A DNA stretch of 64,000 nt from Anaerolineaceae bacterium. GTDB taxonomy: Bacteria > Chloroflexota > Anaerolineae > Anaerolineales > Anaerolineaceae. Under the pieces are notes generated by a model. It did not search any database, was not told where the DNA came from, and was given only the letters and a program-made list of their open reading frames with translations. Location of the stretch: positions 62,001 through 126,000 of the forward strand of contig JAJUGU010000005.1 of NCBI GenBank assembly GCA_029265815.1, in the 5' to 3' direction. The translations under genes and the position numbers were made by a program. Shown piece by piece: positions 1 to 64,000 of this stretch (its first letter is position 1; the number at the start of each line of letters is the position of its first letter).

Positions 1-723
1 GTCTTCGTTTTCACCGATGTGCAGAATCAAAGTATCCGTTTCGCCAACTTGACGGGTCAATTCAGTCTGGGTTCCAAGCGCAATCAGCTCCCCGTGATCG
101 ATGATGCCTACTCGGTCTGAGAGTTCCTGGGCTTCTTCCATGTAGTGGGTGGTATAGAGAACGCTCATTCCATGATGGTTGAGTTCTTTGACCGAATCTA
201 GAATCGCGCGTCTTGATTGCGGGTCGATGCCTACCGTGGGTTCATCCATGAATAATAGACGCGGTTGATGCAACAATCCCACCCCGATGTTGACTCGGCG
301 TTTCATCCCGCCAGAATATGTTTTAATGCGCTGTCTGGCTTTATCTCTAAGTCCGATCAATTCAAGAACTTCATCCACACGCTGATTGAGGGATTTTCCA
401 GACAAACCATACATTTGTCCCCAAAAGCGCAGGTTTTCCAGTGCTGTCAGGTCTTCGTAAAGGGCAATTTCCTGCGGCACAACACCGATCGAGCGTTTGA
501 CCTGCATTGGTTCGCGGGTTACCGAATGTCCACAAACCAGAGCATCCCCGCTGGTTGGGATAAAGAGAGTGGAAAGCATTGAAATCGTAGTCGTTTTACC
601 CGCACCGTTTGGTCCTAGAAGGCTGAAAATTTCACCTTCTTTGATATCAAAGCTGATCTCTTTAACAGCTGTTAAATCTCCGAATTTCTTAACTAAATTT
701 TGAACCTCAAGAATGGGGGGCAT
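1..723 (-). CDS. ABC-2 type transporter ATP-binding protein (3' end cut by window)
   Basis: Nucleotide-binding subunit of an ABC-2 (DrrA/CcmA-like) exporter that powers export of an unknown substrate from the cytoplasmic side of the membrane. The frame is open from an ATG at 721-723 through the window edge, giving 241 codons. Walker A GPNGAGKT lies at residues 37-44, the signature SGGMKRR near residue 140, and Walker B LLFMDEP about 20 residues later, then the H-loop region (TTHYMEEA). An ideal AGGAGG ribosome site lies 3-9 bases upstream of the ATG. The permease partner would lie outside the window. The family is certain; the substrate cannot be told. Nothing unusual is seen. Confidence 0.93.
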   Translation of the reverse strand, partial: MPPILEVQNLVKKFGDLTAVKEISFDIKEGEIFSLLGPNGAGKTTTISMLSTLFIPTSGDALVCGHSVTREPMQVKRSIGVVPQEIALYEDLTALENLRFWGQMYGLSGKSLNQRVDEVLELIGLRDKARQRIKTYSGGMKRRVNIGVGLLHQPRLLFMDEPTVGIDPQSRRAILDSVKELNHHGMSVLYTTHYMEEAQELSDRVGIIDHGELIALGTQTELTRQVGETDTLILHIGENED

Positions 724-818
724 TTATCCTCCTAAAATAGGAACTTATATTCATTATACGAAAAAGAGATTTAAATAGTACATATTTGAAATTGCGCGAG
801 TACACACCAGATATAAGG

Positions 819-846
819 ATGACACATTCTGCAAATTGGATATAAT
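819..846 (+). promoter_or_regulatory. Sigma-70-like promoter for the LOG gene
   Basis: ATGACA (819-824), a 16-base spacer and a perfect TATAAT (841-846). The position decides the start of the next gene: an in-frame start at 836 would lie inside the promoter, so the ATG at 905 is preferred. Confidence 0.6.
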
Positions 847-904
847 CATTGAATGCTGGAATCAGAATAACATACACAGCTATTCAAATGATGGAAGTGA
901 AGCA

Positions 905-1501
905 ATGACAAATCGATACCGATCTTTATGCGTATTTTGCGGTTCTGCTGATGGATTATCGGATAAATATTACAATGCTGCCCTCGAGATGGGCAGATTG
1001 ATCGCGGAAAATGGGATCACGTTGGTGTATGGGGCAGGCCGGACAGGGCTGATGGGAAAACTTGCTGAAGGAGCGTTAGAAGCAGGGGGCGAGGTGATCG
1101 GCATAGTACCACTCGGTCTTGAAAGCCCGCAGCTGATCTACACCACGGGTTTGACGAAACTTGAGATCGTTAATGATATTCAGACGCGCAAAGCGCGCAT
1201 GATCGAACTTGCAGAGGCGTTCATTACCCTGCCGGGTGGTTACGGTACGATGGATGAAATGTTCGAGGTACTGACCTGGTCTCAGATCGGCCGGCATCGA
1301 AAACCGTGTGGATTTCTCAACGTAGACGGATATTTCGATCCACTGCTGGAATGGATCAGAAGGGCGTATGCCGATCATTTTATTTATGAGGAACACTTGA
1401 ATTTATTTGTCGAGGATGCAACGCCAAGAGGACTGATGGCCAAGCTCGTTGACTTCCAGTTTCCACCGAACATTGAACGATGGCTGGTGAGAGATGAGTA
1501 A
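905..1501 (+). CDS. LOG-family (TIGR00730) nucleotide 5'-monophosphate phosphoribohydrolase
   Basis: Cytosolic Rossmann-fold enzyme of the LOG / 'lysine decarboxylase-like' family. Members hydrolyse the N-glycosidic bond of nucleoside monophosphates (cytokinin ribotides or AMP). The 198 residues carry both diagnostic motifs: GAGRTGLMG at 43-51 and PGGYGTMDE at 110-118, the latter holding the catalytic Glu. The start at 905 is chosen because a -10 TATAAT lies at 841-846, excluding the longer in-frame start at 836; GGAAGTGA just upstream is a fair ribosome site. It is a single-gene unit facing a convergent MFS gene. The real substrate is not predictable. Confidence 0.9.
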   Translation: MTNRYRSLCVFCGSADGLSDKYYNAALEMGRLIAENGITLVYGAGRTGLMGKLAEGALEAGGEVIGIVPLGLESPQLIYTTGLTKLEIVNDIQTRKARMIELAEAFITLPGGYGTMDEMFEVLTWSQIGRHRKPCGFLNVDGYFDPLLEWIRRAYADHFIYEEHLNLFVEDATPRGLMAKLVDFQFPPNIERWLVRDE

Positions 1502-1550
1502 TGTATCAAAACCGCGCAAGATATTTCCAATGAGGTGGCTTGGATAGAAC

Positions 1551-1581
1551 AATAAAAAAGGGTGGGATTGGATTCCCACCC
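1551..1581 (-). terminator. Rho-independent terminator of the MFS gene
   Basis: Perfect 8-bp stem GGGTGGGA (1560-1567) / TCCCACCC (1574-1581). The adjacent A-run on the + strand gives a T-run on the minus strand, so it ends the leftward MFS transcript. Confidence 0.8.
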
Positions 1582-1607
1582 TCTAACGTAATAGTTCAAT
1601 TAACAGA

Positions 1608-2945
1608 TTACTGCTGGGCTGCAGCTTCGACTTTAGCTCGTTCTTCCAACTGTTTATGTAAGGATTCAATATCGCGCGGAATGAAAGAAATAGCTAAAAG
1701 CAGGAAAACCACACATAATGACCAGGCTCCCGTGCAAATGGTCTTAATTGAGAATCCGACCGATGTCGCATCAGCCAGAATGCCTGCCAGGATGGGAGCG
1801 GTCCACGCGCCGCCATTCTCAATGAGGCTTTCGATAGATTGAGCTGAGGAGCGTACCTCAGGCAGGGTAACATCGTACATAGTTGATATGATGTTCGGAG
1901 AAGCAAAAGGCATAAAGAAGGCCGTGAGACATAATAAGACGCCGAATAACACAGTCTGGTCATTGGGCGTATTCATGGCCAGGAAGAGTCCGATCATGCC
2001 CAGCAGCACGCCGGTTACACTGGCGATGAGACGGCCGCCTTTGTGGCGCTTGAAAATCTTGTCTCCCAGCCAGCCGCCAGCCGGGTAGCCCAAAGCCATC
2101 AAGACAACAGCCGGGGCCATGATCATCAGCGTGGTGTTGTCATCATAGCCGCGTTCTGTGCCGAGGTAATCAAAAATATAATAGGTGATCACATTCCAGG
2201 GAAAAACCCCCGTGAATCCCTGCAGGTATACCATCCACAAACTTTTCTTTTTAAAAATTTCTCCCAGAGCTTTCCAGTTGAAGCGGTGCTGTTTAATTTC
2301 AATTCCCTGAAGTTCATCTTCGCCACTTCCGCGTGGAACATCTTTGACAAAGAAGAAAATTGCGATCGCCAGCAGGATGCCCAGTGAACCGGTAAGGATG
2401 AAGATGTTTTGCCAGCCACCCAGCGCAGAAGCAAACATCAGCGCGATCACCATTCCAATGAGGTAGCCGATAGGCTGGGTTAACTGCAGAACACCATAAA
2501 CCTTTCCGCGCACCTTTGGAGAAAACAGATCAGAGATCAGGCTGTACATACCCGGATAGCTCGAGTCATCGATCCCCGTCGATGACCTGGTCATCAGAAA
2601 ATCGCTGAACCTGGAAGGTGTATGAAACTTTGGTGCCAGCGCACTTAACCATGTCGTGGAGCCCCAAATAAATGACGCCGCTGCCAGTAGTTTTCCACGA
2701 TTGTAGCGGTCGCTCAACCATCCCCATATCGGATAAAAAAGCGTGCCCACAATTAAGGCACCGGAATTGATCAACCCCCATTGCGTATAGGTCATATTGA
2801 ACGTGTCCATGATGTCGGTTTGCAGCGGACCGATTAACAATTTATCCGTCTGGTGCAGCAGCATAAAAAGGAAAAAAATAACTACAGTGGTTTTGGCGGA
2901 ACGGGAAAAATTCATTTTGGCTTTTTTTGTTTCAATATTTTCCAT
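1608..2945 (-). CDS. MFS transporter, 12 TM
   Basis: Major facilitator superfamily carrier of 445 residues, the usual length. Hydrophobic segments come in two groups of six, with a hydrophilic central loop near residues 205-235. The loop 2-3 signature (motif A) reads GWLSDRYNRGK near residue 75. The general look (Spinster/ACS-like, with aromatic-rich helix 7) suggests a small organic anion or lipid-like substrate, but the sequence does not fix it. The start ATG at 2943-2945 follows a GAGG-containing ribosome site. It is monocistronic and ends at a clear terminator. Confidence 0.85.
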   Translation of the reverse strand: MENIETKKAKMNFSRSAKTTVVIFFLFMLLHQTDKLLIGPLQTDIMDTFNMTYTQWGLINSGALIVGTLFYPIWGWLSDRYNRGKLLAAASFIWGSTTWLSALAPKFHTPSRFSDFLMTRSSTGIDDSSYPGMYSLISDLFSPKVRGKVYGVLQLTQPIGYLIGMVIALMFASALGGWQNIFILTGSLGILLAIAIFFFVKDVPRGSGEDELQGIEIKQHRFNWKALGEIFKKKSLWMVYLQGFTGVFPWNVITYYIFDYLGTERGYDDNTTLMIMAPAVVLMALGYPAGGWLGDKIFKRHKGGRLIASVTGVLLGMIGLFLAMNTPNDQTVLFGVLLCLTAFFMPFASPNIISTMYDVTLPEVRSSAQSIESLIENGGAWTAPILAGILADATSVGFSIKTICTGAWSLCVVFLLLAISFIPRDIESLHKQLEERAKVEAAAQQ

Positions 2946-3088
2946 TTGTAAAACTCCTCGGAAGGTTTATGAAACAGAGATGGCTAATTCTAGATGAAAT
3001 TGAGATGCAAGTCAACAAAGTTAACATTGTCTAGGTTTCTATATTGACGTTGAATACTGCGTTCCAACTCGTCAAAGATTCTTGATGG

Positions 3089-4927
3089 TTATGGCAGAGA
3101 GGTTAAGTCAGGGGTTGTCAGGTCTGTGGTCGAGGTAGGGGTAGGGGGTATTGTGGGGGTCATTGTGGGCGTTATGGTTCGAGTTGGAGTTTTAGTGGGA
3201 ATTGAGGTTATGGTAGTTGTCGAAGAACGAAATGGAGTTGCCGTGGGTGTCGGAAGGGGAGTTGAAAAAGTCGAAATTTCAATGGTATCTCCCATCGAAA
3301 TATCATACACATAATCAGCGGCGTTCTGGCAGGCTGGATCGAGGTTAGAGGCCACATGTTGCCAGTCAATCGGATCATTGGCATCCCATGTTCTTGAGAT
3401 GGCGTTACCCAGGCAGCCAGCCCCGGCGTTATAGTTCAACAGGGTGAAACGCCAGAGGTCGGAGTATTTACTCAAATGACGCGCGGTATCGCCGGTGATA
3501 TTTTCGATTAACTGGTTGACCTGACTGCAATTGGCTTTGATTGTTTCAGAAAAGACGTGAATACTGTAATTGGCTTTATCCATGTTAAAGCCATTTTCAC
3601 AGGCCGGGCAGGTTGCGTTAACCCTTTGCAGGAGTGTGCCTCTTAACAGGCTCTGGATGTATTCACTCTGGAGCGCATAGCCAGCAAAGCAGTTCGACTC
3701 ATCCACAACAAGCGGGCAGAAACTGGCATAGAAATCTGGATTCCATAGCAGAAGGGTATCTACACCATGTTCTGTGAGCTGGCTGAGCCCGACTTCTTGA
3801 TCATCGTAATAGGTTCCAGGCCAGAGCTGACTCTCACGAATAAAAGTATTCTTGATCAGTGTTCCAGGCACATGATCGATTCTTGCCACGGCAAGAATCT
3901 CTTGATCGAACTGGTTCTGCCATTCACGAATGATCGGCTCTGCAGCATTTACGCCGCATTCATTGGCAATATTGTTATCAGCCAGTCCGTTTTGGTCACA
4001 ATTTCTCGCATCAACGAGTCCGTTCTGAATCAAAGCAGCGGCGAGATAATACAACTTCTGAGAAGTCGTAAGGTCCGCAGCATCAGCGGGTGTGTCCAGC
4101 CAATCCGGGGAGTCAGCCGTTTCTGGAAAGACATTCTAGATTTCAGAGCAACTTGGCGCCGGTCTGCCGATGAACTGATTGCTGATGATATCCACACGAT
4201 AGGTATCCTCGAGGGTTTCGTGCGGGATGACACGCGCATAAGCCGTTTGCTTACCGGTAGAATCGCCAAAGCTGGAATCAGCCTCGAAAACAATCTCAAT
4301 TCCTTCCGGGCCAGTTTCACTCAGCGAGATGGTGCAGGTGTTGGAATTGCAGTTAAAGGATTCGCTGCCGGCACGACCGTATATTCGGGTGATGGTGTGT
4401 CCGGCCAACGGCTCTTTGCCGGAAAACCTCAAGGAGGGCTGCCCGGTACAGTAATCTTCATCTTCTGCGCGATACTCACATCCCTCAAGGGTAAGCCAAA
4501 CAGAGGGTGGATTAGTTTGGACTTCGACCTCTCTTTGAATCGGAGTGGAACTCACCGGTTTTAAATAAACGCCTGTGCAGCCAGTGGTGCTATTTTCAAA
4601 ATTGACACAATCAGGTGATTCCAGCCAGGTCTGCAGCAGGTAACTTGAACAGCTGTTTTGAATTTCTTCGCTGGTGGGATTACCTTCGTGGTCAATGAAA
4701 AAATCACAGGCGATTGTCTGATCTGACCGGTAGATCATCCACCACTCGTACTGGGTGAGCAGGGTTTGGGTCTTTTCCGATCGATCAGAACGTTGTGGTT
4801 CATCATCCGCAGCTGCGGCGGTCGGCTGTAGAAACGCAATACTGATTCCAATCAGCACGGAAACCAGGATGAGGGATTTCCACTTGATTGGTTTGAGATT
4901 CTGAAGCAGGCGAACAAAAGAAAGGAT
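3089..4927 (-). pseudogene. Secreted transglycosylase-like (SLT) protein, frame broken by an in-frame TAG
   Basis: One reading frame spans this region apart from a TAG at 4136-4138. Upstream part: signal peptide (hydrophobic core before TAAAADD) and an Ig-like region with paired Cys. Downstream part: a lysozyme-like SLT module with FIRESQ (catalytic Glu), EVGLSQLTEHG and LLNYNAG motifs, many Cys, and a C-terminal Thr/Pro-rich tail. Coding quality is good on both sides of the stop, so they are one gene. The start is also odd. A GTG at 4858 would cut into the signal peptide, and no ATG, GTG or TTG lies upstream in frame before TAG 4934-4936. Only an ATC at 4925-4927 sits 9 bases after AAAGGGG; an ATG at 4960-4962 is in another frame. 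Probably a decaying gene. Natural suppression or a consensus error remain possible. Confidence 0.7.
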
Positions 4928-4962
4928 CGTTTTCTACCCCTTTGCGATTCATCTATTGCCAT

Positions 4963-5566
4963 CCGTTTCCTTTCAACAGAAGGCAATTTCGCTCGATTCT
5001 CGATAATCTACAATTGATCGGAAGATAAACTGTCCATCCCCCATTTCTTAACGACTATGATTAATTTTACATTCAAAACCAAAAACAGAATATTCAAAGA
5101 TGAGAAAACTTACAAATTTCTCCCAATTACTCCAAAAAACCTGATCGGACACGATTGATATCTAGAGTAAATTTAGTTTCGTATAGATATTTTTATGATG
5201 CATTTGGTGACCTGTTTGACAGTGAAATTATCAGAAGAGATCGTTATTGTCATGTGAAGATTACCGTCAGGCTAATCGAATTGATTTTCAAAAAACCATC
5301 CCTGGTTAATTCACAAACACATTCTGGAAATGTGATTGTCAGAGATCGCTAATGATCCTTTCGGTGGAAAGCATGAATCGAACGATTTTTTACGGGTTCC
5401 AAACCTCGCAAAAAACCCTCTTTATTGCTTCTGATTATTTAAACTAATCGGAAGTTATAGAAATTGATTGCTCTTTGCGAGTTATTTCCCTTCTGCAAAG
5501 ATAAACGTCACTTTTCTCTCCTTTGTCGGTTAATAAGGAATACAATCTGTTTAACGTGTTTAATTG
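4963..5566. other. AT-rich intergenic stretch, nothing recognised
   Basis: About 600 bases between divergent units. No ORF with coding character, strong hairpin or tRNA was seen. The short open frame at 5155-5352 has no ribosome site and looks spurious. A TACAAT at 5541-5546 may be the -10 of the next MFS gene, but no convincing -35 accompanies it. Confidence 0.4.
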
Positions 5567-6877
5567 ATGAATTTCATTTCTTTGCTCAAACGTACAGCTC
5601 GCTGGTTTGCTGAATTAACTGTCGGAGGATCCTGGGGACAAACCCAGGCCGCCAGTGTTCAGAAGAATTTGCGCTGGTTCTGGTTCGATGGGCTTTTTGC
5701 ATCGGCACACGATAACATCTATCTGAACTATGTCAGCTTATATGTTCTGATCCTGGGAGCGACCCAGGCACAAATTGGTCTGATGAGTTCGTTCTCTAAC
5801 CTGCTCGCGGCTCTGCTCTTACTGCCGGGTGCCTTTCTGGCTGAACGCTTTGTCGATAAACACAGGGTCAGCCTCTTCTGCATTGGCGGACTGACCAGAT
5901 TTTCCCTCTTACTGCTGGTATTTGTACCTTTTTTATTCAAGGGATCAAGCCTGGTTTGGGCAGCCATTCTGTTCTCTGTGCTGCGTGACGGCTTTGCCAA
6001 CTTGGGTTACCCGGCCTGGATGGCGGTGACCAATGATATCGTTCCATTGGATGGACGCGGACGGTATTTTGGCGCGCGGAATTTCATCATGGGAATCGCC
6101 GGTATGCTCATCACATTGCTGGCAGGAAAAATCATTACCACCTTCACCGGACAATCCGGGTATCAGATCGCGATGGGAGCGGCGTTTATCATGGGCCTGG
6201 CTTCAACTTTCAGCTACGCGAAAATAAAAATCCGGTATCCTCTCCCTAACCAGGAAACAACCTCCGGTTTTCACTTGCGAACCTTGTTGAATGACCTCAA
6301 AGGCCATCCAACCTTTTTGATGCTGATCCTTACGGCGGCGGTCTGGAACTTTGCCATTAACGTTTCAGGTCCGTTTTTCAATGTTCACATGCTGCAGGAT
6401 TTGAAATTTACGGCAAATGAGATTGGTATCTTAAATGTGGTCACAGCCCTGAGTGCCTTGCTGGTGCAGAACCAGCTTGGGGCTTTCTCTGACCGAATGG
6501 GCCCGCGCAAACTGCAATTGATCAGCATGATCGTTATTCCACTGCTGCCGGTTGGCTGGATTTTCGCGACAACTGTCTGGCACATTGCGCTGTTGAATAT
6601 TCTCAACGGGGTGATTTGGGCGGCATATAATCTTTCGTATTTCAACCTTTTACTTGAAGTGATCCCTGCTGATAAAGTGCCTGCGTTTTCTGCAATTTAC
6701 CAGGTTGTGGTGGCTCTTTCTCTTGCTTTAGGCGCACTGGCTGGCAGCGGGGTCATTGCACGCTGGGGTTTTACAGGTGTATTGATCGCATCCGCAACCA
6801 TTCGCTGGATGTCAGCCGGAATGTTCGGAAAATATGTCAAGGGCTCTCCTAAACGAACCCAGCCGATATCAGGTTGA
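5567..6877 (+). CDS. MFS transporter, 12 TM
   Basis: Major facilitator carrier of 436 residues. A ~40-residue cytosolic N-terminal segment precedes the first helix. Eleven to twelve hydrophobic helices follow, with a central loop near residues 225-245 and a motif-A-like GAFSDRMGPRKLQ in the second half (near 305). The ATG at 5567 is used; the preceding TTG in frame is unlikely. No clear Shine-Dalgarno is present, so translation may be weak or the start misjudged. The sequence resembles uncharacterised MFS proteins of environmental bacteria; the substrate is unknown. No partner genes are adjacent. Confidence 0.85.
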   Translation: MNFISLLKRTARWFAELTVGGSWGQTQAASVQKNLRWFWFDGLFASAHDNIYLNYVSLYVLILGATQAQIGLMSSFSNLLAALLLLPGAFLAERFVDKHRVSLFCIGGLTRFSLLLLVFVPFLFKGSSLVWAAILFSVLRDGFANLGYPAWMAVTNDIVPLDGRGRYFGARNFIMGIAGMLITLLAGKIITTFTGQSGYQIAMGAAFIMGLASTFSYAKIKIRYPLPNQETTSGFHLRTLLNDLKGHPTFLMLILTAAVWNFAINVSGPFFNVHMLQDLKFTANEIGILNVVTALSALLVQNQLGAFSDRMGPRKLQLISMIVIPLLPVGWIFATTVWHIALLNILNGVIWAAYNLSYFNLLLEVIPADKVPAFSAIYQVVVALSLALGALAGSGVIARWGFTGVLIASATIRWMSAGMFGKYVKGSPKRTQPISG

Positions 6878-7057
6878 GCAAATAGGCAGCTGATGAGTTA
6901 AGTCTATTGAGATTCCTCACGGCTCTCATCTGGCAATCAATTCAAGAACATTATTGAGTAGAATTATGAATACATCAGAGTTCATGCAAGGACTCTCCCC
7001 TGCCCTGGGGAATATTTTTGATCTTTCCTATTCACCATTTCTTATGAGGGAAATTAT

Positions 7058-8173
7058 ATGAAGAAAATCAACCCGATCGAAAAAGCGTACATCGATGAAC
7101 GTAGCAGTGCCCTACTCTACCAAACCATGGCTGAAGTTGAAACGGATACACGCATAGCAGATGTGTACCGCAGGATTGGCCAGACTGAGCTTCACCATGC
7201 CGCCAGGTGGGCAGAACGTGCCAGAGAAGCCGGTATTTCCCTGAAAGAATATAAGCCTTCCTGGCGCACGCGTACGCTTATTAGGCTGGCAAAACGTTTT
7301 GGCCCGCAGATGATCCTCCCTGCCATTCAAAACATGGAAGCTACCGGATCTGACGAATACGCGCGCATGGAAAACGCCATGGGCATGCGCCGTCAGGAAC
7401 AGTCGCATGCCCGTCTGCTCACCATGATCACCGGTAGTGTGCGCGGTGGCATCGAAGGCGGAGTCTTGGCTCAGTTGGAAGGCCGCCACCGTTCGACAGG
7501 TGGAAACGCCCTGCGTGCCGCTGTGTTAGGCGCAAACGACGGGCTGGTATCCAATCTCAGTCTGGTAATGGGTGTGGCCGGAGCCACGCTGGAGGGTAAA
7601 GGCGTCTTAATCGCCGGGTTAGCCGGGCTGCTGGCGGGTGCCATATCCATGGCGCTTGGTGAATGGCTCTCGGTCCAATCCTCGCGCGAATTGTACTCTC
7701 ACCAGATTGCCACAGAAAAAGAAGAGATCGAGACTGCGCCTGAAGAAGAAGCGGAAGAGTTGGCGTTGATCTATGAATCGCGCGGGCTGGCTCGCACCGA
7801 TGCCCGGAATCTGGCACAGCAAATCCTCGCCAATAAAGAGACCGCGCTCGATACGCTGGCGCGTGAAGAACTGGGCGTAGACCCCAAAGAACTTGGCGGG
7901 TCAGCCTGGGAGGCAGCAGCGACATCCTTCTTTCTCTTTGCCCTAGGTGCAATTTTACCTGTGGCGCCGTTCATTTTTACAGGAGGGATGACGGCGGTAT
8001 TCCTCAGCATTGGTTTGAGCACAATAGGGTTATTCCTGCTCGGCGCGGTGATCACTCTCTTTACCGGCCGCAGCATCTTGTATTCTGGTTTTCGCATGGT
8101 GCTGTTTGGCCTGGTTGCCGCTGCAATCACTTTTGGAATTGGCAAGCTGATTGGTGTCAGTATTGCTGGATGA
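7058..8173 (+). CDS. Erythrin-vacuolar iron transport (ferritin-like + VIT1/CCC1) membrane protein
   Basis: Two-domain iron protein of 371 residues. The first ~145 residues form a ferritin-like helical domain with E/H pairs typical of di-iron rubrerythrin-like sites (YIDERSSALLY, ETDTRIAD, ELHHAARW, RRQEQSHARLL). The rest is a CCC1/VIT1 transporter domain with five hydrophobic helices and the hallmark GANDGLVSNLSLVMGV, GAISMALGEWLS and an acidic metal-binding loop (EEEIET-type Glu repeats). By analogy with MbfA it exports Fe2+/Mn2+ to relieve iron and peroxide stress. The ribosome site GAGGGAA precedes ATG 7058. It converges with a bacterioferritin gene, which fits a common iron-homeostasis role. 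Confidence 0.88.
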   Translation: MKKINPIEKAYIDERSSALLYQTMAEVETDTRIADVYRRIGQTELHHAARWAERAREAGISLKEYKPSWRTRTLIRLAKRFGPQMILPAIQNMEATGSDEYARMENAMGMRRQEQSHARLLTMITGSVRGGIEGGVLAQLEGRHRSTGGNALRAAVLGANDGLVSNLSLVMGVAGATLEGKGVLIAGLAGLLAGAISMALGEWLSVQSSRELYSHQIATEKEEIETAPEEEAEELALIYESRGLARTDARNLAQQILANKETALDTLAREELGVDPKELGGSAWEAAATSFFLFALGAILPVAPFIFTGGMTAVFLSIGLSTIGLFLLGAVITLFTGRSILYSGFRMVLFGLVAAAITFGIGKLIGVSIAG

Positions 8174-8202
8174 GCTGTAAATGGTTCAGCAATCATCAAA
8201 TC

Positions 8203-8245
8203 AAAACCCACCCTTCTGATTCTCGAAAACCAGGGGGTGGGTTTT
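8203..8245. terminator. Bidirectional terminator between the iron exporter and bacterioferritin
   Basis: AAAACCCACCC (8203-8213) pairs with GGGTGGGTTTT (8235-8245). The A and T tails serve both convergent transcripts. Confidence 0.8.
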
Positions 8246-8276
8246 ATGTCTGGGATCCTGTGAAACCAGATCGATC

Positions 8277-8744
8277 TTATCCCAGCTGTTCCACAAGGTA
8301 GTTCTGCAGGGTCATCTGAGCGATCTGGTCTAATTGGGCTTCGATCCAATCGATATGTTCTTCTTCGTCACCGAGGATGTCTTCAAGGATCTCGCGTGTA
8401 CCGTTATCACCCTCATCTGCGCACAGTTTAATAGCCTTATTGTATTCCTTGATCGCGCCATCTTCAGCCATCTGGTCATTTTTATGAATGGCCAAAACAT
8501 CTGCGCCTATGTTGATTCTGTTGAGGTTGCTAACGATCGGTCTTCCTTCTAAAAAGAGGATGCGTTCGATGTGTTTTTCAGCATGTTTCATTTCTTCGAT
8601 GGCGCGTTTTTCAATAGCTTCCGCCAGTTCCTTATACCCCCAATTCGCGCACATCTCTGAATGCACCATGTACTGACTGATGGCTGTCAATTCGTCAGCC
8701 AAAAGAAAATTAAGAACATCAATCACCTTGGGATTCCCTTTCAT
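8277..8744 (-). CDS. bfr: Bacterioferritin
   Basis: Iron-storage protein forming a 24-subunit cytosolic shell that oxidises and mineralises Fe2+. At 155 residues it has the family length. Ferroxidase ligands are visible: Glu in LADELTAISQY, EEMKHAEKHIER (Glu and His; the Met here is the usual haem-ligand position), and GDEEEHIDW near residue 130. The C-terminal tail is YLVEQLG. A strong AAAGGAGGT site precedes the ATG at 8742-8744. The converging iron exporter suggests joint handling of excess iron. Identification is secure; haem binding is inferred from the conserved Met. Confidence 0.95.
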   Translation of the reverse strand: MKGNPKVIDVLNFLLADELTAISQYMVHSEMCANWGYKELAEAIEKRAIEEMKHAEKHIERILFLEGRPIVSNLNRINIGADVLAIHKNDQMAEDGAIKEYNKAIKLCADEGDNGTREILEDILGDEEEHIDWIEAQLDQIAQMTLQNYLVEQLG

Positions 8745-8805
8745 CGTTACCTCCTTTGCTTATACACCAGTATACAAAACATAACTTACCTTTTCTATAT
8801 ACCAA

Positions 8806-8832
8806 TAAAAAGGGTTCGGAACACCGAACCCT
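8806..8832 (-). terminator. Orphan terminator behind the permease remnant
   Basis: Perfect 9-bp stem AGGGTTCGG (8811-8819) / CCGAACCCT (8824-8832) with a T-run on the minus strand. It lies 8 bases after the stop of the truncated permease stub. Confidence 0.8.
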
Positions 8833-8839
8833 GATCGAA

Positions 8840-8962
8840 TTACTTACCAGCTCGCGTAAGTCTTGGATCAAGTGCATCACGCAGACCATCTCCCAGAAGG
8901 TTGAACCCAAGTACAGTCAGCATAATGGCGATGCCAGGGAAAATGACCAGGTGAGGTGCGCT
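8840..8962 (-). pseudogene. 3' remnant of a DppC/OppC-type peptide ABC permease
   Basis: Only the last ~40 codons of an oligopeptide/dipeptide ABC permease remain. The peptide contains [31 protein letters not shown] and the stop at 8840-8842, which is the conserved C-terminus of DppC/OppC proteins (normally ~300 residues). Upstream the homology fades at about 8962 and the frame meets TAG at 8993-8995. The native terminator is still in place. A tyrosine recombinase starts ~120 bases away, so a deletion or insertion linked to integration is a reasonable explanation. It is not functional. Confidence 0.8.
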
Positions 8963-9039
8963 GAAGATGCTGTTCTTCTCTTTTCGCTTATACTAATGCT
9001 TCGGATAATATTCATATTTTCTTTCCAATTTTATTTACC

Positions 9040-9068
9040 TTGACAGGCGATTTTCCTCACTTAAGAAT
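9040..9068 (+). promoter_or_regulatory. Promoter for the recombinase gene
   Basis: TTGACA (9040-9045), a 17-base spacer and AAGAAT (9063-9068). Predicted +1 lies about 10 bases before ATG 9086, so the mRNA would be almost leaderless. Confidence 0.45.
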
Positions 9069-9085
9069 TCGTGTACAATCAAATC

Positions 9086-10123
9086 ATGACTTCCAGAAGA
9101 GAAATCCAACCCCTCCTCCCGGGTGAAATTGCTCATACCATTGGCTTAAACGCCAATCATGCAGCCGCCCAAACACGCTTCAAGGAATACCGGTCGCGCC
9201 GTGCTGACGAAACTCTGCGCCGCCAGGATGCTGATCTATCTCTTTTTCATGAATTCCTGGAGCTGCACGGCCTGCGTACTGGAGATCTCTCACAGGAGCC
9301 GGATGCCTGGCGCCCGGTGACCTGGGGGCTGGTGGAAGCTTTTGTCAAATGGCAGCTCAATGAAGGATATGCGATTAAAAGCATCAATGTTCGCCTCTCT
9401 ACTGTGAAATCTTATTCCCGTATGGCCATGCAATGCGGCAGCATCACCCCGCAGGAGTACGCGCTGATCCGTGCGGTACAGGGGTACTCATTCCGAGAAC
9501 AGGTGCGCATCGACCAGCGCCGGCCGATTAAGCGGATCGGCCTGAAAAAAGAAGAACCCGTGCGGATCACAGCCGAGCAGGCGCGGCAGTTGAAAATTCA
9601 ACCCAACACACCACAGGGCAGGCGTGATGCCCTCCTGATGTGCCTGCTGCTCGACCACGGGTTGCGTGTGGGTGAGATCACGAACCTGACCGCTGCTGAT
9701 CTTGACCTGGAAAACGGCACACTGCATTTTTACCGTCCCAAGGTGAGCAAAGAACAGATCCACCGCCTGAGCCGTGACACTTTGCGCGCTTCACTGGCAT
9801 ACAAGAACTGTGGCGATTTACCGGTGAATGGTTTTTTGCTGCGCAGAAGTAAAAAAAATGAAGAGCTGGGTGATCCTGGAATGACAGAACGTGCCGTCAC
9901 TGGGCGTGTGCGACTTTTGGGTGAACGCCTGGGAATTTCAGGGCTTTCAGCGCATGATTGCCGCCATTACTGGGCAACTTCGGCTGCACGCAATGGCACC
10001 GATGCTTTTACATTGCAGGAGGCTGGCGGATGGTCTTCCCTCGCCATGCCGCGCCGGTATATCGACGACAATGAAATTGCGAACGAGGGCATAAAGTTAG
10101 ATAATGAACGGCGCGAAGAATGA
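9086..10123 (+). CDS. Tyrosine recombinase / integrase
   Basis: Site-specific recombinase of 345 residues. An N-terminal SAM-like core-binding domain (residues ~20-140) is followed by the catalytic domain. Catalytic residues are readable in order: Arg in DHGLRVGEI, Lys in the RPKVSKEQ hairpin, HDCRH (His-x-x-Arg), Trp in GGWSS at the usual His/Trp position, and nucleophilic Tyr in RRYID. An in-frame GTG at 9071 is possible, but ATG 9086 is preferred because the -10 lies at 9063-9068. No Shine-Dalgarno is visible. No att repeats, tRNA or phage genes accompany it. It lies beside a truncated permease gene, so it may be the remains of a mobile element or a domesticated recombinase. Confidence 0.9.
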   Translation: MTSRREIQPLLPGEIAHTIGLNANHAAAQTRFKEYRSRRADETLRRQDADLSLFHEFLELHGLRTGDLSQEPDAWRPVTWGLVEAFVKWQLNEGYAIKSINVRLSTVKSYSRMAMQCGSITPQEYALIRAVQGYSFREQVRIDQRRPIKRIGLKKEEPVRITAEQARQLKIQPNTPQGRRDALLMCLLLDHGLRVGEITNLTAADLDLENGTLHFYRPKVSKEQIHRLSRDTLRASLAYKNCGDLPVNGFLLRRSKKNEELGDPGMTERAVTGRVRLLGERLGISGLSAHDCRHYWATSAARNGTDAFTLQEAGGWSSLAMPRRYIDDNEIANEGIKLDNERREE

Positions 10124-10231
10124 TCCAACACAGAAAGTCGGTCTTATCAATAATTGTGAGTTTTGGTGACCTTTTCTTTGAAAAATACAGTCGTAAAAGA
10201 AAATTCATTTCTCCTGACATACAGGTTAATC

Positions 10232-10438
10232 ATGACACAAAAGCATAATCTCTTTTCTAATATGACCCCAGTCGACTGGTTGCTGGCAGCAGGATTCACC
10301 CTGGTGCTCGCCCTTCTTGGGAATTCGCTTTTACCTGAGTTAGGGTGGCTGATTGGAATCCTCGCTGCCCTGGGACTGCTTTATCTGGCCAAACGCAGAC
10401 GTGACCGTATGCAGAATCCTCCATCAAACGGTGAATGA
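10232..10438 (+). CDS. Small two-helix membrane protein, unknown
   Basis: A 68-residue protein. A polar N-terminus (MTQKHNLFSN) is followed by two hydrophobic stretches (~residues 15-32 and 36-52) and a basic C-terminus (AKRRRDRMQ), suggesting a hairpin membrane protein with both ends in the cytosol. The ATG at 10232 is chosen over an upstream in-frame start at 10163 because AGGTTAA lies just before it. It follows the recombinase by ~110 bases in the same direction. No family is recognised. Confidence 0.55.
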   Translation: MTQKHNLFSNMTPVDWLLAAGFTLVLALLGNSLLPELGWLIGILAALGLLYLAKRRRDRMQNPPSNGE

Positions 10439-10473
10439 TCAACGCGACCATAACAGGCAGAGGTGTGCGTAAA

Positions 10474-10510
10474 GCCATGCGTCACTCATGAGCACTGATC
10501 GTGACATGGC
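10474..10510. other. Imperfect inverted repeat upstream of the MerR gene
   Basis: GCCATG-cg-TCAC (10474-10485) can pair with GTGACATGGC (10501-10510), a 10-bp stem with a 2-base bulge. It lies 28 bases before the regulator's ATG. It could end the preceding transcript or act as a binding site; no T-run follows. Confidence 0.4.
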
Positions 10511-10538
10511 ATAGATTGATTCAAAAATAAAGGTAGAG

Positions 10539-11393
10539 ATGAGATTCAAGATTAGTGATATTTCAAAGATGACCGGTATTTCTCCAAGCGGGATACGCTT
10601 TTACGAAAACGCTGGCGTAATTTCTCCGGTACGCGCGAAAAATCAAAAATACCGCGATTATTCCTTGCATGAACTACATCTTTTATTACTCTGTAAGATC
10701 TACCGCGACAGCGGTTTTTCGCTGTCAGAATCGATAAACTTGCTCTATTGTTCAGAAACCGAGCAAATCAAGCATTGTTGTGAACAACAGTATGTCAGAT
10801 TGAGCCTGGAGATTAAAAGAAAACAGATCCTGCTTGAAACCCTTGACCAAAGGATAAAAGATATAACCGATTTTCAAAAAGATCCCCCTTACTACCGCTT
10901 TATGCAGAGCCCGGCATTGCTGCGCATGAAAGTCTGGCAGCCCGGAAAGAACGCTAAAGACGAATCACTTTTTTCGCAGGTTCAGGAATGGTTGAAGTTC
11001 ATTCCATTTGTGGAGTCCTGTCTGATACTTTCGAAAGATGACCTGTACTGCGGGAAGGGCGATCTCGAAACCGATTGGGGGCTAGCAATTGAAGAGCGGC
11101 ACGCACTTCTGTTAAACGTTCCTACAATGCCCAATGTTGAAAGGATCCCTCCGCAGGATTGTTTGAGAGTGGTGATCCAAATCAACGAAGACCTGTCGAT
11201 ACCCGGTGAACAGCTCATTGGCGTTCGAAAATTTATGGCCGAAAAGGAAGTTGAGGCAGCCGGTCCCGCGGTCAGCAGGCTGTTCCTGGCTCAAAACCAT
11301 CGGGATCATATCGTCCGGCGTGATATGCTTTGGATTCCCATTCAGAAAACCTGCCGCAATACGGTTAAGATTAGTAACCTTTCCCAATCGTGA
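10539..11393 (+). CDS. MerR-family transcriptional regulator with effector-binding C-terminus
   Basis: DNA-binding regulator of 284 residues. The N-terminal winged helix (residues 1-70) starts ISDISKMTGISPSGIRFYENAGVISP. A dimerisation coiled coil (~75-115) and a long C-terminal GyrI-like ligand domain follow. MerR proteins twist promoters that have over-long spacers. Exactly such a promoter (19-bp spacer with a perfect dyad) lies downstream at 11416-11446, before the flavin reductase gene, so that gene is the obvious target. The ribosome site AAAGGTAGAG precedes ATG 10539. Its arrangement resembles MerR/LuxR-type regulators that sit beside inducible anaerobic flavin reductases. The ligand is unknown. 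Confidence 0.85.
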   Translation: MRFKISDISKMTGISPSGIRFYENAGVISPVRAKNQKYRDYSLHELHLLLLCKIYRDSGFSLSESINLLYCSETEQIKHCCEQQYVRLSLEIKRKQILLETLDQRIKDITDFQKDPPYYRFMQSPALLRMKVWQPGKNAKDESLFSQVQEWLKFIPFVESCLILSKDDLYCGKGDLETDWGLAIEERHALLLNVPTMPNVERIPPQDCLRVVIQINEDLSIPGEQLIGVRKFMAEKEVEAAGPAVSRLFLAQNHRDHIVRRDMLWIPIQKTCRNTVKISNLSQS

Positions 11394-11415
11394 CAAATGT
11401 CTTGAATACAAAATA

Positions 11416-11446
11416 TTGACTCTACAGTAACTGTAGAGTGTAAAGT
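11416..11446 (+). promoter_or_regulatory. MerR-type promoter with 19-bp spacer and perfect dyad
   Basis: -35 TTGACT (11416-11421), a 19-base spacer, -10 TAAAGT (11441-11446). The spacer is filled by ACTCTACAGT / ACTGTAGAGT (11419-11428 / 11430-11439), a perfect 10-bp inverted repeat around one base. This is the textbook layout of promoters activated by MerR-family regulators, one of which is encoded immediately upstream. Confidence 0.85.
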
Positions 11447-11548
11447 CATTATTAGGCGATTTATGGCAAAGTGTCAATCAATTTATAAGGTCTTGACCTG
11501 ACGCCATATCATTTTTATCCACATTTTATAAAGATGGAGGAAAGTACG

Positions 11549-13285
11549 ATGAGTAGAGAGAAGAAAGTAGATCTGTCACGCCGTAACTTCATGAAAGGTG
11601 CAGTTCTGGCCACTGGCGCCGGTATTCTGGCTGGCTGCGCTCCAAAAGTCGCTGAGACAGCCGCTCCCGGAGAAACTGCTCCTGTGACCGGTGCAACAGC
11701 CATCGACTGGCTGGGCACTGAGCCCGAAATCAGTGACATCGCCGAAACCGTTGAAAGTGATGTGATTGTCATCGGTGCAGGCACAGGCGGCCAGTATGTT
11801 GCCGCATCCGTCCTCGAAAAAGGCCTCAAAGTTATCGTTCTTGAAAAGAACACCACGGTCAGCACCCTGCGCAACGACTGGGGCGCGATCGACTCCAAGT
11901 GGCAGAAGGCGGAAGGCATCAAAATCGATAAAGCCGCTGCATTGCACTACCATCAGATGTACAGCGCTAACCGCATCGACCAGCGCCTGCCAAAGATTTG
12001 GGCAGACGAGAGTGGTGCAGCCATTACCTGGATCGGCGAACTGCTTGAATCTCTTGGCGGAACTTTCTTGTACGAGGGCGGCTACGAACCCGATTTCGAT
12101 CATCCAGCCTCTTACCCGAAATTCCCCACAGGCCACAGCGCTTTCTTTGAAGACGGCTGCGATGGTTCCCCATACATGAAGAAGTACATCGAGAGTTTGG
12201 GCGGTGAGTTCCGCTTCGAGACCACCTTCGTCAAGTTCGAACACGAGGGCAAGAAGGTCACTTCTGCCATCGCCAAAGATAAAAACGGCAAATACATCCG
12301 ATTTGTTGGCAAGAAGGGTATCGTGCTCAGCGCTGGTGGTTACCAGGGCAATCCTGACATGCTGAAAGCCTTGCAGCCCGCAGATGTCATGATCATGACC
12401 CCACCGACCGCTGGTTTGAACACCGGCGACGGCATCAAAGCCTGCCTGTGGATGGGCGCCGCCATGGATGAGGTTCATACAAGCATGCTCTTTGACCGCA
12501 TGGGCCTGCTCCCCAACGAAACCCCCGCTACCATGACCGTCCCCGGTTTCTTCTGGCTTGGTTCACAGCCGTGGCTCAAAGTTAACCTGCGCGGCGAACG
12601 CTTCACCAATGAATCGCTCCCATACGACTTCATTCTACACGCCGCCGCCAAGCAGCCAGGCGCGACCTACTGCGCCATCATGGACTCAAACTGGTTCGAG
12701 CAGGTCACGCAGTTTGAAACCACCGGCTGCTCGCGCATCTACCCGTACCCCAATGGCAGCCAGAACGATGTCTTCAAGACAGCTGGCCTTGAACCCACCG
12801 GAACCGATCTGGCAAAGATCAAAGAGGAATGGACTGCAATCCTGCAAGGGTTACAGGATAGCGGTCACCTGCAGAAGGCTGACACCCCCGAAGAACTTGC
12901 CACCAAGTTGAACATCCCTGCCGACACTTTTGCAGCGACCCTTGCCCGCTACAATGAACTGGCTGCAGCCGGAGAAGACAAGGACTTCTACAAAGATTCC
13001 TACCGCTTCCTGCCCCTCACCAAGCCGCCTTACTTTGGTATCCGCCTCACCGGATGGTTGCTCTGCACCCTCGACGGCATCCGTATCGATACCCAGATGC
13101 GCCCGGTGGACGCCATGAACGAGCCCTTCGAAGGGCTGCATGTCATTGGCGATTCCTCCGGTGGCTACTTTGCCCACACCTACCCCAACCTGTTCACCGG
13201 CTTCGCCAATGGCCGCACCACCACCTTCGCGCGCCGCGTTGCACGCATCCTTGCCGGCGAACCTGTGGATTTACCCGCCGAGTAA
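11549..13285 (+). CDS. Tat-exported lipoprotein FAD-dependent reductase (fumarate reductase flavoprotein family)
   Basis: Exported flavoprotein of 578 residues. A Tat signal (SRRNFMKG) runs into a lipobox (ILAGC), so it is predicted to be anchored outside the membrane. The FAD_binding_2 domain begins with VIVIGAGTGGQYVAAS near residue 75 and ends with the C-terminal FAD segment GDSSGGYFAHTYPNLFTGF. This family reduces fumarate-like or other enone/organic acceptors with electrons from membrane donors; the acceptor here cannot be read. ATG 11549 is used because GGAGG lies 8 bases upstream (another ATG at 11534 lies before it). It is expressed from a MerR-type promoter, ends at its own terminator, and has a close paralogue downstream. 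No haem-binding CxxCH is present. Confidence 0.88.
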   Translation: MSREKKVDLSRRNFMKGAVLATGAGILAGCAPKVAETAAPGETAPVTGATAIDWLGTEPEISDIAETVESDVIVIGAGTGGQYVAASVLEKGLKVIVLEKNTTVSTLRNDWGAIDSKWQKAEGIKIDKAAALHYHQMYSANRIDQRLPKIWADESGAAITWIGELLESLGGTFLYEGGYEPDFDHPASYPKFPTGHSAFFEDGCDGSPYMKKYIESLGGEFRFETTFVKFEHEGKKVTSAIAKDKNGKYIRFVGKKGIVLSAGGYQGNPDMLKALQPADVMIMTPPTAGLNTGDGIKACLWMGAAMDEVHTSMLFDRMGLLPNETPATMTVPGFFWLGSQPWLKVNLRGERFTNESLPYDFILHAAAKQPGATYCAIMDSNWFEQVTQFETTGCSRIYPYPNGSQNDVFKTAGLEPTGTDLAKIKEEWTAILQGLQDSGHLQKADTPEELATKLNIPADTFAATLARYNELAAAGEDKDFYKDSYRFLPLTKPPYFGIRLTGWLLCTLDGIRIDTQMRPVDAMNEPFEGLHVIGDSSGGYFAHTYPNLFTGFANGRTTTFARRVARILAGEPVDLPAE

Positions 13286-13312
13286 ATCAACCAACAGTCG
13301 TCCTTCCAAAAA

Positions 13313-13348
13313 AATACCCCCTGCCCTCACCGGCAGGGGGTATTTGTT
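13313..13348 (+). terminator. Terminator after the first flavin reductase
   Basis: Perfect 13-bp stem AATACCCCCTGCC (13313-13325) / GGCAGGGGGTATT (13332-13344), followed by TGTT. It separates transcription of the two paralogues. Confidence 0.8.
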
Positions 13349-13369
13349 CAGACAACTCTCTTAAATATC

Positions 13370-13398
13370 TTGATTATCGATCTGCGGCGATGTACACT
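13370..13398 (+). promoter_or_regulatory. Promoter of the second flavin reductase
   Basis: TTGATT (13370-13375), 17-base spacer, TACACT (13393-13398). Unlike the first copy it has a normal spacer and no dyad in it. Confidence 0.55.
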
Positions 13399-13442
13399 AT
13401 GATTGATTTCCACAACCTGCCAGCGTCAACTTATATCATTGA

Positions 13443-13466
13443 AAATTTCAGGGAACCCTGAAATTT
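13443..13466. promoter_or_regulatory. Perfect 24-base palindrome in the second reductase's leader
   Basis: AAATTTCAGGG (13443-13453), AA, CCCTGAAATTT (13456-13466). It lies between the predicted +1 and ATG 13500. It may be an operator for an unknown repressor or a 5' stabilising hairpin. Confidence 0.55.
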
Positions 13467-13499
13467 AAAAATATATGATGAGTGAGGAGGAGCTCTGAT

Positions 13500-15206
13500 A
13501 TGAAAAAGACCAGAAAGATAGATATTTCGCGTCGTAATTTCATGAAAGGCATGGCCCTCGCTACGGGGGCGGGCGTTCTGGCAGGCTGTGCGCCAAAGCT
13601 TGTTGAAACAGCCCAGCCGGCTTCTACAGCCGAAGAAGTGGCTGCTGTACAGGATTGGCTGGGGAAAGAGCCAGTGATTGATGACATTTCCGAAACGATC
13701 GAAAGTGACGTCATTGTGATCGGCGCCGGTACCGGCGGCGCGTACGCTGCCGCCAGCTGCCTTGAAAAAGGCCTGAAAGTGGTCATTCTTGAAAAGAACG
13801 CCACAGTCAGCACCCTGCGCAATGACTGGGGTGCAGTCGATTCCAAATGGCAGCTCGAAGAAGGCGTCAAACTCGATCGCGCAGCAATCCTGCACTATCA
13901 TCAAATGTACTGCGCGAACCGCATTGATTCACGCCTGCCCAAGATCTGGCTGAAAGAAAGCGCTGCCGCGATCAACTGGATCGGCGAATTGTTGATCAGC
14001 CGCGGGGCCAGGTTCTACTACGAAGGCGGATACGAGCCTGATTTCTCACCAGCCACCTACCCGAAATTCCCAACCGGGCACAGCGGTGATTTTGACGAAG
14101 GGGTTACGGGTGCATCGATCATGCAGGGGTACATCGAAGAACTCGGCGGAAAGTATTACTTCGAGACTCCCTTCATCAAGTTCGAGCATGAAGGAAAAAA
14201 GGTTACCGCTGCCATTGCTCAGAATAAAGAGGGAAAATATCTGCGCTTCGTGGGCAAAAAGGGTATCGTGCTTGCCACCGGCGGTTATCAGGGCAACCCT
14301 GAGATGCTCAACGCCCTCATGCCGCATGATGTGATGATCATGGCCAAACCATCACCAGGACCCAACACCGGCGACGGCATCAAGGCCTGTCTGTGGATGG
14401 GCGCTGCCATGGATGAGGTTCATACGAGTATGATCTTCGACCGCATGGGGCTGCTGCCCAACGAAACCCCGGCGACCATGACAAAGCCAACCCTCTTCTG
14501 GTGGGGTTCTCAGCCCTGGTTGAAGGTCAACCTGCTGGGTGAACGGTTCACCAATGAGTCCATTCCTTATGACTTCATCGTTCACGCAGCCGCCAAACAA
14601 CCGGGTAAGTGTTATGTCTGTGTATTCGACAGCGACTATTTCAATCAGATCCAGCAATTCCAGACGGTCGGGTGCTCGCGTATCTTCCCGTTCCCCAATG
14701 GCAGCCCCAACGACCGCACCGGCACCGATATGGCTGTGATCGAGCAAAGAGCCAATGAATCTGTAAAAGGATGGCTCGAAAGCGGTCACCTGCAGCAGGC
14801 CGATACGTTTGAAGAACTGGCCAGGAAACTCAACATCCCCGAAACGACCTTTGCAGCGACGGTTGCCCGTTATAACGAACTGGCCGACAAAGGCGTAGAT
14901 GAAGATTTCTATAAGGATTCCTATCGCTTGCTGCCTCTGAAGAAACCGCCTTATTACGGCATCCGCTGCACCGGCATGATCCTCTCCACCATGGACGGAA
15001 TCCGCATCGATACTCAGATGCGCCCACTGGATTCGGAGAACGTGCCCTTTGAGGGTCTCCACGTGGTGGGTGATTCCTCTGGCGGTTACTTTGCCCACAC
15101 CTACCCCAACCTGTTCACCGGTTACTGCAACGGCCGCAACACCACCTACTGCCGCCGTGTGGCCCGTATCCTTGCCGGAGAACCAGTTGAATTACCTGAA
15201 GAATAA
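13500..15206 (+). CDS. Tat-exported lipoprotein FAD-dependent reductase, second copy
   Basis: Paralogue of the preceding gene (568 residues), with near-identical blocks along the whole length: Tat motif SRRNFMKG, lipobox VLAGC, FAD motif VIGAGTGGAYAAAS, and C-terminal GDSSGGYFAHTYPNLFTGY. It has a ~10-residue deletion after the FPNGSPND segment near residue 410, and the surrounding loop differs, so the substrate may differ. The start is ATG 13500, preceded by GAGGAGG. Separate promoter and terminator elements suggest that the two copies are expressed under different conditions. As in the first copy, the electron donor and acceptor are unknown and no cytochrome domain is present. Confidence 0.88.
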   Translation: MKKTRKIDISRRNFMKGMALATGAGVLAGCAPKLVETAQPASTAEEVAAVQDWLGKEPVIDDISETIESDVIVIGAGTGGAYAAASCLEKGLKVVILEKNATVSTLRNDWGAVDSKWQLEEGVKLDRAAILHYHQMYCANRIDSRLPKIWLKESAAAINWIGELLISRGARFYYEGGYEPDFSPATYPKFPTGHSGDFDEGVTGASIMQGYIEELGGKYYFETPFIKFEHEGKKVTAAIAQNKEGKYLRFVGKKGIVLATGGYQGNPEMLNALMPHDVMIMAKPSPGPNTGDGIKACLWMGAAMDEVHTSMIFDRMGLLPNETPATMTKPTLFWWGSQPWLKVNLLGERFTNESIPYDFIVHAAAKQPGKCYVCVFDSDYFNQIQQFQTVGCSRIFPFPNGSPNDRTGTDMAVIEQRANESVKGWLESGHLQQADTFEELARKLNIPETTFAATVARYNELADKGVDEDFYKDSYRLLPLKKPPYYGIRCTGMILSTMDGIRIDTQMRPLDSENVPFEGLHVVGDSSGGYFAHTYPNLFTGYCNGRNTTYCRRVARILAGEPVELPEE

Positions 15207-15235
15207 ACCTATTTAATTCGATTAAGATATTCACG

Positions 15236-15270
15236 CTCATCCCCCGCCCTTCAGCGGGGGATGAGTTTTT
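15236..15270 (+). terminator. Terminator after the second flavin reductase
   Basis: Perfect 12-bp stem CTCATCCCCCGC (15236-15247) / GCGGGGGATGAG (15254-15265) followed by TTTTT. Confidence 0.9.
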
Positions 15271-15333
15271 CTCTGTTAGAAGGGTAGTATTTTAAATGAT
15301 ATAATGGCTATGCGCAATTGCTTGTTCGCCCAC

Positions 15334-16596
15334 TTACTTATTGGCTTCCCACCAGGCGCGCCAGGCAGCAGCATCTTCGCCAAAATCCTGACCGGTGATG
15401 ACCTCCAGAGTATCTGCCACAAGCCACGCCGAGAGTCGCGCCTCGTCTCCCATCTCCATAATCTCAATCAGTGTGGGCACCGCTTCACGAGCGGTCGGGC
15501 CGATCACTTCAAGCGCGTCGAGGGCTGAACTCGCCGTGCTGTAATCCTCTGATTTAACCGCCTCAATGAACAACGGCAATGCAGGAGCTGCAGCCTCCTT
15601 CATTGCAGCTAACGCCTGGATGGTTGTGCTGGCGCCAGCGTAAATTGTATACGTTTCAATTCCAGATCCAAGCTGCTCTTTCAATACCTCCATCAAAACA
15701 GGAACCGCCTGAGGGTCACCGATATTTCCCAGCGCGCGGATGACTTCCATTTTTACCCCGGAATCTGGATCATCGATCATAGCGATCAGATCAGGCACGG
15801 CCTCTTTTGCACTTCCCCCAAAAAGTCCCAGAGTACGCGCAGCCGATTGGCGCGCCACCGGGTCAACATCCTTCAGCATTTCGATTAATACCGGCAATGC
15901 CTGCGATCCAGCCGCGCCCATCTGTGACAGGCTATAACCGGCTGAATTGCGCAAGGAATTGTTACTGGAACGTAAAGCCGAGACCAGCCCGGGTGCACCC
16001 CACCATTCTGAAATCATGGGAATGATCGCCAATCCCCAGGTTTCAGCGTAATCTGCTTCTGCTTTCGAGGGGCAGCTGTAAACAAACGTGATGCCAAAAC
16101 CCTTGCTGGGAGAATAATGACGGAAGAGCTCCATCTCAAGGTCTTTCTCTCCGCTCTTAGAAAGCACAGCGGTGCCATCAGTCGAGGCGTCAAAATAACA
16201 GGTGCCGGCGCCGCCGACCGATTCACCATAAGGAGTGAACTCCAGGTCGATCTTGAGATTCGCCTGACAGTCGCTGCTCTCTCCAATGGTCGTCGCTACA
16301 CCAATGCGGTCAAGGATGGTTTTCAACTCTTCGGCGATGGGCTCACTGACACCCGTCACATCAGAGTACGTTTGGTTCACCTGCAGACACATACTGCTGA
16401 CCGCTGAGACCCAATCCTTTTTGGTCACCTCTGGAAAATGGATCACTCCTCCATTTTCTGTTAGCCCATCCTGCTGTTCCGCACCAGGTTCAGAAGTATC
16501 TCCTGTGATCGGAATCTGTCTGCAACCTGCCAGTATTGCCAGCGCGCAACACAAGAAGCCTATTCCCAGCTCCCGTAAGGGTCTATGTGTTTTCAT
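15334..16596 (-). CDS. Lipoprotein with C-terminal HEAT repeats
   Basis: Predicted surface lipoprotein of 420 residues. A signal peptide ends in ILAGC, then comes a ~180-residue domain with two or three Cys and no recognised family, and then HEAT-like repeats from about residue 205 to 400. The repeats follow the pattern A-x-P-x-L-x-x-x-L/M-x-D, with units such as VPDLIAMIDDPDSGVKMEVIRAL. HEAT solenoids bind proteins; no enzyme motif is seen. Start ATG 16594-16596 is chosen because GGAGGTGG lies 4 bases upstream; a longer in-frame start adds eight unlikely residues. It is a single gene; the 300 bases upstream hold only its presumed promoter. Confidence 0.7.
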   Translation of the reverse strand: MKTHRPLRELGIGFLCCALAILAGCRQIPITGDTSEPGAEQQDGLTENGGVIHFPEVTKKDWVSAVSSMCLQVNQTYSDVTGVSEPIAEELKTILDRIGVATTIGESSDCQANLKIDLEFTPYGESVGGAGTCYFDASTDGTAVLSKSGEKDLEMELFRHYSPSKGFGITFVYSCPSKAEADYAETWGLAIIPMISEWWGAPGLVSALRSSNNSLRNSAGYSLSQMGAAGSQALPVLIEMLKDVDPVARQSAARTLGLFGGSAKEAVPDLIAMIDDPDSGVKMEVIRALGNIGDPQAVPVLMEVLKEQLGSGIETYTIYAGASTTIQALAAMKEAAAPALPLFIEAVKSEDYSTASSALDALEVIGPTAREAVPTLIEIMEMGDEARLSAWLVADTLEVITGQDFGEDAAAWRAWWEANK

Positions 16597-16897
16597 CTTC
16601 CACCTCCAGAAAACCAGCAATCCTTCTCTTGAGACTCAATCATCCTCAAGAAAATTGAAATTTTTCTGGCTTTTTTCTGCATCGGGGTGGAAATTCGGGA
16701 TACTGCGCCAAATGCAGCAAAACGAAGCTACCACGTGGAGTTCTGCCCCCTGAATTGATCATGCCCTGTTCAACCATTACCAGAAAGGGCTTAATTTAGA
16801 CAGCGCCGCTCGCGTGATCCAATTCGATTATACAAAACTGCGCCCCATTTTCAACCGCCACCAGAATCAGGCGCATCCCCTTCGCGCCGGCGGAAGA
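16597..16897. other. Intergenic stretch, nothing recognised
   Basis: About 300 bases between two leftward genes. No conserved ORF, terminator-like hairpin or repeat was identified with confidence. Confidence 0.35.
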
Positions 16898-17548
16898 TTA
16901 TGGCTTTTTAAATCGTACCGTGTAATTCCAGAAATTTCCTTCAACAGCCTCGACCTTGAAGCCTGCTTTTTCACCAATGCGGATGGTCGCTCCGCAGCCG
17001 GGGTAATCGGGGTCTACCAGCAATTCAGTCACCGCCAGGATGGCCTGCGGTTTTAGAACTCGATAAACCTCGGTCAAACAGCGCCGTGGATCAGGGATCT
17101 CCATCAGAGCGGTCACAAGGTAAACGACATCCAGCGAGGAGTCATCAAAGGGCAGCTCATACGCGCTCTGGTGGATCAGCTCAATGCGCCTGCGTAAATC
17201 AACAGGGACCCTGGCGAGATGCCTGAGACAACGCACCAGCATCGCTTCAGCTATATCCAGCCCGAAGACTTTGCCATCCTTCCCCACCGCGTGCGCCGCG
17301 TATGGCAGGAAGAACCCGCCGCCGCAGCCGATCTCGAGCACTTTCTGGCCAGGTTTGATCCCGCTGCGCCGAATCACCTCTACCGGATTTTGCATTTTTT
17401 CACGCAGGCGGCTGTTGAGAAACACAGTAATGAACGCGGGCGCAGGAAAGTGCCAGATGCGGCGCACCAGTCGGATGAGCACCAGGTAAACAGCGATACC
17501 GGCGATCACAAAGCCGAAGATCTTAAGAACTTTTAGCCATCCAGACAT
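16898..17548 (-). CDS. Membrane-anchored SAM-dependent methyltransferase (class I)
   Basis: Methyltransferase of 216 residues with an N-terminal transmembrane helix (~residues 10-28) followed by a Rossmann-type domain. Motif I, VLEIGCGGG, is at 70-78, the acidic SAM-binding LDIAEAM follows near 98, and motif IV, DVVYLVTALMEIPD, near 140. The catalytic domain would lie on the cytosolic face. The anchor suggests a lipid, quinone or other membrane substrate (UbiE-like), but this is inference. It lies 30 bases downstream of a zinc-ribbon gene on the same strand and may be the last gene of that unit. Confidence 0.85.
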   Translation of the reverse strand: MSGWLKVLKIFGFVIAGIAVYLVLIRLVRRIWHFPAPAFITVFLNSRLREKMQNPVEVIRRSGIKPGQKVLEIGCGGGFFLPYAAHAVGKDGKVFGLDIAEAMLVRCLRHLARVPVDLRRRIELIHQSAYELPFDDSSLDVVYLVTALMEIPDPRRCLTEVYRVLKPQAILAVTELLVDPDYPGCGATIRIGEKAGFKVEAVEGNFWNYTVRFKKP

Positions 17549-17578
17549 GTCACCCCTCTTCTTAAAATTTCCGTCCTC

Positions 17579-17845
17579 TTAAAACTCAATGATGAAGATC
17601 ACCACGTACCCCAGCACAAGAAGGCCGCTGAGGGCGATGAACCAGCCGATGAGTTCTCTACGCAGCCTCCTTGCGCGTATGAGCAGAATATTGGCCTTTG
17701 CATTATCCACCTCTCTTAGGCGAACCTCGCAGATATCCACCACCTGCTGCAAAGGATGCAAAGGGCAGCGCCCATGTTCGTTCAACTCCACCGCTGTGCG
17801 GCAGAGAGCGCAATATCCAACTTCAACCAGGGTTTGATCGCTCAT
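17579..17845 (-). CDS. Small zinc-ribbon membrane protein
   Basis: An 88-residue protein. The N-terminal CALC...C-PLHP motif (Cys15, Cys18, Cys29, then His) is a probable zinc ribbon. A charged helical linker and one C-terminal transmembrane helix (~66-86) follow. The whole protein matches the C-terminal third of the next gene upstream (GYCxxC, VELNE, RCPxHP, V-DI, RR-LI-W), so it is a duplicated module. Its ATG overlaps the upstream gene's TGA by four bases, implying coupled translation. No function is known. Confidence 0.7.
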   Translation of the reverse strand: MSDQTLVEVGYCALCRTAVELNEHGRCPLHPLQQVVDICEVRLREVDNAKANILLIRARRLRRELIGWFIALSGLLVLGYVVIFIIEF

Positions 17846-18684
17846 GCCATGATGATGTACTTGAAAGTAAAGTACAAAAGTAGGATCGCCAGAATGACGA
17901 TGATCCAGCTAATGAGACGTTTGCGGTCCTCGCGCTTCCTGTTTTCAATGATTTCCGCTTTAATGGTCTTCGTATCTTCGGGGACGGCCAGACGGATGTC
18001 GGAAACCTTGCGGTGCGGATGCCGTGGGCAGCGTGATTTTTCGTTCAATTCCACCGGCATACGGCAGCCACGGCAATAACCGATAGCGACCGCACCCGCC
18101 GAGCGCAGGAGGCTTCGGTCTTGCTCACGCATCTTATTGACGAAAGTGTCTTTGTCTGCCCCCAACAAAGAAACCACGTCCCCACCAGCATCGTGGGCGC
18201 TCGCATCCTCAGCCACAGCGATCCGGTCGCGCAGGGCCTGTTGGGTTTGCCCGAGCGCATCAAGCAGTTTGCCGCGTTCTTTAAGGATGGCCGCGCGGGC
18301 TTTTTCAGGAGCGAGCCTCAGGGCTTCGTTCAAATCTGCCAGCGCCTGTTGCTGATCAAGGGTTAGGTGGCGTTTGGCGCGGTCAAGATAGCGCTCGTGG
18401 ATAGGCGTACGCTTGAAGAGAAAAACCAACCCGGCAATGGGCATGATAACCGCCAGCAGCCCCCACCAGATAGGTGAAGAAACGAAACAGCCCAGATCAG
18501 GCACATCTTCTGCCTGGTACATTTTCCAGAGCACCCAGGCCGCGAAAGCCGCGATGCCCAGCATGATGATGAAACCTAAAACTCTAACGAAGAAACTGGT
18601 CCCCGGCAGCAGGTCACGATGGCAGGTCAGGCAGTAGCGCTGTTCGGGAGGGTTGACCGTCTTGCATTTGTCGCAGTGGATCAT
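17842..18684 (-). CDS. Zinc-ribbon membrane protein with TPR-like segment
   Basis: A 280-residue protein: an N-terminal double-CxxC zinc ribbon (CDKC, CLTC; residues 4-19), two transmembrane helices (~32-50 and ~72-88), a helical segment with the look of one or two TPR units (residues ~95-145, ALADLNEALRLAPEKA), a second Cys/His ribbon (GYCRGC...RCPRHPH, ~205-225), and a final transmembrane helix. The last ~85 residues are a paralogue of the small downstream gene. The function is unknown; the layout suggests a membrane-bound sensor or scaffold. Its start follows GAAAGGAGG. Confidence 0.7.
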   Translation of the reverse strand: MIHCDKCKTVNPPEQRYCLTCHRDLLPGTSFFVRVLGFIIMLGIAAFAAWVLWKMYQAEDVPDLGCFVSSPIWWGLLAVIMPIAGLVFLFKRTPIHERYLDRAKRHLTLDQQQALADLNEALRLAPEKARAAILKERGKLLDALGQTQQALRDRIAVAEDASAHDAGGDVVSLLGADKDTFVNKMREQDRSLLRSAGAVAIGYCRGCRMPVELNEKSRCPRHPHRKVSDIRLAVPEDTKTIKAEIIENRKREDRKRLISWIIVILAILLLYFTFKYIIMA

Positions 18685-18719
18685 TTGAACCCTCCTTTCA
18701 ATCTATTGAAAATCCCAGA

Positions 18720-19409
18720 TTACGGCGCGATCAGGTCATCGCTGACGCGATTCAGGGTCACATATTCAACAGCGTTCTGGTCACGCAGGGTGATGACATC
18801 CGCAGATTCGCAGGTATAGTACATGGTGCTGGATGGGATGGAAGCGATCAGGTCAGCGAGCGGAATGCTGCCAGCAGGCAGTGGTAAACCATCCAGCTTA
18901 ACACTGCTCACCTTGAGCGTCGTCCGTTCAGGGTCAATTTGATAATCAAAAGAACCCGCTGCTGCCCCGGCGCTGAAATAGGCAGTGGTAGAGCCGTTGA
19001 GAGTCAGTTCCATAAGGTGTTCGCTGTCAGCCGCTGTGTATACCGCGTTAATGGTGGCATCGTCATACCACACCTGCATGCTGTAGGTGGAACCCAGCAG
19101 GGGTTCATCCCACAGAAAACGAAAGTAAATATGAGGGCTGATGTTGGTGAAGGTCAGTGGAACATCACCACCAATGAGCATATTACCTGCATAGATCATG
19201 CTGGCGCCGTCAACTTCCCAGGTACCAACCAGGCAGTCGATTGCCAAAGGATCGAAATCGCCCACAGGTTCAGCGGTCGTGCCGGCGTCTTCTGACAGGG
19301 CGGTCGATGATTGTTGAGCGAGCTGGCGGTTTTCGCGCGTCAGAGGAAAATTGCAGCCTGCAAGGCTGAAAAGCAAGAAAATTACCAGTAAGATTGAAAA
19401 ACCTTTCAT
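18720..19409 (-). CDS. Lipoprotein of unknown function
   Basis: A 229-residue predicted lipoprotein. The signal peptide ends in LFSLAGC. A ~170-residue beta-rich domain follows with CLVGTWEV near residue 60, a start reminiscent of lipocalin-like or DUF-type 'GTW' domains. Three Cys remain in the mature part. Start ATG 19407-19409 follows GAGGTG by 10 bases; an in-frame TTG two codons earlier is less likely. It lies in a run of leftward lipoprotein genes but has its own spacing on both sides. Confidence 0.65.
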   Translation of the reverse strand: MKGFSILLVIFLLFSLAGCNFPLTRENRQLAQQSSTALSEDAGTTAEPVGDFDPLAIDCLVGTWEVDGASMIYAGNMLIGGDVPLTFTNISPHIYFRFLWDEPLLGSTYSMQVWYDDATINAVYTAADSEHLMELTLNGSTTAYFSAGAAAGSFDYQIDPERTTLKVSSVKLDGLPLPAGSIPLADLIASIPSSTMYYTCESADVITLRDQNAVEYVTLNRVSDDLIAP

Positions 19410-19589
19410 TTTCAAATTTCACCTCAAAGAAAGTTGAGAAGATTGAACCAATTCTATTGTTACACAAAAAAGCAGAGCTGTGAGGGGCGAATTCTATACT
19501 GCCGATGAAAGATGAATACAGTAAGGCATACCTGCTGACCATATAATCATTAAATATGCGGGGTTTAGGATCATCCCCATTCACTCTGC

Positions 19590-20018
19590 TCATTCCTGGC
19601 GAATAAAAACAAGCTCACCGCCGTCCAAAGAAGAAATGCGCAGTTCAGAATCCGTGAGGGTGAAGGTCTGCGCCGCGCCAAGCAGCGAGAGGTAAAGGCT
19701 TTCCTGGGTCATCACGCCAGAGTCCATGCAGGCCATGAGCGTGGAAGCGATTTCACCGGTAGTTAGTTGACTGCCGCTGACCTGGTAGGCACCGCCGAAG
19801 GAATTACAGCCAGCTGATCCGCCCAGGTTTCCGTCTGTAAAACTGAGGGTCAAGACCGTTCCCTCCGCAGGAAGTTCGCCGTTCAGTTTAACCAGCACCC
19901 AGGCCGTTCCTGCGAGTGGATCCTGCGCCGCGTTTTCAGATTGATCCGATTTGATCAGTGAACAGCCTGCGAGTATAAAGATTGACAGTAAAATTAATAT
20001 CCGAAATAAGCGTTTCAT
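19590..20018 (-). CDS. META-domain (HslJ-like) lipoprotein
   Basis: A 142-residue lipoprotein with lipobox ILAGC at residues 15-19. The remainder is a META domain: LAGTAWVLVKLNG, LSFTDGNLGGSAGCNSFGGAY and the late TLTDSELRISS. META domains occur in HslJ and in secreted protease-inhibitor-like proteins and are linked to envelope stress. The family is clear; the role here is unknown. It is transcribed divergently from a MerR gene and so shares the intergenic region with a MerR-type promoter. Confidence 0.85.
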   Translation of the reverse strand: MKRLFRILILLSIFILAGCSLIKSDQSENAAQDPLAGTAWVLVKLNGELPAEGTVLTLSFTDGNLGGSAGCNSFGGAYQVSGSQLTTGEIASTLMACMDSGVMTQESLYLSLLGAAQTFTLTDSELRISSLDGGELVFIRQE

Positions 20019-20122
20019 TGAACTGCTCCTGCATCTATTCTACACAATATAGACTCGCAGTGGAACAGGGCGGTTGTGCATTCATCAATGGAGAGGTAAT
20101 GCTGTTGTTGAAAGATGCACCC

Positions 20123-20153
20123 TTGACTCTCCCCTTGGGGGAGGATGTATAAC
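20123..20153 (+). promoter_or_regulatory. MerR-type promoter of the second MerR gene
   Basis: TTGACT (20123-20128), a 19-base spacer and TATAAC (20148-20153). CTCCCC (20129-20134) / GGGGAG (20138-20143) form a dyad in the spacer. The layout predicts autoregulation by the MerR protein encoded 41 bases downstream. Confidence 0.75.
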
Positions 20154-20193
20154 AGGGGCACAAACCATCTGACGGCCGTCAGGAAGGAAAGTT

Positions 20194-21057
20194 ATGTTAA
20201 AGATCGGCGACTTCGCCCGTATTGCCAACGTTTCGGTCAAGACCCTGCGTTACTACGCCAGCGAAGGGCTGCTTGTTCCGGTGATGGTCAACCGTTACAA
20301 CGGTTACCGCTACTACACCGAAGAACAGCTCGGCACGCTGAACCGCATCCTCGCGCTCAAAGAGATGGGTTTCAGCCTTGACCAGGTGCGCATGATGCTG
20401 ACGGAAGCCCTCACCCCCGGCGAACTGCGCGGCATGCTGCGTGTCAAGCGCATGGAGTTGCAGAAACGGGTGAACGCCGAACAGGAACGCCTCAACCGCG
20501 TGGAAGAGCGGCTGCGGCGCATTGAGAGCGAGGGGGCATCAGCGTGTGCTGAACTTCTCGCCAACATCCGCATTCAACAACAGCAAAAGGAGTTATTTAT
20601 GCAACCCATTCGATTTGAAACCCTGCCCGCCTTCAAGGTGATGGGCTTGAAGTACCGCGGCATCAACGCCAACCAGGAAATCGCCCAGATGTGGGCAGAA
20701 CTCAACAAGCGTATACAAGAGATCCCCATGAGTGGAGATTGCGCCTACGGCGTCTGTTTTGTGCTGAACAACACCTTCGGCGGCGAGTTCGAATACGTTG
20801 CCGGTTTCAAGGTGGATGACAGCGCGAACATACCACAGGGCATGGTGGTGGTGGACGTGCCCGCCAACCGCTACGCTGTGTTCGCCCACCGCGGAAGCAT
20901 CGACACCCTCAGGCAGACCTATCACGATATCTGCGACGTATGGTGGCCGTCCTCGGGGTACACCCCCTGCGGTTATGACATGGAAGTGTACACAGACGAG
21001 TGGAAGGGATTCTCGCCCGATTCGGTGTTCTATATCTACGAACCGGTGAAGGAATAA
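20194..21057 (+). CDS. MerR-family regulator with GyrI-like ligand domain (BmrR-like)
   Basis: A 287-residue regulator. The MerR helix-turn-helix (residues 1-70, KIGDFARIANVSVKTLRYYASEGLLVP) is followed by a coiled coil (~75-125) and then a GyrI-like/AraC effector-binding domain (~134-285) with MGLKYRGIN at its start and WWPSSGY near its end. This is the BmrR layout, which senses amphipathic drugs or other small molecules. The upstream 19-bp-spacer promoter implies self-control. No efflux gene follows; only a hairpin and a convergent membrane protein gene do. Confidence 0.88.
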   Translation: MLKIGDFARIANVSVKTLRYYASEGLLVPVMVNRYNGYRYYTEEQLGTLNRILALKEMGFSLDQVRMMLTEALTPGELRGMLRVKRMELQKRVNAEQERLNRVEERLRRIESEGASACAELLANIRIQQQQKELFMQPIRFETLPAFKVMGLKYRGINANQEIAQMWAELNKRIQEIPMSGDCAYGVCFVLNNTFGGEFEYVAGFKVDDSANIPQGMVVVDVPANRYAVFAHRGSIDTLRQTYHDICDVWWPSSGYTPCGYDMEVYTDEWKGFSPDSVFYIYEPVKE

Positions 21058-21087
21058 GATCTGGGAGAAAAACTCGGTCAAATTCAT

Positions 21088-21115
21088 ACAGGGGCGATCG
21101 GATGATCGCCCCTGT
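21088..21115 (+). terminator. Hairpin after the MerR gene
   Basis: Perfect 12-bp stem ACAGGGGCGATC (21088-21099) / GATCGCCCCTGT (21104-21115) with a GGAT loop. There is no T-run, so it may act as a 3' end-stabilising hairpin or a weak terminator. Confidence 0.6.
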
Positions 21116-21347
21116 GGCATTACTGGGTGGTGATCGATGAGTGTGAACGGCAATTCATGGTTGTGATTAAATCGGGCTGCTCATAAGTCTCAGCGGTGCA
21201 GTTACTGGTCACCTGTTAGGATTATAAATGCCAGTATGCATATCTCTTTTTTTCAAAATGGCATTCTTAATTCTGGTATTGTTTGAAGGTTTATGTTTGA
21301 GCAAAAATATTGCGGGACCGCCCGGAATAGGTCAATTGTCTTTATTG

Positions 21348-21722
21348 CTAGACACTCTTCTTAAAGAACCAGAAATAGGCAAACACAAGACCAAACACAA
21401 GGAACAATCCCACCGGCAACCAGCCGAGGGCATTCCAAACACCGTTGAGGGTGGCGATCAATGTAACCACAAAGCCTATAGCATTACTGAGGGTGACGGC
21501 GATGACGATTTTCTGCGCTTCAGGCCAGGGGAAGTTCTTGCAGAGCCACAGAATAAGAGCTCCAAAGATAAAGGCGGTGCCGAACAATTGTGACATCAAC
21601 GCGCCCTGTTTATCAAGATTCATCCCAAACATCGATCCAAGCAAAACTGGTGCCACTACAAAGCCTATCCCGAAGATGACCTCAACGATCGCTTTTAAAC
21701 CCATCCAAAATTTGAGACTCAT
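21348..21722 (-). CDS. Four-helix membrane protein, unknown
   Basis: A 124-residue, strongly hydrophobic protein with four predicted transmembrane helices and short polar loops (FGMNLDKQG, CKNFPWPEAQK) and a basic end (FFKKSV). It resembles generic small DUF membrane proteins with an AEV/SxxF first helix, but no family is claimed. AGGAGGT lies upstream of the start. A terminator-like hairpin sits at 21777-21802 between its presumed promoter and start, so expression may be attenuated. Confidence 0.65.
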   Translation of the reverse strand: MSLKFWMGLKAIVEVIFGIGFVVAPVLLGSMFGMNLDKQGALMSQLFGTAFIFGALILWLCKNFPWPEAQKIVIAVTLSNAIGFVVTLIATLNGVWNALGWLPVGLFLVFGLVFAYFWFFKKSV

Positions 21723-21776
21723 CGATTACCTCCTATACCGCTCCCGGGCGATCCCATTTATGCTGCATGTGTAAAT

Positions 21777-21802
21777 AAAAAACCGCTGTCTCATGACAGC
21801 GG
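21777..21802 (-). terminator. Leader terminator upstream of the four-helix membrane protein
   Basis: Stem CCGCTGTC (21783-21790) / GACAGCGG (21795-21802) with a minus-strand T-run. A TATAAT (minus strand, about 21858-21863) lies upstream. There is no other leftward gene it could end, so it is a candidate attenuator. Confidence 0.6.
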
Positions 21803-21950
21803 CATGGATGTGGTTCACCTGGCTTTCCGCTTGCAGTTCAGAACCGTAACATAAAACTATTATACGACGAACAGAAAAAAATTCTACTGTAAAGTTCAGC
21901 AATCTCATCAGCCGTTTACTCTCGCAACTTTGTTTGCAAGTTCAACCCTG

Positions 21951-21980
21951 TTCACAGCGGTCACGAGAACGCAATATAAT
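21951..21980 (+). promoter_or_regulatory. Promoter of the GyrI-like protein gene
   Basis: TTCACA (21951-21956), an 18-base spacer and a perfect TATAAT (21975-21980), about 21 bases before the start codon. Confidence 0.5.
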
Positions 21981-22000
21981 AAAATTGGTATGAGGTGAAA

Positions 22001-22618
22001 ATGACCGATAAACTCGATCTACGCAAGCAGTTGAAGGTTTATTACTCCCCGAGCGCGAAAACATTCCAGGTGCTGGAAATCCCTCCTCTGCAGTACCTGA
22101 TGATCGACGGACGCGGTGATCCTGCCATCTCACAACAATATCAAGATGCGCTCCAGACCCTTTATTCCCTTTCTTATACCTTGAAATTCATTTTGAAGGC
22201 ACAGGGGAAGGATTACACAGTGATGGGGCTTGAAGGCCTGTGGTGGATGCCCGACATGCGCGAGTTCAGCCTGGAGCGCCGCGCGGATTGGGAATGGACC
22301 TCGATGATCTTGCAGCCCGATTTCATCACACCGGAGCTGCTGGACGAGGCGGTGCGGCAGGCTTCAGCCAGGGGCAAGGCCCCCCTCGCTGACCGGGTGC
22401 GGCTCGAAACTCTCGCAGAGGGACTGTGCGTGCAGATCCTTTACATAGGCGCGTACGCCGATGAAGCTCCAACCATTGCTCGCATGCATGCCTTCATCGC
22501 CGATAAGGGATACTCCCTCACCGGTAAACACCATGAGATTTACATGAGCGACGCGCGCAAGGTGCCGCCCGAAAAAAATCGCACCATCCTGCGCCAGCCG
22601 GTCTGCACTGCAGTTTAA
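22001..22618 (+). CDS. Stand-alone GyrI-like small-molecule-binding protein
   Basis: A 205-residue cytosolic protein of the GyrI-like (SbmC/AraC effector domain) superfamily without a DNA-binding part. The motifs are PPLQYLMIDGRGDPAIS at the start, LEGLWW in the centre and KHHEIYMSDARKVPPEKNRTILR at the end, which matches the YdhQ/'GyrI-like' family that binds or degrades small hydrophobic compounds. Start ATG 22001 follows GAGGTGA; a GTG two codons earlier overlaps that site. Its function is inferred from the fold only. Confidence 0.8.
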   Translation: MTDKLDLRKQLKVYYSPSAKTFQVLEIPPLQYLMIDGRGDPAISQQYQDALQTLYSLSYTLKFILKAQGKDYTVMGLEGLWWMPDMREFSLERRADWEWTSMILQPDFITPELLDEAVRQASARGKAPLADRVRLETLAEGLCVQILYIGAYADEAPTIARMHAFIADKGYSLTGKHHEIYMSDARKVPPEKNRTILRQPVCTAV

Positions 22619-22677
22619 ATATGCAACAAGTATGAAGCGCATGATATAATACCTCCAAGTAAACAAGGAGTAGATCA

Positions 22678-22698
22678 GTGATCGTTCGCAGCCTTTAA
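22678..22698 (+). CDS. Putative leader peptide MIVRSL of the ABC-F gene
   Basis: GTG ATC GTT CGC AGC CTT TAA encodes six residues, with AAGGAG 7 bases upstream of the GTG. It lies within the ~140-base leader before the terminator. Short leader ORFs of this kind let drug-stalled ribosomes switch the mRNA fold. It is too short for similarity-based support. Confidence 0.5.
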   Translation: MIVRSL

Positions 22699-22753
22699 TC
22701 AACCATTTTCAGGTAGACCTGCCCGGAACCACTATGGCTGTATTTAACCATCC

Positions 22754-22778
22754 ACCGGAGGCATCTGCCTTCGGTTTT
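22754..22778 (+). terminator. Attenuator hairpin before the ABC-F gene
   Basis: Nine-bp stem ACCGGAGGC / GCCTTCGGT (22754-22762 / 22767-22775, one G-T pair) plus TTTTGTTATT, only 22 bases before the ABC-F start codon. Confidence 0.75.
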
Positions 22779-22799
22779 GTTATTAAATAAAGGTTGCAT

Positions 22800-24467
22800 A
22801 TGCTCTCTGTTCACTCATTATCCAAATCCTACGGGATCAATACCGTACTGACCAATATCACCTTCAACCTCAACGCGGACGAAAAAGCCGCGCTGGTGGG
22901 TCCCAACGGCTGCGGCAAAACGACCCTGCTGCGCATCCTCGCCGGCCTCGAGTCTGCCGACCGAGGCACTTTTCATTTCAACCCGCCCGATCTCAAACCC
23001 GGCTACCTGCCTCAAGGCGCAGACCTGCCCGAGGGTTTAACCCTGGGTGAAACGTTGACCCGCCTGCAGGGAAACCTGCCCGGGCTCACCCGGCGCCTGG
23101 AAGAACTTTCTTCCGCTCTTGCAGTTGCACCCAATCATGCGAGATTACAGCAAGAATACGACGACTGCCTGGCGCGCATTCAACTGGCCTCCGAATCCGT
23201 CGGAAACGCCCCCGCCATTCTGGCCGGTTTCAGCCTCGATAACTTGCCTGCTGAAATCCCCGTGGGTGCGCTGAGCGGGGGGCAAAAGACTCGCTTGCAG
23301 CTTGCAGGTCTGCTGCTCGCCAATCCGCGGCTGCTGCTGTTGGATGAACCCACCAACCACCTCGACCAGGAAATGCTTGAATGGCTTGAGAACTGGCTCA
23401 GGCGTTCGCCATGCGCCGTGCTGATGGTCTCACACGACCGCGTCTTCCTCGAACGCACGGCGGACGCCATCTACGAGATCGACCCCGCGTCACACACGCT
23501 GAAGGTCTACCCCGGCAACTACTCCGCCTACCTCGAACAGAAGGCCAGCGAACGTGAACGCGCGCAGCAGGAATACAGCGATCAGCAAGATGAAATTGCA
23601 CGCTTGACTCAGACCGCGCACCGCATCCGCAGCAATGCGCATTTCAGAAAAGGCGGCAAAGCGGATACAGGAGACAAGTTTGCCAGGGGATTCTTCGCTA
23701 ACCGTTCGCTTGAAACGCTGCGCCGCGCCAAAGCCATCGAAGCCCGCGTGGAGCGCCTGCTTAACGAAGATCACATCGATAAACCTCGAGACAGCTGGCG
23801 CATGAAAATGGAATTCGATGCCGCAACTGAAAGCGGTCGGGATGTGATCGTGCTTTCTGATCTGACCATTGGCTACGATGGTGCTCCGCTGCTTTCGGGG
23901 ATTGATGCTGTGTTGCGCTTCGGGCAGCGGGCAGTGCTCACCGGCCCTAACGGCTGCGGCAAAACGACACTGCTGCGCACCATCACCGGGCAGATACCGG
24001 CCCTCTCCGGGCGCTTGCGCCTGGGCAGTGCGGTCAGACCCGGGTACATGGCACAGGAGCAAGAAGATCTGGGAGCGGATGCTAATGCTCTGGAAAGTTT
24101 ACAGCGCATCAGCGGTTGGAATGAAACCGAAACGCGCACATTCCTGCACAAATATCTTTTCACAGGCGATGAGGTGTTCACGCCCATGAACGCCCTTTCT
24201 TTCGGGCAGCGCACGCGTCTGTCGCTGGCACGTCTGGTCTCCCGGGGGTGCAACCTGCTGCTGCTGGATGAACCGCTCAACCACCTTGATCTTGCGTCGC
24301 GTGGCCAATTCGAGCAAGCGCTGGCAGCGTTCAAAGGTACAGTACTGGTAGTAACACACGACCGCTATTTTATTCAACGCTATGCCACTCATCTCTGGCA
24401 GATCAATCAAGGAAAACTAAGAATTGAAGAAAACCTGCCAACCAATCAGGAGAAGAACGATGAATGA
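22800..24467 (+). CDS. ABC-F family ATPase (ribosome-protection type)
   Basis: A soluble twin-ATPase protein of 555 residues with no membrane domain. Two Walker A motifs (GPNGCGKTT at 34-42 and again near 375), two signatures (LSGGQKTRLQLA and LSFGQRTRLSLA) and two Walker B (LLLLDEP) motifs are present. The inter-domain linker (~residues 235-330) is rich in Arg/Gln and helical, as in ABC-F proteins that enter the ribosomal E site. Many members give resistance to macrolides, lincosamides, pleuromutilins or streptogramins; others are housekeeping. The attenuator leader upstream argues for the resistance type. ATG 22800 follows AAAGG. The next gene overlaps by eight bases. Confidence 0.9.
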   Translation: MLSVHSLSKSYGINTVLTNITFNLNADEKAALVGPNGCGKTTLLRILAGLESADRGTFHFNPPDLKPGYLPQGADLPEGLTLGETLTRLQGNLPGLTRRLEELSSALAVAPNHARLQQEYDDCLARIQLASESVGNAPAILAGFSLDNLPAEIPVGALSGGQKTRLQLAGLLLANPRLLLLDEPTNHLDQEMLEWLENWLRRSPCAVLMVSHDRVFLERTADAIYEIDPASHTLKVYPGNYSAYLEQKASERERAQQEYSDQQDEIARLTQTAHRIRSNAHFRKGGKADTGDKFARGFFANRSLETLRRAKAIEARVERLLNEDHIDKPRDSWRMKMEFDAATESGRDVIVLSDLTIGYDGAPLLSGIDAVLRFGQRAVLTGPNGCGKTTLLRTITGQIPALSGRLRLGSAVRPGYMAQEQEDLGADANALESLQRISGWNETETRTFLHKYLFTGDEVFTPMNALSFGQRTRLSLARLVSRGCNLLLLDEPLNHLDLASRGQFEQALAAFKGTVLVVTHDRYFIQRYATHLWQINQGKLRIEENLPTNQEKNDE

Positions 24468-25392
24468 GACGCACAACCTGATACCCTGCGAAATTGAACT
24501 CCCTGAAGGGCTGTTTGAACTGAAGGCTTTTATCAGATCAGTCCGTCCGGGTGACCGCCGCAGCGACTATCCCACAGCGGTTGACCTGGATGAACTGTTC
24601 CAGAATTCGGAAATGCTGCAAAACTCGATGGTCTGGCGCGATATGGAGGGAAACCTGGCCGCATACGCTTATGTCCATTTTCCATATAACAACCTCACGT
24701 TTGAGATTGCCGATCTGTATTGGATCGACAATCTGGAGCATGAAATCCTTTGCTGGGCGGAGGAGCGCATGCGCCTGCACTATCCCGCTGATCTTGCAGA
24801 GCAAACATTGGACGGTTCCTGCAGGGTTGAAGATGACCGCATGAAACGATTCTTTGTAAGCCACGGGTTTATGAAGCAGGAAGTGGAGAGTATCACCTAC
24901 CGTGTTGACTTGATGAATCCGCTGCCCGCGCCTGTCCTTCCGCCTGGATACAGCCTGCGGCCGCTGAATCCTCTAAGCGAGATCGAAAAGGTGGTTGCCC
25001 TGCATCAGGCGGCCTACGGAACCGGGTTGTTCAGTATCGAAGAGCGTATCGCGATCATGAACACCGCTGCGTACCTGCCTGAGATGGATCTTGTGGTACA
25101 GGCCCCTGATGGCAGCCTGGCCGGGAACTGCATCTGCGGGATCGAACAAGTAACATCCGAGAATGAGCAGGCCCGCGGGTACACCGATCCTGTGGTCGTC
25201 CATCCTCAATATCAACGCCGGGGCATCGCCCGCGCCCTCTTGCTGGAGGGATTGACAAGACTGCGTGAACGCGGGATCAGAATTGCCGAACTGGGCACCA
25301 CCAACCTCAACACTGGAATGCGCAGGGCAGCCGAAGCGGCGGGCTTTCAATGCGTTTCACAGCGTGTATGGTATTCGAAGAAAATCGAATAA
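24460..25392 (+). CDS. GNAT-family N-acetyltransferase
   Basis: A 310-residue acetyltransferase with two GNAT-like halves. The C-terminal half has the acetyl-CoA loop HPQYQRRGIARALL near residue 255 followed by LGTTNLNTGMRRAAEAAGF, typical of this family. The N-terminal half (residues ~15-150) looks like a degenerate GNAT copy. The start ATG 24460 follows AGGAGAAG and lies inside the end of the ABC-F gene, implying translational coupling. The substrate is unknown; coupling with a ribosome-protection gene makes drug or small-molecule acetylation possible but unproven. Confidence 0.82.
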   Translation: MNETHNLIPCEIELPEGLFELKAFIRSVRPGDRRSDYPTAVDLDELFQNSEMLQNSMVWRDMEGNLAAYAYVHFPYNNLTFEIADLYWIDNLEHEILCWAEERMRLHYPADLAEQTLDGSCRVEDDRMKRFFVSHGFMKQEVESITYRVDLMNPLPAPVLPPGYSLRPLNPLSEIEKVVALHQAAYGTGLFSIEERIAIMNTAAYLPEMDLVVQAPDGSLAGNCICGIEQVTSENEQARGYTDPVVVHPQYQRRGIARALLLEGLTRLRERGIRIAELGTTNLNTGMRRAAEAAGFQCVSQRVWYSKKIE

Positions 25393-25447
25393 CTATTAAT
25401 ACTTTTTATATCTTATTTGGTAAAATTAAATAAAGGAGGATCAATCG

Positions 25448-26197
25448 ATGGCACTCAAAGTTGGGTCACCCGCTCCGGATTTCACTTTACCATCGCACCT
25501 GGGCAAGCCAGTCACATTGAGCAGCCTGCGCGGTAAGAACGTCGTGCTGGCATTTTTTCCTCTCGCCTGGACGCCCATATGAACAGCGCAGATCCCGCTC
25601 TATGAGGCTGAATCAGCCTCGTTTGCGGGATTGGACACCCAGGTTCTGGGTATCAGTGTCGATTCGGTTCCCTGCCTGACAGCCTGGGCAGAGGATCTCG
25701 GTGGGATCCATTACCCGCTGCTGAGCGATTTCTGGCCTCACGGCAAGGTCGCACAGGAATATGGTGTGCTGCGCAGCGAGGGACATTCCGAACGCGCTAT
25801 TTTTGTCATTGACCGACAGGGCATTATCCGCTATGTGGATGTACACAATATCGATGACCAGCCCTCCAACGAGGTACTGCGCCGGGCTATTAGGAGGATC
25901 GACCCTACTGTACGCGACCGCCCGGAGGCAACAAAACCCGAACCAGTCGCACTACCCCGGGGCGGGATTGTGATGTACTGCACTCGCTGGTGTCCCGATT
26001 GTAAAAAAGCCCGCGCCTGGCTGGCAGAACATCACCTTCCGTACACAGAGGTGGATATCACTACTACCCCCGGAGCCGCTGAACAGGTGGAACGCTGGGC
26101 AAACGGCAACCGTACTACCCCGACCTTTGATATTGACGGGGAAATCGTCGTCGATTTTGATCTGCAGAGGCTGCGCCAGGTATTAAAACTAAAATAA
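25448..26197 (+). CDS. Selenocysteine-containing peroxiredoxin-glutaredoxin fusion (UGA at codon 45)
   Basis: The frame reads through one UGA (25580-25582) at codon 45 and is otherwise open for 249 residues. Residues 1-~150 are an AhpC/TSA peroxiredoxin: [17 protein letters not shown], then [16 protein letters not shown]. The UGA falls exactly on the peroxidatic Cys of the P-x-x-x-T-x-x-C motif. GISVDSVPC (Cys76) follows, then [12 protein letters not shown]. Residues ~170-249 are a glutaredoxin with CPDC at 182-185 and the cis-Pro TTPTF. A SECIS-like hairpin starts 10 bases after the UGA. It would reduce peroxides, with the fused glutaredoxin probably recycling the selenenic acid. GGAGGA lies 8 bases before ATG 25448. 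Standard gene calling would truncate it or start it late, at 25631. Cytosolic; monocistronic. Confidence 0.9.
25592..25631 (+). ncRNA. Bacterial SECIS element
   Basis: Lower stem ATCCCGC (25592-25598) / GCGGGAT (25625-25631), 7 bp. Upper stem GAGGCT (25604-25609) / AGCCTC (25615-25620), 6 bp, with loop GAATC. The internal loop is asymmetric (5 and 4 bases). The apical loop begins 27 bases after the UGA, inside the spacing seen for bacterial SelB-binding SECIS hairpins. The structure is coding sequence at the same time, which is normal in bacteria. Confidence 0.82.
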
Positions 26198-26198
26198 T

Positions 26199-26257
26199 TC
26201 ATCAATTGCGATGCTTTTTGATCTACTCCGGCGAAATTCGGGTATCGCGATTGATGA
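26199..26257. other. Long inverted repeat just after the selenoprotein stop codon
   Basis: TCATCAATTGCGAT (26199-26212) pairs with ATCGCGATTGATGA (26244-26257) over 14 bp with one G-T pair; the 31-base loop contains CCG / CGG. There is no T-run, so it is not a classical terminator. It may be a 3' UTR structure or a protein site. Confidence 0.55.
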
Positions 26258-26345
26258 TGCAGGTTAAGTATCTGTAAACCATTATTCTGTATGTCGGCAA
26301 AGAGCACGATACCGCGCTCCGGCAAAATGTGATATTCTATCTGGA

Positions 26346-26792
26346 ATGACAGCCCATTTTTGGAAAACCAGGAAACTCAATGAATTAACCACCGAAGAAT
26401 GGGAATCGCTATGCGATGGATGCGCGCAGTGCTGTATCATCAAGTTTCAAGATGAAGATACCGGCCGCATCTATCATACCAACGTTGTTTGCGAATGGCT
26501 CGACATCTACCACTGCAAGTGCAGACGGTACAGTGAGCGCGGCCGGCTGGTACCCTCCTGTCTGACGCTCACACCAGAACTGGCCGCTGAACTGAGCTGG
26601 ATGCCTGAAACCTGCGCCTACCGTCTGCTGGCAGAAGGCAAAGACCTGCCGCTCTGGCACCACCTCGTGTGCGGAGATCGCGATGCCGTGCACAGGGCGG
26701 GAATCTCGGTGAGAGGAAAGGTCGTCTCGGCTATCGATGTCGATGAGGAAGAATTACCAGATTACGTCATAGATGGCGACGATCCGTCGTGA
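26346..26792 (+). CDS. YcgN-family (UPF0260) cysteine-cluster protein
   Basis: A 148-residue cytosolic protein of the YcgN / UPF0260 family. The diagnostic CDGCAQCC near residue 23 is followed by CEWLDIYHCKCRRYSER, C-LTLTPE, LSWMPETCAYRLLAEGKDLP and WHHLVCGD. The eight or nine conserved Cys suggest bound zinc or an Fe-S cluster; the biochemical role of the family is not established. It has the same length as E. coli YcgN. The gene stands alone between the selenoprotein and aldolase genes. Confidence 0.9.
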   Translation: MTAHFWKTRKLNELTTEEWESLCDGCAQCCIIKFQDEDTGRIYHTNVVCEWLDIYHCKCRRYSERGRLVPSCLTLTPELAAELSWMPETCAYRLLAEGKDLPLWHHLVCGDRDAVHRAGISVRGKVVSAIDVDEEELPDYVIDGDDPS

Positions 26793-26887
26793 CCCGGGGG
26801 AGACGGCCTGCGCCCGAATGAAAAACCGCGCAGTGCTATAATATGTCCAGACCACACCTCTCTCATGAGAGATAAAAGGAGATTAAG

Positions 26888-27838
26888 ATGATCGTTACGA
26901 CCAAGGAATTGTTTAAAGCTGCGTACGGCAAATATGCCATTGGGGCATACAATATCAACAACCTTGAACAGACGATGGGATTGTTCAGAGGAAACCTCGA
27001 CAGCCAGGCACCTTTCATTATTCAAATCAGCAAGGGCGCGCGAAGTTATTCTGATAAAGTGATGCTCGAAGGGCTCATCCGTTCAGCAGACCAGGTCTTC
27101 CCACAAGCGATCTTTGCGGTGCACCTTGACCACGGCGATGAAGAAACCTGCTATGACTGCATCAACAGCGGGTTTTATTCATCAGTGATGATCGACGCCT
27201 CTGCGGAACCGTTCGAAAAGAACATCGAGATCACCCGCCGGGTGGTCGAAGCAGCCCACGCCAAGGGTATCGTGGTGGAAGCTGAACTGGGAAAACTCGG
27301 CGGTGTCGAAGAACACGTTCAGGTCAGCGAAGCAAACGCCATGCTCACCGATCCAGACCAGGCAGCTGAATTTGTGGAACGCAGCGGATGCGATTCACTG
27401 GCAGTCGCCATTGGAACCAGCCATGGCGCATTCAAATTCAGCGGTACGCAGAGCCTGCACTTCGACGTGCTGGAAAAGATCCAGAAAAACCTGCCCGGTT
27501 TCCCCCTGGTGATGCATGGATCAAGTTCAGTCCCTCAGGAAGAAGTGGAGCGCATCAACAAAGCCGGCGGAAACTTGAAGGGCGCTAAGGGTGTAGATGC
27601 CGACCAGTTCCGGCGCGCCGCGGAACTGGGTGTGACCAAGATTAACATCGACACCGACGGCCGTCTGGTATGGACCCGGGTTCACAGGGAATATTTCCTT
27701 GAACACCCCGAGAACTTTGACCTGCGCCCTATCGGCAAAGTCTTCATGAGTGAGTACGCCAAGTTCATTGCCCACAAGAACGAAAAACTGGGAAGCGCTG
27801 GAGAGCTCGAAAAAGTTCGCGCCCTGGTCAGCAAATAG
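26888..27838 (+). CDS. fba: Class II fructose-bisphosphate aldolase
   Basis: Zn-dependent glycolytic/gluconeogenic aldolase cleaving fructose 1,6-bisphosphate to DHAP and glyceraldehyde 3-phosphate in the cytosol. The 316 residues carry the class II motifs AVHLDHGDEETC (Zn His and catalytic Asp), VEAELGKLGGVEEHV, IGTSHGAFKF (Zn His), MHGSSSVP (Zn His) and KINIDTDGR (phosphate site). An ideal AAAGGAGA site precedes ATG 26888. It ends in TAG, with a TGA two codons later as backup, and a strong terminator follows. Tagatose-type relatives share motifs, so specificity is inferred. Confidence 0.92.
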   Translation: MIVTTKELFKAAYGKYAIGAYNINNLEQTMGLFRGNLDSQAPFIIQISKGARSYSDKVMLEGLIRSADQVFPQAIFAVHLDHGDEETCYDCINSGFYSSVMIDASAEPFEKNIEITRRVVEAAHAKGIVVEAELGKLGGVEEHVQVSEANAMLTDPDQAAEFVERSGCDSLAVAIGTSHGAFKFSGTQSLHFDVLEKIQKNLPGFPLVMHGSSSVPQEEVERINKAGGNLKGAKGVDADQFRRAAELGVTKINIDTDGRLVWTRVHREYFLEHPENFDLRPIGKVFMSEYAKFIAHKNEKLGSAGELEKVRALVSK

Positions 27839-27856
27839 AAAAGATGAAACCTTCCG

Positions 27857-27887
27857 CCGGGTCTCTGAAACATCGAGACCCGGTTTT
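27857..27887 (+). terminator. Terminator of the aldolase gene
   Basis: Perfect 9-bp stem CCGGGTCTC (27857-27865) / GAGACCCGG (27875-27883) followed by TTTT. Confidence 0.88.
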
Positions 27888-27988
27888 ACTTTTACCTGCC
27901 AAAATATCGCAAATCATCTTACGACATCTATGAAAAGGTCAAGTAAGGCAAGCTTTTTTCTCCCAACCTTAAAATTTTAACTGACCTA

Positions 27989-28017
27989 TTGACTTTCGAT
28001 TTCAAAAGTCGTAACAT
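27989..28017 (+). promoter_or_regulatory. Promoter of the 35-residue membrane peptide gene
   Basis: TTGACT (27989-27994), exactly 17 bases, TAACAT (28012-28017). Predicted +1 is near 28024, 20 bases before the ATG. Confidence 0.65.
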
Positions 28018-28043
28018 GCTTTTTTATATAAGGTTACCCAAAA

Positions 28044-28151
28044 ATGTCTACTTACTCTTCTATCGTCATTCTTTTTGGCTGGCTGCTTTCCGTCATTTAT
28101 TATTACGGAGAGCTATTTTGGGTTAGGATGGCGAAAGTAGAACAACAATAA
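28044..28151 (+). CDS. Single-helix membrane microprotein (35 residues), unknown
   Basis: ATG 28044 to TAA 28149-28151 encodes 35 residues: a short polar start (MSTYSS), one hydrophobic helix (~residues 7-27, ending in aromatic YYYGELFW) and a charged tail (VRMAKVEQQ). It is enclosed by a good promoter, an AAGG site 11 bases upstream, and a strong terminator 20 bases downstream, forming a complete one-gene unit between aldolase and livK. No family is recognised. Such peptides often modulate a larger membrane protein; whether the neighbouring amino-acid transporter is involved is speculation. The region could instead be a small RNA. Confidence 0.55.
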   Translation: MSTYSSIVILFGWLLSVIYYYGELFWVRMAKVEQQ

Positions 28152-28171
28152 TTAATTACAAAAGTTTACCC

Positions 28172-28204
28172 AAAGCCACCTGACCTCAATCAGGTGGCTT
28201 TTTT
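28172..28204 (+). terminator. Terminator of the microprotein gene
   Basis: Perfect 12-bp stem AAAGCCACCTGA (28172-28183) / TCAGGTGGCTTT (28190-28201), with T6 at 28199-28204. Confidence 0.92.
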
Positions 28205-28244
28205 CTTTCAATTTGACGCCCTTACATGGAGGTGAACGATTTAG

Positions 28245-28301
28245 ATGATTCTCAAGCAATTTTTTCAGAAGATCCTGCAAAACCTTTTTATAAAGATCTA
28301 A
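28245..28301 (+). CDS. Possible 18-residue leader peptide before livK
   Basis: ATG 28245 to TAA 28301 encodes an 18-residue amphipathic, Ile/Leu-rich peptide (five Ile/Leu pairs and several Phe). GGAGGTGA lies 9 bases upstream, and its end overlaps the AAGGAG site of livK. Its richness in branched-chain residues before a branched-chain amino-acid transporter is suggestive. No terminator follows it, so attenuation is not supported. Confidence 0.25.
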   Translation: MILKQFFQKILQNLFIKI

Positions 28302-28314
28302 AGGAGAAAAAAGA

Positions 28315-29598
28315 ATGAAAGCCGCAAGAATTTTTGTTGTTCTTATGTTCATGTTTATGATGATGACTGCCTGTAATGCTGCGCCTGCCGCAGCCGAACC
28401 AAATAGCCCGGGAAGCGTGACAGAGGTGTCTGGTTCAGATTCTGCCACCACCTCCCCTGATGCAGCCGCGGGTACACCGGAAATCTGCTCCACCGATGCC
28501 CACGGCTGCGCTGTTTTTAAACCGGGAGATGTAGTCAAAATAGGCATGGGAGCCCCCATGACCGGGGGTGACGCATCCTACGGTTTTGATATTTCACAGG
28601 GCGGTACGATTGCTGTGCAAGACTCGGGTGAGTTTGAAGGGTTCAAGTTTGTTCTGGTAGTTGAGGATGACGGAGGAACCGCTGAAGGAGGGGCCGCAGT
28701 GGCCAACAAATTCGCATCTGACCCCGCTCTGGTAGCCGTTGCCGGACACATCTATTCCGGCGCGACATCGGCGGCCATTCCGATCTATGAGAAAGCAGGC
28801 ATCGTGATGCTCTCGCCTTCAGCCAGCCTTCCAACCCTGACCACACTGGGGTCAGCCGTCTTCAACCGGATTGTGTTCACTGATGCCAGGCAGGGTCCAC
28901 CGGCAGCCGAATACCTGTTCAACAAACTTAATGTCAGGAAACTGGCAGTGCTGCACGATGGCAGCGATTACGGGAAGGGGCTGGCTGAGACCGTAGCGGC
29001 CAAATTCACCGAACTGGGCGGAGAGGTCGTGATCACCGAAGCCATTACCAAGGGCGAGACAGATTACACCCCTGTGCTTTCAGCAGTGGCAGCCAAAAAT
29101 CCCGAATCAGTTTACTTTGGCGGTTACACTGCCGAAGGCGCGGTCATTGTCAACCAGATGAAACAGACCGGGCTTGAGAATGCCATTTTCTTTGGAGATG
29201 ACGGCACCTACGGAGCAGACTTCCTTTCACGCACCGGAGCCAATGGCGAAGGAGCATTTGCCACCATCGCCCCGATCCCGGCAGATTCACCTGAAAAGGC
29301 CGCCTTCGATGCGGCGTACCTTGAGCAATTCGGTAAAGAGGCTGGCACCCTCTCACCGTATACCTGGAACGGATATGATTCAGTTTCGGCTTTGATCGCG
29401 GCAGTTAAGTCGGTCGCGGTCGTTGGAAACGATGGAAACCTTTACGTGCCGCGGGGAGCGCTGATCAGCGCGGTACGCAACCTGACCGATTTTCATGGAA
29501 TCAGCGGTACCTATACCTGTGACGCCGTCGGCGAATGCAACACCCTTCCTCCTACATTTGTTATGGTCAAAGACGGTGCATGGGTACCGGCACCATAA
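28315..29598 (+). CDS. livK: Branched-chain amino-acid ABC transporter, substrate-binding lipoprotein
   Basis: Extracytoplasmic type I periplasmic-binding-protein-fold component of a LIV-type importer. The 427 residues start with a lipoprotein signal ending in MMTAC (Cys20). An Ala/Ser/Pro-rich linker to ~residue 70 follows, and then the two-lobed binding domain (VKIGMGAPMTGGDASYGFD, VAGHIYSGATSAAIPIYEKAG, VLHDGSDYGKGLAE). A small extra Cys pair (CSTDAHGC and CDAVGEC) may form disulfides. AAAGGAG precedes the start. It heads the liv gene cluster. Substrates may be Leu/Ile/Val or other amino acids or amides, as in many LIV paralogues. Confidence 0.92.
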   Translation: MKAARIFVVLMFMFMMMTACNAAPAAAEPNSPGSVTEVSGSDSATTSPDAAAGTPEICSTDAHGCAVFKPGDVVKIGMGAPMTGGDASYGFDISQGGTIAVQDSGEFEGFKFVLVVEDDGGTAEGGAAVANKFASDPALVAVAGHIYSGATSAAIPIYEKAGIVMLSPSASLPTLTTLGSAVFNRIVFTDARQGPPAAEYLFNKLNVRKLAVLHDGSDYGKGLAETVAAKFTELGGEVVITEAITKGETDYTPVLSAVAAKNPESVYFGGYTAEGAVIVNQMKQTGLENAIFFGDDGTYGADFLSRTGANGEGAFATIAPIPADSPEKAAFDAAYLEQFGKEAGTLSPYTWNGYDSVSALIAAVKSVAVVGNDGNLYVPRGALISAVRNLTDFHGISGTYTCDAVGECNTLPPTFVMVKDGAWVPAP

Positions 29599-29615
29599 CT
29601 TTCCTCCTGTTTCAC

Positions 29616-29640
29616 GGTCGGGGAGCACTGCTCCCCGACC
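29616..29640 (+). terminator. Strong hairpin between livK and livH
   Basis: Perfect 11-bp GC-rich stem GGTCGGGGAGC / GCTCCCCGACC (29616-29626 / 29630-29640) with a 3-base loop. There is no T-run. It probably protects livK mRNA so that the binding protein is made in excess, or allows partial termination. Confidence 0.7.
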
Positions 29641-29666
29641 CATCCTTTTGATCGAAAGCAGCCTGT

Positions 29667-30770
29667 ATGAACGAAACCCTACCGATCTCCATAGCCCGCA
29701 AGGGCGCGAATGTGCTTAAATACCTGCGTCCGGTTTTTGGCGCAGTCATTCTTATCTTCATCATTTATCGGTTAATTCAAACCCTTTTGATTCAAGAAAT
29801 TTTCGGCCCCGAAACCTGGACACGACTGGTGATTGCAGGGATGATCATCGGCAGCGTGTATGCGCTGATCGCCATTGGCTACACGCTGGTTTACGGCATT
29901 CTGTTCATGATCAACTTCGCACACGGTGAGGTCATGATGTTGGGGGCATATACCTGCTTCTTCGTTTTCGAAGCACTCAAAAACATCAAAGTGGGGGCAG
30001 ATCACTCACTCGCATTCTCGAACGCTTACCCGGTCATCTCCATCATCATCGCCTTCATCCTCGGAATGTCGGTATCAGCGCTCACCGGGTTCCTGCTGGA
30101 AAAAGTCGCCTACCGACCGCTGCGTCAGGCTCCACGCCTGGTACCGTTGATCAGCGCCATCGGAGCATCCATTTTTCTGCAAAACGCAGCACAGCTTTTA
30201 TTCAGCCCTCAACTTAGAGATGTTGCCAACCCACAGATCCTTGCGCGCGGTTCTGGGTGGAAATTTTTAATCAATGGCAGCAGTGTGACCATCCCTTACA
30301 CAGGAGTGTTCACCTTCCTTTTATCTCTCATCCTGCTGGTCAGCCTCTATCTCATCGTTCAAAAGACTAAATTTGGCCGTGCAATGCGCGCCGTCGCGTT
30401 GGATAAAAAAACCGCTTCTCTGATGGGCATCGACGTGGATAAAACCATCAGCCTGACGTTTCTCATCAGCGGCGCGCTGGCAGGAGCCGCCGGGGTAATG
30501 TGGGGACTTCACAACAGTATGGTCTATTATTTCACCGGCTTCGTTCCGGGCATCAAGGCATTTACCGCGGCCGTGCTGGGTGGGATCGGTAACCTGCCCG
30601 GAGCCATGCTCGGCGGGCTCTTCCTTGGAATTATCGAATCAGTAGGTCCAGCAGCTCTGGGAATCGATTTTCAATTGAAAGATGTGATTGCTTTTCTTCT
30701 GCTGATTGTTGTCCTTACCTTCCGTCCATCGGGTTTACTGGGCGAGGTGCTCGCGAAGGAAAAGGTATGA
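29667..30770 (+). CDS. livH: Branched-chain amino-acid ABC transporter permease
   Basis: Membrane permease of 367 residues, slightly longer than usual because of an N-terminal ~40-residue extension with its own helix (LRPVFGAVILIFIIYRLI). The LivH core follows: GSVYALIAIGYTLVYGILFMINFAHGEVMMLGAY, VAYRPLRQAPRLVPLISAIG, then GRAMRAVALDKKTASLMGID (the EAA-type loop that contacts the ATPases) and AVLGGIGNLPGAMLGG. The stop overlaps the livM start by four bases (ATGA), indicating translational coupling. Confidence 0.93.
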   Translation: MNETLPISIARKGANVLKYLRPVFGAVILIFIIYRLIQTLLIQEIFGPETWTRLVIAGMIIGSVYALIAIGYTLVYGILFMINFAHGEVMMLGAYTCFFVFEALKNIKVGADHSLAFSNAYPVISIIIAFILGMSVSALTGFLLEKVAYRPLRQAPRLVPLISAIGASIFLQNAAQLLFSPQLRDVANPQILARGSGWKFLINGSSVTIPYTGVFTFLLSLILLVSLYLIVQKTKFGRAMRAVALDKKTASLMGIDVDKTISLTFLISGALAGAAGVMWGLHNSMVYYFTGFVPGIKAFTAAVLGGIGNLPGAMLGGLFLGIIESVGPAALGIDFQLKDVIAFLLLIVVLTFRPSGLLGEVLAKEKV

Positions 30771-32323
30771 AAAAGACATACTTTCAACCAATTCAAATCG
30801 GTTTCATTTTTGGTGCTGTGAATGTATTTCTCGTTCTGATCGGATTTAATGCAATGGTCGCGAGCCTGTTAGCCAAAGCTCTTGGAGAACAGGTGCTGAC
30901 GGCACTCCCTCCCTTTCCATATCTGGCTGCTTTTACAATTTTATTGGGTCTTTGGTGCGGAATTGCGGCAGCCAGAAAATCCAGCAGGGCGCGTATCGCT
31001 GGCAACGTGCTGGCTGGATGGCTTTCAGGGCTGGCAGCGGGTTCAGTTACCTTTGTGTTTTGTGTGGGCATTGGCTGGCTGTTATCCAATAAGATCGATA
31101 TCCGTAATTACCTCACCGTGCTGTCGTTTGATTTCATTAATGGGGTGTTGATGGGATTACCACCGCTGGTCGGCGCGCTGGCCAACCTGGGTATTCTGGC
31201 CGCCGCGGGAGCTGTTGGCGGGTTGCTGTATGGATTCATTCAAAGCTCAAAAGTCAAGCAGATTAATCAACCAATCCTGGCTTTGACCTGCTCAACGACA
31301 GAAAAATTGAAAAGACTAGACCATGGCAGAAGACGTCTCGCCTTCCAGATCCTGGGGGTCGCCATTGCCGGCGCTGTTGTCATTTTTCTTCCGCTTAACT
31401 GGGGATCGTATTGGAATTACGTTGCCGGTACTGTTGGGCTTTACGTGATCCTTGGTTTAGGGTTGAACCTCATCGTTGGTTTATCCGGCCAGCTGGTGCT
31501 GGGGTATATCGCCTTTTTTGCCATCGGTGCGTACACCATGGCATTATTAAATTCACCGCTTCCATACAACCTGATGTGGGGATTCTGGCCGGCGCTTGTG
31601 CTTGGAGTAATTTTCGCCGCACTCGCCGGATTGCTGCTCGGGCTGCCGCTCATGCGCCTGCGCGGAGATTATCTGGCCATCGTTACCCTCGGCTTTGGAG
31701 AGATCATCCGTATCCTGTTGAAAAGTGATGTGCTCACTGATTTCAGCGGAGGACCGCGCGGCATCCAGAATATCAGCGGACCAACACTCTTTGGCAGACC
31801 TTTCAATTCGGATATCGACTTTATGTACCTGATCGCCATCAGTGTGGCTCTGGCAGCATTTGTCTATAACCGCCTGCAGCATTCACGACCTGGCCGGGCA
31901 TGGCTTTCGATCCGTGAAGACGAGACAGCAGCAAGAGCCTGCGGGGTGAACACCACCCGTTATAAACTATTGGCCCTGGCGCTGGGTGCCGCCTTCGCGG
32001 GGCTGGCCGGAGCCATTTACGCCAGCCGCAACCAGTTTACAGGGCCTGAAGAGCATTCTTTGATGGCATCAATTAATGTGCTTTCGTTGATCATCGTCGG
32101 TGGCCTGGGCAACATTCCAGGCACCATCCTTGGAGCTTTTGCGCTCAAGGGACTGCCAGAGATCCTGCGCGAGTTTTCCAATTACCGCCTGCTCACCTTT
32201 GGTGCGCTGCTGGTGGTCATGATGCTTTCCAGGCCAGAAGGTTTAATCCCCTCAAAGCGTCCTAAATATAAGACGCCCCAAGAAGCAGACGGGAGAAACG
32301 CGGAGGAAAAAAATGTCAGCTGA
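30767..32323 (+). CDS. livM: Branched-chain amino-acid ABC transporter permease with long N-terminal membrane extension
   Basis: Permease of 518 residues against ~300-420 in typical LivM. The LivM core starts near residue 190 (NYVAGTVGLYVILGLGLNLIVGLSGQLVLGYIAFFAIGAYT), continues with LRLRGDYLAIVTLGFGEIIRI and GRAWLSIREDETAARACGVN (coupling loop), and ends with GGLGNIPGTILGA. The first ~185 residues add about four hydrophobic helices (including LLGLWCGIAAARKSSRARIAG and a Gly/Ala-rich VGALANLGILAAAGAVGGLLYG) of no known family. The frame is continuous, so this is a fusion, not an error. It overlaps both neighbours. Confidence 0.9.
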   Translation: MKKTYFQPIQIGFIFGAVNVFLVLIGFNAMVASLLAKALGEQVLTALPPFPYLAAFTILLGLWCGIAAARKSSRARIAGNVLAGWLSGLAAGSVTFVFCVGIGWLLSNKIDIRNYLTVLSFDFINGVLMGLPPLVGALANLGILAAAGAVGGLLYGFIQSSKVKQINQPILALTCSTTEKLKRLDHGRRRLAFQILGVAIAGAVVIFLPLNWGSYWNYVAGTVGLYVILGLGLNLIVGLSGQLVLGYIAFFAIGAYTMALLNSPLPYNLMWGFWPALVLGVIFAALAGLLLGLPLMRLRGDYLAIVTLGFGEIIRILLKSDVLTDFSGGPRGIQNISGPTLFGRPFNSDIDFMYLIAISVALAAFVYNRLQHSRPGRAWLSIREDETAARACGVNTTRYKLLALALGAAFAGLAGAIYASRNQFTGPEEHSLMASINVLSLIIVGGLGNIPGTILGAFALKGLPEILREFSNYRLLTFGALLVVMMLSRPEGLIPSKRPKYKTPQEADGRNAEEKNVS

Positions 32324-33122
32324 AATCATCACCGCGCACAATGTGACCAAGGTTTTTGGCGGATTAACGGCAGTCGATGAGATTGACCTGGTTGTAAAAG
32401 AGAAAACCATCCATTCCATCATTGGGCCAAACGGCGCTGGTAAAACGACCTTCTTCAACTGTTTATCAGGGTATTACACGCCGGAGAATGGAGAGGTGTT
32501 CTATTGCGGTCAATCCATCCGCGGCAGAGGAACCCATGAAATCGCAACCCTGGGCATCCTGCGCACCTACCAAAACATCCGATTATTCTCAAGCCTGACC
32601 GCCATCGAAAATGTGATGGTCGGGCTGCACCACAGTTTGCACGAAACCTGGATCGATGCGGTGCTGCATACCCGCCGGTACCAAAAGGATGAGAAACATG
32701 CGCTGATTGAAGCAAGCCATTGGTTGGACTTTGTAGGACTGATCGGGTGCGCTGATGCGGTAGCCGGGAGTTTGCCCTATGGTGCTCAGCGCAGGCTCGA
32801 GATCGCGCGCGCCCTGGCCGGAAAGCCTCGCGTGTTGCTGCTGGATGAACCAACCGCAGGGATGAACCCACAGGAAACGCTGGAAATGACCGCTTTGATC
32901 CGCCAGATGCGTGATGATTTTGGCATCACGATCATCCTGATTGAACATGACATGCACGTAGTGATGGAAATCTCAGATTTCATCAGCGTGCTGGACTTCG
33001 GTAAAAAGATCGCCGAAGGGATCCCATCCGAAATTCAATCCAACGCGCGTGTGATTGAAGCCTACCTGGGGCCGGGCGGAGCGGCATTGGCGCAGAAGTT
33101 TAAGAGAAAGACAAGAAAATGA
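32313..33122 (+). CDS. livG: Branched-chain amino-acid ABC transporter ATP-binding protein
   Basis: First cytosolic ATPase of the LIV system, 269 residues. Walker A GPNGAGKTT at ~39-47, the LivG-specific FQN-like motif LRTYQNIRLF, signature LPYGAQRRLEIARAL, Walker B VLLLDEPTAGMNP, H-loop LIEHDMHVVM, and the C-terminal family tail VIEAYLG. Start ATG 32313 overlaps livM by 11 bases, with GGAGG upstream. The end overlaps livF by four bases. Confidence 0.95.
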   Translation: MSAEIITAHNVTKVFGGLTAVDEIDLVVKEKTIHSIIGPNGAGKTTFFNCLSGYYTPENGEVFYCGQSIRGRGTHEIATLGILRTYQNIRLFSSLTAIENVMVGLHHSLHETWIDAVLHTRRYQKDEKHALIEASHWLDFVGLIGCADAVAGSLPYGAQRRLEIARALAGKPRVLLLDEPTAGMNPQETLEMTALIRQMRDDFGITIILIEHDMHVVMEISDFISVLDFGKKIAEGIPSEIQSNARVIEAYLGPGGAALAQKFKRKTRK

Positions 33123-33835
33123 TCCTGGAAATCGAAAACATCAACGTACACTACGGAGCGATCCATGCACTTAAAGACGTCAGCTTTCATCTGGCAGAAG
33201 GCGAGATTGTCTCTTTGATCGGTGCCAACGGTGCCGGTAAATCTACCAATCTCAACACGATCTCGGGGATCCTCCACCCCACGAGCGGAAAGATCACCTC
33301 CTTTGGTGAAGAGATCACACATGCAGCCCCTCAGACCATCGTCCGCAAAGGAATTGTTCAGGTACCCGAAGGAAGAAAGATCTTTCCTTCGATGAGTGTG
33401 TGGGAAAACCTCGAGTTGGGAGCCTATACCCAAACCAACCGTGCAGAGATCAATGAGCGAATGCAGGCCATTTTTCAACGCTTCCCCAGGCTGAAAGAGC
33501 GCCGCAATCAGCCCGGTGGTACGCTCTCAGGTGGAGAACAACAGATGCTGGCCATCGCAAGAGGGTTGATGGCCAAACCCAGGGTGCTGTTGTTAGATGA
33601 ACCATCCATGGGGCTTGCCCCGTTGATGGTTGAACAAATCTTCGAGATCATTCGCGAAATCAATCAAGAGGGAACCAGTATCCTGCTGGTGGAACAAAAC
33701 GCGCTGATGGCGTTATCGATTTCAGACCGCGGTTATGTGCTTGATACAGGGAAGATCGTATTAGGAGGTGCTGCTGACGAATTACTGCACAACCCGATGG
33801 TGATCGATGCCTATCTGGGCGGAAACAACGGTTAA
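33119..33835 (+). CDS. livF: Branched-chain amino-acid ABC transporter ATP-binding protein
   Basis: Second ATPase of the LIV pair, 238 residues. Walker A GANGAGKST at ~37-45, with Thr-Asn instead of the common Thr-Thr after it; the LivF hallmark VPEGRKIFPSMSVWENLELGAY; signature LSGGEQQMLAIARGL; Walker B VLLLDEPSMGLAP; and H-loop LVEQNA, where Gln stands at the usual His position, as is normal for LivF. The tail VIDAYLGG is typical. Last gene of the operon. Confidence 0.95.
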   Translation: MILEIENINVHYGAIHALKDVSFHLAEGEIVSLIGANGAGKSTNLNTISGILHPTSGKITSFGEEITHAAPQTIVRKGIVQVPEGRKIFPSMSVWENLELGAYTQTNRAEINERMQAIFQRFPRLKERRNQPGGTLSGGEQQMLAIARGLMAKPRVLLLDEPSMGLAPLMVEQIFEIIREINQEGTSILLVEQNALMALSISDRGYVLDTGKIVLGGAADELLHNPMVIDAYLGGNNG

Positions 33836-33853
33836 CTCAAATTTTGATTTTTC

Positions 33854-34501
33854 CTATTTAGATTTTCGATCTTTTAAGGCGTGTTCAATTTCGTTGACAA
33901 GCGCTTCAATCAACTGCGAACGAGTTTTCTGTAAACTGGCCAGAAGCGAAGTCATTGGTTCAACCGGCTTCTCAAGTGCCAGCTCACGTACCTTGGCAGG
34001 ACATATAAATGGAGTAGAAAAGGCAGAAGCTGCATCACCCTCAACTGGAATCAACCAGTTGCTCGAAGCAAGCCCCCACTCTACCAGCTCGATGATCTTT
34101 TGCCACGGATCAGGCCGATCCTGCCCGAGAAGGAGATAGACAACATTATAAAGGGTATGCTTTTGTTGGACGAAAAGGTTTGAGGTGATAAACATGACCG
34201 CTGATTCAAGCGTATACCCCGACCAGTTGGGCGGAGCGGAAGTTTTACGCAGGTAAATTTCTCTGGAGGAACCACTGCCAAACAGCTTCTTTTTCTCTTG
34301 AACAGAAATCTCCAGAGCTCCTTCTGCTTCATTGGCGAGGATGGCAACCAGAATAAGATTTACCGCAAGCTGGTATCCATCTACACTGGCGTCAGAGCAC
34401 AAGAGGGCAAGACTGCCGTTGCCTTCTGCTTTAGGCGCAAATTTATCACCGTTCAGAAAAACGTATTCACTGGGAGTAAATGAAAATTCCGTCAACCCCA
34501 T
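33854..34501 (-). CDS. Hypothetical cytosolic protein
   Basis: A 215-residue protein with no signal peptide or membrane helix. It is predicted to be mixed alpha/beta, with LTEFSFTPSEYVFLNGDKF at the start, a conserved-looking core (QLAVNLILVAILANEAEGALEI) and a helical end. No family was recognised. It is divergent from the large diguanylate cyclase and ends 18 bases from livF in convergent orientation. It ends in TAG. Confidence 0.6.
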   Translation of the reverse strand: MGLTEFSFTPSEYVFLNGDKFAPKAEGNGSLALLCSDASVDGYQLAVNLILVAILANEAEGALEISVQEKKKLFGSGSSREIYLRKTSAPPNWSGYTLESAVMFITSNLFVQQKHTLYNVVYLLLGQDRPDPWQKIIELVEWGLASSNWLIPVEGDAASAFSTPFICPAKVRELALEKPVEPMTSLLASLQKTRSQLIEALVNEIEHALKDRKSK

Positions 34502-34723
34502 GCTGGACCTCGGAAACGATAAAATTCTGATCCAATTTTGTTCATTTTATCCTATTTATGCCTTGCTTGCGTAAAATTTTCGTAAAGGAAGTTTAGAGAA
34601 ACTTGACAATTATTCCAATTTAAGGTTTATTTGTTGTGGATTTAATATAATAAGGTGGGAACAGCGAAATAATCCAAGACAGCATAGCAAACCTGTCACC
34701 TGTTTAAAATTTAGAGTTCGAAA

Positions 34724-37700
34724 ATGCCTGATGCTTTTGGTGTGATTTTTACCACGATTGTAATCACTGCTTGCGCAGTGATTTTAGCATTGATTATCGC
34801 CATCTACTCATTGGTTCACCGCAAGGTCACCGGTGCAATCAGCATGATGTTGATGGCTTTACTCGGTGTTTTATGGGGGGCTACATATCTACTGGAAATT
34901 TACAGCAAAAACATCGAAATCAAGAACCTCTGGGATAGTATCCAACTGCTTCCAGCAAGTTTTCTTGCGCCAACGTTCTTCATCTTTTCTTTGGTATTTA
35001 CCGGAAAAAAGAATGTGCTCAGCAATCCGCGGTGGTTGTTGACTTTTCTAATTCCAGTCGCAACCATCTTTGTTATTCCAACCAATTCAAAGCATCACTT
35101 GTTTAAGGCTGCCCTTGATCCAAAAATCGAATCAGTGGGGTGGCTGGAACCTCTGTTTCCAACTTACGGGGTTTGGTTCTGGATCATCATCATTTACAGT
35201 TTTATCTTGTTGAGCATCTCGCTGATTTATCTGGTTAAAGCCTACCGGAAAGCGCCGCGCTGGGGACGCGGCAGAATAGGCATCATCATATTTGCAGAAG
35301 CACTGCCTGTGCTGGGCGGAATCATTTCCATACCGTTATGGGCCAATCAGATGGGGCCGAACGTGATGCTGATCTCTCTTATGGCGTTTCTCTTTTTACT
35401 CACCTGGGGAATATTCAGCAACCGCATGCTGGAAGTGGTTCCATTGGCGCGGTCTACATTAATTAGCCAAATGTCTGATGCAGTCATTACCCTTGATCCT
35501 CATGGTCTGATCTTGGATTGCAACGCTGCCGCTGCCAACATCAAACAATTGCAGCTAGCCGATCATATCGGTGATTCCTTTCCGATCTTGCTCAACCGAA
35601 ACCTGAAAACCTACCTGCCCTTCGAAGATTGTCTTGATCAGCCAATGGAAGTGGCACTTGGAAACGGATCGAACGCCCGCATCTATGACATGAGCATCTC
35701 GCCATTAATGACAAACACCAAAGAAGTCGCCGGTTCAGTGGTGGTCATGCGAGAGATCACCAAGAAGAAGCAGGAAGAAATCGAACGGGTACTCATTGAA
35801 GAACGGTACCACGCCATTTTCGACAACTCGATCTACGGCATTTTATTGTTAAATCAACAGGGCATGATCATTGAGAGCAACCCCGAGGCAGCCAATCTCT
35901 CGGGTTATTCCCGCGGCCAGCTCCTTTTCCGTTCATTAGATGATATCATTCAAGACGCACCTCAACTTCCCAAAGAGGAAACCAAAAAAACTAAGCCGAC
36001 GCAAGAAGCCCGGATGATCCACGCCAGCGGGGATTTAATCCCGGTAGAAATTTCCATCATCCCTATTGTCAAAGGTGATGAAAGCATCTACTATGTGACC
36101 ATCCAGGATATCCGCGAAAGAAAACAGGCTGAAAGCATCACGCGGGCCGCGCTCGAAAACGTTCAATCCAGAATCGATGAACTGGCAATCTTGCGCAGCG
36201 TGACCGAGTCGCTCAACCAGGCCAGTTCGTTACGGACGGCCATACTTCCTGTGCTCGAGACGGTCACTGCAATCACCAAGAGCAGGCATGTGTGGCTGTT
36301 TTTGCTGGGAAAGTCTGACCGGTCGTACCAGAAAATCGAATATCATCCATTGGATGAAGATAACCTGCTTGTTGTAGATAATGTGCAGGGAAGTTTCCCC
36401 GGGTGTCTGCAAAAACTGGTCGAAGGCAGGGTGGAAAACCCGCGGACGATCAAAGGCTGTGCTTGCGGTGCGCCAAACCTCGCGTCACATTTTTCGCTGC
36501 CTCTTTATATCGGCAAGCAGCCGATGGGGCTTCTCAACTTTGTTGAGGAGAGCGGTACTCAGATTAACGAAAATAAAGTCAGGCTGCTGCATACCATCTG
36601 CGACTCGCTGGCAGTGGCCATTGAGCGCGTCAGGTTGTTTAAAAGCGAGCACGACCAGCGCAAACTGGCCGAGACGATGCGTGACATTGGTACTACCCTG
36701 ACCACCTCCCTCGATATGAATGAAATTCTGGATCTGCTGTTGGATCAACTCTCGCGGCTGGTACCGTACGACGGAGGTAATGTGGCTCTGGTTGACGGTC
36801 CGCGCATCCAGGTTGCCCGATTCAGAGGATATGAACTCGTTGGCAAGAAAAAAGCCGCCGCTGCATTGCTGCACCCGTTTGAAATCGAGAAAATCGAAAA
36901 TCTGCGCACCATCATCAACAGCCGCAAACCGCTGATCATCGCCGACACATCCAAAGAAAATAACTGGACGCATAATGAAATATCCGCCTATTATCATGCG
37001 TGGCTTGGAGTCCCTGTGATCATCGATGGCAAAGTGGAGGCGGTATTTGGCCTCGACAAGGTCGAACCAGGGTTCTATACCCAAGAACACGCGCGGCTGG
37101 TTTCGCTATTTGCTATGCAGTCTTCTCTGGCGATTAAGAATTCCCGCCTCTATTCAACCGAAGTCAAGCGGATCAAGGAACTGGACAGCCTGAGGGCAAC
37201 CCTCGCCGACATCAGTTCACAGCTGGATGTCAACACACTGCTAAAAGAAATCGCCAAACGCGCCATATACCTCTTAAACGCCCAGATGGGAGAGATCGGT
37301 CTCTTCGAACCAAAACAAGGTGTGTTAAAGGTGGTGGTTTCTGAAAATTTGAAGAAGAACACGGCCGGAAAAACCCTGAAGGCTGGCGAAGGGGTAATGG
37401 GCAAGGTTATCGAAAACAAACAACCGCTGGTGATCACAGATTACCGGGTGGTTGATGGAAAAGCCGACGAATACGAAGAAAGCGGTCCTTTCATCGGGCT
37501 TGCCGTGCCGATGCTGTCGGGAAACAACGAACTGCTCGGTGTCATCGGCGTGTATGACAATGAGATGAGCCGCACCTTTACCGAGAACGACATCCGGTTG
37601 TTAAATCTGTTTGCCCAGCAGGCGACGATTGCGCTGCGCAACGCCCAGCTGTTCGCCGATGCAAAACGCAGAGCAGAAGAAGCTGAAACGCTGCGCCAGG

Positions 37701-39250
37701 CCGGTGCAGTGGTTGTTTCGTCGCTTAACCGCGACGAAGCCCTGCGCCTGATCCTCGAGCAGCTGGCACACGTGGTGCCTTACGATAGTGCGTCGGTATT
37801 ATTGCAGAAAAAGGGCGTATTGCAGATTGTCGGAGGCCACGGATTCAAAGACGCCAACCCCGTCCTTGGTCTGGAAGTGCCGCTCGACCGCAATAACCCT
37901 GGCGCGTGTGTCTTTCTGGATAATAAGCCGCGACTGATCTCCAATACGGTTGAAGAGGCACCAAATTTCAATCACATCACAGAGAATCACTACTTCATCC
38001 GTTCCTGGCTGGGCGTACCTCTGACGATCCACAATAAGCCAATCGGTATCCTTTCACTCGATGCGCACAACCCGGGGCAATTCACCGAGGAACATGCCCG
38101 GCTGGTAACGGCTTTCGCCGACCAGGTGGCGATCGCTCTTGAAAACTCGCGCCTGTATGAAAACGCCGTCCAGGCCGCGATCAGAAATGAAACGCTGTAT
38201 AAACTCAGCCAGACGATCAGCGCAAACATCCGATCAGAAGAAATCTATCCTGCGATTTACGAAGCAACCACCGAGCTGATGGAGACCGAATTCTTCTGCA
38301 TCGCGGTAGTAAATGAAAAAGAGCAAACCATCGAAGACGTTTTCATCACTGACCATGAAGAGATCGTAGAGTTATCCTCACGTCCCCTCGGACAGGGTCT
38401 TTTCGGAAAGGCGCTGAAAGAAGGCAGATCGTTGTTTTATAACACGTTTGACGAAAGCATGATCGCCTCCACCGGTGCAATTCTGACCGGCAACATGGAG
38501 ATTGAAGAAATTTCGCAATCCGTACTGGTCGTTCCGTTGAGGATCGGCAATAAACTGATAGGCGTTCTTTCAGCGCAGAGTTATAAACCATACGCATACA
38601 CTGAATCAGATCTTGAAATGCTGGAACTGCTGGGAGCAAATGCTGCCATTGCCATTGAGAATGCACGGCTGTTCAAAGAAGTTCAAGAACTGGCCATCAC
38701 TGATCCGGTGACCAACATCTACAACCGGCGGAAATTCCTTGAGCTCGCAGAACAGGAATTGAACCGTTCCATCCGCTACGGACGCGACCTTTCAGCGATC
38801 ATGATCGACATCGACCACTTTAAACTGGTGAACGACACCTTTGGGCACACGATCGGCGATCAACTGCTGGTGCACCTGGCTGAAGTTTGCAAATCCTGTA
38901 TTCGCCAGGTGGACATCCTCGCCCGTTATGGTGGTGAAGAATTCATCATTCTGCTTCCAGAAACGAACGCCGCCGAAGCTGCGATTATCGCTGAAAGACT
39001 GCGGGCAACCACTGAGGCCACCTCCTCGAATACTGCTGCCGGCCAGCTGAGCATCACCATAAGTCTGGGCGTAGCTGAAATTGATAAAGACTGCACCTCA
39101 CTGACCGACCTGATCGACCGCGCCGACTTTGCGCAATATGCATCAAAAGACGCCGGTCGCAACCGGGTAACCGTGTGGAACCCCAACATCGTTCAACGCT
39201 CCAAAGACACCGGATCGCTGCACGCCGATAAAACCACTCTGCCCAATTGA
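34724..39250 (+). CDS. Multi-sensor membrane diguanylate cyclase (7TM-PAS-PAS-GAF x5-GGDEF)
   Basis: A 1508-residue signalling protein. An N-terminal block of about seven helices (1-225) resembles the 7TM region of histidine kinases. Two PAS domains (~235-345 and 355-470) follow, then a coiled coil and five GAF domains (~500-640, 650-800, 815-965, 975-1130, 1150-1310; several end FAxQxxxALxNxRL). The GGDEF domain (~1325-1480) has RYGGEEF at 1401-1407 and an RxxD inhibitory site at 1394-1397, so it should make c-di-GMP and be product-inhibited. There is no kinase or EAL domain. TTGACA at 34603-34608 may belong to its promoter. It ends just before a PadR-controlled operon. Confidence 0.92.
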   Translation: MPDAFGVIFTTIVITACAVILALIIAIYSLVHRKVTGAISMMLMALLGVLWGATYLLEIYSKNIEIKNLWDSIQLLPASFLAPTFFIFSLVFTGKKNVLSNPRWLLTFLIPVATIFVIPTNSKHHLFKAALDPKIESVGWLEPLFPTYGVWFWIIIIYSFILLSISLIYLVKAYRKAPRWGRGRIGIIIFAEALPVLGGIISIPLWANQMGPNVMLISLMAFLFLLTWGIFSNRMLEVVPLARSTLISQMSDAVITLDPHGLILDCNAAAANIKQLQLADHIGDSFPILLNRNLKTYLPFEDCLDQPMEVALGNGSNARIYDMSISPLMTNTKEVAGSVVVMREITKKKQEEIERVLIEERYHAIFDNSIYGILLLNQQGMIIESNPEAANLSGYSRGQLLFRSLDDIIQDAPQLPKEETKKTKPTQEARMIHASGDLIPVEISIIPIVKGDESIYYVTIQDIRERKQAESITRAALENVQSRIDELAILRSVTESLNQASSLRTAILPVLETVTAITKSRHVWLFLLGKSDRSYQKIEYHPLDEDNLLVVDNVQGSFPGCLQKLVEGRVENPRTIKGCACGAPNLASHFSLPLYIGKQPMGLLNFVEESGTQINENKVRLLHTICDSLAVAIERVRLFKSEHDQRKLAETMRDIGTTLTTSLDMNEILDLLLDQLSRLVPYDGGNVALVDGPRIQVARFRGYELVGKKKAAAALLHPFEIEKIENLRTIINSRKPLIIADTSKENNWTHNEISAYYHAWLGVPVIIDGKVEAVFGLDKVEPGFYTQEHARLVSLFAMQSSLAIKNSRLYSTEVKRIKELDSLRATLADISSQLDVNTLLKEIAKRAIYLLNAQMGEIGLFEPKQGVLKVVVSENLKKNTAGKTLKAGEGVMGKVIENKQPLVITDYRVVDGKADEYEESGPFIGLAVPMLSGNNELLGVIGVYDNEMSRTFTENDIRLLNLFAQQATIALRNAQLFADAKRRAEEAETLRQAGAVVVSSLNRDEALRLILEQLAHVVPYDSASVLLQKKGVLQIVGGHGFKDANPVLGLEVPLDRNNPGACVFLDNKPRLISNTVEEAPNFNHITENHYFIRSWLGVPLTIHNKPIGILSLDAHNPGQFTEEHARLVTAFADQVAIALENSRLYENAVQAAIRNETLYKLSQTISANIRSEEIYPAIYEATTELMETEFFCIAVVNEKEQTIEDVFITDHEEIVELSSRPLGQGLFGKALKEGRSLFYNTFDESMIASTGAILTGNMEIEEISQSVLVVPLRIGNKLIGVLSAQSYKPYAYTESDLEMLELLGANAAIAIENARLFKEVQELAITDPVTNIYNRRKFLELAEQELNRSIRYGRDLSAIMIDIDHFKLVNDTFGHTIGDQLLVHLAEVCKSCIRQVDILARYGGEEFIILLPETNAAEAAIIAERLRATTEATSSNTAAGQLSITISLGVAEIDKDCTSLTDLIDRADFAQYASKDAGRNRVTVWNPNIVQRSKDTGSLHADKTTLPN

Positions 39251-39292
39251 CAATTCCCTGATATTCAATATAATACTATACCGTAGAGTATT
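39247..39292 (+). promoter_or_regulatory. PadR promoter and operator
   Basis: TTGACA (39247-39252), a 16-base spacer and TATAAT (39269-39274). A 21-base near-perfect palindrome AATACT...AGTATT (39272-39292) covers the -10 end and +1. ATACT-N9-AGTAT half-sites of this kind are typical of PadR-family operators, so the downstream PadR should repress its own operon. Confidence 0.75.
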
Positions 39293-39298
39293 TATTAT

Positions 39299-39901
39299 AT
39301 GAGTGTCAGGCATTCGTTGTTGGGTCTATTGGCACAGCAGCCGCGATATGGTTATGAGTTGCGCGCTGCTTTCACTGCGCTGGCGGGCGGCAGCGAAAAC
39401 TGGAATGTCACCCCGGCCCAGATTTACACCACACTGAACCGCATGCTCGAGAGCGGCCTGGTCGAGATTGAGCCTTCTGACGACGGATCCACATCTGAGA
39501 AGAGAAAATTTCACATCACCCCCGCCGGTCTGGAAGAATTCAACCGCTGGCTGTTAACAGATGTGCGCGATGAACCCCAGCAGGATGCTTTTTACTTAAA
39601 ACTGATGCTTTCGCGTCATCTGGATTTTGTAGACACCAGCCGTCTGATCCAGATTCAGCGCAATGGGCTCTATCACGATTTACACCGCATCACCCAGGCA
39701 CGCGAAAAACTGGATCAGCGCACCGACCTGGCCAGGATCATGCTTATGGATAAAGCCATCATGCACCTGGAGGCAGACCTGCGCTGGCTAGATATGGTGG
39801 AATCCCGCCTGGATGAAGTTGTCAAACAACCACCGCCTGAAGTTTGCCTGCGCCCGCGGGGAAGGCCGCAAAAAAATTCACCGGTATCGGATCGTCAATA
39901 A
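39299..39901 (+). CDS. PadR-family transcriptional regulator
   Basis: A 200-residue repressor. The winged helix (residues 1-85) begins MSVRHSLLGLLAQQPRYGYELRAAF, the PadR signature, and continues NVTPAQIYTTLNRMLESGLVE. The C-terminal part (~95-180) is the Vir_act_alpha_C dimerisation helix bundle. Members sense phenolics, drugs or antibiotics and repress exporters. The operator overlapping its own promoter and the two exporter genes immediately downstream fit that model. Confidence 0.93.
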   Translation: MSVRHSLLGLLAQQPRYGYELRAAFTALAGGSENWNVTPAQIYTTLNRMLESGLVEIEPSDDGSTSEKRKFHITPAGLEEFNRWLLTDVRDEPQQDAFYLKLMLSRHLDFVDTSRLIQIQRNGLYHDLHRITQAREKLDQRTDLARIMLMDKAIMHLEADLRWLDMVESRLDEVVKQPPPEVCLRPRGRPQKNSPVSDRQ

Positions 39902-39916
39902 GAAAAAGGAGAAAAT

Positions 39917-40650
<734 letters not shown>

Positions 40651-40654
<4 letters not shown>

Positions 40655-43188
40655 AAGGACAATTCCTTTTAGCATACCGCTATCTCACCGGCAGAAAGCA
40701 GCGCATGGTGCTGACAACCCTGGCGGTGGTGTTTGGAGTGGCTGTGCTTTTTGGTATGAACGCCATGCTTCCCGGAATCATCACGGCGTTCAGACATTCG
40801 ATGATCACAGCCGCTGGCAAAGTGGATTTGAGCATTTCCAGCAAATCCAATGGACCTTTCAATCAATCCGTTATGGATACCATACAAAACGCCGAAGGAA
40901 TCAGCGTCAGCACGGGTATCCTGCAGCGTAATGTGCAAATTCCTGAAAGCCTGGGTGGCACCACCGATCCAATCACCAGATCAGCCTCCATTACTCTCAA
41001 CGGGTTGGATGTCGAAACGGCTCGACTGGTGCGCAGGTACCAGCTCAGTGAAGGGCGTTTTCTCGAACCAGGCGACACAGATCAGGCCGTGATCAGTTAT
41101 AGCCTCGCACAAAAAATGGGCAAAAAAGTCGGAGACACCCTGACCATCCCGTCATCACAGGGGAAGGTGGATCTGATCGTGGTTGGTATTTTGACGCAAT
41201 TCGAGTCAACAACTGTGGATGAAGTAGATGTAACCCTGCCCACCGCGCAAAAGATACTCGGGCTCGAAGGACAGATCACCGTTATCGACATGTTGCTCGA
41301 TGGCCGCGTAGATAAAGCCACCGTCGAAAAGAATCTGCTGCAGATACTGGGCGACGGATTTAAAACAGGTCAAGTGGAACTTGGAAATGAACTTTCAGCC
41401 ACACTGAAAATTGGTGAACGTACCATGTGGCTCTTCGGGATCATGGCACTGGCGATGGCAGGCTTCATCATCTATAACACATTCCGTACCGTTGTTGCCG
41501 AAAGACGCCGTGATTTGGGTGTGCTGCGCGCGATCGGCGCTTCACGCAAGACGGTGATGGGCATTATTCTGACTGAGTCGCTGCTGCAGGGTATCATTGG
41601 CACCTTTCTGGGATTAATCATGGGGTACGCCATCGCTTATGGAATCTTGCAGAATCTTGGGCCGATGATCGAGGTTTTCATGCGCGCGCAGGTGGGACCT
41701 CCAGAAATCACGAACACAAATCTGGTGGCATCTATTCTGCTTGGGATCGGGTTCACCGTTGGCAGCAGCTACCTTCCCTCGCGCACCGCGATGAAGATTA
41801 CACCCATGGAAGCTCTGCGCCCGGTCACCCTGGTAGTGGAAAGGCGCAGGAGGGTGCTGAGGGCAGTTCTAGGAACAGTGCTGATTGCGTTCGCCATCAT
41901 TGGATTACTCACGAACGAAATATGGGTGGCAACGTTTTCTACCCTGATCTTTCTGGTGGGGTTGGTGTTAATCACCCCCATGCTCGTAAAGCCGATCGCC
42001 CATACCTTTGGCAGACTGTTAGCGGTGATCTATGCCCGTGAGGGAACTCTGGCGCAGGGGAATCTCAGCCGCCAACCCGGCCGCGCGGCAGTAACCGCTT
42101 CAGCAATGATGATCGGTCTCGCAGTCACCATCGCCATGATCGGTTTGGTCACCAGTGTTTTTGATGGTTTTATTCGCTATCTCGATCGAAGCCTCGGGTC
42201 AGATTACCTGTTAATGCCTTCTTCACTGGTGCTCGGCGGAGGGAACCTGGGTGCTGCGCCTGAATTCGCGCAGCGGTTAGAGAGTCTGGAGGGAATTTCA
42301 GGAGTGACCACCTTGCGTCTGGCATCCACGCAGACAAAAGGCGCAGCCCTGCAGGTAATCGGCATCGACCCCCAGAAATACCCTGAAATCTCAGGGCTTG
42401 AGTTCAGCCAGGGAGACCCACAGCAATCTTTCTCCGCTCTGGGCAGCGGCCGCTCGATCATAGTTAATGGTATTTTTGCCACATCATCTGCCGTCAAGGT
42501 TGGTGATACCCTGCTGCTCGAGACGCCCGAAGGTGAAAAAGAGTACCAGGTTGTGGGTGTGGCAATGGATTATCTGAACGCGAAGATTGCCACGGGTTAC
42601 ATTTCACAGGCATTCCTCGAGAAAGATTTCCATATCACCACAGACGTATTAATCATGGCCAACCGCAAAGAAGGCGCTGATCAGACCACGGTGGATGCGG
42701 AAATCAAGGCAGCGGCGAAGGATTACCCGGCATTTACCCTGTTTGATGCAGAGGCATTTAAAAATTCTCAGATGGAGGTTTTTCAGAGCAGCATGAGTAT
42801 GATGAATGCGCTGGTCTTTATGCTTGCTATCCCCGGGTTAATCGCCATGGCAAACACCCTGGGCATCAGTATTATTGAACGCACCCGCGAGATCGGCATG
42901 CTGCGCGCGGTGGGTTCAACCCAGAAACAGGTTAAACGCATGGTTTTTGCCGAAAGTTTGCTGCTTTCAGCGCTTGGGACTTCACTGGGAATTCTGGTTG
43001 GAATTTTCTTGAGTTACTATCTTTTAAAAGCATTGAATTATGCAGGATTTACCCTTAATTTCTACTTCCCTGCCCTGGGGATTCTGGTAGCGATCGCCGT
43101 CGGATTGCTCTTCGGCATCCTTGCGGCTATGGTTCCTGCCCGGCAAGCAGCCAGGACGGTCATCGTTGAAGCGCTGAGGTATGAGTAA
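40651..43188 (+). CDS. FtsX/MacB-like ABC transporter permease
   Basis: Permease of 845 residues with two FtsX repeats. An N-terminal helix, a ~200-residue extracytoplasmic MacB-PCD domain, three helices (~265-385), a short helix pair (~410-455), a second extracytoplasmic domain (~490-690) and three final helices (~705-840). The coupling motif RRRDLGVLRAIGAS in the first half is mirrored by ERTREIGMLRAVGSTQKQ in the second. Such permeases export or extract lipoproteins, peptides or drugs. Under PadR control it is probably a defence or efflux system; no periplasmic adaptor gene is adjacent, as expected in a monoderm or atypical envelope. Confidence 0.9.
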
Positions 43189-43225
43189 ACCCAAACCGCG
43201 ATATTGGCCGGTAATAGATAAAGAA

Positions 43226-43251
43226 GGCTCCGCTTGGAGCCCTCTTTTTTT
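43226..43251 (+). terminator. Terminator of the PadR-ABC operon
   Basis: Six-bp stem GGCTCC / GGAGCC (43226-43231 / 43236-43241) with a GCTT loop, then CTC and T7. Confidence 0.8.
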
Positions 43252-43317
43252 GTTTTAATCACCCCAGACGAAAACTGCCCCCTACCCTGCGCTGGTGACA
43301 CAAAAAACTAACAACTT

Positions 43318-43998
43318 CTACAGCCCATGCTGGCGTGCATCCTCACGGTAAGCGCAGTACGCGCAGCCCTCCGCAGCAGGAGGCGGCTCTGGCTGCGAGA
43401 GCACGGTGAGCACGCTGCTCATAAAGTCGGTAAACCTGTCCAACTCCAGTGGAATTTCCGTCCAGGTGACTTCGCCGCCATAAGTAATACGCCGGTGGTC
43501 GGGCAGATGATCAATATCCACCGGGTCGAGGTAGAGCAGCCCCAGGCGGGTTACCGGGTGCAGACCAAGCGCTTGAGGGGCTGGGTGTTCGAGTGCGTAA
43601 GCATACGCATGGAGCTGGCGGCCGTAGAAATCAATGTGGGCTGGGCTGGGCTGTGAGGTCTTAAAATCCATCACGCAGTAAGATCCGTCATCGAAGGAAA
43701 TGACAGAATCGAACGCGCCCTTGATGTAACAGGAAGCTGCGATGCCAGGGATGCGAAGGGGTTCTGAGGTGACCCATTTGCCCTGCATCGATACCTTCCC
43801 CGGGGGCAAATCAGGCGAGATTTTTGCTGTGGGCTGATTGGCAAAAAGGCCTTTCATCAGGCTGTCGATCTTTGTGAACACCTTGGGGAACGCACCAGAC
43901 GGACGTGAGATACCATGCACGACCTGCAGGTAGAAACACCGCGGGCATTCATCCCAGAAGAAAGTCAGCATGGATGGACTAAGTTTATACGGATTCAT
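43318..43998 (-). CDS. PD-(D/E)XK nuclease-like protein with Cas4/AddB-type cysteines
   Basis: A 226-residue protein of the Cas4/RecB nuclease superfamily. Cys18 and Cys21 (CPRC) lie at the N-terminus and CAYC near residue 214, a pattern that in Cas4 and AddB binds an Fe-S cluster. The nuclease core shows GAFDSVISF (Asp97), VMDFKTSQ (Asp111, Lys113) and the RecB motif GRQLHAYAYAL (Gln128, Tyr132). It would be an Fe-S exonuclease or structural nuclease. No cas, add or rec gene is nearby, so it is an orphan. The start ATG 43996-43998 follows GGAGG. Confidence 0.75.
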   Translation of the reverse strand: MNPYKLSPSMLTFFWDECPRCFYLQVVHGISRPSGAFPKVFTKIDSLMKGLFANQPTAKISPDLPPGKVSMQGKWVTSEPLRIPGIAASCYIKGAFDSVISFDDGSYCVMDFKTSQPSPAHIDFYGRQLHAYAYALEHPAPQALGLHPVTRLGLLYLDPVDIDHLPDHRRITYGGEVTWTEIPLELDRFTDFMSSVLTVLSQPEPPPAAEGCAYCAYREDARQHGL

Positions 43999-44123
43999 AA
44001 AATCCCTCCTTACCCCTTAATTATCGCATCATTGGGAATTATGGCAAATTTGAATTTTTTTGATATACAATAATTTTACTGGTGGGTCAAAAGAACTTGG
44101 TGCGTTAAGAATGAGGTGCCCGT

Positions 44124-44582
44124 ATGAAAATTGGTGACTGCATGAAACGCAAAGTGTTCATATCCAGGCCAGGAATCACCATTCAAAAAGCCGCGGAGAT
44201 TATGGTTCAACACCATATCGGTACACTGCCCATCGTCAATGATTCCATGCACCTGATCGGATTGGTGACGCTGCACGATCTGATTACGCCGGCAATACCT
44301 GCCTTTTACCAATTGGTAGAGGATCTGGACTTTGTGCATGACTTTGGCGCTGTTGAAGATGAAAAGCCGGCCCGCGAATATCTGCAATCTCCGATCGAAA
44401 AAATTCTCAAAGAACCGGTGTACGTTGAAGAGACGGCAGGATTAACGCGGGCTATCACCATGCTGCAGGAACATGACCTGAATGATCTGCCGGTGGTAGA
44501 CGAGAAAATGCGCCTGGTGGGAATCGCTTCGCGGGTAGACATCGGCGTCGCGCTGCTTTCAAACTGGACCTTACCATCTTGA
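44124..44582 (+). CDS. CBS-domain pair protein
   Basis: A 152-residue cytosolic protein consisting of two CBS domains (~1-60 and ~85-145). Each has the typical 'A...M...I...LPVVD...L.G...' pattern (KAAEIMVQHHIGTLPIVNDSMHLIGLVTLHDL and MLQEHDLNDLPVVDEKMRLVGIASRVDI). CBS pairs bind adenine nucleotides and gate transporters or enzymes. It precedes the ArsB/NhaD-type permease by 19 bases in the same direction and may regulate it. Confidence 0.88.
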   Translation: MKIGDCMKRKVFISRPGITIQKAAEIMVQHHIGTLPIVNDSMHLIGLVTLHDLITPAIPAFYQLVEDLDFVHDFGAVEDEKPAREYLQSPIEKILKEPVYVEETAGLTRAITMLQEHDLNDLPVVDEKMRLVGIASRVDIGVALLSNWTLPS

Positions 44583-44601
44583 TGGTCGAATTGAGTCGCA
44601 G

Positions 44602-45891
44602 ATGCTTCCACTCATCCTTTCCGCCTTCATCTTTGCACTTTGTTTATTTCTGATCTTTTCAGAAAAATTGAACCGCACCATCACTTCGATGGCTGGCGCT
44701 GTAATTATGGTTGTGCTGGGAATCAACCTGCATTTTTACACAGAAATACAGGCCATCGAAAGCATTGATTTCAACACGTTGGGTCTGCTGCTGGGGATGA
44801 TGATCATCATTGCCATCCTTGAACCCACGGGGTTCTTTCAATTTCTCGCGGTCAAGATGGGTAAATTTTCAAAAGGAAGACCCGCAAGATTGCTGGTCTT
44901 GCTCGGAACGGTCACCACTGTGGTATCAATGTTCCTGGATAATGTGACCACTGTGGTACTGATCGCTCCAGTAACCATACTGATGTGTGAGATCCTGGGG
45001 CTTGACTCTCAGCCTTATCTGATGGCTGAAGCGCTGCTCTCAGATACCGGTGGAGTAGCGACGCTTGTTGGCGACCCCCCGAACATTCTGGTCGGGTCGG
45101 CCGCGGGGTTTACCTTTAGCGATTTTCTAACACACAGCCTTCCGATTGTGGTTGTGGTCTGGTTTACAGCACTGGGGATCCTCTTCATCCTCTTTCGCAA
45201 GGAACTGTCAGTTACCCCTTCAGACCTCGAAGCATTGGCCGAATTAAACCCGCTTGATGCCTTCAAAGACCGTAAGACCGCCCGCAAGGCGATCATCGTT
45301 GTGGGGGCAATGATCCTGTTGTTCCTGTTCGAAGATTTCCTGCACATCCGTCCAGCTCTGGTGGCGCTGGGTGGAGCCGCAGCTGCGCTGGTGTGGGTGC
45401 GGCCTTCAATTCAAGAAACGCTTAAGAAAGTGCAGTGGGATGTGCTGATTTTCTTTGGTGCGCTGTTTATCATCATTGGTGGAATGGAGGCTGCTGGGGT
45501 CTTCAAAGAATTAACCAACCTGGCCATTCATATTGACCGCCTACCGCCAATATGGCTGGGATTGATCATCCTTTGGACGGTAGCGATCCTTTCAGCATTC
45601 GTAGACAACGTTCCCATTACCATCGCGCTGATCCCGGTCATCCAGGGGCTGGCTGCGGCAGGCGTACCCACCACGGCTTTATGGTGGGCGCTCGTGTTTG
45701 GTGCGGGATTTGGCGGAAATGGAACCATTATTGGCTCCACCGCGAATATCGTGGTCGCCTCACTTTCCGACAAGACGCGCAACCCGATCACACCCAGATT
45801 GTGGAACAAAAGAGGGCTTCCCGTGATGATCGGTACAACCCTCGTGGCGAGCATACTCTATATAATCCTGTTTGGATGGTTGAGCAGGTAA
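44602..45891 (+). CDS. ArsB/NhaD-type ion transporter (SLC13-like permease)
   Basis: Integral membrane protein of 429 residues with 10-12 helices, of the ion-transporter superfamily that includes ArsB, NhaD and the P-protein. Recognisable motifs: LLLGMMIIIAILEPTGFFQ, VVSMFLDNVTTVVLIAPVTI and its repeat LSAFVDNVPITIALIPVI, plus SDTGGVATLVGDPPNI and GNGTIIGSTANIVV, which form the inverted-repeat substrate sites. The substrate may be Na+/H+, arsenite or an organic anion; the LVGDPPNI signature is common to all. Coupling to a CBS protein suggests nucleotide-sensitive gating. Confidence 0.88.
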   Translation: MLPLILSAFIFALCLFLIFSEKLNRTITSMAGAVIMVVLGINLHFYTEIQAIESIDFNTLGLLLGMMIIIAILEPTGFFQFLAVKMGKFSKGRPARLLVLLGTVTTVVSMFLDNVTTVVLIAPVTILMCEILGLDSQPYLMAEALLSDTGGVATLVGDPPNILVGSAAGFTFSDFLTHSLPIVVVVWFTALGILFILFRKELSVTPSDLEALAELNPLDAFKDRKTARKAIIVVGAMILLFLFEDFLHIRPALVALGGAAAALVWVRPSIQETLKKVQWDVLIFFGALFIIIGGMEAAGVFKELTNLAIHIDRLPPIWLGLIILWTVAILSAFVDNVPITIALIPVIQGLAAAGVPTTALWWALVFGAGFGGNGTIIGSTANIVVASLSDKTRNPITPRLWNKRGLPVMIGTTLVASILYIILFGWLSR

Positions 45892-45926
45892 CTTACATCA
45901 CCATTCTCGTATAAGGTTAAATTCTT

Positions 45927-47036
45927 TCAATATTCGCGGACGCCGGTATTGACGTATTCGGTGAGTTCTGCGACTGAAATATTATCAATGCCCAGTTTTT
46001 CAACCGTACGACCGCGGCGCCAGTAGTCCGTGCGGTGCACAATGTTCCCCAGGGTGATGATGGCGTTCATCGCCTTCACGCTGACGCCAAAACGCTCGCC
46101 CAGCGAAGCAATGGGAACCAGACTCATCGGCACGTCTTCAAAGATATAGCGGTGATTCAATGTGGCAGGCGCTTTGATGCCGTAATAACCCTCCTGGTTA
46201 TGAATTGCTTCGTATAAGTCAGCACCTGTTGTGTCATAGGCCAGTTTAAGCCAATCCATGGCGTTGCGGGTGTTCAGTCCCAGCGAAGAACCCACGGTGA
46301 CGCGTTCGCGGTCGAGCGTTTCCAGCACGCGCGCCACAGATGGCGAGGCACCATCAATGTAGAATTGATAGTCGCCGTGCGTAGACTCGATCCAACCGGC
46401 GTTGAGCAGGGTCAGCGCAGGATGAAAGATCGAACCCATGTTGTTCAGGCCGGTTTGCAGCACATTGCCGCCGTCGATGAACTGGGGATAAGCCTGATGG
46501 ATACGCTCCAGCACTTCTTTTGTCCGAGTCGCGGGCAGCGCAGCCAGGGGAACGGCCTCTTTGATTCGAAAAATATGCGCTTGAGCCGGGCCGTCTGACC
46601 GAGAAGCGTAGATGAAAGTTTCAGCCTCGGCAATGGTCACGTCGGCTGTGCATTGGTTATCATGCAGCACTTTGGCCACTTCAATTGCTCCACAGGTACG
46701 CCCGGGGTGCAAGACGATGATCTGTCCATCCTTGAGATAAGGAGCAAGGTTTTTGGCGATTTCAGCGTGGGCCGACGAAGGCACGACCACCATGATCATG
46801 TCCGTGCCTTCGATAGCTTCCTCGATGTTCGAGGTCACTTTTTGCAATTTTCCAAATTCACGTTTTTCGCCTTCGAATCCCACAAGGTCGATCCCGCCCA
46901 GTTCGTTTATGGCCGCAATATGTTCCTTAGTCCGGTTAAAAAGATTCGTTTGAAAACCCATCAACCCCAGATGGGCTGCCATTGCTTTACCCCCATGACC
47001 GGCACCGATAACCGTAAATTTTAATTTTGAGGTCAT
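45927..47036 (-). CDS. NAD/NADP octopine/nopaline dehydrogenase-family protein
   Basis: A 369-residue dehydrogenase. The N-terminal Rossmann domain (KFTVIGAGHGGKAMAAHLGLMG, residues 6-27) is followed by the opine dehydrogenase C-terminal domain (~190-350) with the catalytic His/Asp region (NMGSIFHPALTLLNAG and GVSVKAMNAIITLG). The family reductively condenses an amino acid with a 2-oxo acid, or oxidises the product; ketopantoate-reductase-like side activities occur. AAGGAG lies 8 bases before ATG, which overlaps the upstream stop by four bases, so it works with the B12-domain protein. Confidence 0.88.
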   Translation of the reverse strand: MTSKLKFTVIGAGHGGKAMAAHLGLMGFQTNLFNRTKEHIAAINELGGIDLVGFEGEKREFGKLQKVTSNIEEAIEGTDMIMVVVPSSAHAEIAKNLAPYLKDGQIIVLHPGRTCGAIEVAKVLHDNQCTADVTIAEAETFIYASRSDGPAQAHIFRIKEAVPLAALPATRTKEVLERIHQAYPQFIDGGNVLQTGLNNMGSIFHPALTLLNAGWIESTHGDYQFYIDGASPSVARVLETLDRERVTVGSSLGLNTRNAMDWLKLAYDTTGADLYEAIHNQEGYYGIKAPATLNHRYIFEDVPMSLVPIASLGERFGVSVKAMNAIITLGNIVHRTDYWRRGRTVEKLGIDNISVAELTEYVNTGVREY

Positions 47037-48676
47037 TGGTTCATCTCCTTGTTAAGATTTGCTAATCTCTGTTTTTCTGAAATCGTTTTACCGCCATTAT
47101 TTATTGCCATACAGGCACCATTTATGTATCCACTCTTGATTTCTCCCCTGGCAAAGGGATTGTTACGCAGATGCGGCGCATCAAGGATTCCTGTCTTGAC
47201 ACTTGCGGCTAGTGTTTCAGGATCTGTGAAGGGATCAGCCACATTCTTACCGGCCAGAGAACGGATGGCTTCCAGTGTGACCGCAGCCTCTGAGACCAGT
47301 TCGGCAATGCGACCCTGTATAGAAGGATCGGCGAGCATATCCGGGGCGCCGCGCAGCGCATTATCGATCGAGCGCCTTGCCATCTGGGCGGCTTCGATCA
47401 CATCTTCGGAGGTCGCAGTGTGATCCGCTTCGGTATGCCCCACAATGTGCACAATGTGGGGGCGCAGTGCCATTTGCAGATAAATGCTGGATGCCAGGTG
47501 AGCGCGAGCGGCCGCGGGCTGAAGTGGGTAACTGAGCAAACCGGTGCGCGTCTGGCGCCAGATGCGAAAATTCTCACCCGCAAGCGGCTCAATGATACGC
47601 AGCATCGCGGCCATTTTCGCCAGATCCATAGCATCGCTCAAACCAGGCGGACTGTTAAACATCAATTGCGCGATGTAATCTTTCACACCAAAAGCCCGGG
47701 CGTTGTATGCTGAAAGATAAGCAGAAACCACGCACACCACATCGGGAGCATCGCGCATCCCCCAGTGGTGTGGCTCGTTGAGTTCAACAGGGATACCGCG
47801 TTCACCATACCAGCGCATCACCTGCTGGTGCTCGCGGATCGATCCAGCCAGATCCCAGGGTCCGCGCCCATCCATGCGGTTGAACCAGAAGAGAGGAATG
47901 GCGCACCATGCGTTGTGAATGGTCTCAATGCTCACTTCTGCGAGCCTGATGAAATCATCAGTACCCGAGTAAGTGCGCAGTAGCGGATAGTTGCCCCTGC
48001 GGCTGGCCTTGTAGAGCCGACGGTAGTCTTCAGCTGAGCGCACTGGAACTCCACCCGCGCCAAAGCGCCGTGGGTCCTGACGTTCAGGGTGGAAGAAATT
48101 CTCCTGCGCATCCTGATCGATGCCCAGCGAGATCACATCTAATACGCGGGCTTCTGAAATTTTACGAATTCCCGCAATGGTGGCCTCCATGGATGGCAGG
48201 CCAAAATGATGCCGTAAAATCGGGTATGGGGCTTTCCAGGCGATTCGTGCCAGGGTTGTGGAAGGATAATCGATTTCTTCCCGATTCCCGGTGGATTCAC
48301 CCTTGAGGGCTGCGACCACATCCTCGGTGAGTTCACTGCCGTCAAACACCCGGTCGAAAAAGCCAATGTTGAGCGCGCGTTCAGCTACCGGGGGAGTACC
48401 CGCAAAGAAGAACCTTACCCCTTTAGAGCGCAACTCGTCAGCGTGTTCCGCAAAATCAGCCAGGAGCCGTTCGCCCGTTTCAGGGGTCAGACGGTAAGAT
48501 ACGCCTACCAGGTCCGCCTGTTCGCGGCGGGCAACTGCAATGACCTCGTCAACCGATACTGCCGGACCAAGAAATACAGTACGCCAGCCTGCCGATTCAG
48601 CCAGACGCAGAAAATTCACCACCCCTGCCACGTGCACACACTCCCCTAATGCTGCGGCAACTACGGTCTTCTGCAT
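47033..48676 (-). CDS. Cobalamin-binding mutase-like protein (N-terminal B12 domain + TIM-barrel-like region)
   Basis: A 547-residue protein. The N-terminal ~115 residues look like a B12-binding fold: ECVHVAG at 12-18 keeps the lower-ligand His and Gly of D-x-H-x-x-G, with Cys in place of Asp; then VFLGPAVSVDEVI, ADLVGVSYRL and FFFAGTPP. The larger C-terminal part (~150-540) is alpha/beta, with features of the glutamate-mutase E/ornithine-aminomutase barrel group (DAQENFFHPERQDP, HWGMRDAPDVVCVVSAYLSAYNAR, GHTEADHTATSEDVIEA). The reaction is unknown; a carbon-skeleton or amino-group rearrangement is likely. Coupled to an opine dehydrogenase gene and preceded by a glycine-aptamer-like leader. 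GGAGG lies 4 bases before the ATG. Confidence 0.7.
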   Translation of the reverse strand: MQKTVVAAALGECVHVAGVVNFLRLAESAGWRTVFLGPAVSVDEVIAVARREQADLVGVSYRLTPETGERLLADFAEHADELRSKGVRFFFAGTPPVAERALNIGFFDRVFDGSELTEDVVAALKGESTGNREEIDYPSTTLARIAWKAPYPILRHHFGLPSMEATIAGIRKISEARVLDVISLGIDQDAQENFFHPERQDPRRFGAGGVPVRSAEDYRRLYKASRRGNYPLLRTYSGTDDFIRLAEVSIETIHNAWCAIPLFWFNRMDGRGPWDLAGSIREHQQVMRWYGERGIPVELNEPHHWGMRDAPDVVCVVSAYLSAYNARAFGVKDYIAQLMFNSPPGLSDAMDLAKMAAMLRIIEPLAGENFRIWRQTRTGLLSYPLQPAAARAHLASSIYLQMALRPHIVHIVGHTEADHTATSEDVIEAAQMARRSIDNALRGAPDMLADPSIQGRIAELVSEAAVTLEAIRSLAGKNVADPFTDPETLAASVKTGILDAPHLRNNPFARGEIKSGYINGACMAINNGGKTISEKQRLANLNKEMNQ

Positions 48677-48769
48677 GATGCCTCCATTTCCGTTCCACTA
48701 TCAATAAGCCAGAAAGGAACCCTGAGAATGGGGTGTATCAATACCGGTAAACAAATCGATGATTTCTAC

Positions 48770-48872
48770 AAAAAAAGATAATCGAAACCTGAGAGGATCA
48801 TTCGCTCCAGATCTTCTAGACTGTAAAAAAGGCTCCCCCACCGGTGTTCTCCCGGGTGTCTCCAATTTATGA
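48770..48872 (-). ncRNA. Glycine-riboswitch-like leader of the B12-protein/opine dehydrogenase operon
   Basis: On the minus strand, elements in the order of a glycine aptamer are seen: GGAGAC (48858-48863), a small CACC/GGTG stem, GGGGGAGCC (48831-48839), a second hairpin region, GCGAATGA, and CCTCTCAGGT (48787-48796). ATAAATT (48864-48870) can pair with GATTAT (48778-48783) as P1. A T7 run follows at 48770-48776. A TATAAT at 48884-48889 puts +1 right at the aptamer's 5' end. The match is partial and only one aptamer is evident, so the ligand is tentative. Confidence 0.4.
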
Positions 48873-49164
48873 CAATAGAAAACATTATAAATTAGTTTTT
48901 ATTATTTTTTGAACCACTTCTCTCACTCAGTAACCTGTTCGATTTTGTCTTGTTTTTTTAAATATACCCATTGATACAAGCGCACAATACTCATGATTTT
49001 TAATAAGCATGATCAGGATTTAAGTCAAATGACAGATCTGGGTCTTGCAGATAAGATACGGCTTTCAGTATTGATAAGTCATTTTTATGGGTTTTTTTAA
49101 TATTTTTTTCTTATCCAGAGTAAGATTAAGGAATCCTGTTTAAATCAAGAGAATCATCAAATCA
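48873..49164. other. Divergent AT-rich promoter region
   Basis: About 290 bases between the leftward B12 operon and the rightward GGDEF-EAL gene. It contains the leftward -10 TATAAT (48884-48889). No clear rightward promoter, ORF or repeat is recognised. Confidence 0.35.
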
Positions 49165-51669
49165 ATGCCATCGGTCATAGGTCGACAGTGGTCTCGAACG
49201 TTGATTGGCCCCGTCCTCATTATTGTCATCATCCACGCAATTGAGGCCTTTCTTACTTACGCAGTGAAGGATGCTTCTCTGCGGGAAGCCTCATTAGATA
49301 TCCTTCCGGTGGTCATAAACCTGCTCGCATCTGTTGCCTTATTTTGGGCCGCGTATAGATCAAAAACAATTTCCAAAAGGCTGAGTCTGGCCTGGCTGTT
49401 GATGGCTCTTGGTCAACTGGTTTATACCCTCGGTGACTTTTTCTGGTTCATCCTTGAAGTTTTCGTAAAAGAATCACCATATCCCTCAATCGCCGACCTG
49501 TTCTACGCGGCATATTATCCCTTATTCTTTTCTGGTGCAATTCTGCTCTCTCTCGAAAATCACGTTACCATTCAGAAATTTAAAAATACGCTAGACATGG
49601 CCATCATCATGTCTGGCGCTTTTCTGTTCTACTGGTTTATCCTGCTCCAGCCCATTTCAGAAACCACTCTTTCCGAACCGTGGTATGTTCGTGCTCTGGC
49701 AGCCGCTTACCCGGTTGGCGACATTCTGCTGCTGGCGGCTATTCTCTGGCTGCTCAACAGCAATCCCAACCGGTATGCCAGGCCCCAGATAGTCTCTCTA
49801 TTGGCGAGCATTTTTGTGATGATCGTCGCCGACACCATTTTCAGTTACCAATCTTTGAAAGGAACTTATGAGAGCAGTCCAGTTTTTGATTTTGGATGGA
49901 CAATCAGTTACACACTGACCGGGTTGGCTGGACTGCAACAGGTTTTTGCAGTAAAAATCAAGAAAAATATAAGTAATCCAGACTCATCGAATAGAGAACG
50001 TGAATCGTTCAGAAAAAAAGCACTGGCGTTTGCGCCATACTTCTGGTTAATACTGGCATATCTGATTTTGTACTTAGGAAAAAGTCACTCCGATCCCAGA
50101 TGTTTCACTGCCCTCTACATCTGGGTGGGTGTGATCGTTGGAATGGTGCTGGTACGCCAGGCAGGGGCATTTTTAGAGATCAAATCTCTGAACAAGAAAT
50201 TAAAAGATCTCTTAAGACAGGTGGAACAGCAAACGCGCGACCTGGTCACCATCAACCAGGAACTGGAATCTGAAATCCAGTTAAGAGTGAGAGTGGAAGA
50301 ACAACTATCGTTTGACGCCCTCCACGACTCGTTGACCAACTTGCCCAATCGGGCGCTGTTCTTTCAACGTCTTGAACACGCGCTGGATAATATCAAGAGC
50401 CATCCAAATATGAAGTATTCCGTGCTCTTTATGGATATCGACCAGTTCAAGGTGATTAACGACAGCCTTGGGCACGGTATGGGCGACCAGCTTCTGATTG
50501 TCATCGCTCAACGGCTAACCAGGTGTCTGCGTGAAACCGATACGGTGGCCCGTCTTGGCGGAGACGAGTTTGTATTCCTACTTGAAAATACCAGTGATGA
50601 ACACATTATTGACTTCATCGTCAACCGAATCAACGAAGAAGTGCAAAAAGTCATCATGCTCGAGGAACATCCAGTTTTTGTGACCACCAGTATTGGCGTC
50701 GTACTCGACATAAAAGAATACACTACGCCGGGAAACATACTGCGTGATGCAGACCTGGCAATGTATCGTGCCAAAGCCCTCGGCAAAGGCCGCTTCGAGA
50801 TCTTCCAGGATGGTATGCATCTTCAGGCAATTTCACGCCTGGAAATTGAAGAGGATTTGCGCTGTGCACTGGAGAATCAAGAACTCGAACTTTACTACCA
50901 GCCGATTCAACGAATATCCTCTGGAGAATTCATCGGTTTTGAAGCCCTGATCCGGTGGAATCACCCTAAATACGGCATCCTGTTACCGGGTGAATTTCTG
51001 GGCGTTGCCGAAGAAACCGGACTCTACCAGTCCATTGGCTGGTGGGTGTTCGCAAAAGCGTGCACGCAGATCGCCGCGTGGCAAGAAAAATACCCCGCCT
51101 GCAAAGAATGCTTCATTAGCATCAACGTATCAGGCAGGCAGATATCCAATTCTGATCTGATTCCGCAGATTAAAAAGGTGATCAAGCAAACCGGTGTGAA
51201 GCCCTCTTCGATTCATCTTGAGATCACTGAGAATACGCTGATCGAGGGCAGTGAAGCAACGATCAAGAAATTTGAACAATTACATGAATTGGGCATCCAC
51301 CTGGCAATTGATGATTTCGGAACAGGTTACTCCTCGTTGGCATACCTTCAACACTTCCCGGTGCAAACACTCAAGATCGATCAATCCTTCATCCGCGGGA
51401 TCGGGGTCAAGAAAAGTTCATTGAACGTGATCAAGAGCATGATCACCCTGGCGCACGACCTGGGGCTGGAGATCGTTGCCGAGGGCATCGAAACGCCTTC
51501 GCAACTGGAAGAATTAAAGAAAATTGGCTGCGATAACGGGCAGGGATTTATGCTCTCACTGCCGCTGAGTGTAGACTCGGCAGAAACCTTTTTGAGAGAA
51601 GATTATAACAAGAGGATCGGCAAACCGGCTTCCCACGAGACGAAGACAGAGCCGGCAGCTGCCCTTTAG
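49165..51669 (+). CDS. Membrane GGDEF-EAL protein (c-di-GMP turnover)
   Basis: An 834-residue protein. About nine N-terminal helices (residues ~12-335) are followed by a coiled coil (340-390), a GGDEF domain (~392-550) with RLGGDEF and an upstream RxxD site, and an EAL domain (~565-815) with EALIRW, the loop-6 DDFGTGYSS and EGIE motifs complete. Both active sites look intact, so it could make or break c-di-GMP; the integral membrane region is presumably the sensor. It is monocistronic and ends in TAG. With the GAF/GGDEF protein at 34.7 kb it is the second c-di-GMP enzyme of the window. Confidence 0.93.
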   Translation: MPSVIGRQWSRTLIGPVLIIVIIHAIEAFLTYAVKDASLREASLDILPVVINLLASVALFWAAYRSKTISKRLSLAWLLMALGQLVYTLGDFFWFILEVFVKESPYPSIADLFYAAYYPLFFSGAILLSLENHVTIQKFKNTLDMAIIMSGAFLFYWFILLQPISETTLSEPWYVRALAAAYPVGDILLLAAILWLLNSNPNRYARPQIVSLLASIFVMIVADTIFSYQSLKGTYESSPVFDFGWTISYTLTGLAGLQQVFAVKIKKNISNPDSSNRERESFRKKALAFAPYFWLILAYLILYLGKSHSDPRCFTALYIWVGVIVGMVLVRQAGAFLEIKSLNKKLKDLLRQVEQQTRDLVTINQELESEIQLRVRVEEQLSFDALHDSLTNLPNRALFFQRLEHALDNIKSHPNMKYSVLFMDIDQFKVINDSLGHGMGDQLLIVIAQRLTRCLRETDTVARLGGDEFVFLLENTSDEHIIDFIVNRINEEVQKVIMLEEHPVFVTTSIGVVLDIKEYTTPGNILRDADLAMYRAKALGKGRFEIFQDGMHLQAISRLEIEEDLRCALENQELELYYQPIQRISSGEFIGFEALIRWNHPKYGILLPGEFLGVAEETGLYQSIGWWVFAKACTQIAAWQEKYPACKECFISINVSGRQISNSDLIPQIKKVIKQTGVKPSSIHLEITENTLIEGSEATIKKFEQLHELGIHLAIDDFGTGYSSLAYLQHFPVQTLKIDQSFIRGIGVKKSSLNVIKSMITLAHDLGLEIVAEGIETPSQLEELKKIGCDNGQGFMLSLPLSVDSAETFLREDYNKRIGKPASHETKTEPAAAL

Positions 51670-51743
51670 AATTATCTCCGATTAAAAAGCAATCCTGTTT
51701 CCTGCTTCTTAGTGGTGACAGGTTTTTAATAACCAAGCACTGG

Positions 51744-52577
51744 TCAAATGAACGGATTGTAGAATCGGCCGTGATTGATAAAAGTTGATACCAGCACCGT
51801 AATGGCAAAGATGACCACAGAAACTGCGATGGCAACGAAATCGGCCTGAACCATCTTGGCCCTGGTGTACCAGGTGCGGCGTTTTCCTTTTCCGAATCCC
51901 CGCAAGTCCATGGCGTTAGTGATAACCTCGATACGGTCCAGGGTTGAAAAGATCAGAGGGATCACGATCATCAATGAATTCTTGAACCGTTCGCCAATTT
52001 TCGCCTTGCCCGACATTTCAAGGCCGCGCGCCTGTTGCGCCTGGCTGATATCGTGATAGACACGCTGGATATCCGGGAAGTAGCGCAGGGTGAGCGAAAA
52101 AGCGTAAGCCGCTTTGTAGTGCACCCCCACCCTGTTCAACGAAGAGGCAAACTCGGTGGGATTGGTGGTGAGCAGAAAGATAATGCCCAGCGGGATCACT
52201 GAAGAATACTTGAAGAACTTGGTAGTCTGGTAAAACAACTGCTCCTGGGTGAGCGTATAAGGGCCGAACAATTTTACGATCGGGTGCCGCGTACCGTAGA
52301 TTTCCACCCCCTGCTCAGGCATGAACAGAAAGGTGATCAGTGCGTTGATCACCAGGAAGATCAGCACGTAAAGAACCATCAATTTGATCTGACTCCAGCG
52401 GATTTTTGAAATCTTCAACAACACCGCCGAAAAGATGAGCACTCCGAGAATCACGCGAATATCATAAGAGAACATGACAGCAAAAGTGAGTAAAAGGAAG
52501 CAGATCAGCTTGGTAAAGCCCGAGAGGCGGTGAACGAAGGTGTCTTCATAATTGTAAGAAAAGAGTTTTGCCTTCAT
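51744..52577 (-). CDS. ecfT: ECF transporter transmembrane (T) component
   Basis: Scaffold permease of an energy-coupling-factor importer, 277 residues, with five or six helices. The coupling helices carry the signature segments QAQQARGLE (~residue 180) and AMDLRGFG (~225) that contact the two ATPase domains. The start overlaps the ATPase gene stop by four bases (ATGA on the minus strand). It pairs with the fused ATPase upstream and presumably with the S component at 54.5-55.1 kb. Confidence 0.92.
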   Translation of the reverse strand: MKAKLFSYNYEDTFVHRLSGFTKLICFLLLTFAVMFSYDIRVILGVLIFSAVLLKISKIRWSQIKLMVLYVLIFLVINALITFLFMPEQGVEIYGTRHPIVKLFGPYTLTQEQLFYQTTKFFKYSSVIPLGIIFLLTTNPTEFASSLNRVGVHYKAAYAFSLTLRYFPDIQRVYHDISQAQQARGLEMSGKAKIGERFKNSLMIVIPLIFSTLDRIEVITNAMDLRGFGKGKRRTWYTRAKMVQADFVAIAVSVVIFAITVLVSTFINHGRFYNPFI

Positions 52578-54283
52578 TTACCCACCTCGCGTTCATAATC
52601 GATGAAATTCTGTACGAACTGCGTTCCGTCAGGAATACCAGCGAGTTGTGCCAGGTGGAAAAGCGAAGTTTCTTTGAGATTGGCCTCAGCAATGATGTGC
52701 TGGTCAGTAAGAACTACCGAGGCGGCAGCATCGGCGATCATTTCTCCGCCAGAGAGCACAATTGCCCGCGGCGTATATTCCAGCATCAGGTGCATATCAT
52801 GAGTGATGAGAATGACGGTGATACCGGTCTTGTTAATCTCACGCAGGAACTCCATAATCTCGGTGTAATGGCGGTAATCTTGGCCGGCTGTGGGCTCGTC
52901 GAGGATCAGGATCTGCGGATTGAGCACAAGGATCGAGGCGATGGTCACACGCTTTTTTTGACCATAACTCAAGGCTGAGATTGGCCATTCAATAAATGGC
53001 GCCAGCCCGCAGATTTCTAAAACCTTTTCAACACGCGTTGTAATCTCTTTTTCCTCTACACCCCGCAGCCTGAGCCCCAATGCGACCTCGTCGAAGATGA
53101 GATTCTTCGAGATCATCTGATTGGGGTTCTGCATCACCACCCCGATGAACTCAGCGCGTTCTTTGATCGACTTTGGGGCAATGTTCTGCCCTTTGTAGAG
53201 CACAGCACCGCTATCTTCTTTCTCAAAGCCGCACATGATTTTAGAGAGGGTGGTTTTCCCTGCTCCGTTCTTGCCCACGATGGAGATCATTTCGCCTTCT
53301 CGGACTTCGAAATCGATATTATGGAGAATGGGGCGCACACCATCGTAAGAAAAATTCAAGTTTTGAATTTTCAGAATCGATGGAGCAGCAACGAGAGGGG
53401 CAGGCGGCACTACCGAGCGGTTCCAGCGCCTCAGAGCTTCGTTACAGGTGCCTGTATCGAGGCTCCAGATGTGCCCTGGCTTCATTTCCGGTTTCAGTGT
53501 GATACCGGCATACTTCATCGCGGTAACATAGAGTGGTTCGCGAATGCCGTTCTTGACCAGAACATCTGAACATACCAGTTCGTGAGCGTTCATATCAGCG
53601 AGGATTCTGCCGTCATTGATCACGATCACGCGGTCGACTTCGCGGTGCAGCACGTCTTCAAGGCGGTGTTCGATGATCAGCACCGTTTTTTTCAATTCTT
53701 TATGAATGTCATCGATGATCTCGATGGCAATTTTTCCGGTGGCAGGATCCAGGTTAGCGAGCGGCTCATCGAACAGCAGGACATCAACATTGTCGATCAG
53801 CACCCCCGCCAGCGAGGTGCGTTGTTTTTGGCCTCCCGACAGTTCGTAAGGCGACGCAGTCTGGAGATGATCCATGCCCACCATTTTTGCCACGCGCGCC
53901 ACCCGCTCATGCATTTCATCGTGTTGCACACAGTCATTTTCCATGGCAAAGGCGATATCCTCGCCTACGGTCAACCCTACGAATTGCCCATCTGAATCCT
54001 GCAGTACGGTGCCAATGATCTTCGAAAGTTGGAAGATGTCGAGGTCTTTGGTTTCTTTGCCTTTAATTTTGAGACTGCCCTGCGAGGAGCCCTTGTAGTA
54101 AAACGGAATCAGGCCGTTAAGGCAGTGGCCAAGCGTGCTCTTACCGCTTCCGCTGGGACCCACGATGAGAATCTTTTCCCCGGGGTAGATCTTCAGATTG
54201 ATATCCACCAGCGTGGGTTCAGCCTGTGAATAGTATTGAAAAGTGAAATGATCAAATTCGATGATCGGTGTGGTTTGGGTCAT
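52574..54283 (-). CDS. ecfA: ECF transporter fused ATP-binding (A1A2) protein
   Basis: Tandem ATPase of 569 residues combining EcfA1 and EcfA2 (YkoD-like). First half: Walker A GPSGSGKST near residue 43, signature LSGGQKQRTSLAG, Walker B VLLFDEP and IIEHRLEDV. Second half: Walker A GKNGAGKTT near residue 328, signature LSYGQKKRVTIAS, Walker B ILILDEP and ITHDMHL. The first codon is taken as ATG 54281-54283; an in-frame TTG at 54289 is less likely, although no good ribosome site is seen for either. It is co-transcribed with ecfT and separated from the S-component gene by a terminator. Confidence 0.92.
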   Translation of the reverse strand: MTQTTPIIEFDHFTFQYYSQAEPTLVDINLKIYPGEKILIVGPSGSGKSTLGHCLNGLIPFYYKGSSQGSLKIKGKETKDLDIFQLSKIIGTVLQDSDGQFVGLTVGEDIAFAMENDCVQHDEMHERVARVAKMVGMDHLQTASPYELSGGQKQRTSLAGVLIDNVDVLLFDEPLANLDPATGKIAIEIIDDIHKELKKTVLIIEHRLEDVLHREVDRVIVINDGRILADMNAHELVCSDVLVKNGIREPLYVTAMKYAGITLKPEMKPGHIWSLDTGTCNEALRRWNRSVVPPAPLVAAPSILKIQNLNFSYDGVRPILHNIDFEVREGEMISIVGKNGAGKTTLSKIMCGFEKEDSGAVLYKGQNIAPKSIKERAEFIGVVMQNPNQMISKNLIFDEVALGLRLRGVEEKEITTRVEKVLEICGLAPFIEWPISALSYGQKKRVTIASILVLNPQILILDEPTAGQDYRHYTEIMEFLREINKTGITVILITHDMHLMLEYTPRAIVLSGGEMIADAAASVVLTDQHIIAEANLKETSLFHLAQLAGIPDGTQFVQNFIDYEREVGK

Positions 54284-54439
54284 TGGCAAAACCGTGTACC
54301 TCTGGTATGGTCGAACGCACAGAATGAACTTCTCCAGAAATTTCTTCAGAGATTTTTACTAAATTTCAACCGGCTGTCTTCTTTCAAGTATACCTGCTCT
54401 TAAACAGCAACCGGGCAGTATTTTAGCAGAATATTGAGA

Positions 54440-54477
54440 AATAGAAAGGATGGCAGCATTTGCTTTCACTGCCATCC
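54440..54477 (-). terminator. Terminator after the ECF S-component gene
   Basis: Nine-bp stem GGATGGCAG / CTGCCATCC (54448-54456 / 54469-54477), with TTTCTATTT on the minus strand. It makes the S-component gene a separate transcript from ecfA-ecfT. Confidence 0.75.
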
Positions 54478-54510
54478 CTGTTTTTCAAAGATGACCAGCC
54501 GCGAGTTAGA

Positions 54511-55080
54511 TTACGCTTTCTTGCTCAAACTTCCCTTCTTGGTGCGGGTGGCGGCGTAGGCAACGCACAACAGGGTGCCAATCACACCGGCGCTGATGGA
54601 ATTCATCAGGGCAGCGATGGCGCCCTGGGTGAAGACCAGGTTGACAGGCTCCGCATAGATCAGGATATCGAGAACAGGAGCAACCACCAGCCAGGCAATG
54701 ATATTGCCGATGATCTGGATGATGTTGAAGGTCAGGATATCTTTCCACTAAAACTCGCCTTCTTCAATATTGCTGCGTTTGAAAGCAAGGCCGAAGATGA
54801 AGCTGGCAACACCGCTGGCGATGACCCAGCTCCACCAGGGTGACCCGTACTGCACGGCATCGCTGATGGCGTGGCCGATGAAAGCCATCAAACCGGCGGC
54901 GATCGGTCCAAAGAGAACGCCGAAGAACGAGCTTAAGCCGTAGGCGGTCTGAAAACTGGTTTCAGGCACAGGCGAGGGAACTTTAACATACATGAACAAA
55001 AGAGCGAAGAGTGCTGCGCCGAGCCCGGTTGCTACGATGGTTCTGGTGGTTACCTTGAAAATTCCTTTTTTCATTTCCAA
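54511..55080 (-). pseudogene. ECF transporter S component (UPF0397-like), broken by an in-frame amber codon
   Basis: The whole frame encodes ~189 residues of a UPF0397/EcfS substrate-binding membrane protein with six hydrophobic helices. Hallmarks: FQTAYGLSSFFGVLFGPIAAG, FIGHAISDAVQYGSPWWSW, and after the break FNIIQIIGNIIAWLVVAPVLDILIYAE, VFTQGAIAAL and YAATRTKKGSLSKK. The TAG at 54748-54750 (codon 111) follows NIEEGEF and precedes WKDIL. The frame is the same on both sides and the family sequence continues perfectly, so one base change explains it. It has its own promoter and terminator and lies next to ecfA-ecfT and a SAM-hydrolase gene. It is non-functional unless the amber codon is suppressed; a sequencing error is possible. 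Confidence 0.85.
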
Positions 55081-55107
55081 TCCTCCTTGTTTTTAATTCT
55101 TGACTGG

Positions 55108-55149
55108 TTGTCTATTATAGACAATACAGAACGAATACCGAAAAGTCAA
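55108..55149 (-). promoter_or_regulatory. Promoter and 17-base palindromic operator of the ECF S gene
   Basis: Minus strand: TTGACT (55144-55149), 17 bases, TATTGT (55121-55126); an alternative TATAAT lies at 55114-55119. TTGTCTAT-T-ATAGACAA (55108-55124) is a perfect 8-bp inverted repeat covering both -10 candidates. It is a probable repressor site; the regulator is unknown. Confidence 0.65.
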
Positions 55150-55170
55150 TAGCAGGTCTTTCCAGCCTGA

Positions 55171-55956
55171 CTATTTTAAGATGACTTCCACTGGGTCACC
55201 CACCTTTGAACCGGTGACTTTTGCACCACTGCCGTTGACCACAGCGACTTCAAGGTAACCCTCGCTGTCGAGCAGGGCAATGAGTTCACCCGGCTGGCGG
55301 TGACCATAAGAGGGAGAGACGCCGTCAATCTCCATACCTTTAATGCGGATGAGCACGTTCTTTCCAGCAACTTCAGCAGCGGGCAGGTCGGTGGTGAGGT
55401 TACCAAAAGCATCGACGACAGTGATATGAGCGATATATCCGCTGGAAGTCTTCTCTGGCCTTGAAAGTGTCAGCAGTACCGGGTCAGTGAAAGGGGTCCC
55501 CATTAATTCAAGGGGTACCCCGGCGGCAAGGTGGGCTCCAACCGGTGCAAAGATATCTCTCCCGTGGAAGGTGCGGCTGACCGCAGGAAGCCAATACTTT
55601 GGATTATCGAGATGGATAAAAGACAGAGGCTGCCCGGCGTTTTTTGCATCTTCAATCATAGGGGTGAACAGCCCGTTATCCGGTCCTACAAAATACTGAT
55701 CGCCAATGCGGGCCGCCATCGCCCTGCGTTTCGTACCCACACCGGGGTCAACGACCGCAATGTGCACGGTTCCTGCCGGAAAGTACGGCGCCGCCCGCCA
55801 GAGCGCGATCGCGCCTTCCATGATATTCTGAGGGGCGATCTCGTGGCTGATATCGGCGATTTGAACATCGGGGGCAATCTTCCAGATCACACCCTTCATC
55901 GTACCCACAAAGCCGTCCTTCGTACCAAAATCTGTTAACAGTGTGATTACGGGCAT
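55171..55956 (-). CDS. SAM hydrolase / hydroxide adenosyltransferase (DUF62)
   Basis: A 261-residue enzyme of the DUF62 / fluorinase-chlorinase family. Non-halogenating members hydrolyse S-adenosyl-L-methionine to adenosine and L-methionine. Motifs: LLTDFGTKDGFVGTMKGV at the start (Asp of the SAM-ribose site), DISHEIAPQ, VDPGVGTKRRAMAAR (the conserved Asp-Arg-His triad region), FVGPDNGLFTP, FHGRDIFAPVGAHLA and VDAFGNLTTD. The halogenase-specific loop is not evident. ATG 55954-55956 is preferred over TTG 55968 because GAGG lies 6 bases before it. It has its own promoter and sits between methionine-importer and ECF genes. Confidence 0.9.
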   Translation of the reverse strand: MPVITLLTDFGTKDGFVGTMKGVIWKIAPDVQIADISHEIAPQNIMEGAIALWRAAPYFPAGTVHIAVVDPGVGTKRRAMAARIGDQYFVGPDNGLFTPMIEDAKNAGQPLSFIHLDNPKYWLPAVSRTFHGRDIFAPVGAHLAAGVPLELMGTPFTDPVLLTLSRPEKTSSGYIAHITVVDAFGNLTTDLPAAEVAGKNVLIRIKGMEIDGVSPSYGHRQPGELIALLDSEGYLEVAVVNGSGAKVTGSKVGDPVEVILK

Positions 55957-55991
55957 ACATGACCTCAAAGCAAAGATTTTTATAAAAAATT

Positions 55992-56020
55992 ACTATAGCA
56001 CGAGGGGTGAGGCAAGTCAA
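55992..56020 (-). promoter_or_regulatory. Promoter of the SAM hydrolase gene
   Basis: Minus strand TTGACT (56015-56020), exactly 17 bases, TATAGT (55992-55997). This makes DUF62 a separate unit from the metI end 67 bases upstream. Confidence 0.7.
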
Positions 56021-56086
56021 TCAAATGGCATTTTTTACCATTCGTAGAAACCCCAGTTACCCGGCGTGGTTGCGCAAAAAATGGGC

Positions 56087-56743
56087 TTACCTCTTCGAGA
56101 CTTTGAGTGCCAGTTTGCTGCCCAGAATTTGAATGCCCTGAACAACGACCACCAGCAGCACCACGGTGACGACCATCACCGCAGTTTCAAAACGCTGGTA
56201 GCCATAGCGAACCGCCACGTCTCCCAGCCCCCCTCCGCCGATGACCCCTGCCATTGCTGAATAACCGATCAGGTTGATGATGGTCAGTGCGATACCGAGA
56301 ATCAGCGAAGGCAGGGCTTCAGGCAGCAGCACTTTTCGGATAATCTGCCAGGTGGTGCAGCCCATCGCCTGGGCAGCTTCGACCAGCCCCCGATCGACTT
56401 CACGCAGGCCGGTCTCAGCCACTCGGGCAAAGAATGGAATGGCTGCCAGAGAAAGCGGCACGATGGCTGCTGTGGAGCCGATGGAAGTGCCCACAACGAA
56501 ACGTGTGAACGGAATGACCACCACCAGCAAAATGATAAAGGGCAGCGAGCGGGCAAAATTAACCACCGCGCCCAGAACCTGGTTGAGGGCTGGCGCACGC
56601 TTCAAACCGTTGCGGTCAGTGATCACCAGCAGCACACCCAGCGGCAGACCAAGCACCACGGTCAACAGCGTGGAAACCCCTACCATGTAGAGTGTTTCCA
56701 GCGCTGCATGAGACAGGTTGGGAATCCATACACTCCAATCCAT
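56087..56743 (-). CDS. metI: Methionine ABC transporter permease
   Basis: Membrane subunit of the D/L-methionine importer, 218 residues, with five helices. Family motifs: ETLYMVGVSTLLTVVLGLPLGVLL, NFARSLPFIILLVVVIPFTR, the EAA loop LVEAAQAMGCTTWQIIRKVLLPEA and GGGGLGDVAVRYGYQRF. The start ATG 56741-56743 overlaps the metN stop by one base (TAATG). It is the last gene of the metQ-metN-metI operon. Confidence 0.95.
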   Translation of the reverse strand: MDWSVWIPNLSHAALETLYMVGVSTLLTVVLGLPLGVLLVITDRNGLKRAPALNQVLGAVVNFARSLPFIILLVVVIPFTRFVVGTSIGSTAAIVPLSLAAIPFFARVAETGLREVDRGLVEAAQAMGCTTWQIIRKVLLPEALPSLILGIALTIINLIGYSAMAGVIGGGGLGDVAVRYGYQRFETAVMVVTVVLLVVVVQGIQILGSKLALKVSKR

Positions 56744-57720
56744 TATTTCACCTCCACGCGCAGCCCGGTCTCGCGCAGGTAGGTCAAAGCCTGTGGCACC
56801 TGGGTGCCCGATAGTTCGATCTGCAACCGCCCGATGCGCCTGCCGCCGATGACCTGGATGCTGCCGCCCAAAATGTTGACGTCGATATCGAACCTGCGCA
56901 CCAGGCTGGCCAGCACTGGCCGGTCGGCGGCCTTGCCGACAAAGGTGACCGCGGCACTGGTGGTCCCCGGGGTGTGAATGACCTCTTCTCCGCGGGGGAA
57001 GAAAGCCTGTGACAGCCGGCTGTCGGGGTCAACGATCAAGTCATGAACGGCACCCTCCTCAACGATGCGGCCGTCATTGAGAATAGCCACATGGTCGCAG
57101 ATCTGCTTTACCACTTCCATCTCATGGGTGATAAGCAGAATAGTCAATCCCAGACGGCGGTTCAGGTCTTTGAGCAGGCTGAGGATGGATGAAGTGGTTT
57201 GCGGGTCGAGGGCAGAGGTGGCCTCGTCCGAAAGGAGCACCCTGGGTTCTGTCGCCAGCGCGCGGGCAATGCCGACCCGCTGCTTCTGGCCGCCTGAAAG
57301 CTGCGCAGGGTAGGCATGCGCCTTTTCGGTGAGACCCACCAGATCAAGCAATTCCTCCACCCTCTCCTGCCGGTAGCGCTTGTCATAGCCGGTGATCTCG
57401 AGCGGAAAAGCCACATTCCCTGCCACGGTACGCGAACTGAGCAGGTTGAAATGCTGAAAAATCATGCCGATCTGCTGCCGCGCCCGCCGCAAATCTGCCT
57501 CTGGCAAAGAAGTCAACAGCTGCCCGTTGACGATCACCTCTCCCGCCGTGGGCCGTTCGAGCAGGTTAACACAACGGATGAGCGTGCTTTTTCCTGCACC
57601 GCTCGGGCCTACCACGCCGAAGATCTCTCCTGGGGCGACGTGCAGCGAAACATGGTCCAACGCCCAGACGGTTTGCCTGCTCTGGTTAAAGACCTTGCTG
57701 AGACCTGAAATCTGGATCAT
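56743..57720 (-). CDS. metN: Methionine ABC transporter ATP-binding protein
   Basis: ATPase of 325 residues. Walker A GPSGAGKST at ~37-45, FQHFNLLSSRTVAGN (Q-loop), signature LSGGQKQRVGIARALA, Walker B VLLSDEATSALDP (Asp-Glu retained) and H-loop ITHEMEVV. A C-terminal ~75-residue NIL domain (DRPVLASLVRRFDIDVNILGG) binds methionine and inhibits transport when the internal pool is high. Start ATG 57720 is preferred to an upstream in-frame GTG because AGAGG lies before it. It lies 70 bases after metQ. Confidence 0.95.
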   Translation of the reverse strand: MIQISGLSKVFNQSRQTVWALDHVSLHVAPGEIFGVVGPSGAGKSTLIRCVNLLERPTAGEVIVNGQLLTSLPEADLRRARQQIGMIFQHFNLLSSRTVAGNVAFPLEITGYDKRYRQERVEELLDLVGLTEKAHAYPAQLSGGQKQRVGIARALATEPRVLLSDEATSALDPQTTSSILSLLKDLNRRLGLTILLITHEMEVVKQICDHVAILNDGRIVEEGAVHDLIVDPDSRLSQAFFPRGEEVIHTPGTTSAAVTFVGKAADRPVLASLVRRFDIDVNILGGSIQVIGGRRIGRLQIELSGTQVPQALTYLRETGLRVEVK

Positions 57721-57787
57721 GGGCTTTTTACCTCTTTCTATTGTCTTTTGGTTCACCTGGTCCTGCGTGGCGAGTGTCCACCTCAGA

Positions 57788-58678
57788 CTAATAAGCCGGG
57801 ATCACCGAACCGTTGTACTGCCCTTCGATGAACTGTTTCACTTCGGGCGAGGTCAATAGACGGGCAAGAATTTTGAGACCTTCGTCGTTTTCACGCCCGC
57901 TTTTAACCACCAGAATATTGGCGTAGGGATTGTTTTCTCCACTTTCCAGCGCCAGCGCGTCTTCTCCAGGCACCAGCCCGCCTTCAAGCGCGTAATTACC
58001 GTTAATGACCGAGATGGTCGTATCATCCAGAGAGCGTACGAGTTGGGCGGCTTCGAGTTCGATGATGTCAAGGTTCTTCGGGTTGGCGGTAATATCGTTA
58101 ACGGTGGCCTCATAACCGACACCTTCTTTGAGTGTGATCAACCCGCTGGCTGCCAGCAGGTTCAGAGCACGCCCGCCGTTGGTTTTGTCATTTGGGATGG
58201 CCACCACCGCGCCATCCGCGACTTCATCCAGAGACGTGATTCTATTTGAATAGATTCCAAGCGGCTCGATGTGCACGGCGGCGATCGACACCAGGTCGGT
58301 TTTATGTTCGGCGTTGAAGTCGGTCAGGTAGGGCTGGTGCTGGAAGAAATTTGCGTCTAGCGTGCCGTCTGCCAGGGCCAGGTTGGGTTGCACGTAGTCG
58401 GTGAATTCAATGATCTCGATATCCAGACCGGCGGCGGGTGCCAGATTCTCTTTGACAAAATTGAGAATGTCTCCGTGGGGGACCGGAGAAACACCGATCA
58501 CGAGATGGATCGGGCTGTTGGCAGCATCTGAATCCACTGCGTCACCAGCAGCCTCATCTGAGGTTCCGTTGTGGGTACAGGCAGCGAGGGCAAAGGCCAG
58601 CGCGGTCAGCGCTGTGATGAAGCTGATGAGACGAAACTTACGATTGATTGACTTGATATTCCTTGTGCTTGTTTTCAT
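57788..58678 (-). CDS. metQ: Methionine-binding lipoprotein
   Basis: NlpA-family substrate-binding lipoprotein, 296 residues. Lipobox FALAAC with Cys34. The mature domain starts LVIGVSPVPHGDIL and contains VKENLAPAAGLDIEIIEFTDYVQPNLALADGTLDANFFQHQPYL, the MetQ/NlpA signature, plus NGNYALEGGLVPGEDAL. ATG 58676-58678 follows AAAGGAGAG; an in-frame TTG within the leader terminator is rejected. It is the first gene of metQ-metN-metI, preceded by a structured leader RNA with a terminator. Confidence 0.95.
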   Translation of the reverse strand: MKTSTRNIKSINRKFRLISFITALTALAFALAACTHNGTSDEAAGDAVDSDAANSPIHLVIGVSPVPHGDILNFVKENLAPAAGLDIEIIEFTDYVQPNLALADGTLDANFFQHQPYLTDFNAEHKTDLVSIAAVHIEPLGIYSNRITSLDEVADGAVVAIPNDKTNGGRALNLLAASGLITLKEGVGYEATVNDITANPKNLDIIELEAAQLVRSLDDTTISVINGNYALEGGLVPGEDALALESGENNPYANILVVKSGRENDEGLKILARLLTSPEVKQFIEGQYNGSVIPAY

Positions 58679-58724
58679 TTTTTCTCTCCTTTTGTGTGAT
58701 CCATAAATAGTTTGGCTTAAGAAC

Positions 58725-58751
58725 AAAAAACCACCCGGATATCCCGGGTGG
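58725..58751 (-). terminator. Attenuator hairpin before metQ
   Basis: Eight-bp GC-rich stem with GATAT loop and T6 on the minus strand, ending ~47 bases before the metQ ATG. No leftward gene upstream needs it, so it is regulatory. Confidence 0.85.
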
Positions 58752-58937
58752 CGTGAGTTGAAATATGGATTTAGTGTATCAGTCTGCCCACCGGTTATCC
58801 TTTGAAAATTTGAGGAAGCGATGGGCTCGATTCTTTACCGGTCAGTCAACACCAGGTGCGGAAGGCGAACTCCATCGCCTTCGCATCATCATGCTCGTGC
58901 AATTCAAGGTGAGTGCTTGACCAGTCAAATTAAACAT
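58725..58937 (-). ncRNA. Structured metQ leader RNA with terminator (candidate methionine/SAM attenuator)
   Basis: From the predicted +1 near 58937, an 87-base domain (58838-58924) is closed by CTGGTCA / TGACCGG. It holds a long hairpin TGCG-AAGGCGA / TCGCCTT-C-CGCA and a CACC/GGTG helix. A terminator follows: CCACCCGG / CCGGGTGG (58731-58738 / 58744-58751) with T6. CCGGTGG near 58787-58793 can pair with the terminator's 5' arm. A 31-codon frame (58842-58937) starts at the predicted +1 and holds three consecutive ATG codons (58884-58892). No known SAM-riboswitch core was recognised. Confidence 0.6.
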
Positions 58938-58943
58938 TGCATC

Positions 58944-58972
58944 ATGATACACATTCCCACCTTTGCTGTCAA
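58944..58972 (-). promoter_or_regulatory. Promoter of the metQ-metN-metI operon
   Basis: Minus strand TTGACA (58967-58972), 17 bases, TATCAT (58944-58949). Predicted +1 is 58936-58938. Confidence 0.75.
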
Positions 58973-59005
58973 GTAAGGAATACCCGCAATTTTCACGCCG
59001 GGCAT

Positions 59006-59035
59006 AAAAACACCGGCATCCATAGATGTCGGTGT
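59006..59035 (-). terminator. Terminator of the M23-peptidase lipoprotein gene
   Basis: Ten-bp stem ACACCGGCAT / ATGTCGGTGT (59010-59019 / 59026-59035, one G-T pair) with a T5 run on the minus strand. Confidence 0.8.
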
Positions 59036-59053
59036 CAGTCCTTCCAAAGATTT

Positions 59054-61783
59054 TTACCAGCCCACACCCCTGGCTTTTTTCTTCTTCTGCACTTTCTTAG
59101 TCACCCAGTAGCTGCCGCCCAGCAGCGCGGGGATGAGCGTTGAACCGCAGATCAAAGCGGCGGGTTCGACGCTGCTCTTCTGCTGGATGGTAAATTCATA
59201 TTGGGTATCCTGTCCTCCAATGCGGCTGTCTGCCGGGAAGAGTTTGAGGTAATAAACGCCATCCAGCGGTACCAGCCAATCGAGCGCGGCTTCGCCCTCC
59301 AGACTGGAAGGATTGGCCATACCCAGAAGGGTGGTACGGTCGGCATCGTAGAGTTCGATGCGGGCGGCCGATGCCGCGCTCAGCGATTTCGCCACAAAAC
59401 TGTAACCCTCGCCCTGCAAGGCCTGGAACGCAACCCAGTCGACATCGTTTGATGAACACCAGTTGTGAGTCTGGGTCACGCCGGGGTCAGCCGGTGCGGC
59501 GGTGAGAGATTCATCATCACCGGGGGTGACGCCCTCATAACCATCATCACTGCAGCTGAGGTTGATGTAGGTGATTGCTTCAGCGGTATCCGAGAAACTC
59601 TCAGCCGTACCGATTAAATCCACAGCCCTGATGCGGAACTCATAGGTCTTCTCAGCCGAACCCCAGAAGAGGGTCTGACGCAGGTTTCCACTGAGCGGTT
59701 CAGCCCAGTCTTTCCATTCGCCCCCCTGAACGCGCCACTGAAGATCAAAGTGATCGATGGCATCCTCTCCGCTTTCTACAGTCCATTTCAGCACCACGGC
59801 AGTTGAGTTGGTGATTTGAGGTAAAACAGCCATGGTCGTCACAGGGGGAGTTATTCCTGAGAGCACGGTGAAGGATTGGGTAACTGATGCGCTCCCGGCA
59901 AGATTGTGAGCTTCCACATTGAGCGTATATTTGCCTTCCGGCAAATACCCGAGATGCCATTCCCCACCAGATTGCCAGTCAAGAGAGTTGGAATATGCCT
60001 GACCGGTGATCGTCGCCCGGGTGTCAACACCCGATTCAGTCGTCCAGTTGATCGTTAGATCTGTATCCGTGGTGATTGCTGCCGGTAGGGTAATTCCGGG
60101 CGGGGTTGGAGGAACCAGACGCTCTACCACTTTGATTGATGCGGCGTTAGCCGTGCCGATCAGGTTATCCGCCAGGTTATCATCGCCGTCTTGAAAGAGT
60201 TCAACTGTCCCTTTGAAATCGAATTCCGGATAGAGTAGAGCTGAAACGCCTGATCCGAGCAAAATGGATTTAGCAGCATCAGCCATTACCTGATCAAATT
60301 GATTCATATCCGAATACTCGCCTTTTTCAAGAATCTGGCAGGTTCCCTGATATTCCGTATCAGAAAAGAGTGCCACCTGTGATTCGGTTGGAACGCATAC
60401 CGGTTCGAGGGGCGGGCAGTCGTAACTCTTGGTCAGTTCTGTCAATCCCTGAGTGTCGGTCGAGTACTTGCCGGCATTGTCCTGTACCACAAGAGAAAGG
60501 AAAAATTTGCCGTCTGGAATGCGCGCCTGACACACATCGATCTGCGTGGTGAAGGGCGAAGTGGTCTGAACATCGCCAATGGGTAACCAATCACCGTTGA
60601 CCGTGTACATCAATTGCCCGCTCGCCACACCTACGTCGTCCTTCATCCATCCGGTCACATTAAGGGTAGGAGAAGTGACGGTTGAATAGGCGGCCGGGCT
60701 GGAGATACCGCCGGTTGGCGTCTCGGCATCATTATTCCGCGAGACATACTTGTTTTCGGGCATACATTCATCGCCATATTCAGGAAAAGCCTCTGCTTCA
60801 GAACACAGGCGCGGGCGGCCGCCGTTGACGGTGACCTCATCGAAGACAATATCCACCGATTTTCCCCAGTAAGAGGTAGGATTGGTATGCACATGAAAAT
60901 GAAGATGATTACCGGTGCTGTAACCGGTATCATCGGCGTTTCCCAGAAATTGCCCCTGCACAACTCTTGCACCCACCGTGCGCAGTTCAACGGGAATGGA
61001 ATTTTGCGCTAAATGAAGATAGACCTGATAAGTGGTGGGGGTGGTGGTGGTATCTTCCAGCACAATATAATTGGCGTTGGTGGTGTTGCCGTTCTCATAT
61101 TTCCAGACCACGTACTTGACCGTGCCCTGTCGCGCCGCGCGCACCGGGAACATGGTGCCATTGGCAAAGTCAAAAGCATAGAGGCAGTCCGAAGGGCAAG
61201 ATTTGTAGGTAAACACATGGCCGATGCTGCCGGTAAGGCGCACGGTTGTGCCGTTGGTCCACGGCAGGCGATAGCCTTTATAAACCGTACCAGCTTTGTC
61301 TTCCTGCTGCACCGCAGGCATATAGTGCATTTTCTCTTCAGCCGAAAGCATCTTATCCGGAACCGACATGAGCACAGCGGCGAAATTGCTATCCGCCTGG
61401 AAGGTGAGCTGCCACGGATTTGCCGGATCGGTGGTTCGCTGCGCGATCACCAACCCGGGCTCACCGGGCTGGATGAAACCGGTATCCTTGTCCACGAGTG
61501 CGATCCATACCAGAGCCAGCTGATCGTCATCAGAAAATTGCACATGATCAATGCTTACGTTGTATACGATGAACGCCAGAACGTCTTCACGTCCGGCGGC
61601 AGATTTCTGGATGAGGTTATAGAGTTCGATCTCCTCTGCATCGGTCAACGTCTTGGGCGTCGGCAGCTGGGCTTCCTCTGTCTCCCCTTCTTCTGGAAGC
61701 ACCGAACACGAAGTAGAAATTAAGAGAAAGAGCAGGATTAGAATGGAGATTGATCTGGTTGTCATCGAAATAATTTTCTGCAT
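59054..61783 (-). CDS. Large surface lipoprotein with M23 peptidase domain, Ig/FN3-like repeats and pre-peptidase domain
   Basis: A 909-residue exported protein. The lipoprotein signal ends in LISTSC (Cys26). A ~160-residue domain precedes an M23/LytM-like domain (~185-310) with FDFANGTMFPVRAARQGTVKYV and the zinc motif TGNHLHFHVH, though the first His/Asp ligand context (YAFDFA) should be checked for activity. Ig-like (~345-440) and crystallin-like (CVPTESQVALFSDTEYQGTCQ) segments, two FN3/Ig-like domains and a PPC domain (~755-870) follow. It ends with a transmembrane helix and a basic tail (KKVQKKKKAR), unusual for a lipoprotein. ATG 61781-61783 follows AGAGG. Confidence 0.8.
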   Translation of the reverse strand: MQKIISMTTRSISILILLFLLISTSCSVLPEEGETEEAQLPTPKTLTDAEEIELYNLIQKSAAGREDVLAFIVYNVSIDHVQFSDDDQLALVWIALVDKDTGFIQPGEPGLVIAQRTTDPANPWQLTFQADSNFAAVLMSVPDKMLSAEEKMHYMPAVQQEDKAGTVYKGYRLPWTNGTTVRLTGSIGHVFTYKSCPSDCLYAFDFANGTMFPVRAARQGTVKYVVWKYENGNTTNANYIVLEDTTTTPTTYQVYLHLAQNSIPVELRTVGARVVQGQFLGNADDTGYSTGNHLHFHVHTNPTSYWGKSVDIVFDEVTVNGGRPRLCSEAEAFPEYGDECMPENKYVSRNNDAETPTGGISSPAAYSTVTSPTLNVTGWMKDDVGVASGQLMYTVNGDWLPIGDVQTTSPFTTQIDVCQARIPDGKFFLSLVVQDNAGKYSTDTQGLTELTKSYDCPPLEPVCVPTESQVALFSDTEYQGTCQILEKGEYSDMNQFDQVMADAAKSILLGSGVSALLYPEFDFKGTVELFQDGDDNLADNLIGTANAASIKVVERLVPPTPPGITLPAAITTDTDLTINWTTESGVDTRATITGQAYSNSLDWQSGGEWHLGYLPEGKYTLNVEAHNLAGSASVTQSFTVLSGITPPVTTMAVLPQITNSTAVVLKWTVESGEDAIDHFDLQWRVQGGEWKDWAEPLSGNLRQTLFWGSAEKTYEFRIRAVDLIGTAESFSDTAEAITYINLSCSDDGYEGVTPGDDESLTAAPADPGVTQTHNWCSSNDVDWVAFQALQGEGYSFVAKSLSAASAARIELYDADRTTLLGMANPSSLEGEAALDWLVPLDGVYYLKLFPADSRIGGQDTQYEFTIQQKSSVEPAALICGSTLIPALLGGSYWVTKKVQKKKKARGVGW

Positions 61784-61897
61784 CAGAGGCACCTCTTCCT
61801 ACAAAGCTCAAAGGAATACAGGTGCAAGAAACGCGCCAGGCTGCCTGCTGAAACTACACAGCACTTGAATGGTCGGTTTTAGTAGAAAATCAACGGG

Positions 61898-62584
61898 TTA
61901 TGGGGTATTTGTTGAAGCTGCAGGAGCAAACACAGCGAAATTATCAAAAGTGACGGCGGCCCCCGATTCTTCCAGCGTACCGGCGATCACCCCCACATCG
62001 CCTTGCAGAAAATCCTCGTCTTCCACATGAGCCAGCAGGTAGCCGTTAGCATAGAGAGCAAGCTCATGACCTACGCAATCGAAGCGCAGGTGATTAACCG
62101 TTGTGCCGTCTGCCACTTTATCGGTAGGCTGTAATTTTTCACCGCTGAGCAGGATATTTTCACCATCGAAACGTTTGCCAATCGCATAATACCCATCGCT
62201 GCCAACAATACCAAAGTAGAAATGATCCACGTCCTGATAGCGGCAGATCAGACCATAAGTGTTGCTGACCGGCCCATCGACCCGGGCGGCGTCAACCTCA
62301 ATGTTCACATCCTTCAGATCCAGCCCGGGGTTTGCCCAAAGGTCAAGGTTGGGCTGTTTCACCCAGATGAGATATCCGCCCTTGACATAAACGGTCTGCC
62401 CGTCATCCCCTGTGTCGATATCCCAGCCTGAAAACGGGCTGGAGAATTCGTCATAGAAGAGCACATTGGTTTTGGTATCAGGTGTGGGATTGCCCCTGAG
62501 CTCATTCACAACCTCAAGGATGTCGCAGCCCGAGAGGGTGAACAGAAGGATGAGGGTCAGAGAAAAGCGAACGAAGATTTTCAC
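61898..62584 (-). CDS. Lipoprotein with concanavalin-like (LamG/DUF1080-type) domain
   Basis: A 228-residue predicted lipoprotein with GTG start (62582-62584, AGGAA upstream) and lipobox FTLSGC. After a short linker, a ~170-residue beta-sandwich begins with LFYDEFSSPFSGWD, typical of 'DDF..p.sgW' concanavalin/LamG-like domains, and ends GVIAGTLEESGAAVTFDNFAVF. Such domains bind glycans or act as surface modules; no catalytic residues are evident. It may be co-transcribed with the peptidase lipoprotein 106 bases downstream. Confidence 0.8.
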   Translation of the reverse strand: MKIFVRFSLTLILLFTLSGCDILEVVNELRGNPTPDTKTNVLFYDEFSSPFSGWDIDTGDDGQTVYVKGGYLIWVKQPNLDLWANPGLDLKDVNIEVDAARVDGPVSNTYGLICRYQDVDHFYFGIVGSDGYYAIGKRFDGENILLSGEKLQPTDKVADGTTVNHLRFDCVGHELALYANGYLLAHVEDEDFLQGDVGVIAGTLEESGAAVTFDNFAVFAPAASTNTP

Positions 62585-62893
62585 AAGGGGTTCCTGAAGA
62601 ATCAGTCAATGTTGAAATTGATTATATCTCATGCGGAAAATGCAGATCAACCGTGAATATCAACCAACTCACCCAATTTGAACGAAATTGCGTGAATGGT
62701 TTTTCTCAATGGATCAATCGTCAGGAGTATATTTGATCTGCCTTATAAATGATGAAACCGAGTCGCGCTGACATCATCTACCGCTGATGGATCGAAACGA
62801 TATTTACAGTAGATCAATGATGATGCCGATCTTACGAGGGGATGTGGTTCTTTGCTGTTGTGGTCAATCCTTGCAAGCCCGTTCCAGCCAGGC
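62585..62893. other. Intergenic stretch, nothing recognised
   Basis: About 310 bases between two leftward genes. No terminator hairpin, promoter of good quality or coding frame was identified. Confidence 0.35.
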
Positions 62894-64000
62894 TCACTCT
62901 TCCCCTGCCGCCGCGGCCATCTCACGCGCGTGTTCCACATATTCCAGCGATTGGTGACGGAAATAAGTGTTATAGAGCAAAGCGTAATGCCCGCCCTGTG
63001 CCAGCAGCCCCAGGTGGTTCCCCTCTTCAATGATGCGCCCGTTTTCCATGACAATAATGCGGTCGGCGGATTTAACAGTTGATAACCTGTGCGCAATCAA
63101 TATACTGGTCGACTGCTGCAGGATCAGGTCAAGCGCCTGCTGGATTTGCCATTCGGTAAAAGGATCGATACTGGCTGTGGCTTCATCGAGGATGAAAATT
63201 GCCGGATGCTGCACAAGCACACGCATCAACGCCACGAGCTGGCGTTGCCCCATCGAGAGCCGGGTACCGCGTTCGCCGACTTCGGTGGCCAACCCCTGCG
63301 GCAGGGTATCGAGCCATTCTCCATCTCCAATCTTCCGGGCAAGCGAGAGAATTTCTTTTACTGTCGCGTCACGCCGGGCGTAACGGATGTTCTCTTCGAC
63401 CGTACCAGAAAAAAGGAAAGGCACCTGCGAAACCACGCCTAGCCTGCGCCGATAATCCTCGAGGTTGAAACTGCGGATGTCGTGCCCGTCAATCAAAATA
63501 CGGCCTTCTTGAAATTCATAGAAACGCGCAATCAATTTGGCAATGGATGTCTTCCCCGCACCGGTGTGCCCCACGATGGCCAGGTTCTCACCCGCGTCGA
63601 TCCTGAGATTAAACCCCGAAAGGATCTGTTCGCTTTCTTTGTAATGAAAACTGACATTTTCAAAGGTGATCTGACCTTTCAACAAAGGCACCGCATCTGC
63701 CGCGGTCTGCACCACGGCTGTGGGAGTATCGATGAGAGCGAACACTCGTTCAGAGGCTGACAACCCGTTCTGGATCGAACTCCAGAATGATGTCAGGTTC
63801 ATGATCGGAAAGAGAAAACGGTCGAGACTGCTGATAAAAAGATACCAGGCTCCGAGGGTGACCACCCCGGCAATAACGCTGTGACCGCCAGCCAGCACCA
63901 TTACACCCGTTGCGATCATCGCGATCGCGTTGAGGGTCGGAAACACAACCGCCAGAGCCAGCCCGCGCCTGACGTTGACTTTGTAAGAAGTGTCATTTGC
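62894..64000 (-). CDS. ABC exporter, fused permease/ATPase (5' end cut by window)
   Basis: C-terminal ~368 residues of an MsbA/LmrA-type half-transporter; the frame is still open at the window edge, so the N-terminal helices are missing. The last two helices (~MIATGVMVLAGGHSVIAG, LGAWYLFISSLDRFLFPIMN) are followed by the ATPase: Walker A GHTGAGKTS, Q-loop VSQVPFLFSGTVEENIRY, signature TRLSMGQRQLVALMRVL (the usual LSGGQ reads LSMGQ), Walker B AIFILDEATASIDP and H-loop IAHRLST. It probably acts as a dimer, perhaps with another half-transporter outside the window. The substrate is unknown. Confidence 0.93.
   Translation of the reverse strand, partial: ANDTSYKVNVRRGLALAVVFPTLNAIAMIATGVMVLAGGHSVIAGVVTLGAWYLFISSLDRFLFPIMNLTSFWSSIQNGLSASERVFALIDTPTAVVQTAADAVPLLKGQITFENVSFHYKESEQILSGFNLRIDAGENLAIVGHTGAGKTSIAKLIARFYEFQEGRILIDGHDIRSFNLEDYRRRLGVVSQVPFLFSGTVEENIRYARRDATVKEILSLARKIGDGEWLDTLPQGLATEVGERGTRLSMGQRQLVALMRVLVQHPAIFILDEATASIDPFTEWQIQQALDLILQQSTSILIAHRLSTVKSADRIIVMENGRIIEEGNHLGLLAQGGHYALLYNTYFRHQSLEYVEHAREMAAAAGEE

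Follow-up and report, generated by a model that had tools for sequence, protein, structure and literature searches.

In the attenuators of the trp, his and leu operons of Enterobacteria, the leader comprises four pairing strands and a ribosome-binding site. There, as we propose here for a leader from Anaerolineaceae, the position of the ribosome at the codons for the sensed amino acid selects either the antiterminator or the terminator (PMC8079986). For methionine, a leaderless leader peptide named metL lies before metNIQ in Streptomyces lividans TK24, and an attenuator has been proposed for it (PMC8079986). Seliverstov and co-workers report that conserved RNA structures were not observed before the methionine operons of the Actinobacteria that were studied (PMC1262725). 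Mycobacteria, in turn, are described as carrying leaderless polycysteine sensor ORFs in which attenuation depends on ribosome speed (PMC9031893). Our search of open-licence papers found no leader-peptide attenuator of this sort for the phylum Chloroflexota, and the S. lividans paper was the one report it gave of a methionine leader peptide upstream of metNIQ.

Peptides resembling metL recur in Streptomyces and Kitasatospora. Sixteen Streptomyces and Kitasatospora loci were at hand, of which 15 were examined and one, truncated by a contig end (L076), was left out. When located by a motif script and judged by eye, metL-like peptides are present upstream of metNIQ in 10 of these 15 loci (L065-L091), with one unrelated match and four loci without any. 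The conserved peptides end in motifs such as GARCMCRMRAF followed by the stop codon.

The window, by which we mean the whole stretch of 64,000 nucleotides of Anaerolineaceae DNA that was analysed, carries a comparable leader in front of a metQ-metN-metI operon (Table 1). We consider it probable that this leader is a ribosome-mediated transcription attenuator that senses charged tRNA-Met and is on when methionine is scarce. Its components, namely a short ORF, the placement of the promoter, the positions of the Met codons and five alternative helices, are supported by comparison of related sequences. We infer that the ORF is translated and that the charging of tRNA-Met is the signal.

Table 1. 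Coordinates of the genes, promoter, leader ORF, pairing strands and terminator at the metQNI locus of the window.
Feature	Coordinates	Strand	Remarks
metI	56087..56743	-	NCBIfam MetI model, 221.5 bits, over its cut-off of 212
metN	56743..57756	-	Best NCBIfam match ABC_MetN, 407.5 bits, cut-off 499.7; start given is the first start codon of the open frame, and the true start may be downstream
metQ	57788..58678	-	Best NCBIfam matches are MetQ models, at 201.5 and 195.9 bits, under curated cut-offs of 374 and 228.85
Intrinsic terminator with T-run, CCACCCGGGAUAUCCGGGUGGUUUUUU	58725..58751	-	From sequence and fold
Strand 4, terminator 5' arm and loop	58740..58751	-	Target of strand 3
Strand 3, GGAUAACCGGUGGGC, antiterminator strand	58786..58800	-	Pairs with strand 2 or with the terminator 5' arm
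Strand 2, GAGCCCAUCGC	58818..58828	-	After the stop codon; pairs with strand 1 or 3
Closed domain	58837..58925	-	89 nt in the minimum-energy fold; outer stem P1 pairs codons 5-7 with the stop-codon region
Leader-peptide ORF, 31 codons, MFNLTGQALTLNCTSMMMRRRWSSPSAPGVD (stop)	58937..58842	-	Start codon falls on the predicted transcription start
Hairpin 1:1' inside the ORF	58861..58882	-	Minimum-energy fold
Strand 1, GCGAUGG	58872..58878	-	Codes for Arg-Trp; pairs with 1' or strand 2
Three consecutive Met codons	58884..58892	-	Positions -6, -5 and -4 from the Trp codon; proposed stall site
-10 box, TATCAT	58944..58949	-	6 nt before the leader ATG
-35 box, TTGACA	58967..58972	-	From sequence; 17-nt spacer to the -10 box

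An earlier note on this DNA had described a good promoter, a closed structured domain and a strong terminator just before metQ. Indeed, both promoter boxes and their spacer are present, as is the intrinsic terminator with its T-run, the end of which lies about 46 nt upstream of the metQ start codon; metQ, metN and metI follow on the same strand. The closed domain is there as well, at two nucleotides more than the 87 counted earlier. What the note overlooked is the 31-codon ORF, which, folded back upon itself, makes up most of the closed domain. Compared with its dinucleotide shuffles, the leader folds better (z -3.26), with 1 of 200 shuffles equally good. The stop codon of the ORF lies 13 nt upstream of strand 2. 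Because the start codon lies 6 nt past the -10 box, we expect the transcript to start on the AUG or right beside it. Just upstream of the promoter, a GC-rich hairpin with a T-run at 59009-59035 on the minus strand probably terminates the preceding gene (59054-61792).

A search by DNA similarity located the leader core in three relatives (G002, G044 and G012). A broader search with the MetQ protein matched 29 of 147 Anaerolineaceae genomes, and in 14 of these, the genome of the window included, a leader of the same type stands directly before metQ. The other MetQ genomes comprise eight with a second kind of leader, in which the operon starts with metN, one with a third leader (G017), two cut by contig ends (G145 and G138) and four with distant MetQ-like proteins (G132 and G135-G137, E 1e-21 to 1e-24). 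The assignment of the family to Anaerolineaceae is based on L049, from member G139: 20 of 20 of its 60-mers that were tested are present in contig CALCQT010000323, which belongs to an uncultured Anaerolineaceae bacterium.

A covariance model of the leaders (R1), run over the 147 genomes with stricter filters and 24 candidates scored per genome, yields the 14 metQ leaders at E ≤1.3e-8, with a single match in the genome of the window. The next match has an E of 0.011. This weak match (in G121) and another (G002, contig C207, E 0.021) were rejected, as no methionine gene is among the nearby ORFs listed; seven further matches range from E 0.42 to 0.92. Over 396 genomes of the class, R1 matches the genome of the window alone, which is a weak negative given stricter filters and 9 candidates scored per genome among the genomes listed. 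MetQ itself was found in 2 of the 396 genomes of the class sample and in 5 of 301 genomes of the phylum sample, counting the window's own. R1 was also run over 71 sources, which included some of the 80 MetQ loci as well as L062-L064, the three loci of the phylum sample that fall outside the family; it matched L034 only, a leader from which it was built. A search of plasmids with the leader gave one 22-base match, which we took as chance.

The 14 ORFs encode peptides of 27 to 34 amino acids, and their frame is open in every leader, whereas frames +1 and +2 are open in four and one of the leaders, respectively. By shuffling, the probability that the ORF frame would be open throughout is 1.5e-9, a value that ignores kinship. 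The promoter is conserved along with the ORF: TTGAC with a spacer of 17-18 nt precedes 13 of the 14 ORFs, and in 13 of 14 the start codon lies 6-7 nt after the -10 box, which is the position of a leaderless start (the distance in L036 is 17 nt).

When positions are counted from the Trp codon as zero, Met -4, Arg -1 and Trp 0 are invariant in all 14 leaders. The leaders were picked by the pattern CGRTGG, such that the invariance of Arg-Trp is in part due to selection, but Met -4 lies outside this pattern. Position -6 is Met in nine leaders, Trp in four and Cys in one. Together, the 14 ORFs contain 36 Met codons among 421 codons, where 7.3 are expected by composition, and their other two frames contain 5 and 15 ATG triplets. 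In some leaders the Met codons other than the start number one or two, and L038 has one only. Where close pairs of ORFs differ, the changes are not clearly biased towards third positions, perhaps because the sequence is also under constraint from RNA pairing.

The RNA that surrounds and overlaps the ORF can form five mutually exclusive helices, here denoted by the strands that pair. Strand 1 reads GCGRUGG across the leaders. On average over the 14 leaders, strands pair better with their own partners than with swapped ones: -15.9 versus -13.2 kcal/mol for 1:1' (p 0.0001), -17.0 versus -14.1 for 1:2 (p 0.0003), -15.4 versus -12.8 for 2:3 (p 0.0007), -14.7 versus -12.1 for the antiterminator 3:4 (p 0.0001), and -17.5 versus -13.0 for the terminator 4:5 (p 0.0001). 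Permutation p values for the five helices are thus 0.0001-0.0007 with 14 leaders, and they are 0.0001-0.006 with the 11 less redundant ones. Strand boundaries for these tests were set after looking at the leaders, but the control pairings 1:3, 1':3, 2:4 and 2:5 used the same pieces, and for these the own partners are not better than swapped ones (p 0.37-0.996). The outer stem P1 is marginal (p 0.012 with 14 leaders, 0.064 with 11). A possible antiterminator strand had been suggested earlier, and the pairing of strand 3 with the terminator 5' arm now gives it good support. As predicted from these sequences, the five helices are linked as a chain in which each competes with the next, an arrangement characteristic of attenuators.

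The chain suggests how the charging of tRNA-Met could be converted into a choice between termination and read-through. The transcript would start at or next to the AUG of the 31-codon leader peptide, such that a ribosome could begin reading without delay. If methionyl-tRNA is scarce, this ribosome would halt on the Met codons that immediately precede strand 1 and open hairpin 1:1', leaving strand 1 free to form 1:2. Strand 3 would then be free to capture the terminator 5' arm, and polymerase would enter metQNI. When methionyl-tRNA is plentiful, the ribosome would pass over strand 1 towards the stop codon and block 1:2; helix 2:3 would form, the terminator would fold, and transcription would end.

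We modeled this choice by masked folding, in which a ribosome is placed at each codon with its 3' edge 10-15 nt downstream of the P-site codon, counted from the first base of that codon. Such folding treats a kinetic process as if it were at equilibrium, and it allows a ribosome inside the 1:2 loop, which is perhaps sterically impossible. For transcripts that extend to the terminator loop, the predicted mean extent of 3:4 over the 14 leaders is about 4.3-5.6 pairs with the ribosome upstream of strand 1, falls to 1.7-2.7 pairs with the ribosome at positions -2 to +3, and is 3.9 pairs when the RNA is ribosome-free. It is high again at +9 and +10 (5.3 and 5.4 pairs, edge +14). The last permissive A site is -6 for edge +14 (5.5 pairs) and -4 for edge +10 (5.3 pairs), although a ribosome far upstream of the Met codons gives values equal to those at the Met codons. 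With edge +10, Met -4 is the last codon that leaves strand 1 free while the lower half of 1:1' is covered. The ribosomal helicase site lies near +11.

With the ribosome at the stop codon, 3:4 is predicted to average 2.6-3.5 pairs, depending on the edge. The individual leaders give mixed results at edge +14, with no 3:4 pairs in eight of 14, 2-3 pairs in L039 and L040, and 6-11 pairs in L032, L034, L038 and L047. In transcripts truncated after strand 3, a stop-codon ribosome is predicted to yield 2:3 (more than 3 pairs) in 11-12 of 14 leaders, whereas for A site -4 helix 1:2 is predicted in 10 of 14 leaders at edge +10 and one of 14 at edge +14, and for A site -6 in 10 of 14 at edge +14. When the transcript stops short of strand 3, the models form 1:2 for 11 of 14 leaders if ribosome-free and for 12-13 of 14 if a ribosome occupies the stop codon.

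For the window's own leader, the extent of 3:4 at A sites -6 and -4 is predicted to be 5.8 and 0.1 pairs at edge +14, 0.2 and 6.0 pairs at edge +12, and 0.1 and 7.5 pairs at edge +10. This result depends on the assumed footprint. In addition, 2:3 dominates for all ribosome positions tried in the transcript truncated after strand 3, and 6.5 pairs of 3:4 are still predicted when the ribosome occupies the stop codon. The ribosome-free RNA has 10.9 pairs of 2:3 and 0.1 of 3:4, with other leaders being mixed in this regard. The switch direction in this individual leader is only partly supported by the models, and for the window's family of leaders as a whole it is inferred.

The second kind of leader gives a clearer outcome in the same type of model. 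It occurs in eight genomes of another Anaerolineaceae genus (g17), where the operon order is metN-metI-metQ. Before metN, all eight (L169-L176) carry an ORF of 25-33 amino acids, picked as having at least two Met, whose start codon lies 6-7 nt after a -10 box. At residues 8-13 the peptides have G-[YE]-G-M-L-M in common, and x-x-R comes next. All eight leaders keep the ORF frame open, but six of the eight also keep frame +2 open. The strand after MLM pairs with the terminator 5' arm at a mean of -18.0 kcal/mol, and none of 300 mononucleotide shuffles pairs as well; own partners are not significantly better than swapped ones (p 0.16, n=7, with L175 omitted because its ORF is the same as that of L173).

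A ribosome at MLM is predicted to produce an antiterminator of 12-19 expected pairs in all eight g17 leaders at both edges. With the ribosome at the stop codon, the antiterminator is reduced to 0-0.4 pairs in all eight at edge +10, and to zero in six of eight at edge +14, where L171 retains 10.1 and L174 retains 4.7 pairs. Ribosome-free RNAs have 0-7 pairs. This is the logic of read-through induced by starvation, the switch direction of which is clear in these models, and it supports the same direction for the window's family in the modeled sense. Yet another Met-containing short ORF, MKRASMKYMIKAPLYFLWSCL (stop), lies before metQ in G017 (contig C194, L041); it has a purine-rich ribosome-binding site, is located just after a tRNA gene and is followed by a possible hairpin.

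The two leader families share a peptide motif, [M/W]-x-M-x-x-R, and one might ask whether the nascent peptide, rather than the supply of tRNA, is the sensor. That this motif senses free methionine or SAM, with the five-helix RNA cascade reading out the stall, is unlikely in our judgment; if true, it would constitute a bacterial methionine or SAM arrest peptide. The more specific version, in which [M/W]-x-M-x-x-R-W stalls the ribosome at high free methionine or SAM such that strand 1 is covered, 2:3 and the terminator form, and expression is off, strikes us as a little more doubtful still. Arrest of this kind has a precedent in the SAM-induced arrest of plant CGS1. It accords with the fixation of Met -4 in 14 of 14 leaders, the common R-W (in part a product of selection), the occurrence of M-x-M-x-x-R in two different leaders, and the models, in which a ribosome on strand 1, with its A site at -2 to +4, gives 2:3 in 14 of 14. 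However, the Arg and Trp are accounted for by the pairing of strand 1, and the residues around the motif are variable. A stall at MLM in the g17 leaders gives read-through in 8 of 8 models, which is the opposite sign.

Direct sensing by the RNA had been the proposal of the earlier note, which suggested an uncharacterised element responsive to methionine or SAM after the conserved core of SAM-I/IV was not found. That absence is borne out by Rfam covariance models, which match no SAM, SAH or T-box class here. No family reaches its gathering score in the window, and a permissive scan of positions 58600-59060 gives seven matches, none of them SAM, SAH or T-box and all far under gathering scores. 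The metQ leaders of relatives likewise have no Rfam SAM/SAH or T-box match. Two candidates were rejected: a fluoride riboswitch (RF01734) at 15.8 bits with a threshold of 34, which covers 16 bases of hairpin 1:1', and freshwater-2 RNA (RF02980) at 23.3 bits with a threshold of 49.9, which covers the terminator and ribosome-binding site only. Neither a known class nor a lack of conservation was found, the leader and its ORF being conserved in 14 of the 147 family genomes. The leader is therefore an orphan with respect to Rfam only, and its description as a methionine-related cis element with a terminator stands. A new aptamer is less well supported: the conserved part is an ORF with a fixed Met, and the helices are attenuator-like.

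We regard as very unlikely a true riboswitch, from a class not yet described, whose ligand is methionine, SAM or a related compound and which overlaps an unused ORF. Such an RNA would explain conservation before metQ, the lack of any Rfam match and control through a terminator. It would leave unexplained an ORF that is open in all 14 leaders and in register with the promoter, the Met codon at a fixed position and the high Met content, and the alignment has no apparent conserved unpaired pocket beyond the coding core and the pairing strands. Moreover, the same genome senses SAM with SAM-I riboswitches elsewhere. It has two matches to SAM-I (RF00162), upstream of genes L167 and L168, which we read from their translations as metK and metH; none lies in the metQ leader. 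SAM-I riboswitches occur in 13 of the 14 genomes with the window's type of leader, the exception being G149. In the relative G012, the strand opposite the metQ leader carries a SAM-I riboswitch (86.5 bits, positions 854-955 of L005) about 550 nt away, and the gene behind it looks, by our reading, like a homoserine O-succinyltransferase.

A general sensor of translation, which would respond to initiator tRNA or leaderless initiation, for example, rather than to elongator Met codons, fits the leaderless start in 13 of 14 leaders and the scarcity of Met codons in some of them, but is very unlikely given that Met -4 is kept in all 14 and that the window's ribosome-free RNA is predicted to terminate, which is the wrong sign if failed initiation meant starvation.

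If the leader is indeed an attenuator that responds to charged tRNA-Met, then methionine joins the amino acids that are sensed by complete leader-peptide attenuators with an intrinsic terminator and an antiterminator. On this reading, a single cell would divide the task of sensing: SAM would be monitored by SAM-I riboswitches before metK and metH for the synthesis of SAM and methionine, whereas the supply of methionine, as tRNA-Met, would be monitored for uptake by the importer. That two leaders, unlike in RNA and peptide, serve the same operon by the same principle within one family suggests replacement or repeated invention. A practical lesson is that a structured leader that appears to be an orphan should be translated before it is named a riboswitch candidate.

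Leaderless starts would link both leader families to the sensor ORFs of Actinobacteria. Like metL of S. lividans, the leaders presented here have a leaderless short ORF with several Met codons before a methionine importer operon (PMC8079986). Both peptide and RNA are different, however: a typical Rho-independent terminator is reported missing from the S. lividans leader (PMC8079986), whereas the leaders of the window's family conserve a terminator, an antiterminator and further alternative helices. The mycobacterial polycysteine ORFs are likewise leaderless and contain codons for the sensed amino acid, but they are described as sensing cysteine in another phylum and as regulating translation of downstream genes (PMC9031893). 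In the models, the g17 leaders closely follow the scheme of the trp, his and leu attenuators, whereas the window's family differs from it by its extra alternatives (1:1' and 3:4) and by a start codon that coincides with the start of the transcript. Attenuation by a leader peptide is of a kind already known; what is new here is its combination with methionine, a leaderless start, Anaerolineaceae and a chain of helices longer than the classic four-strand scheme.
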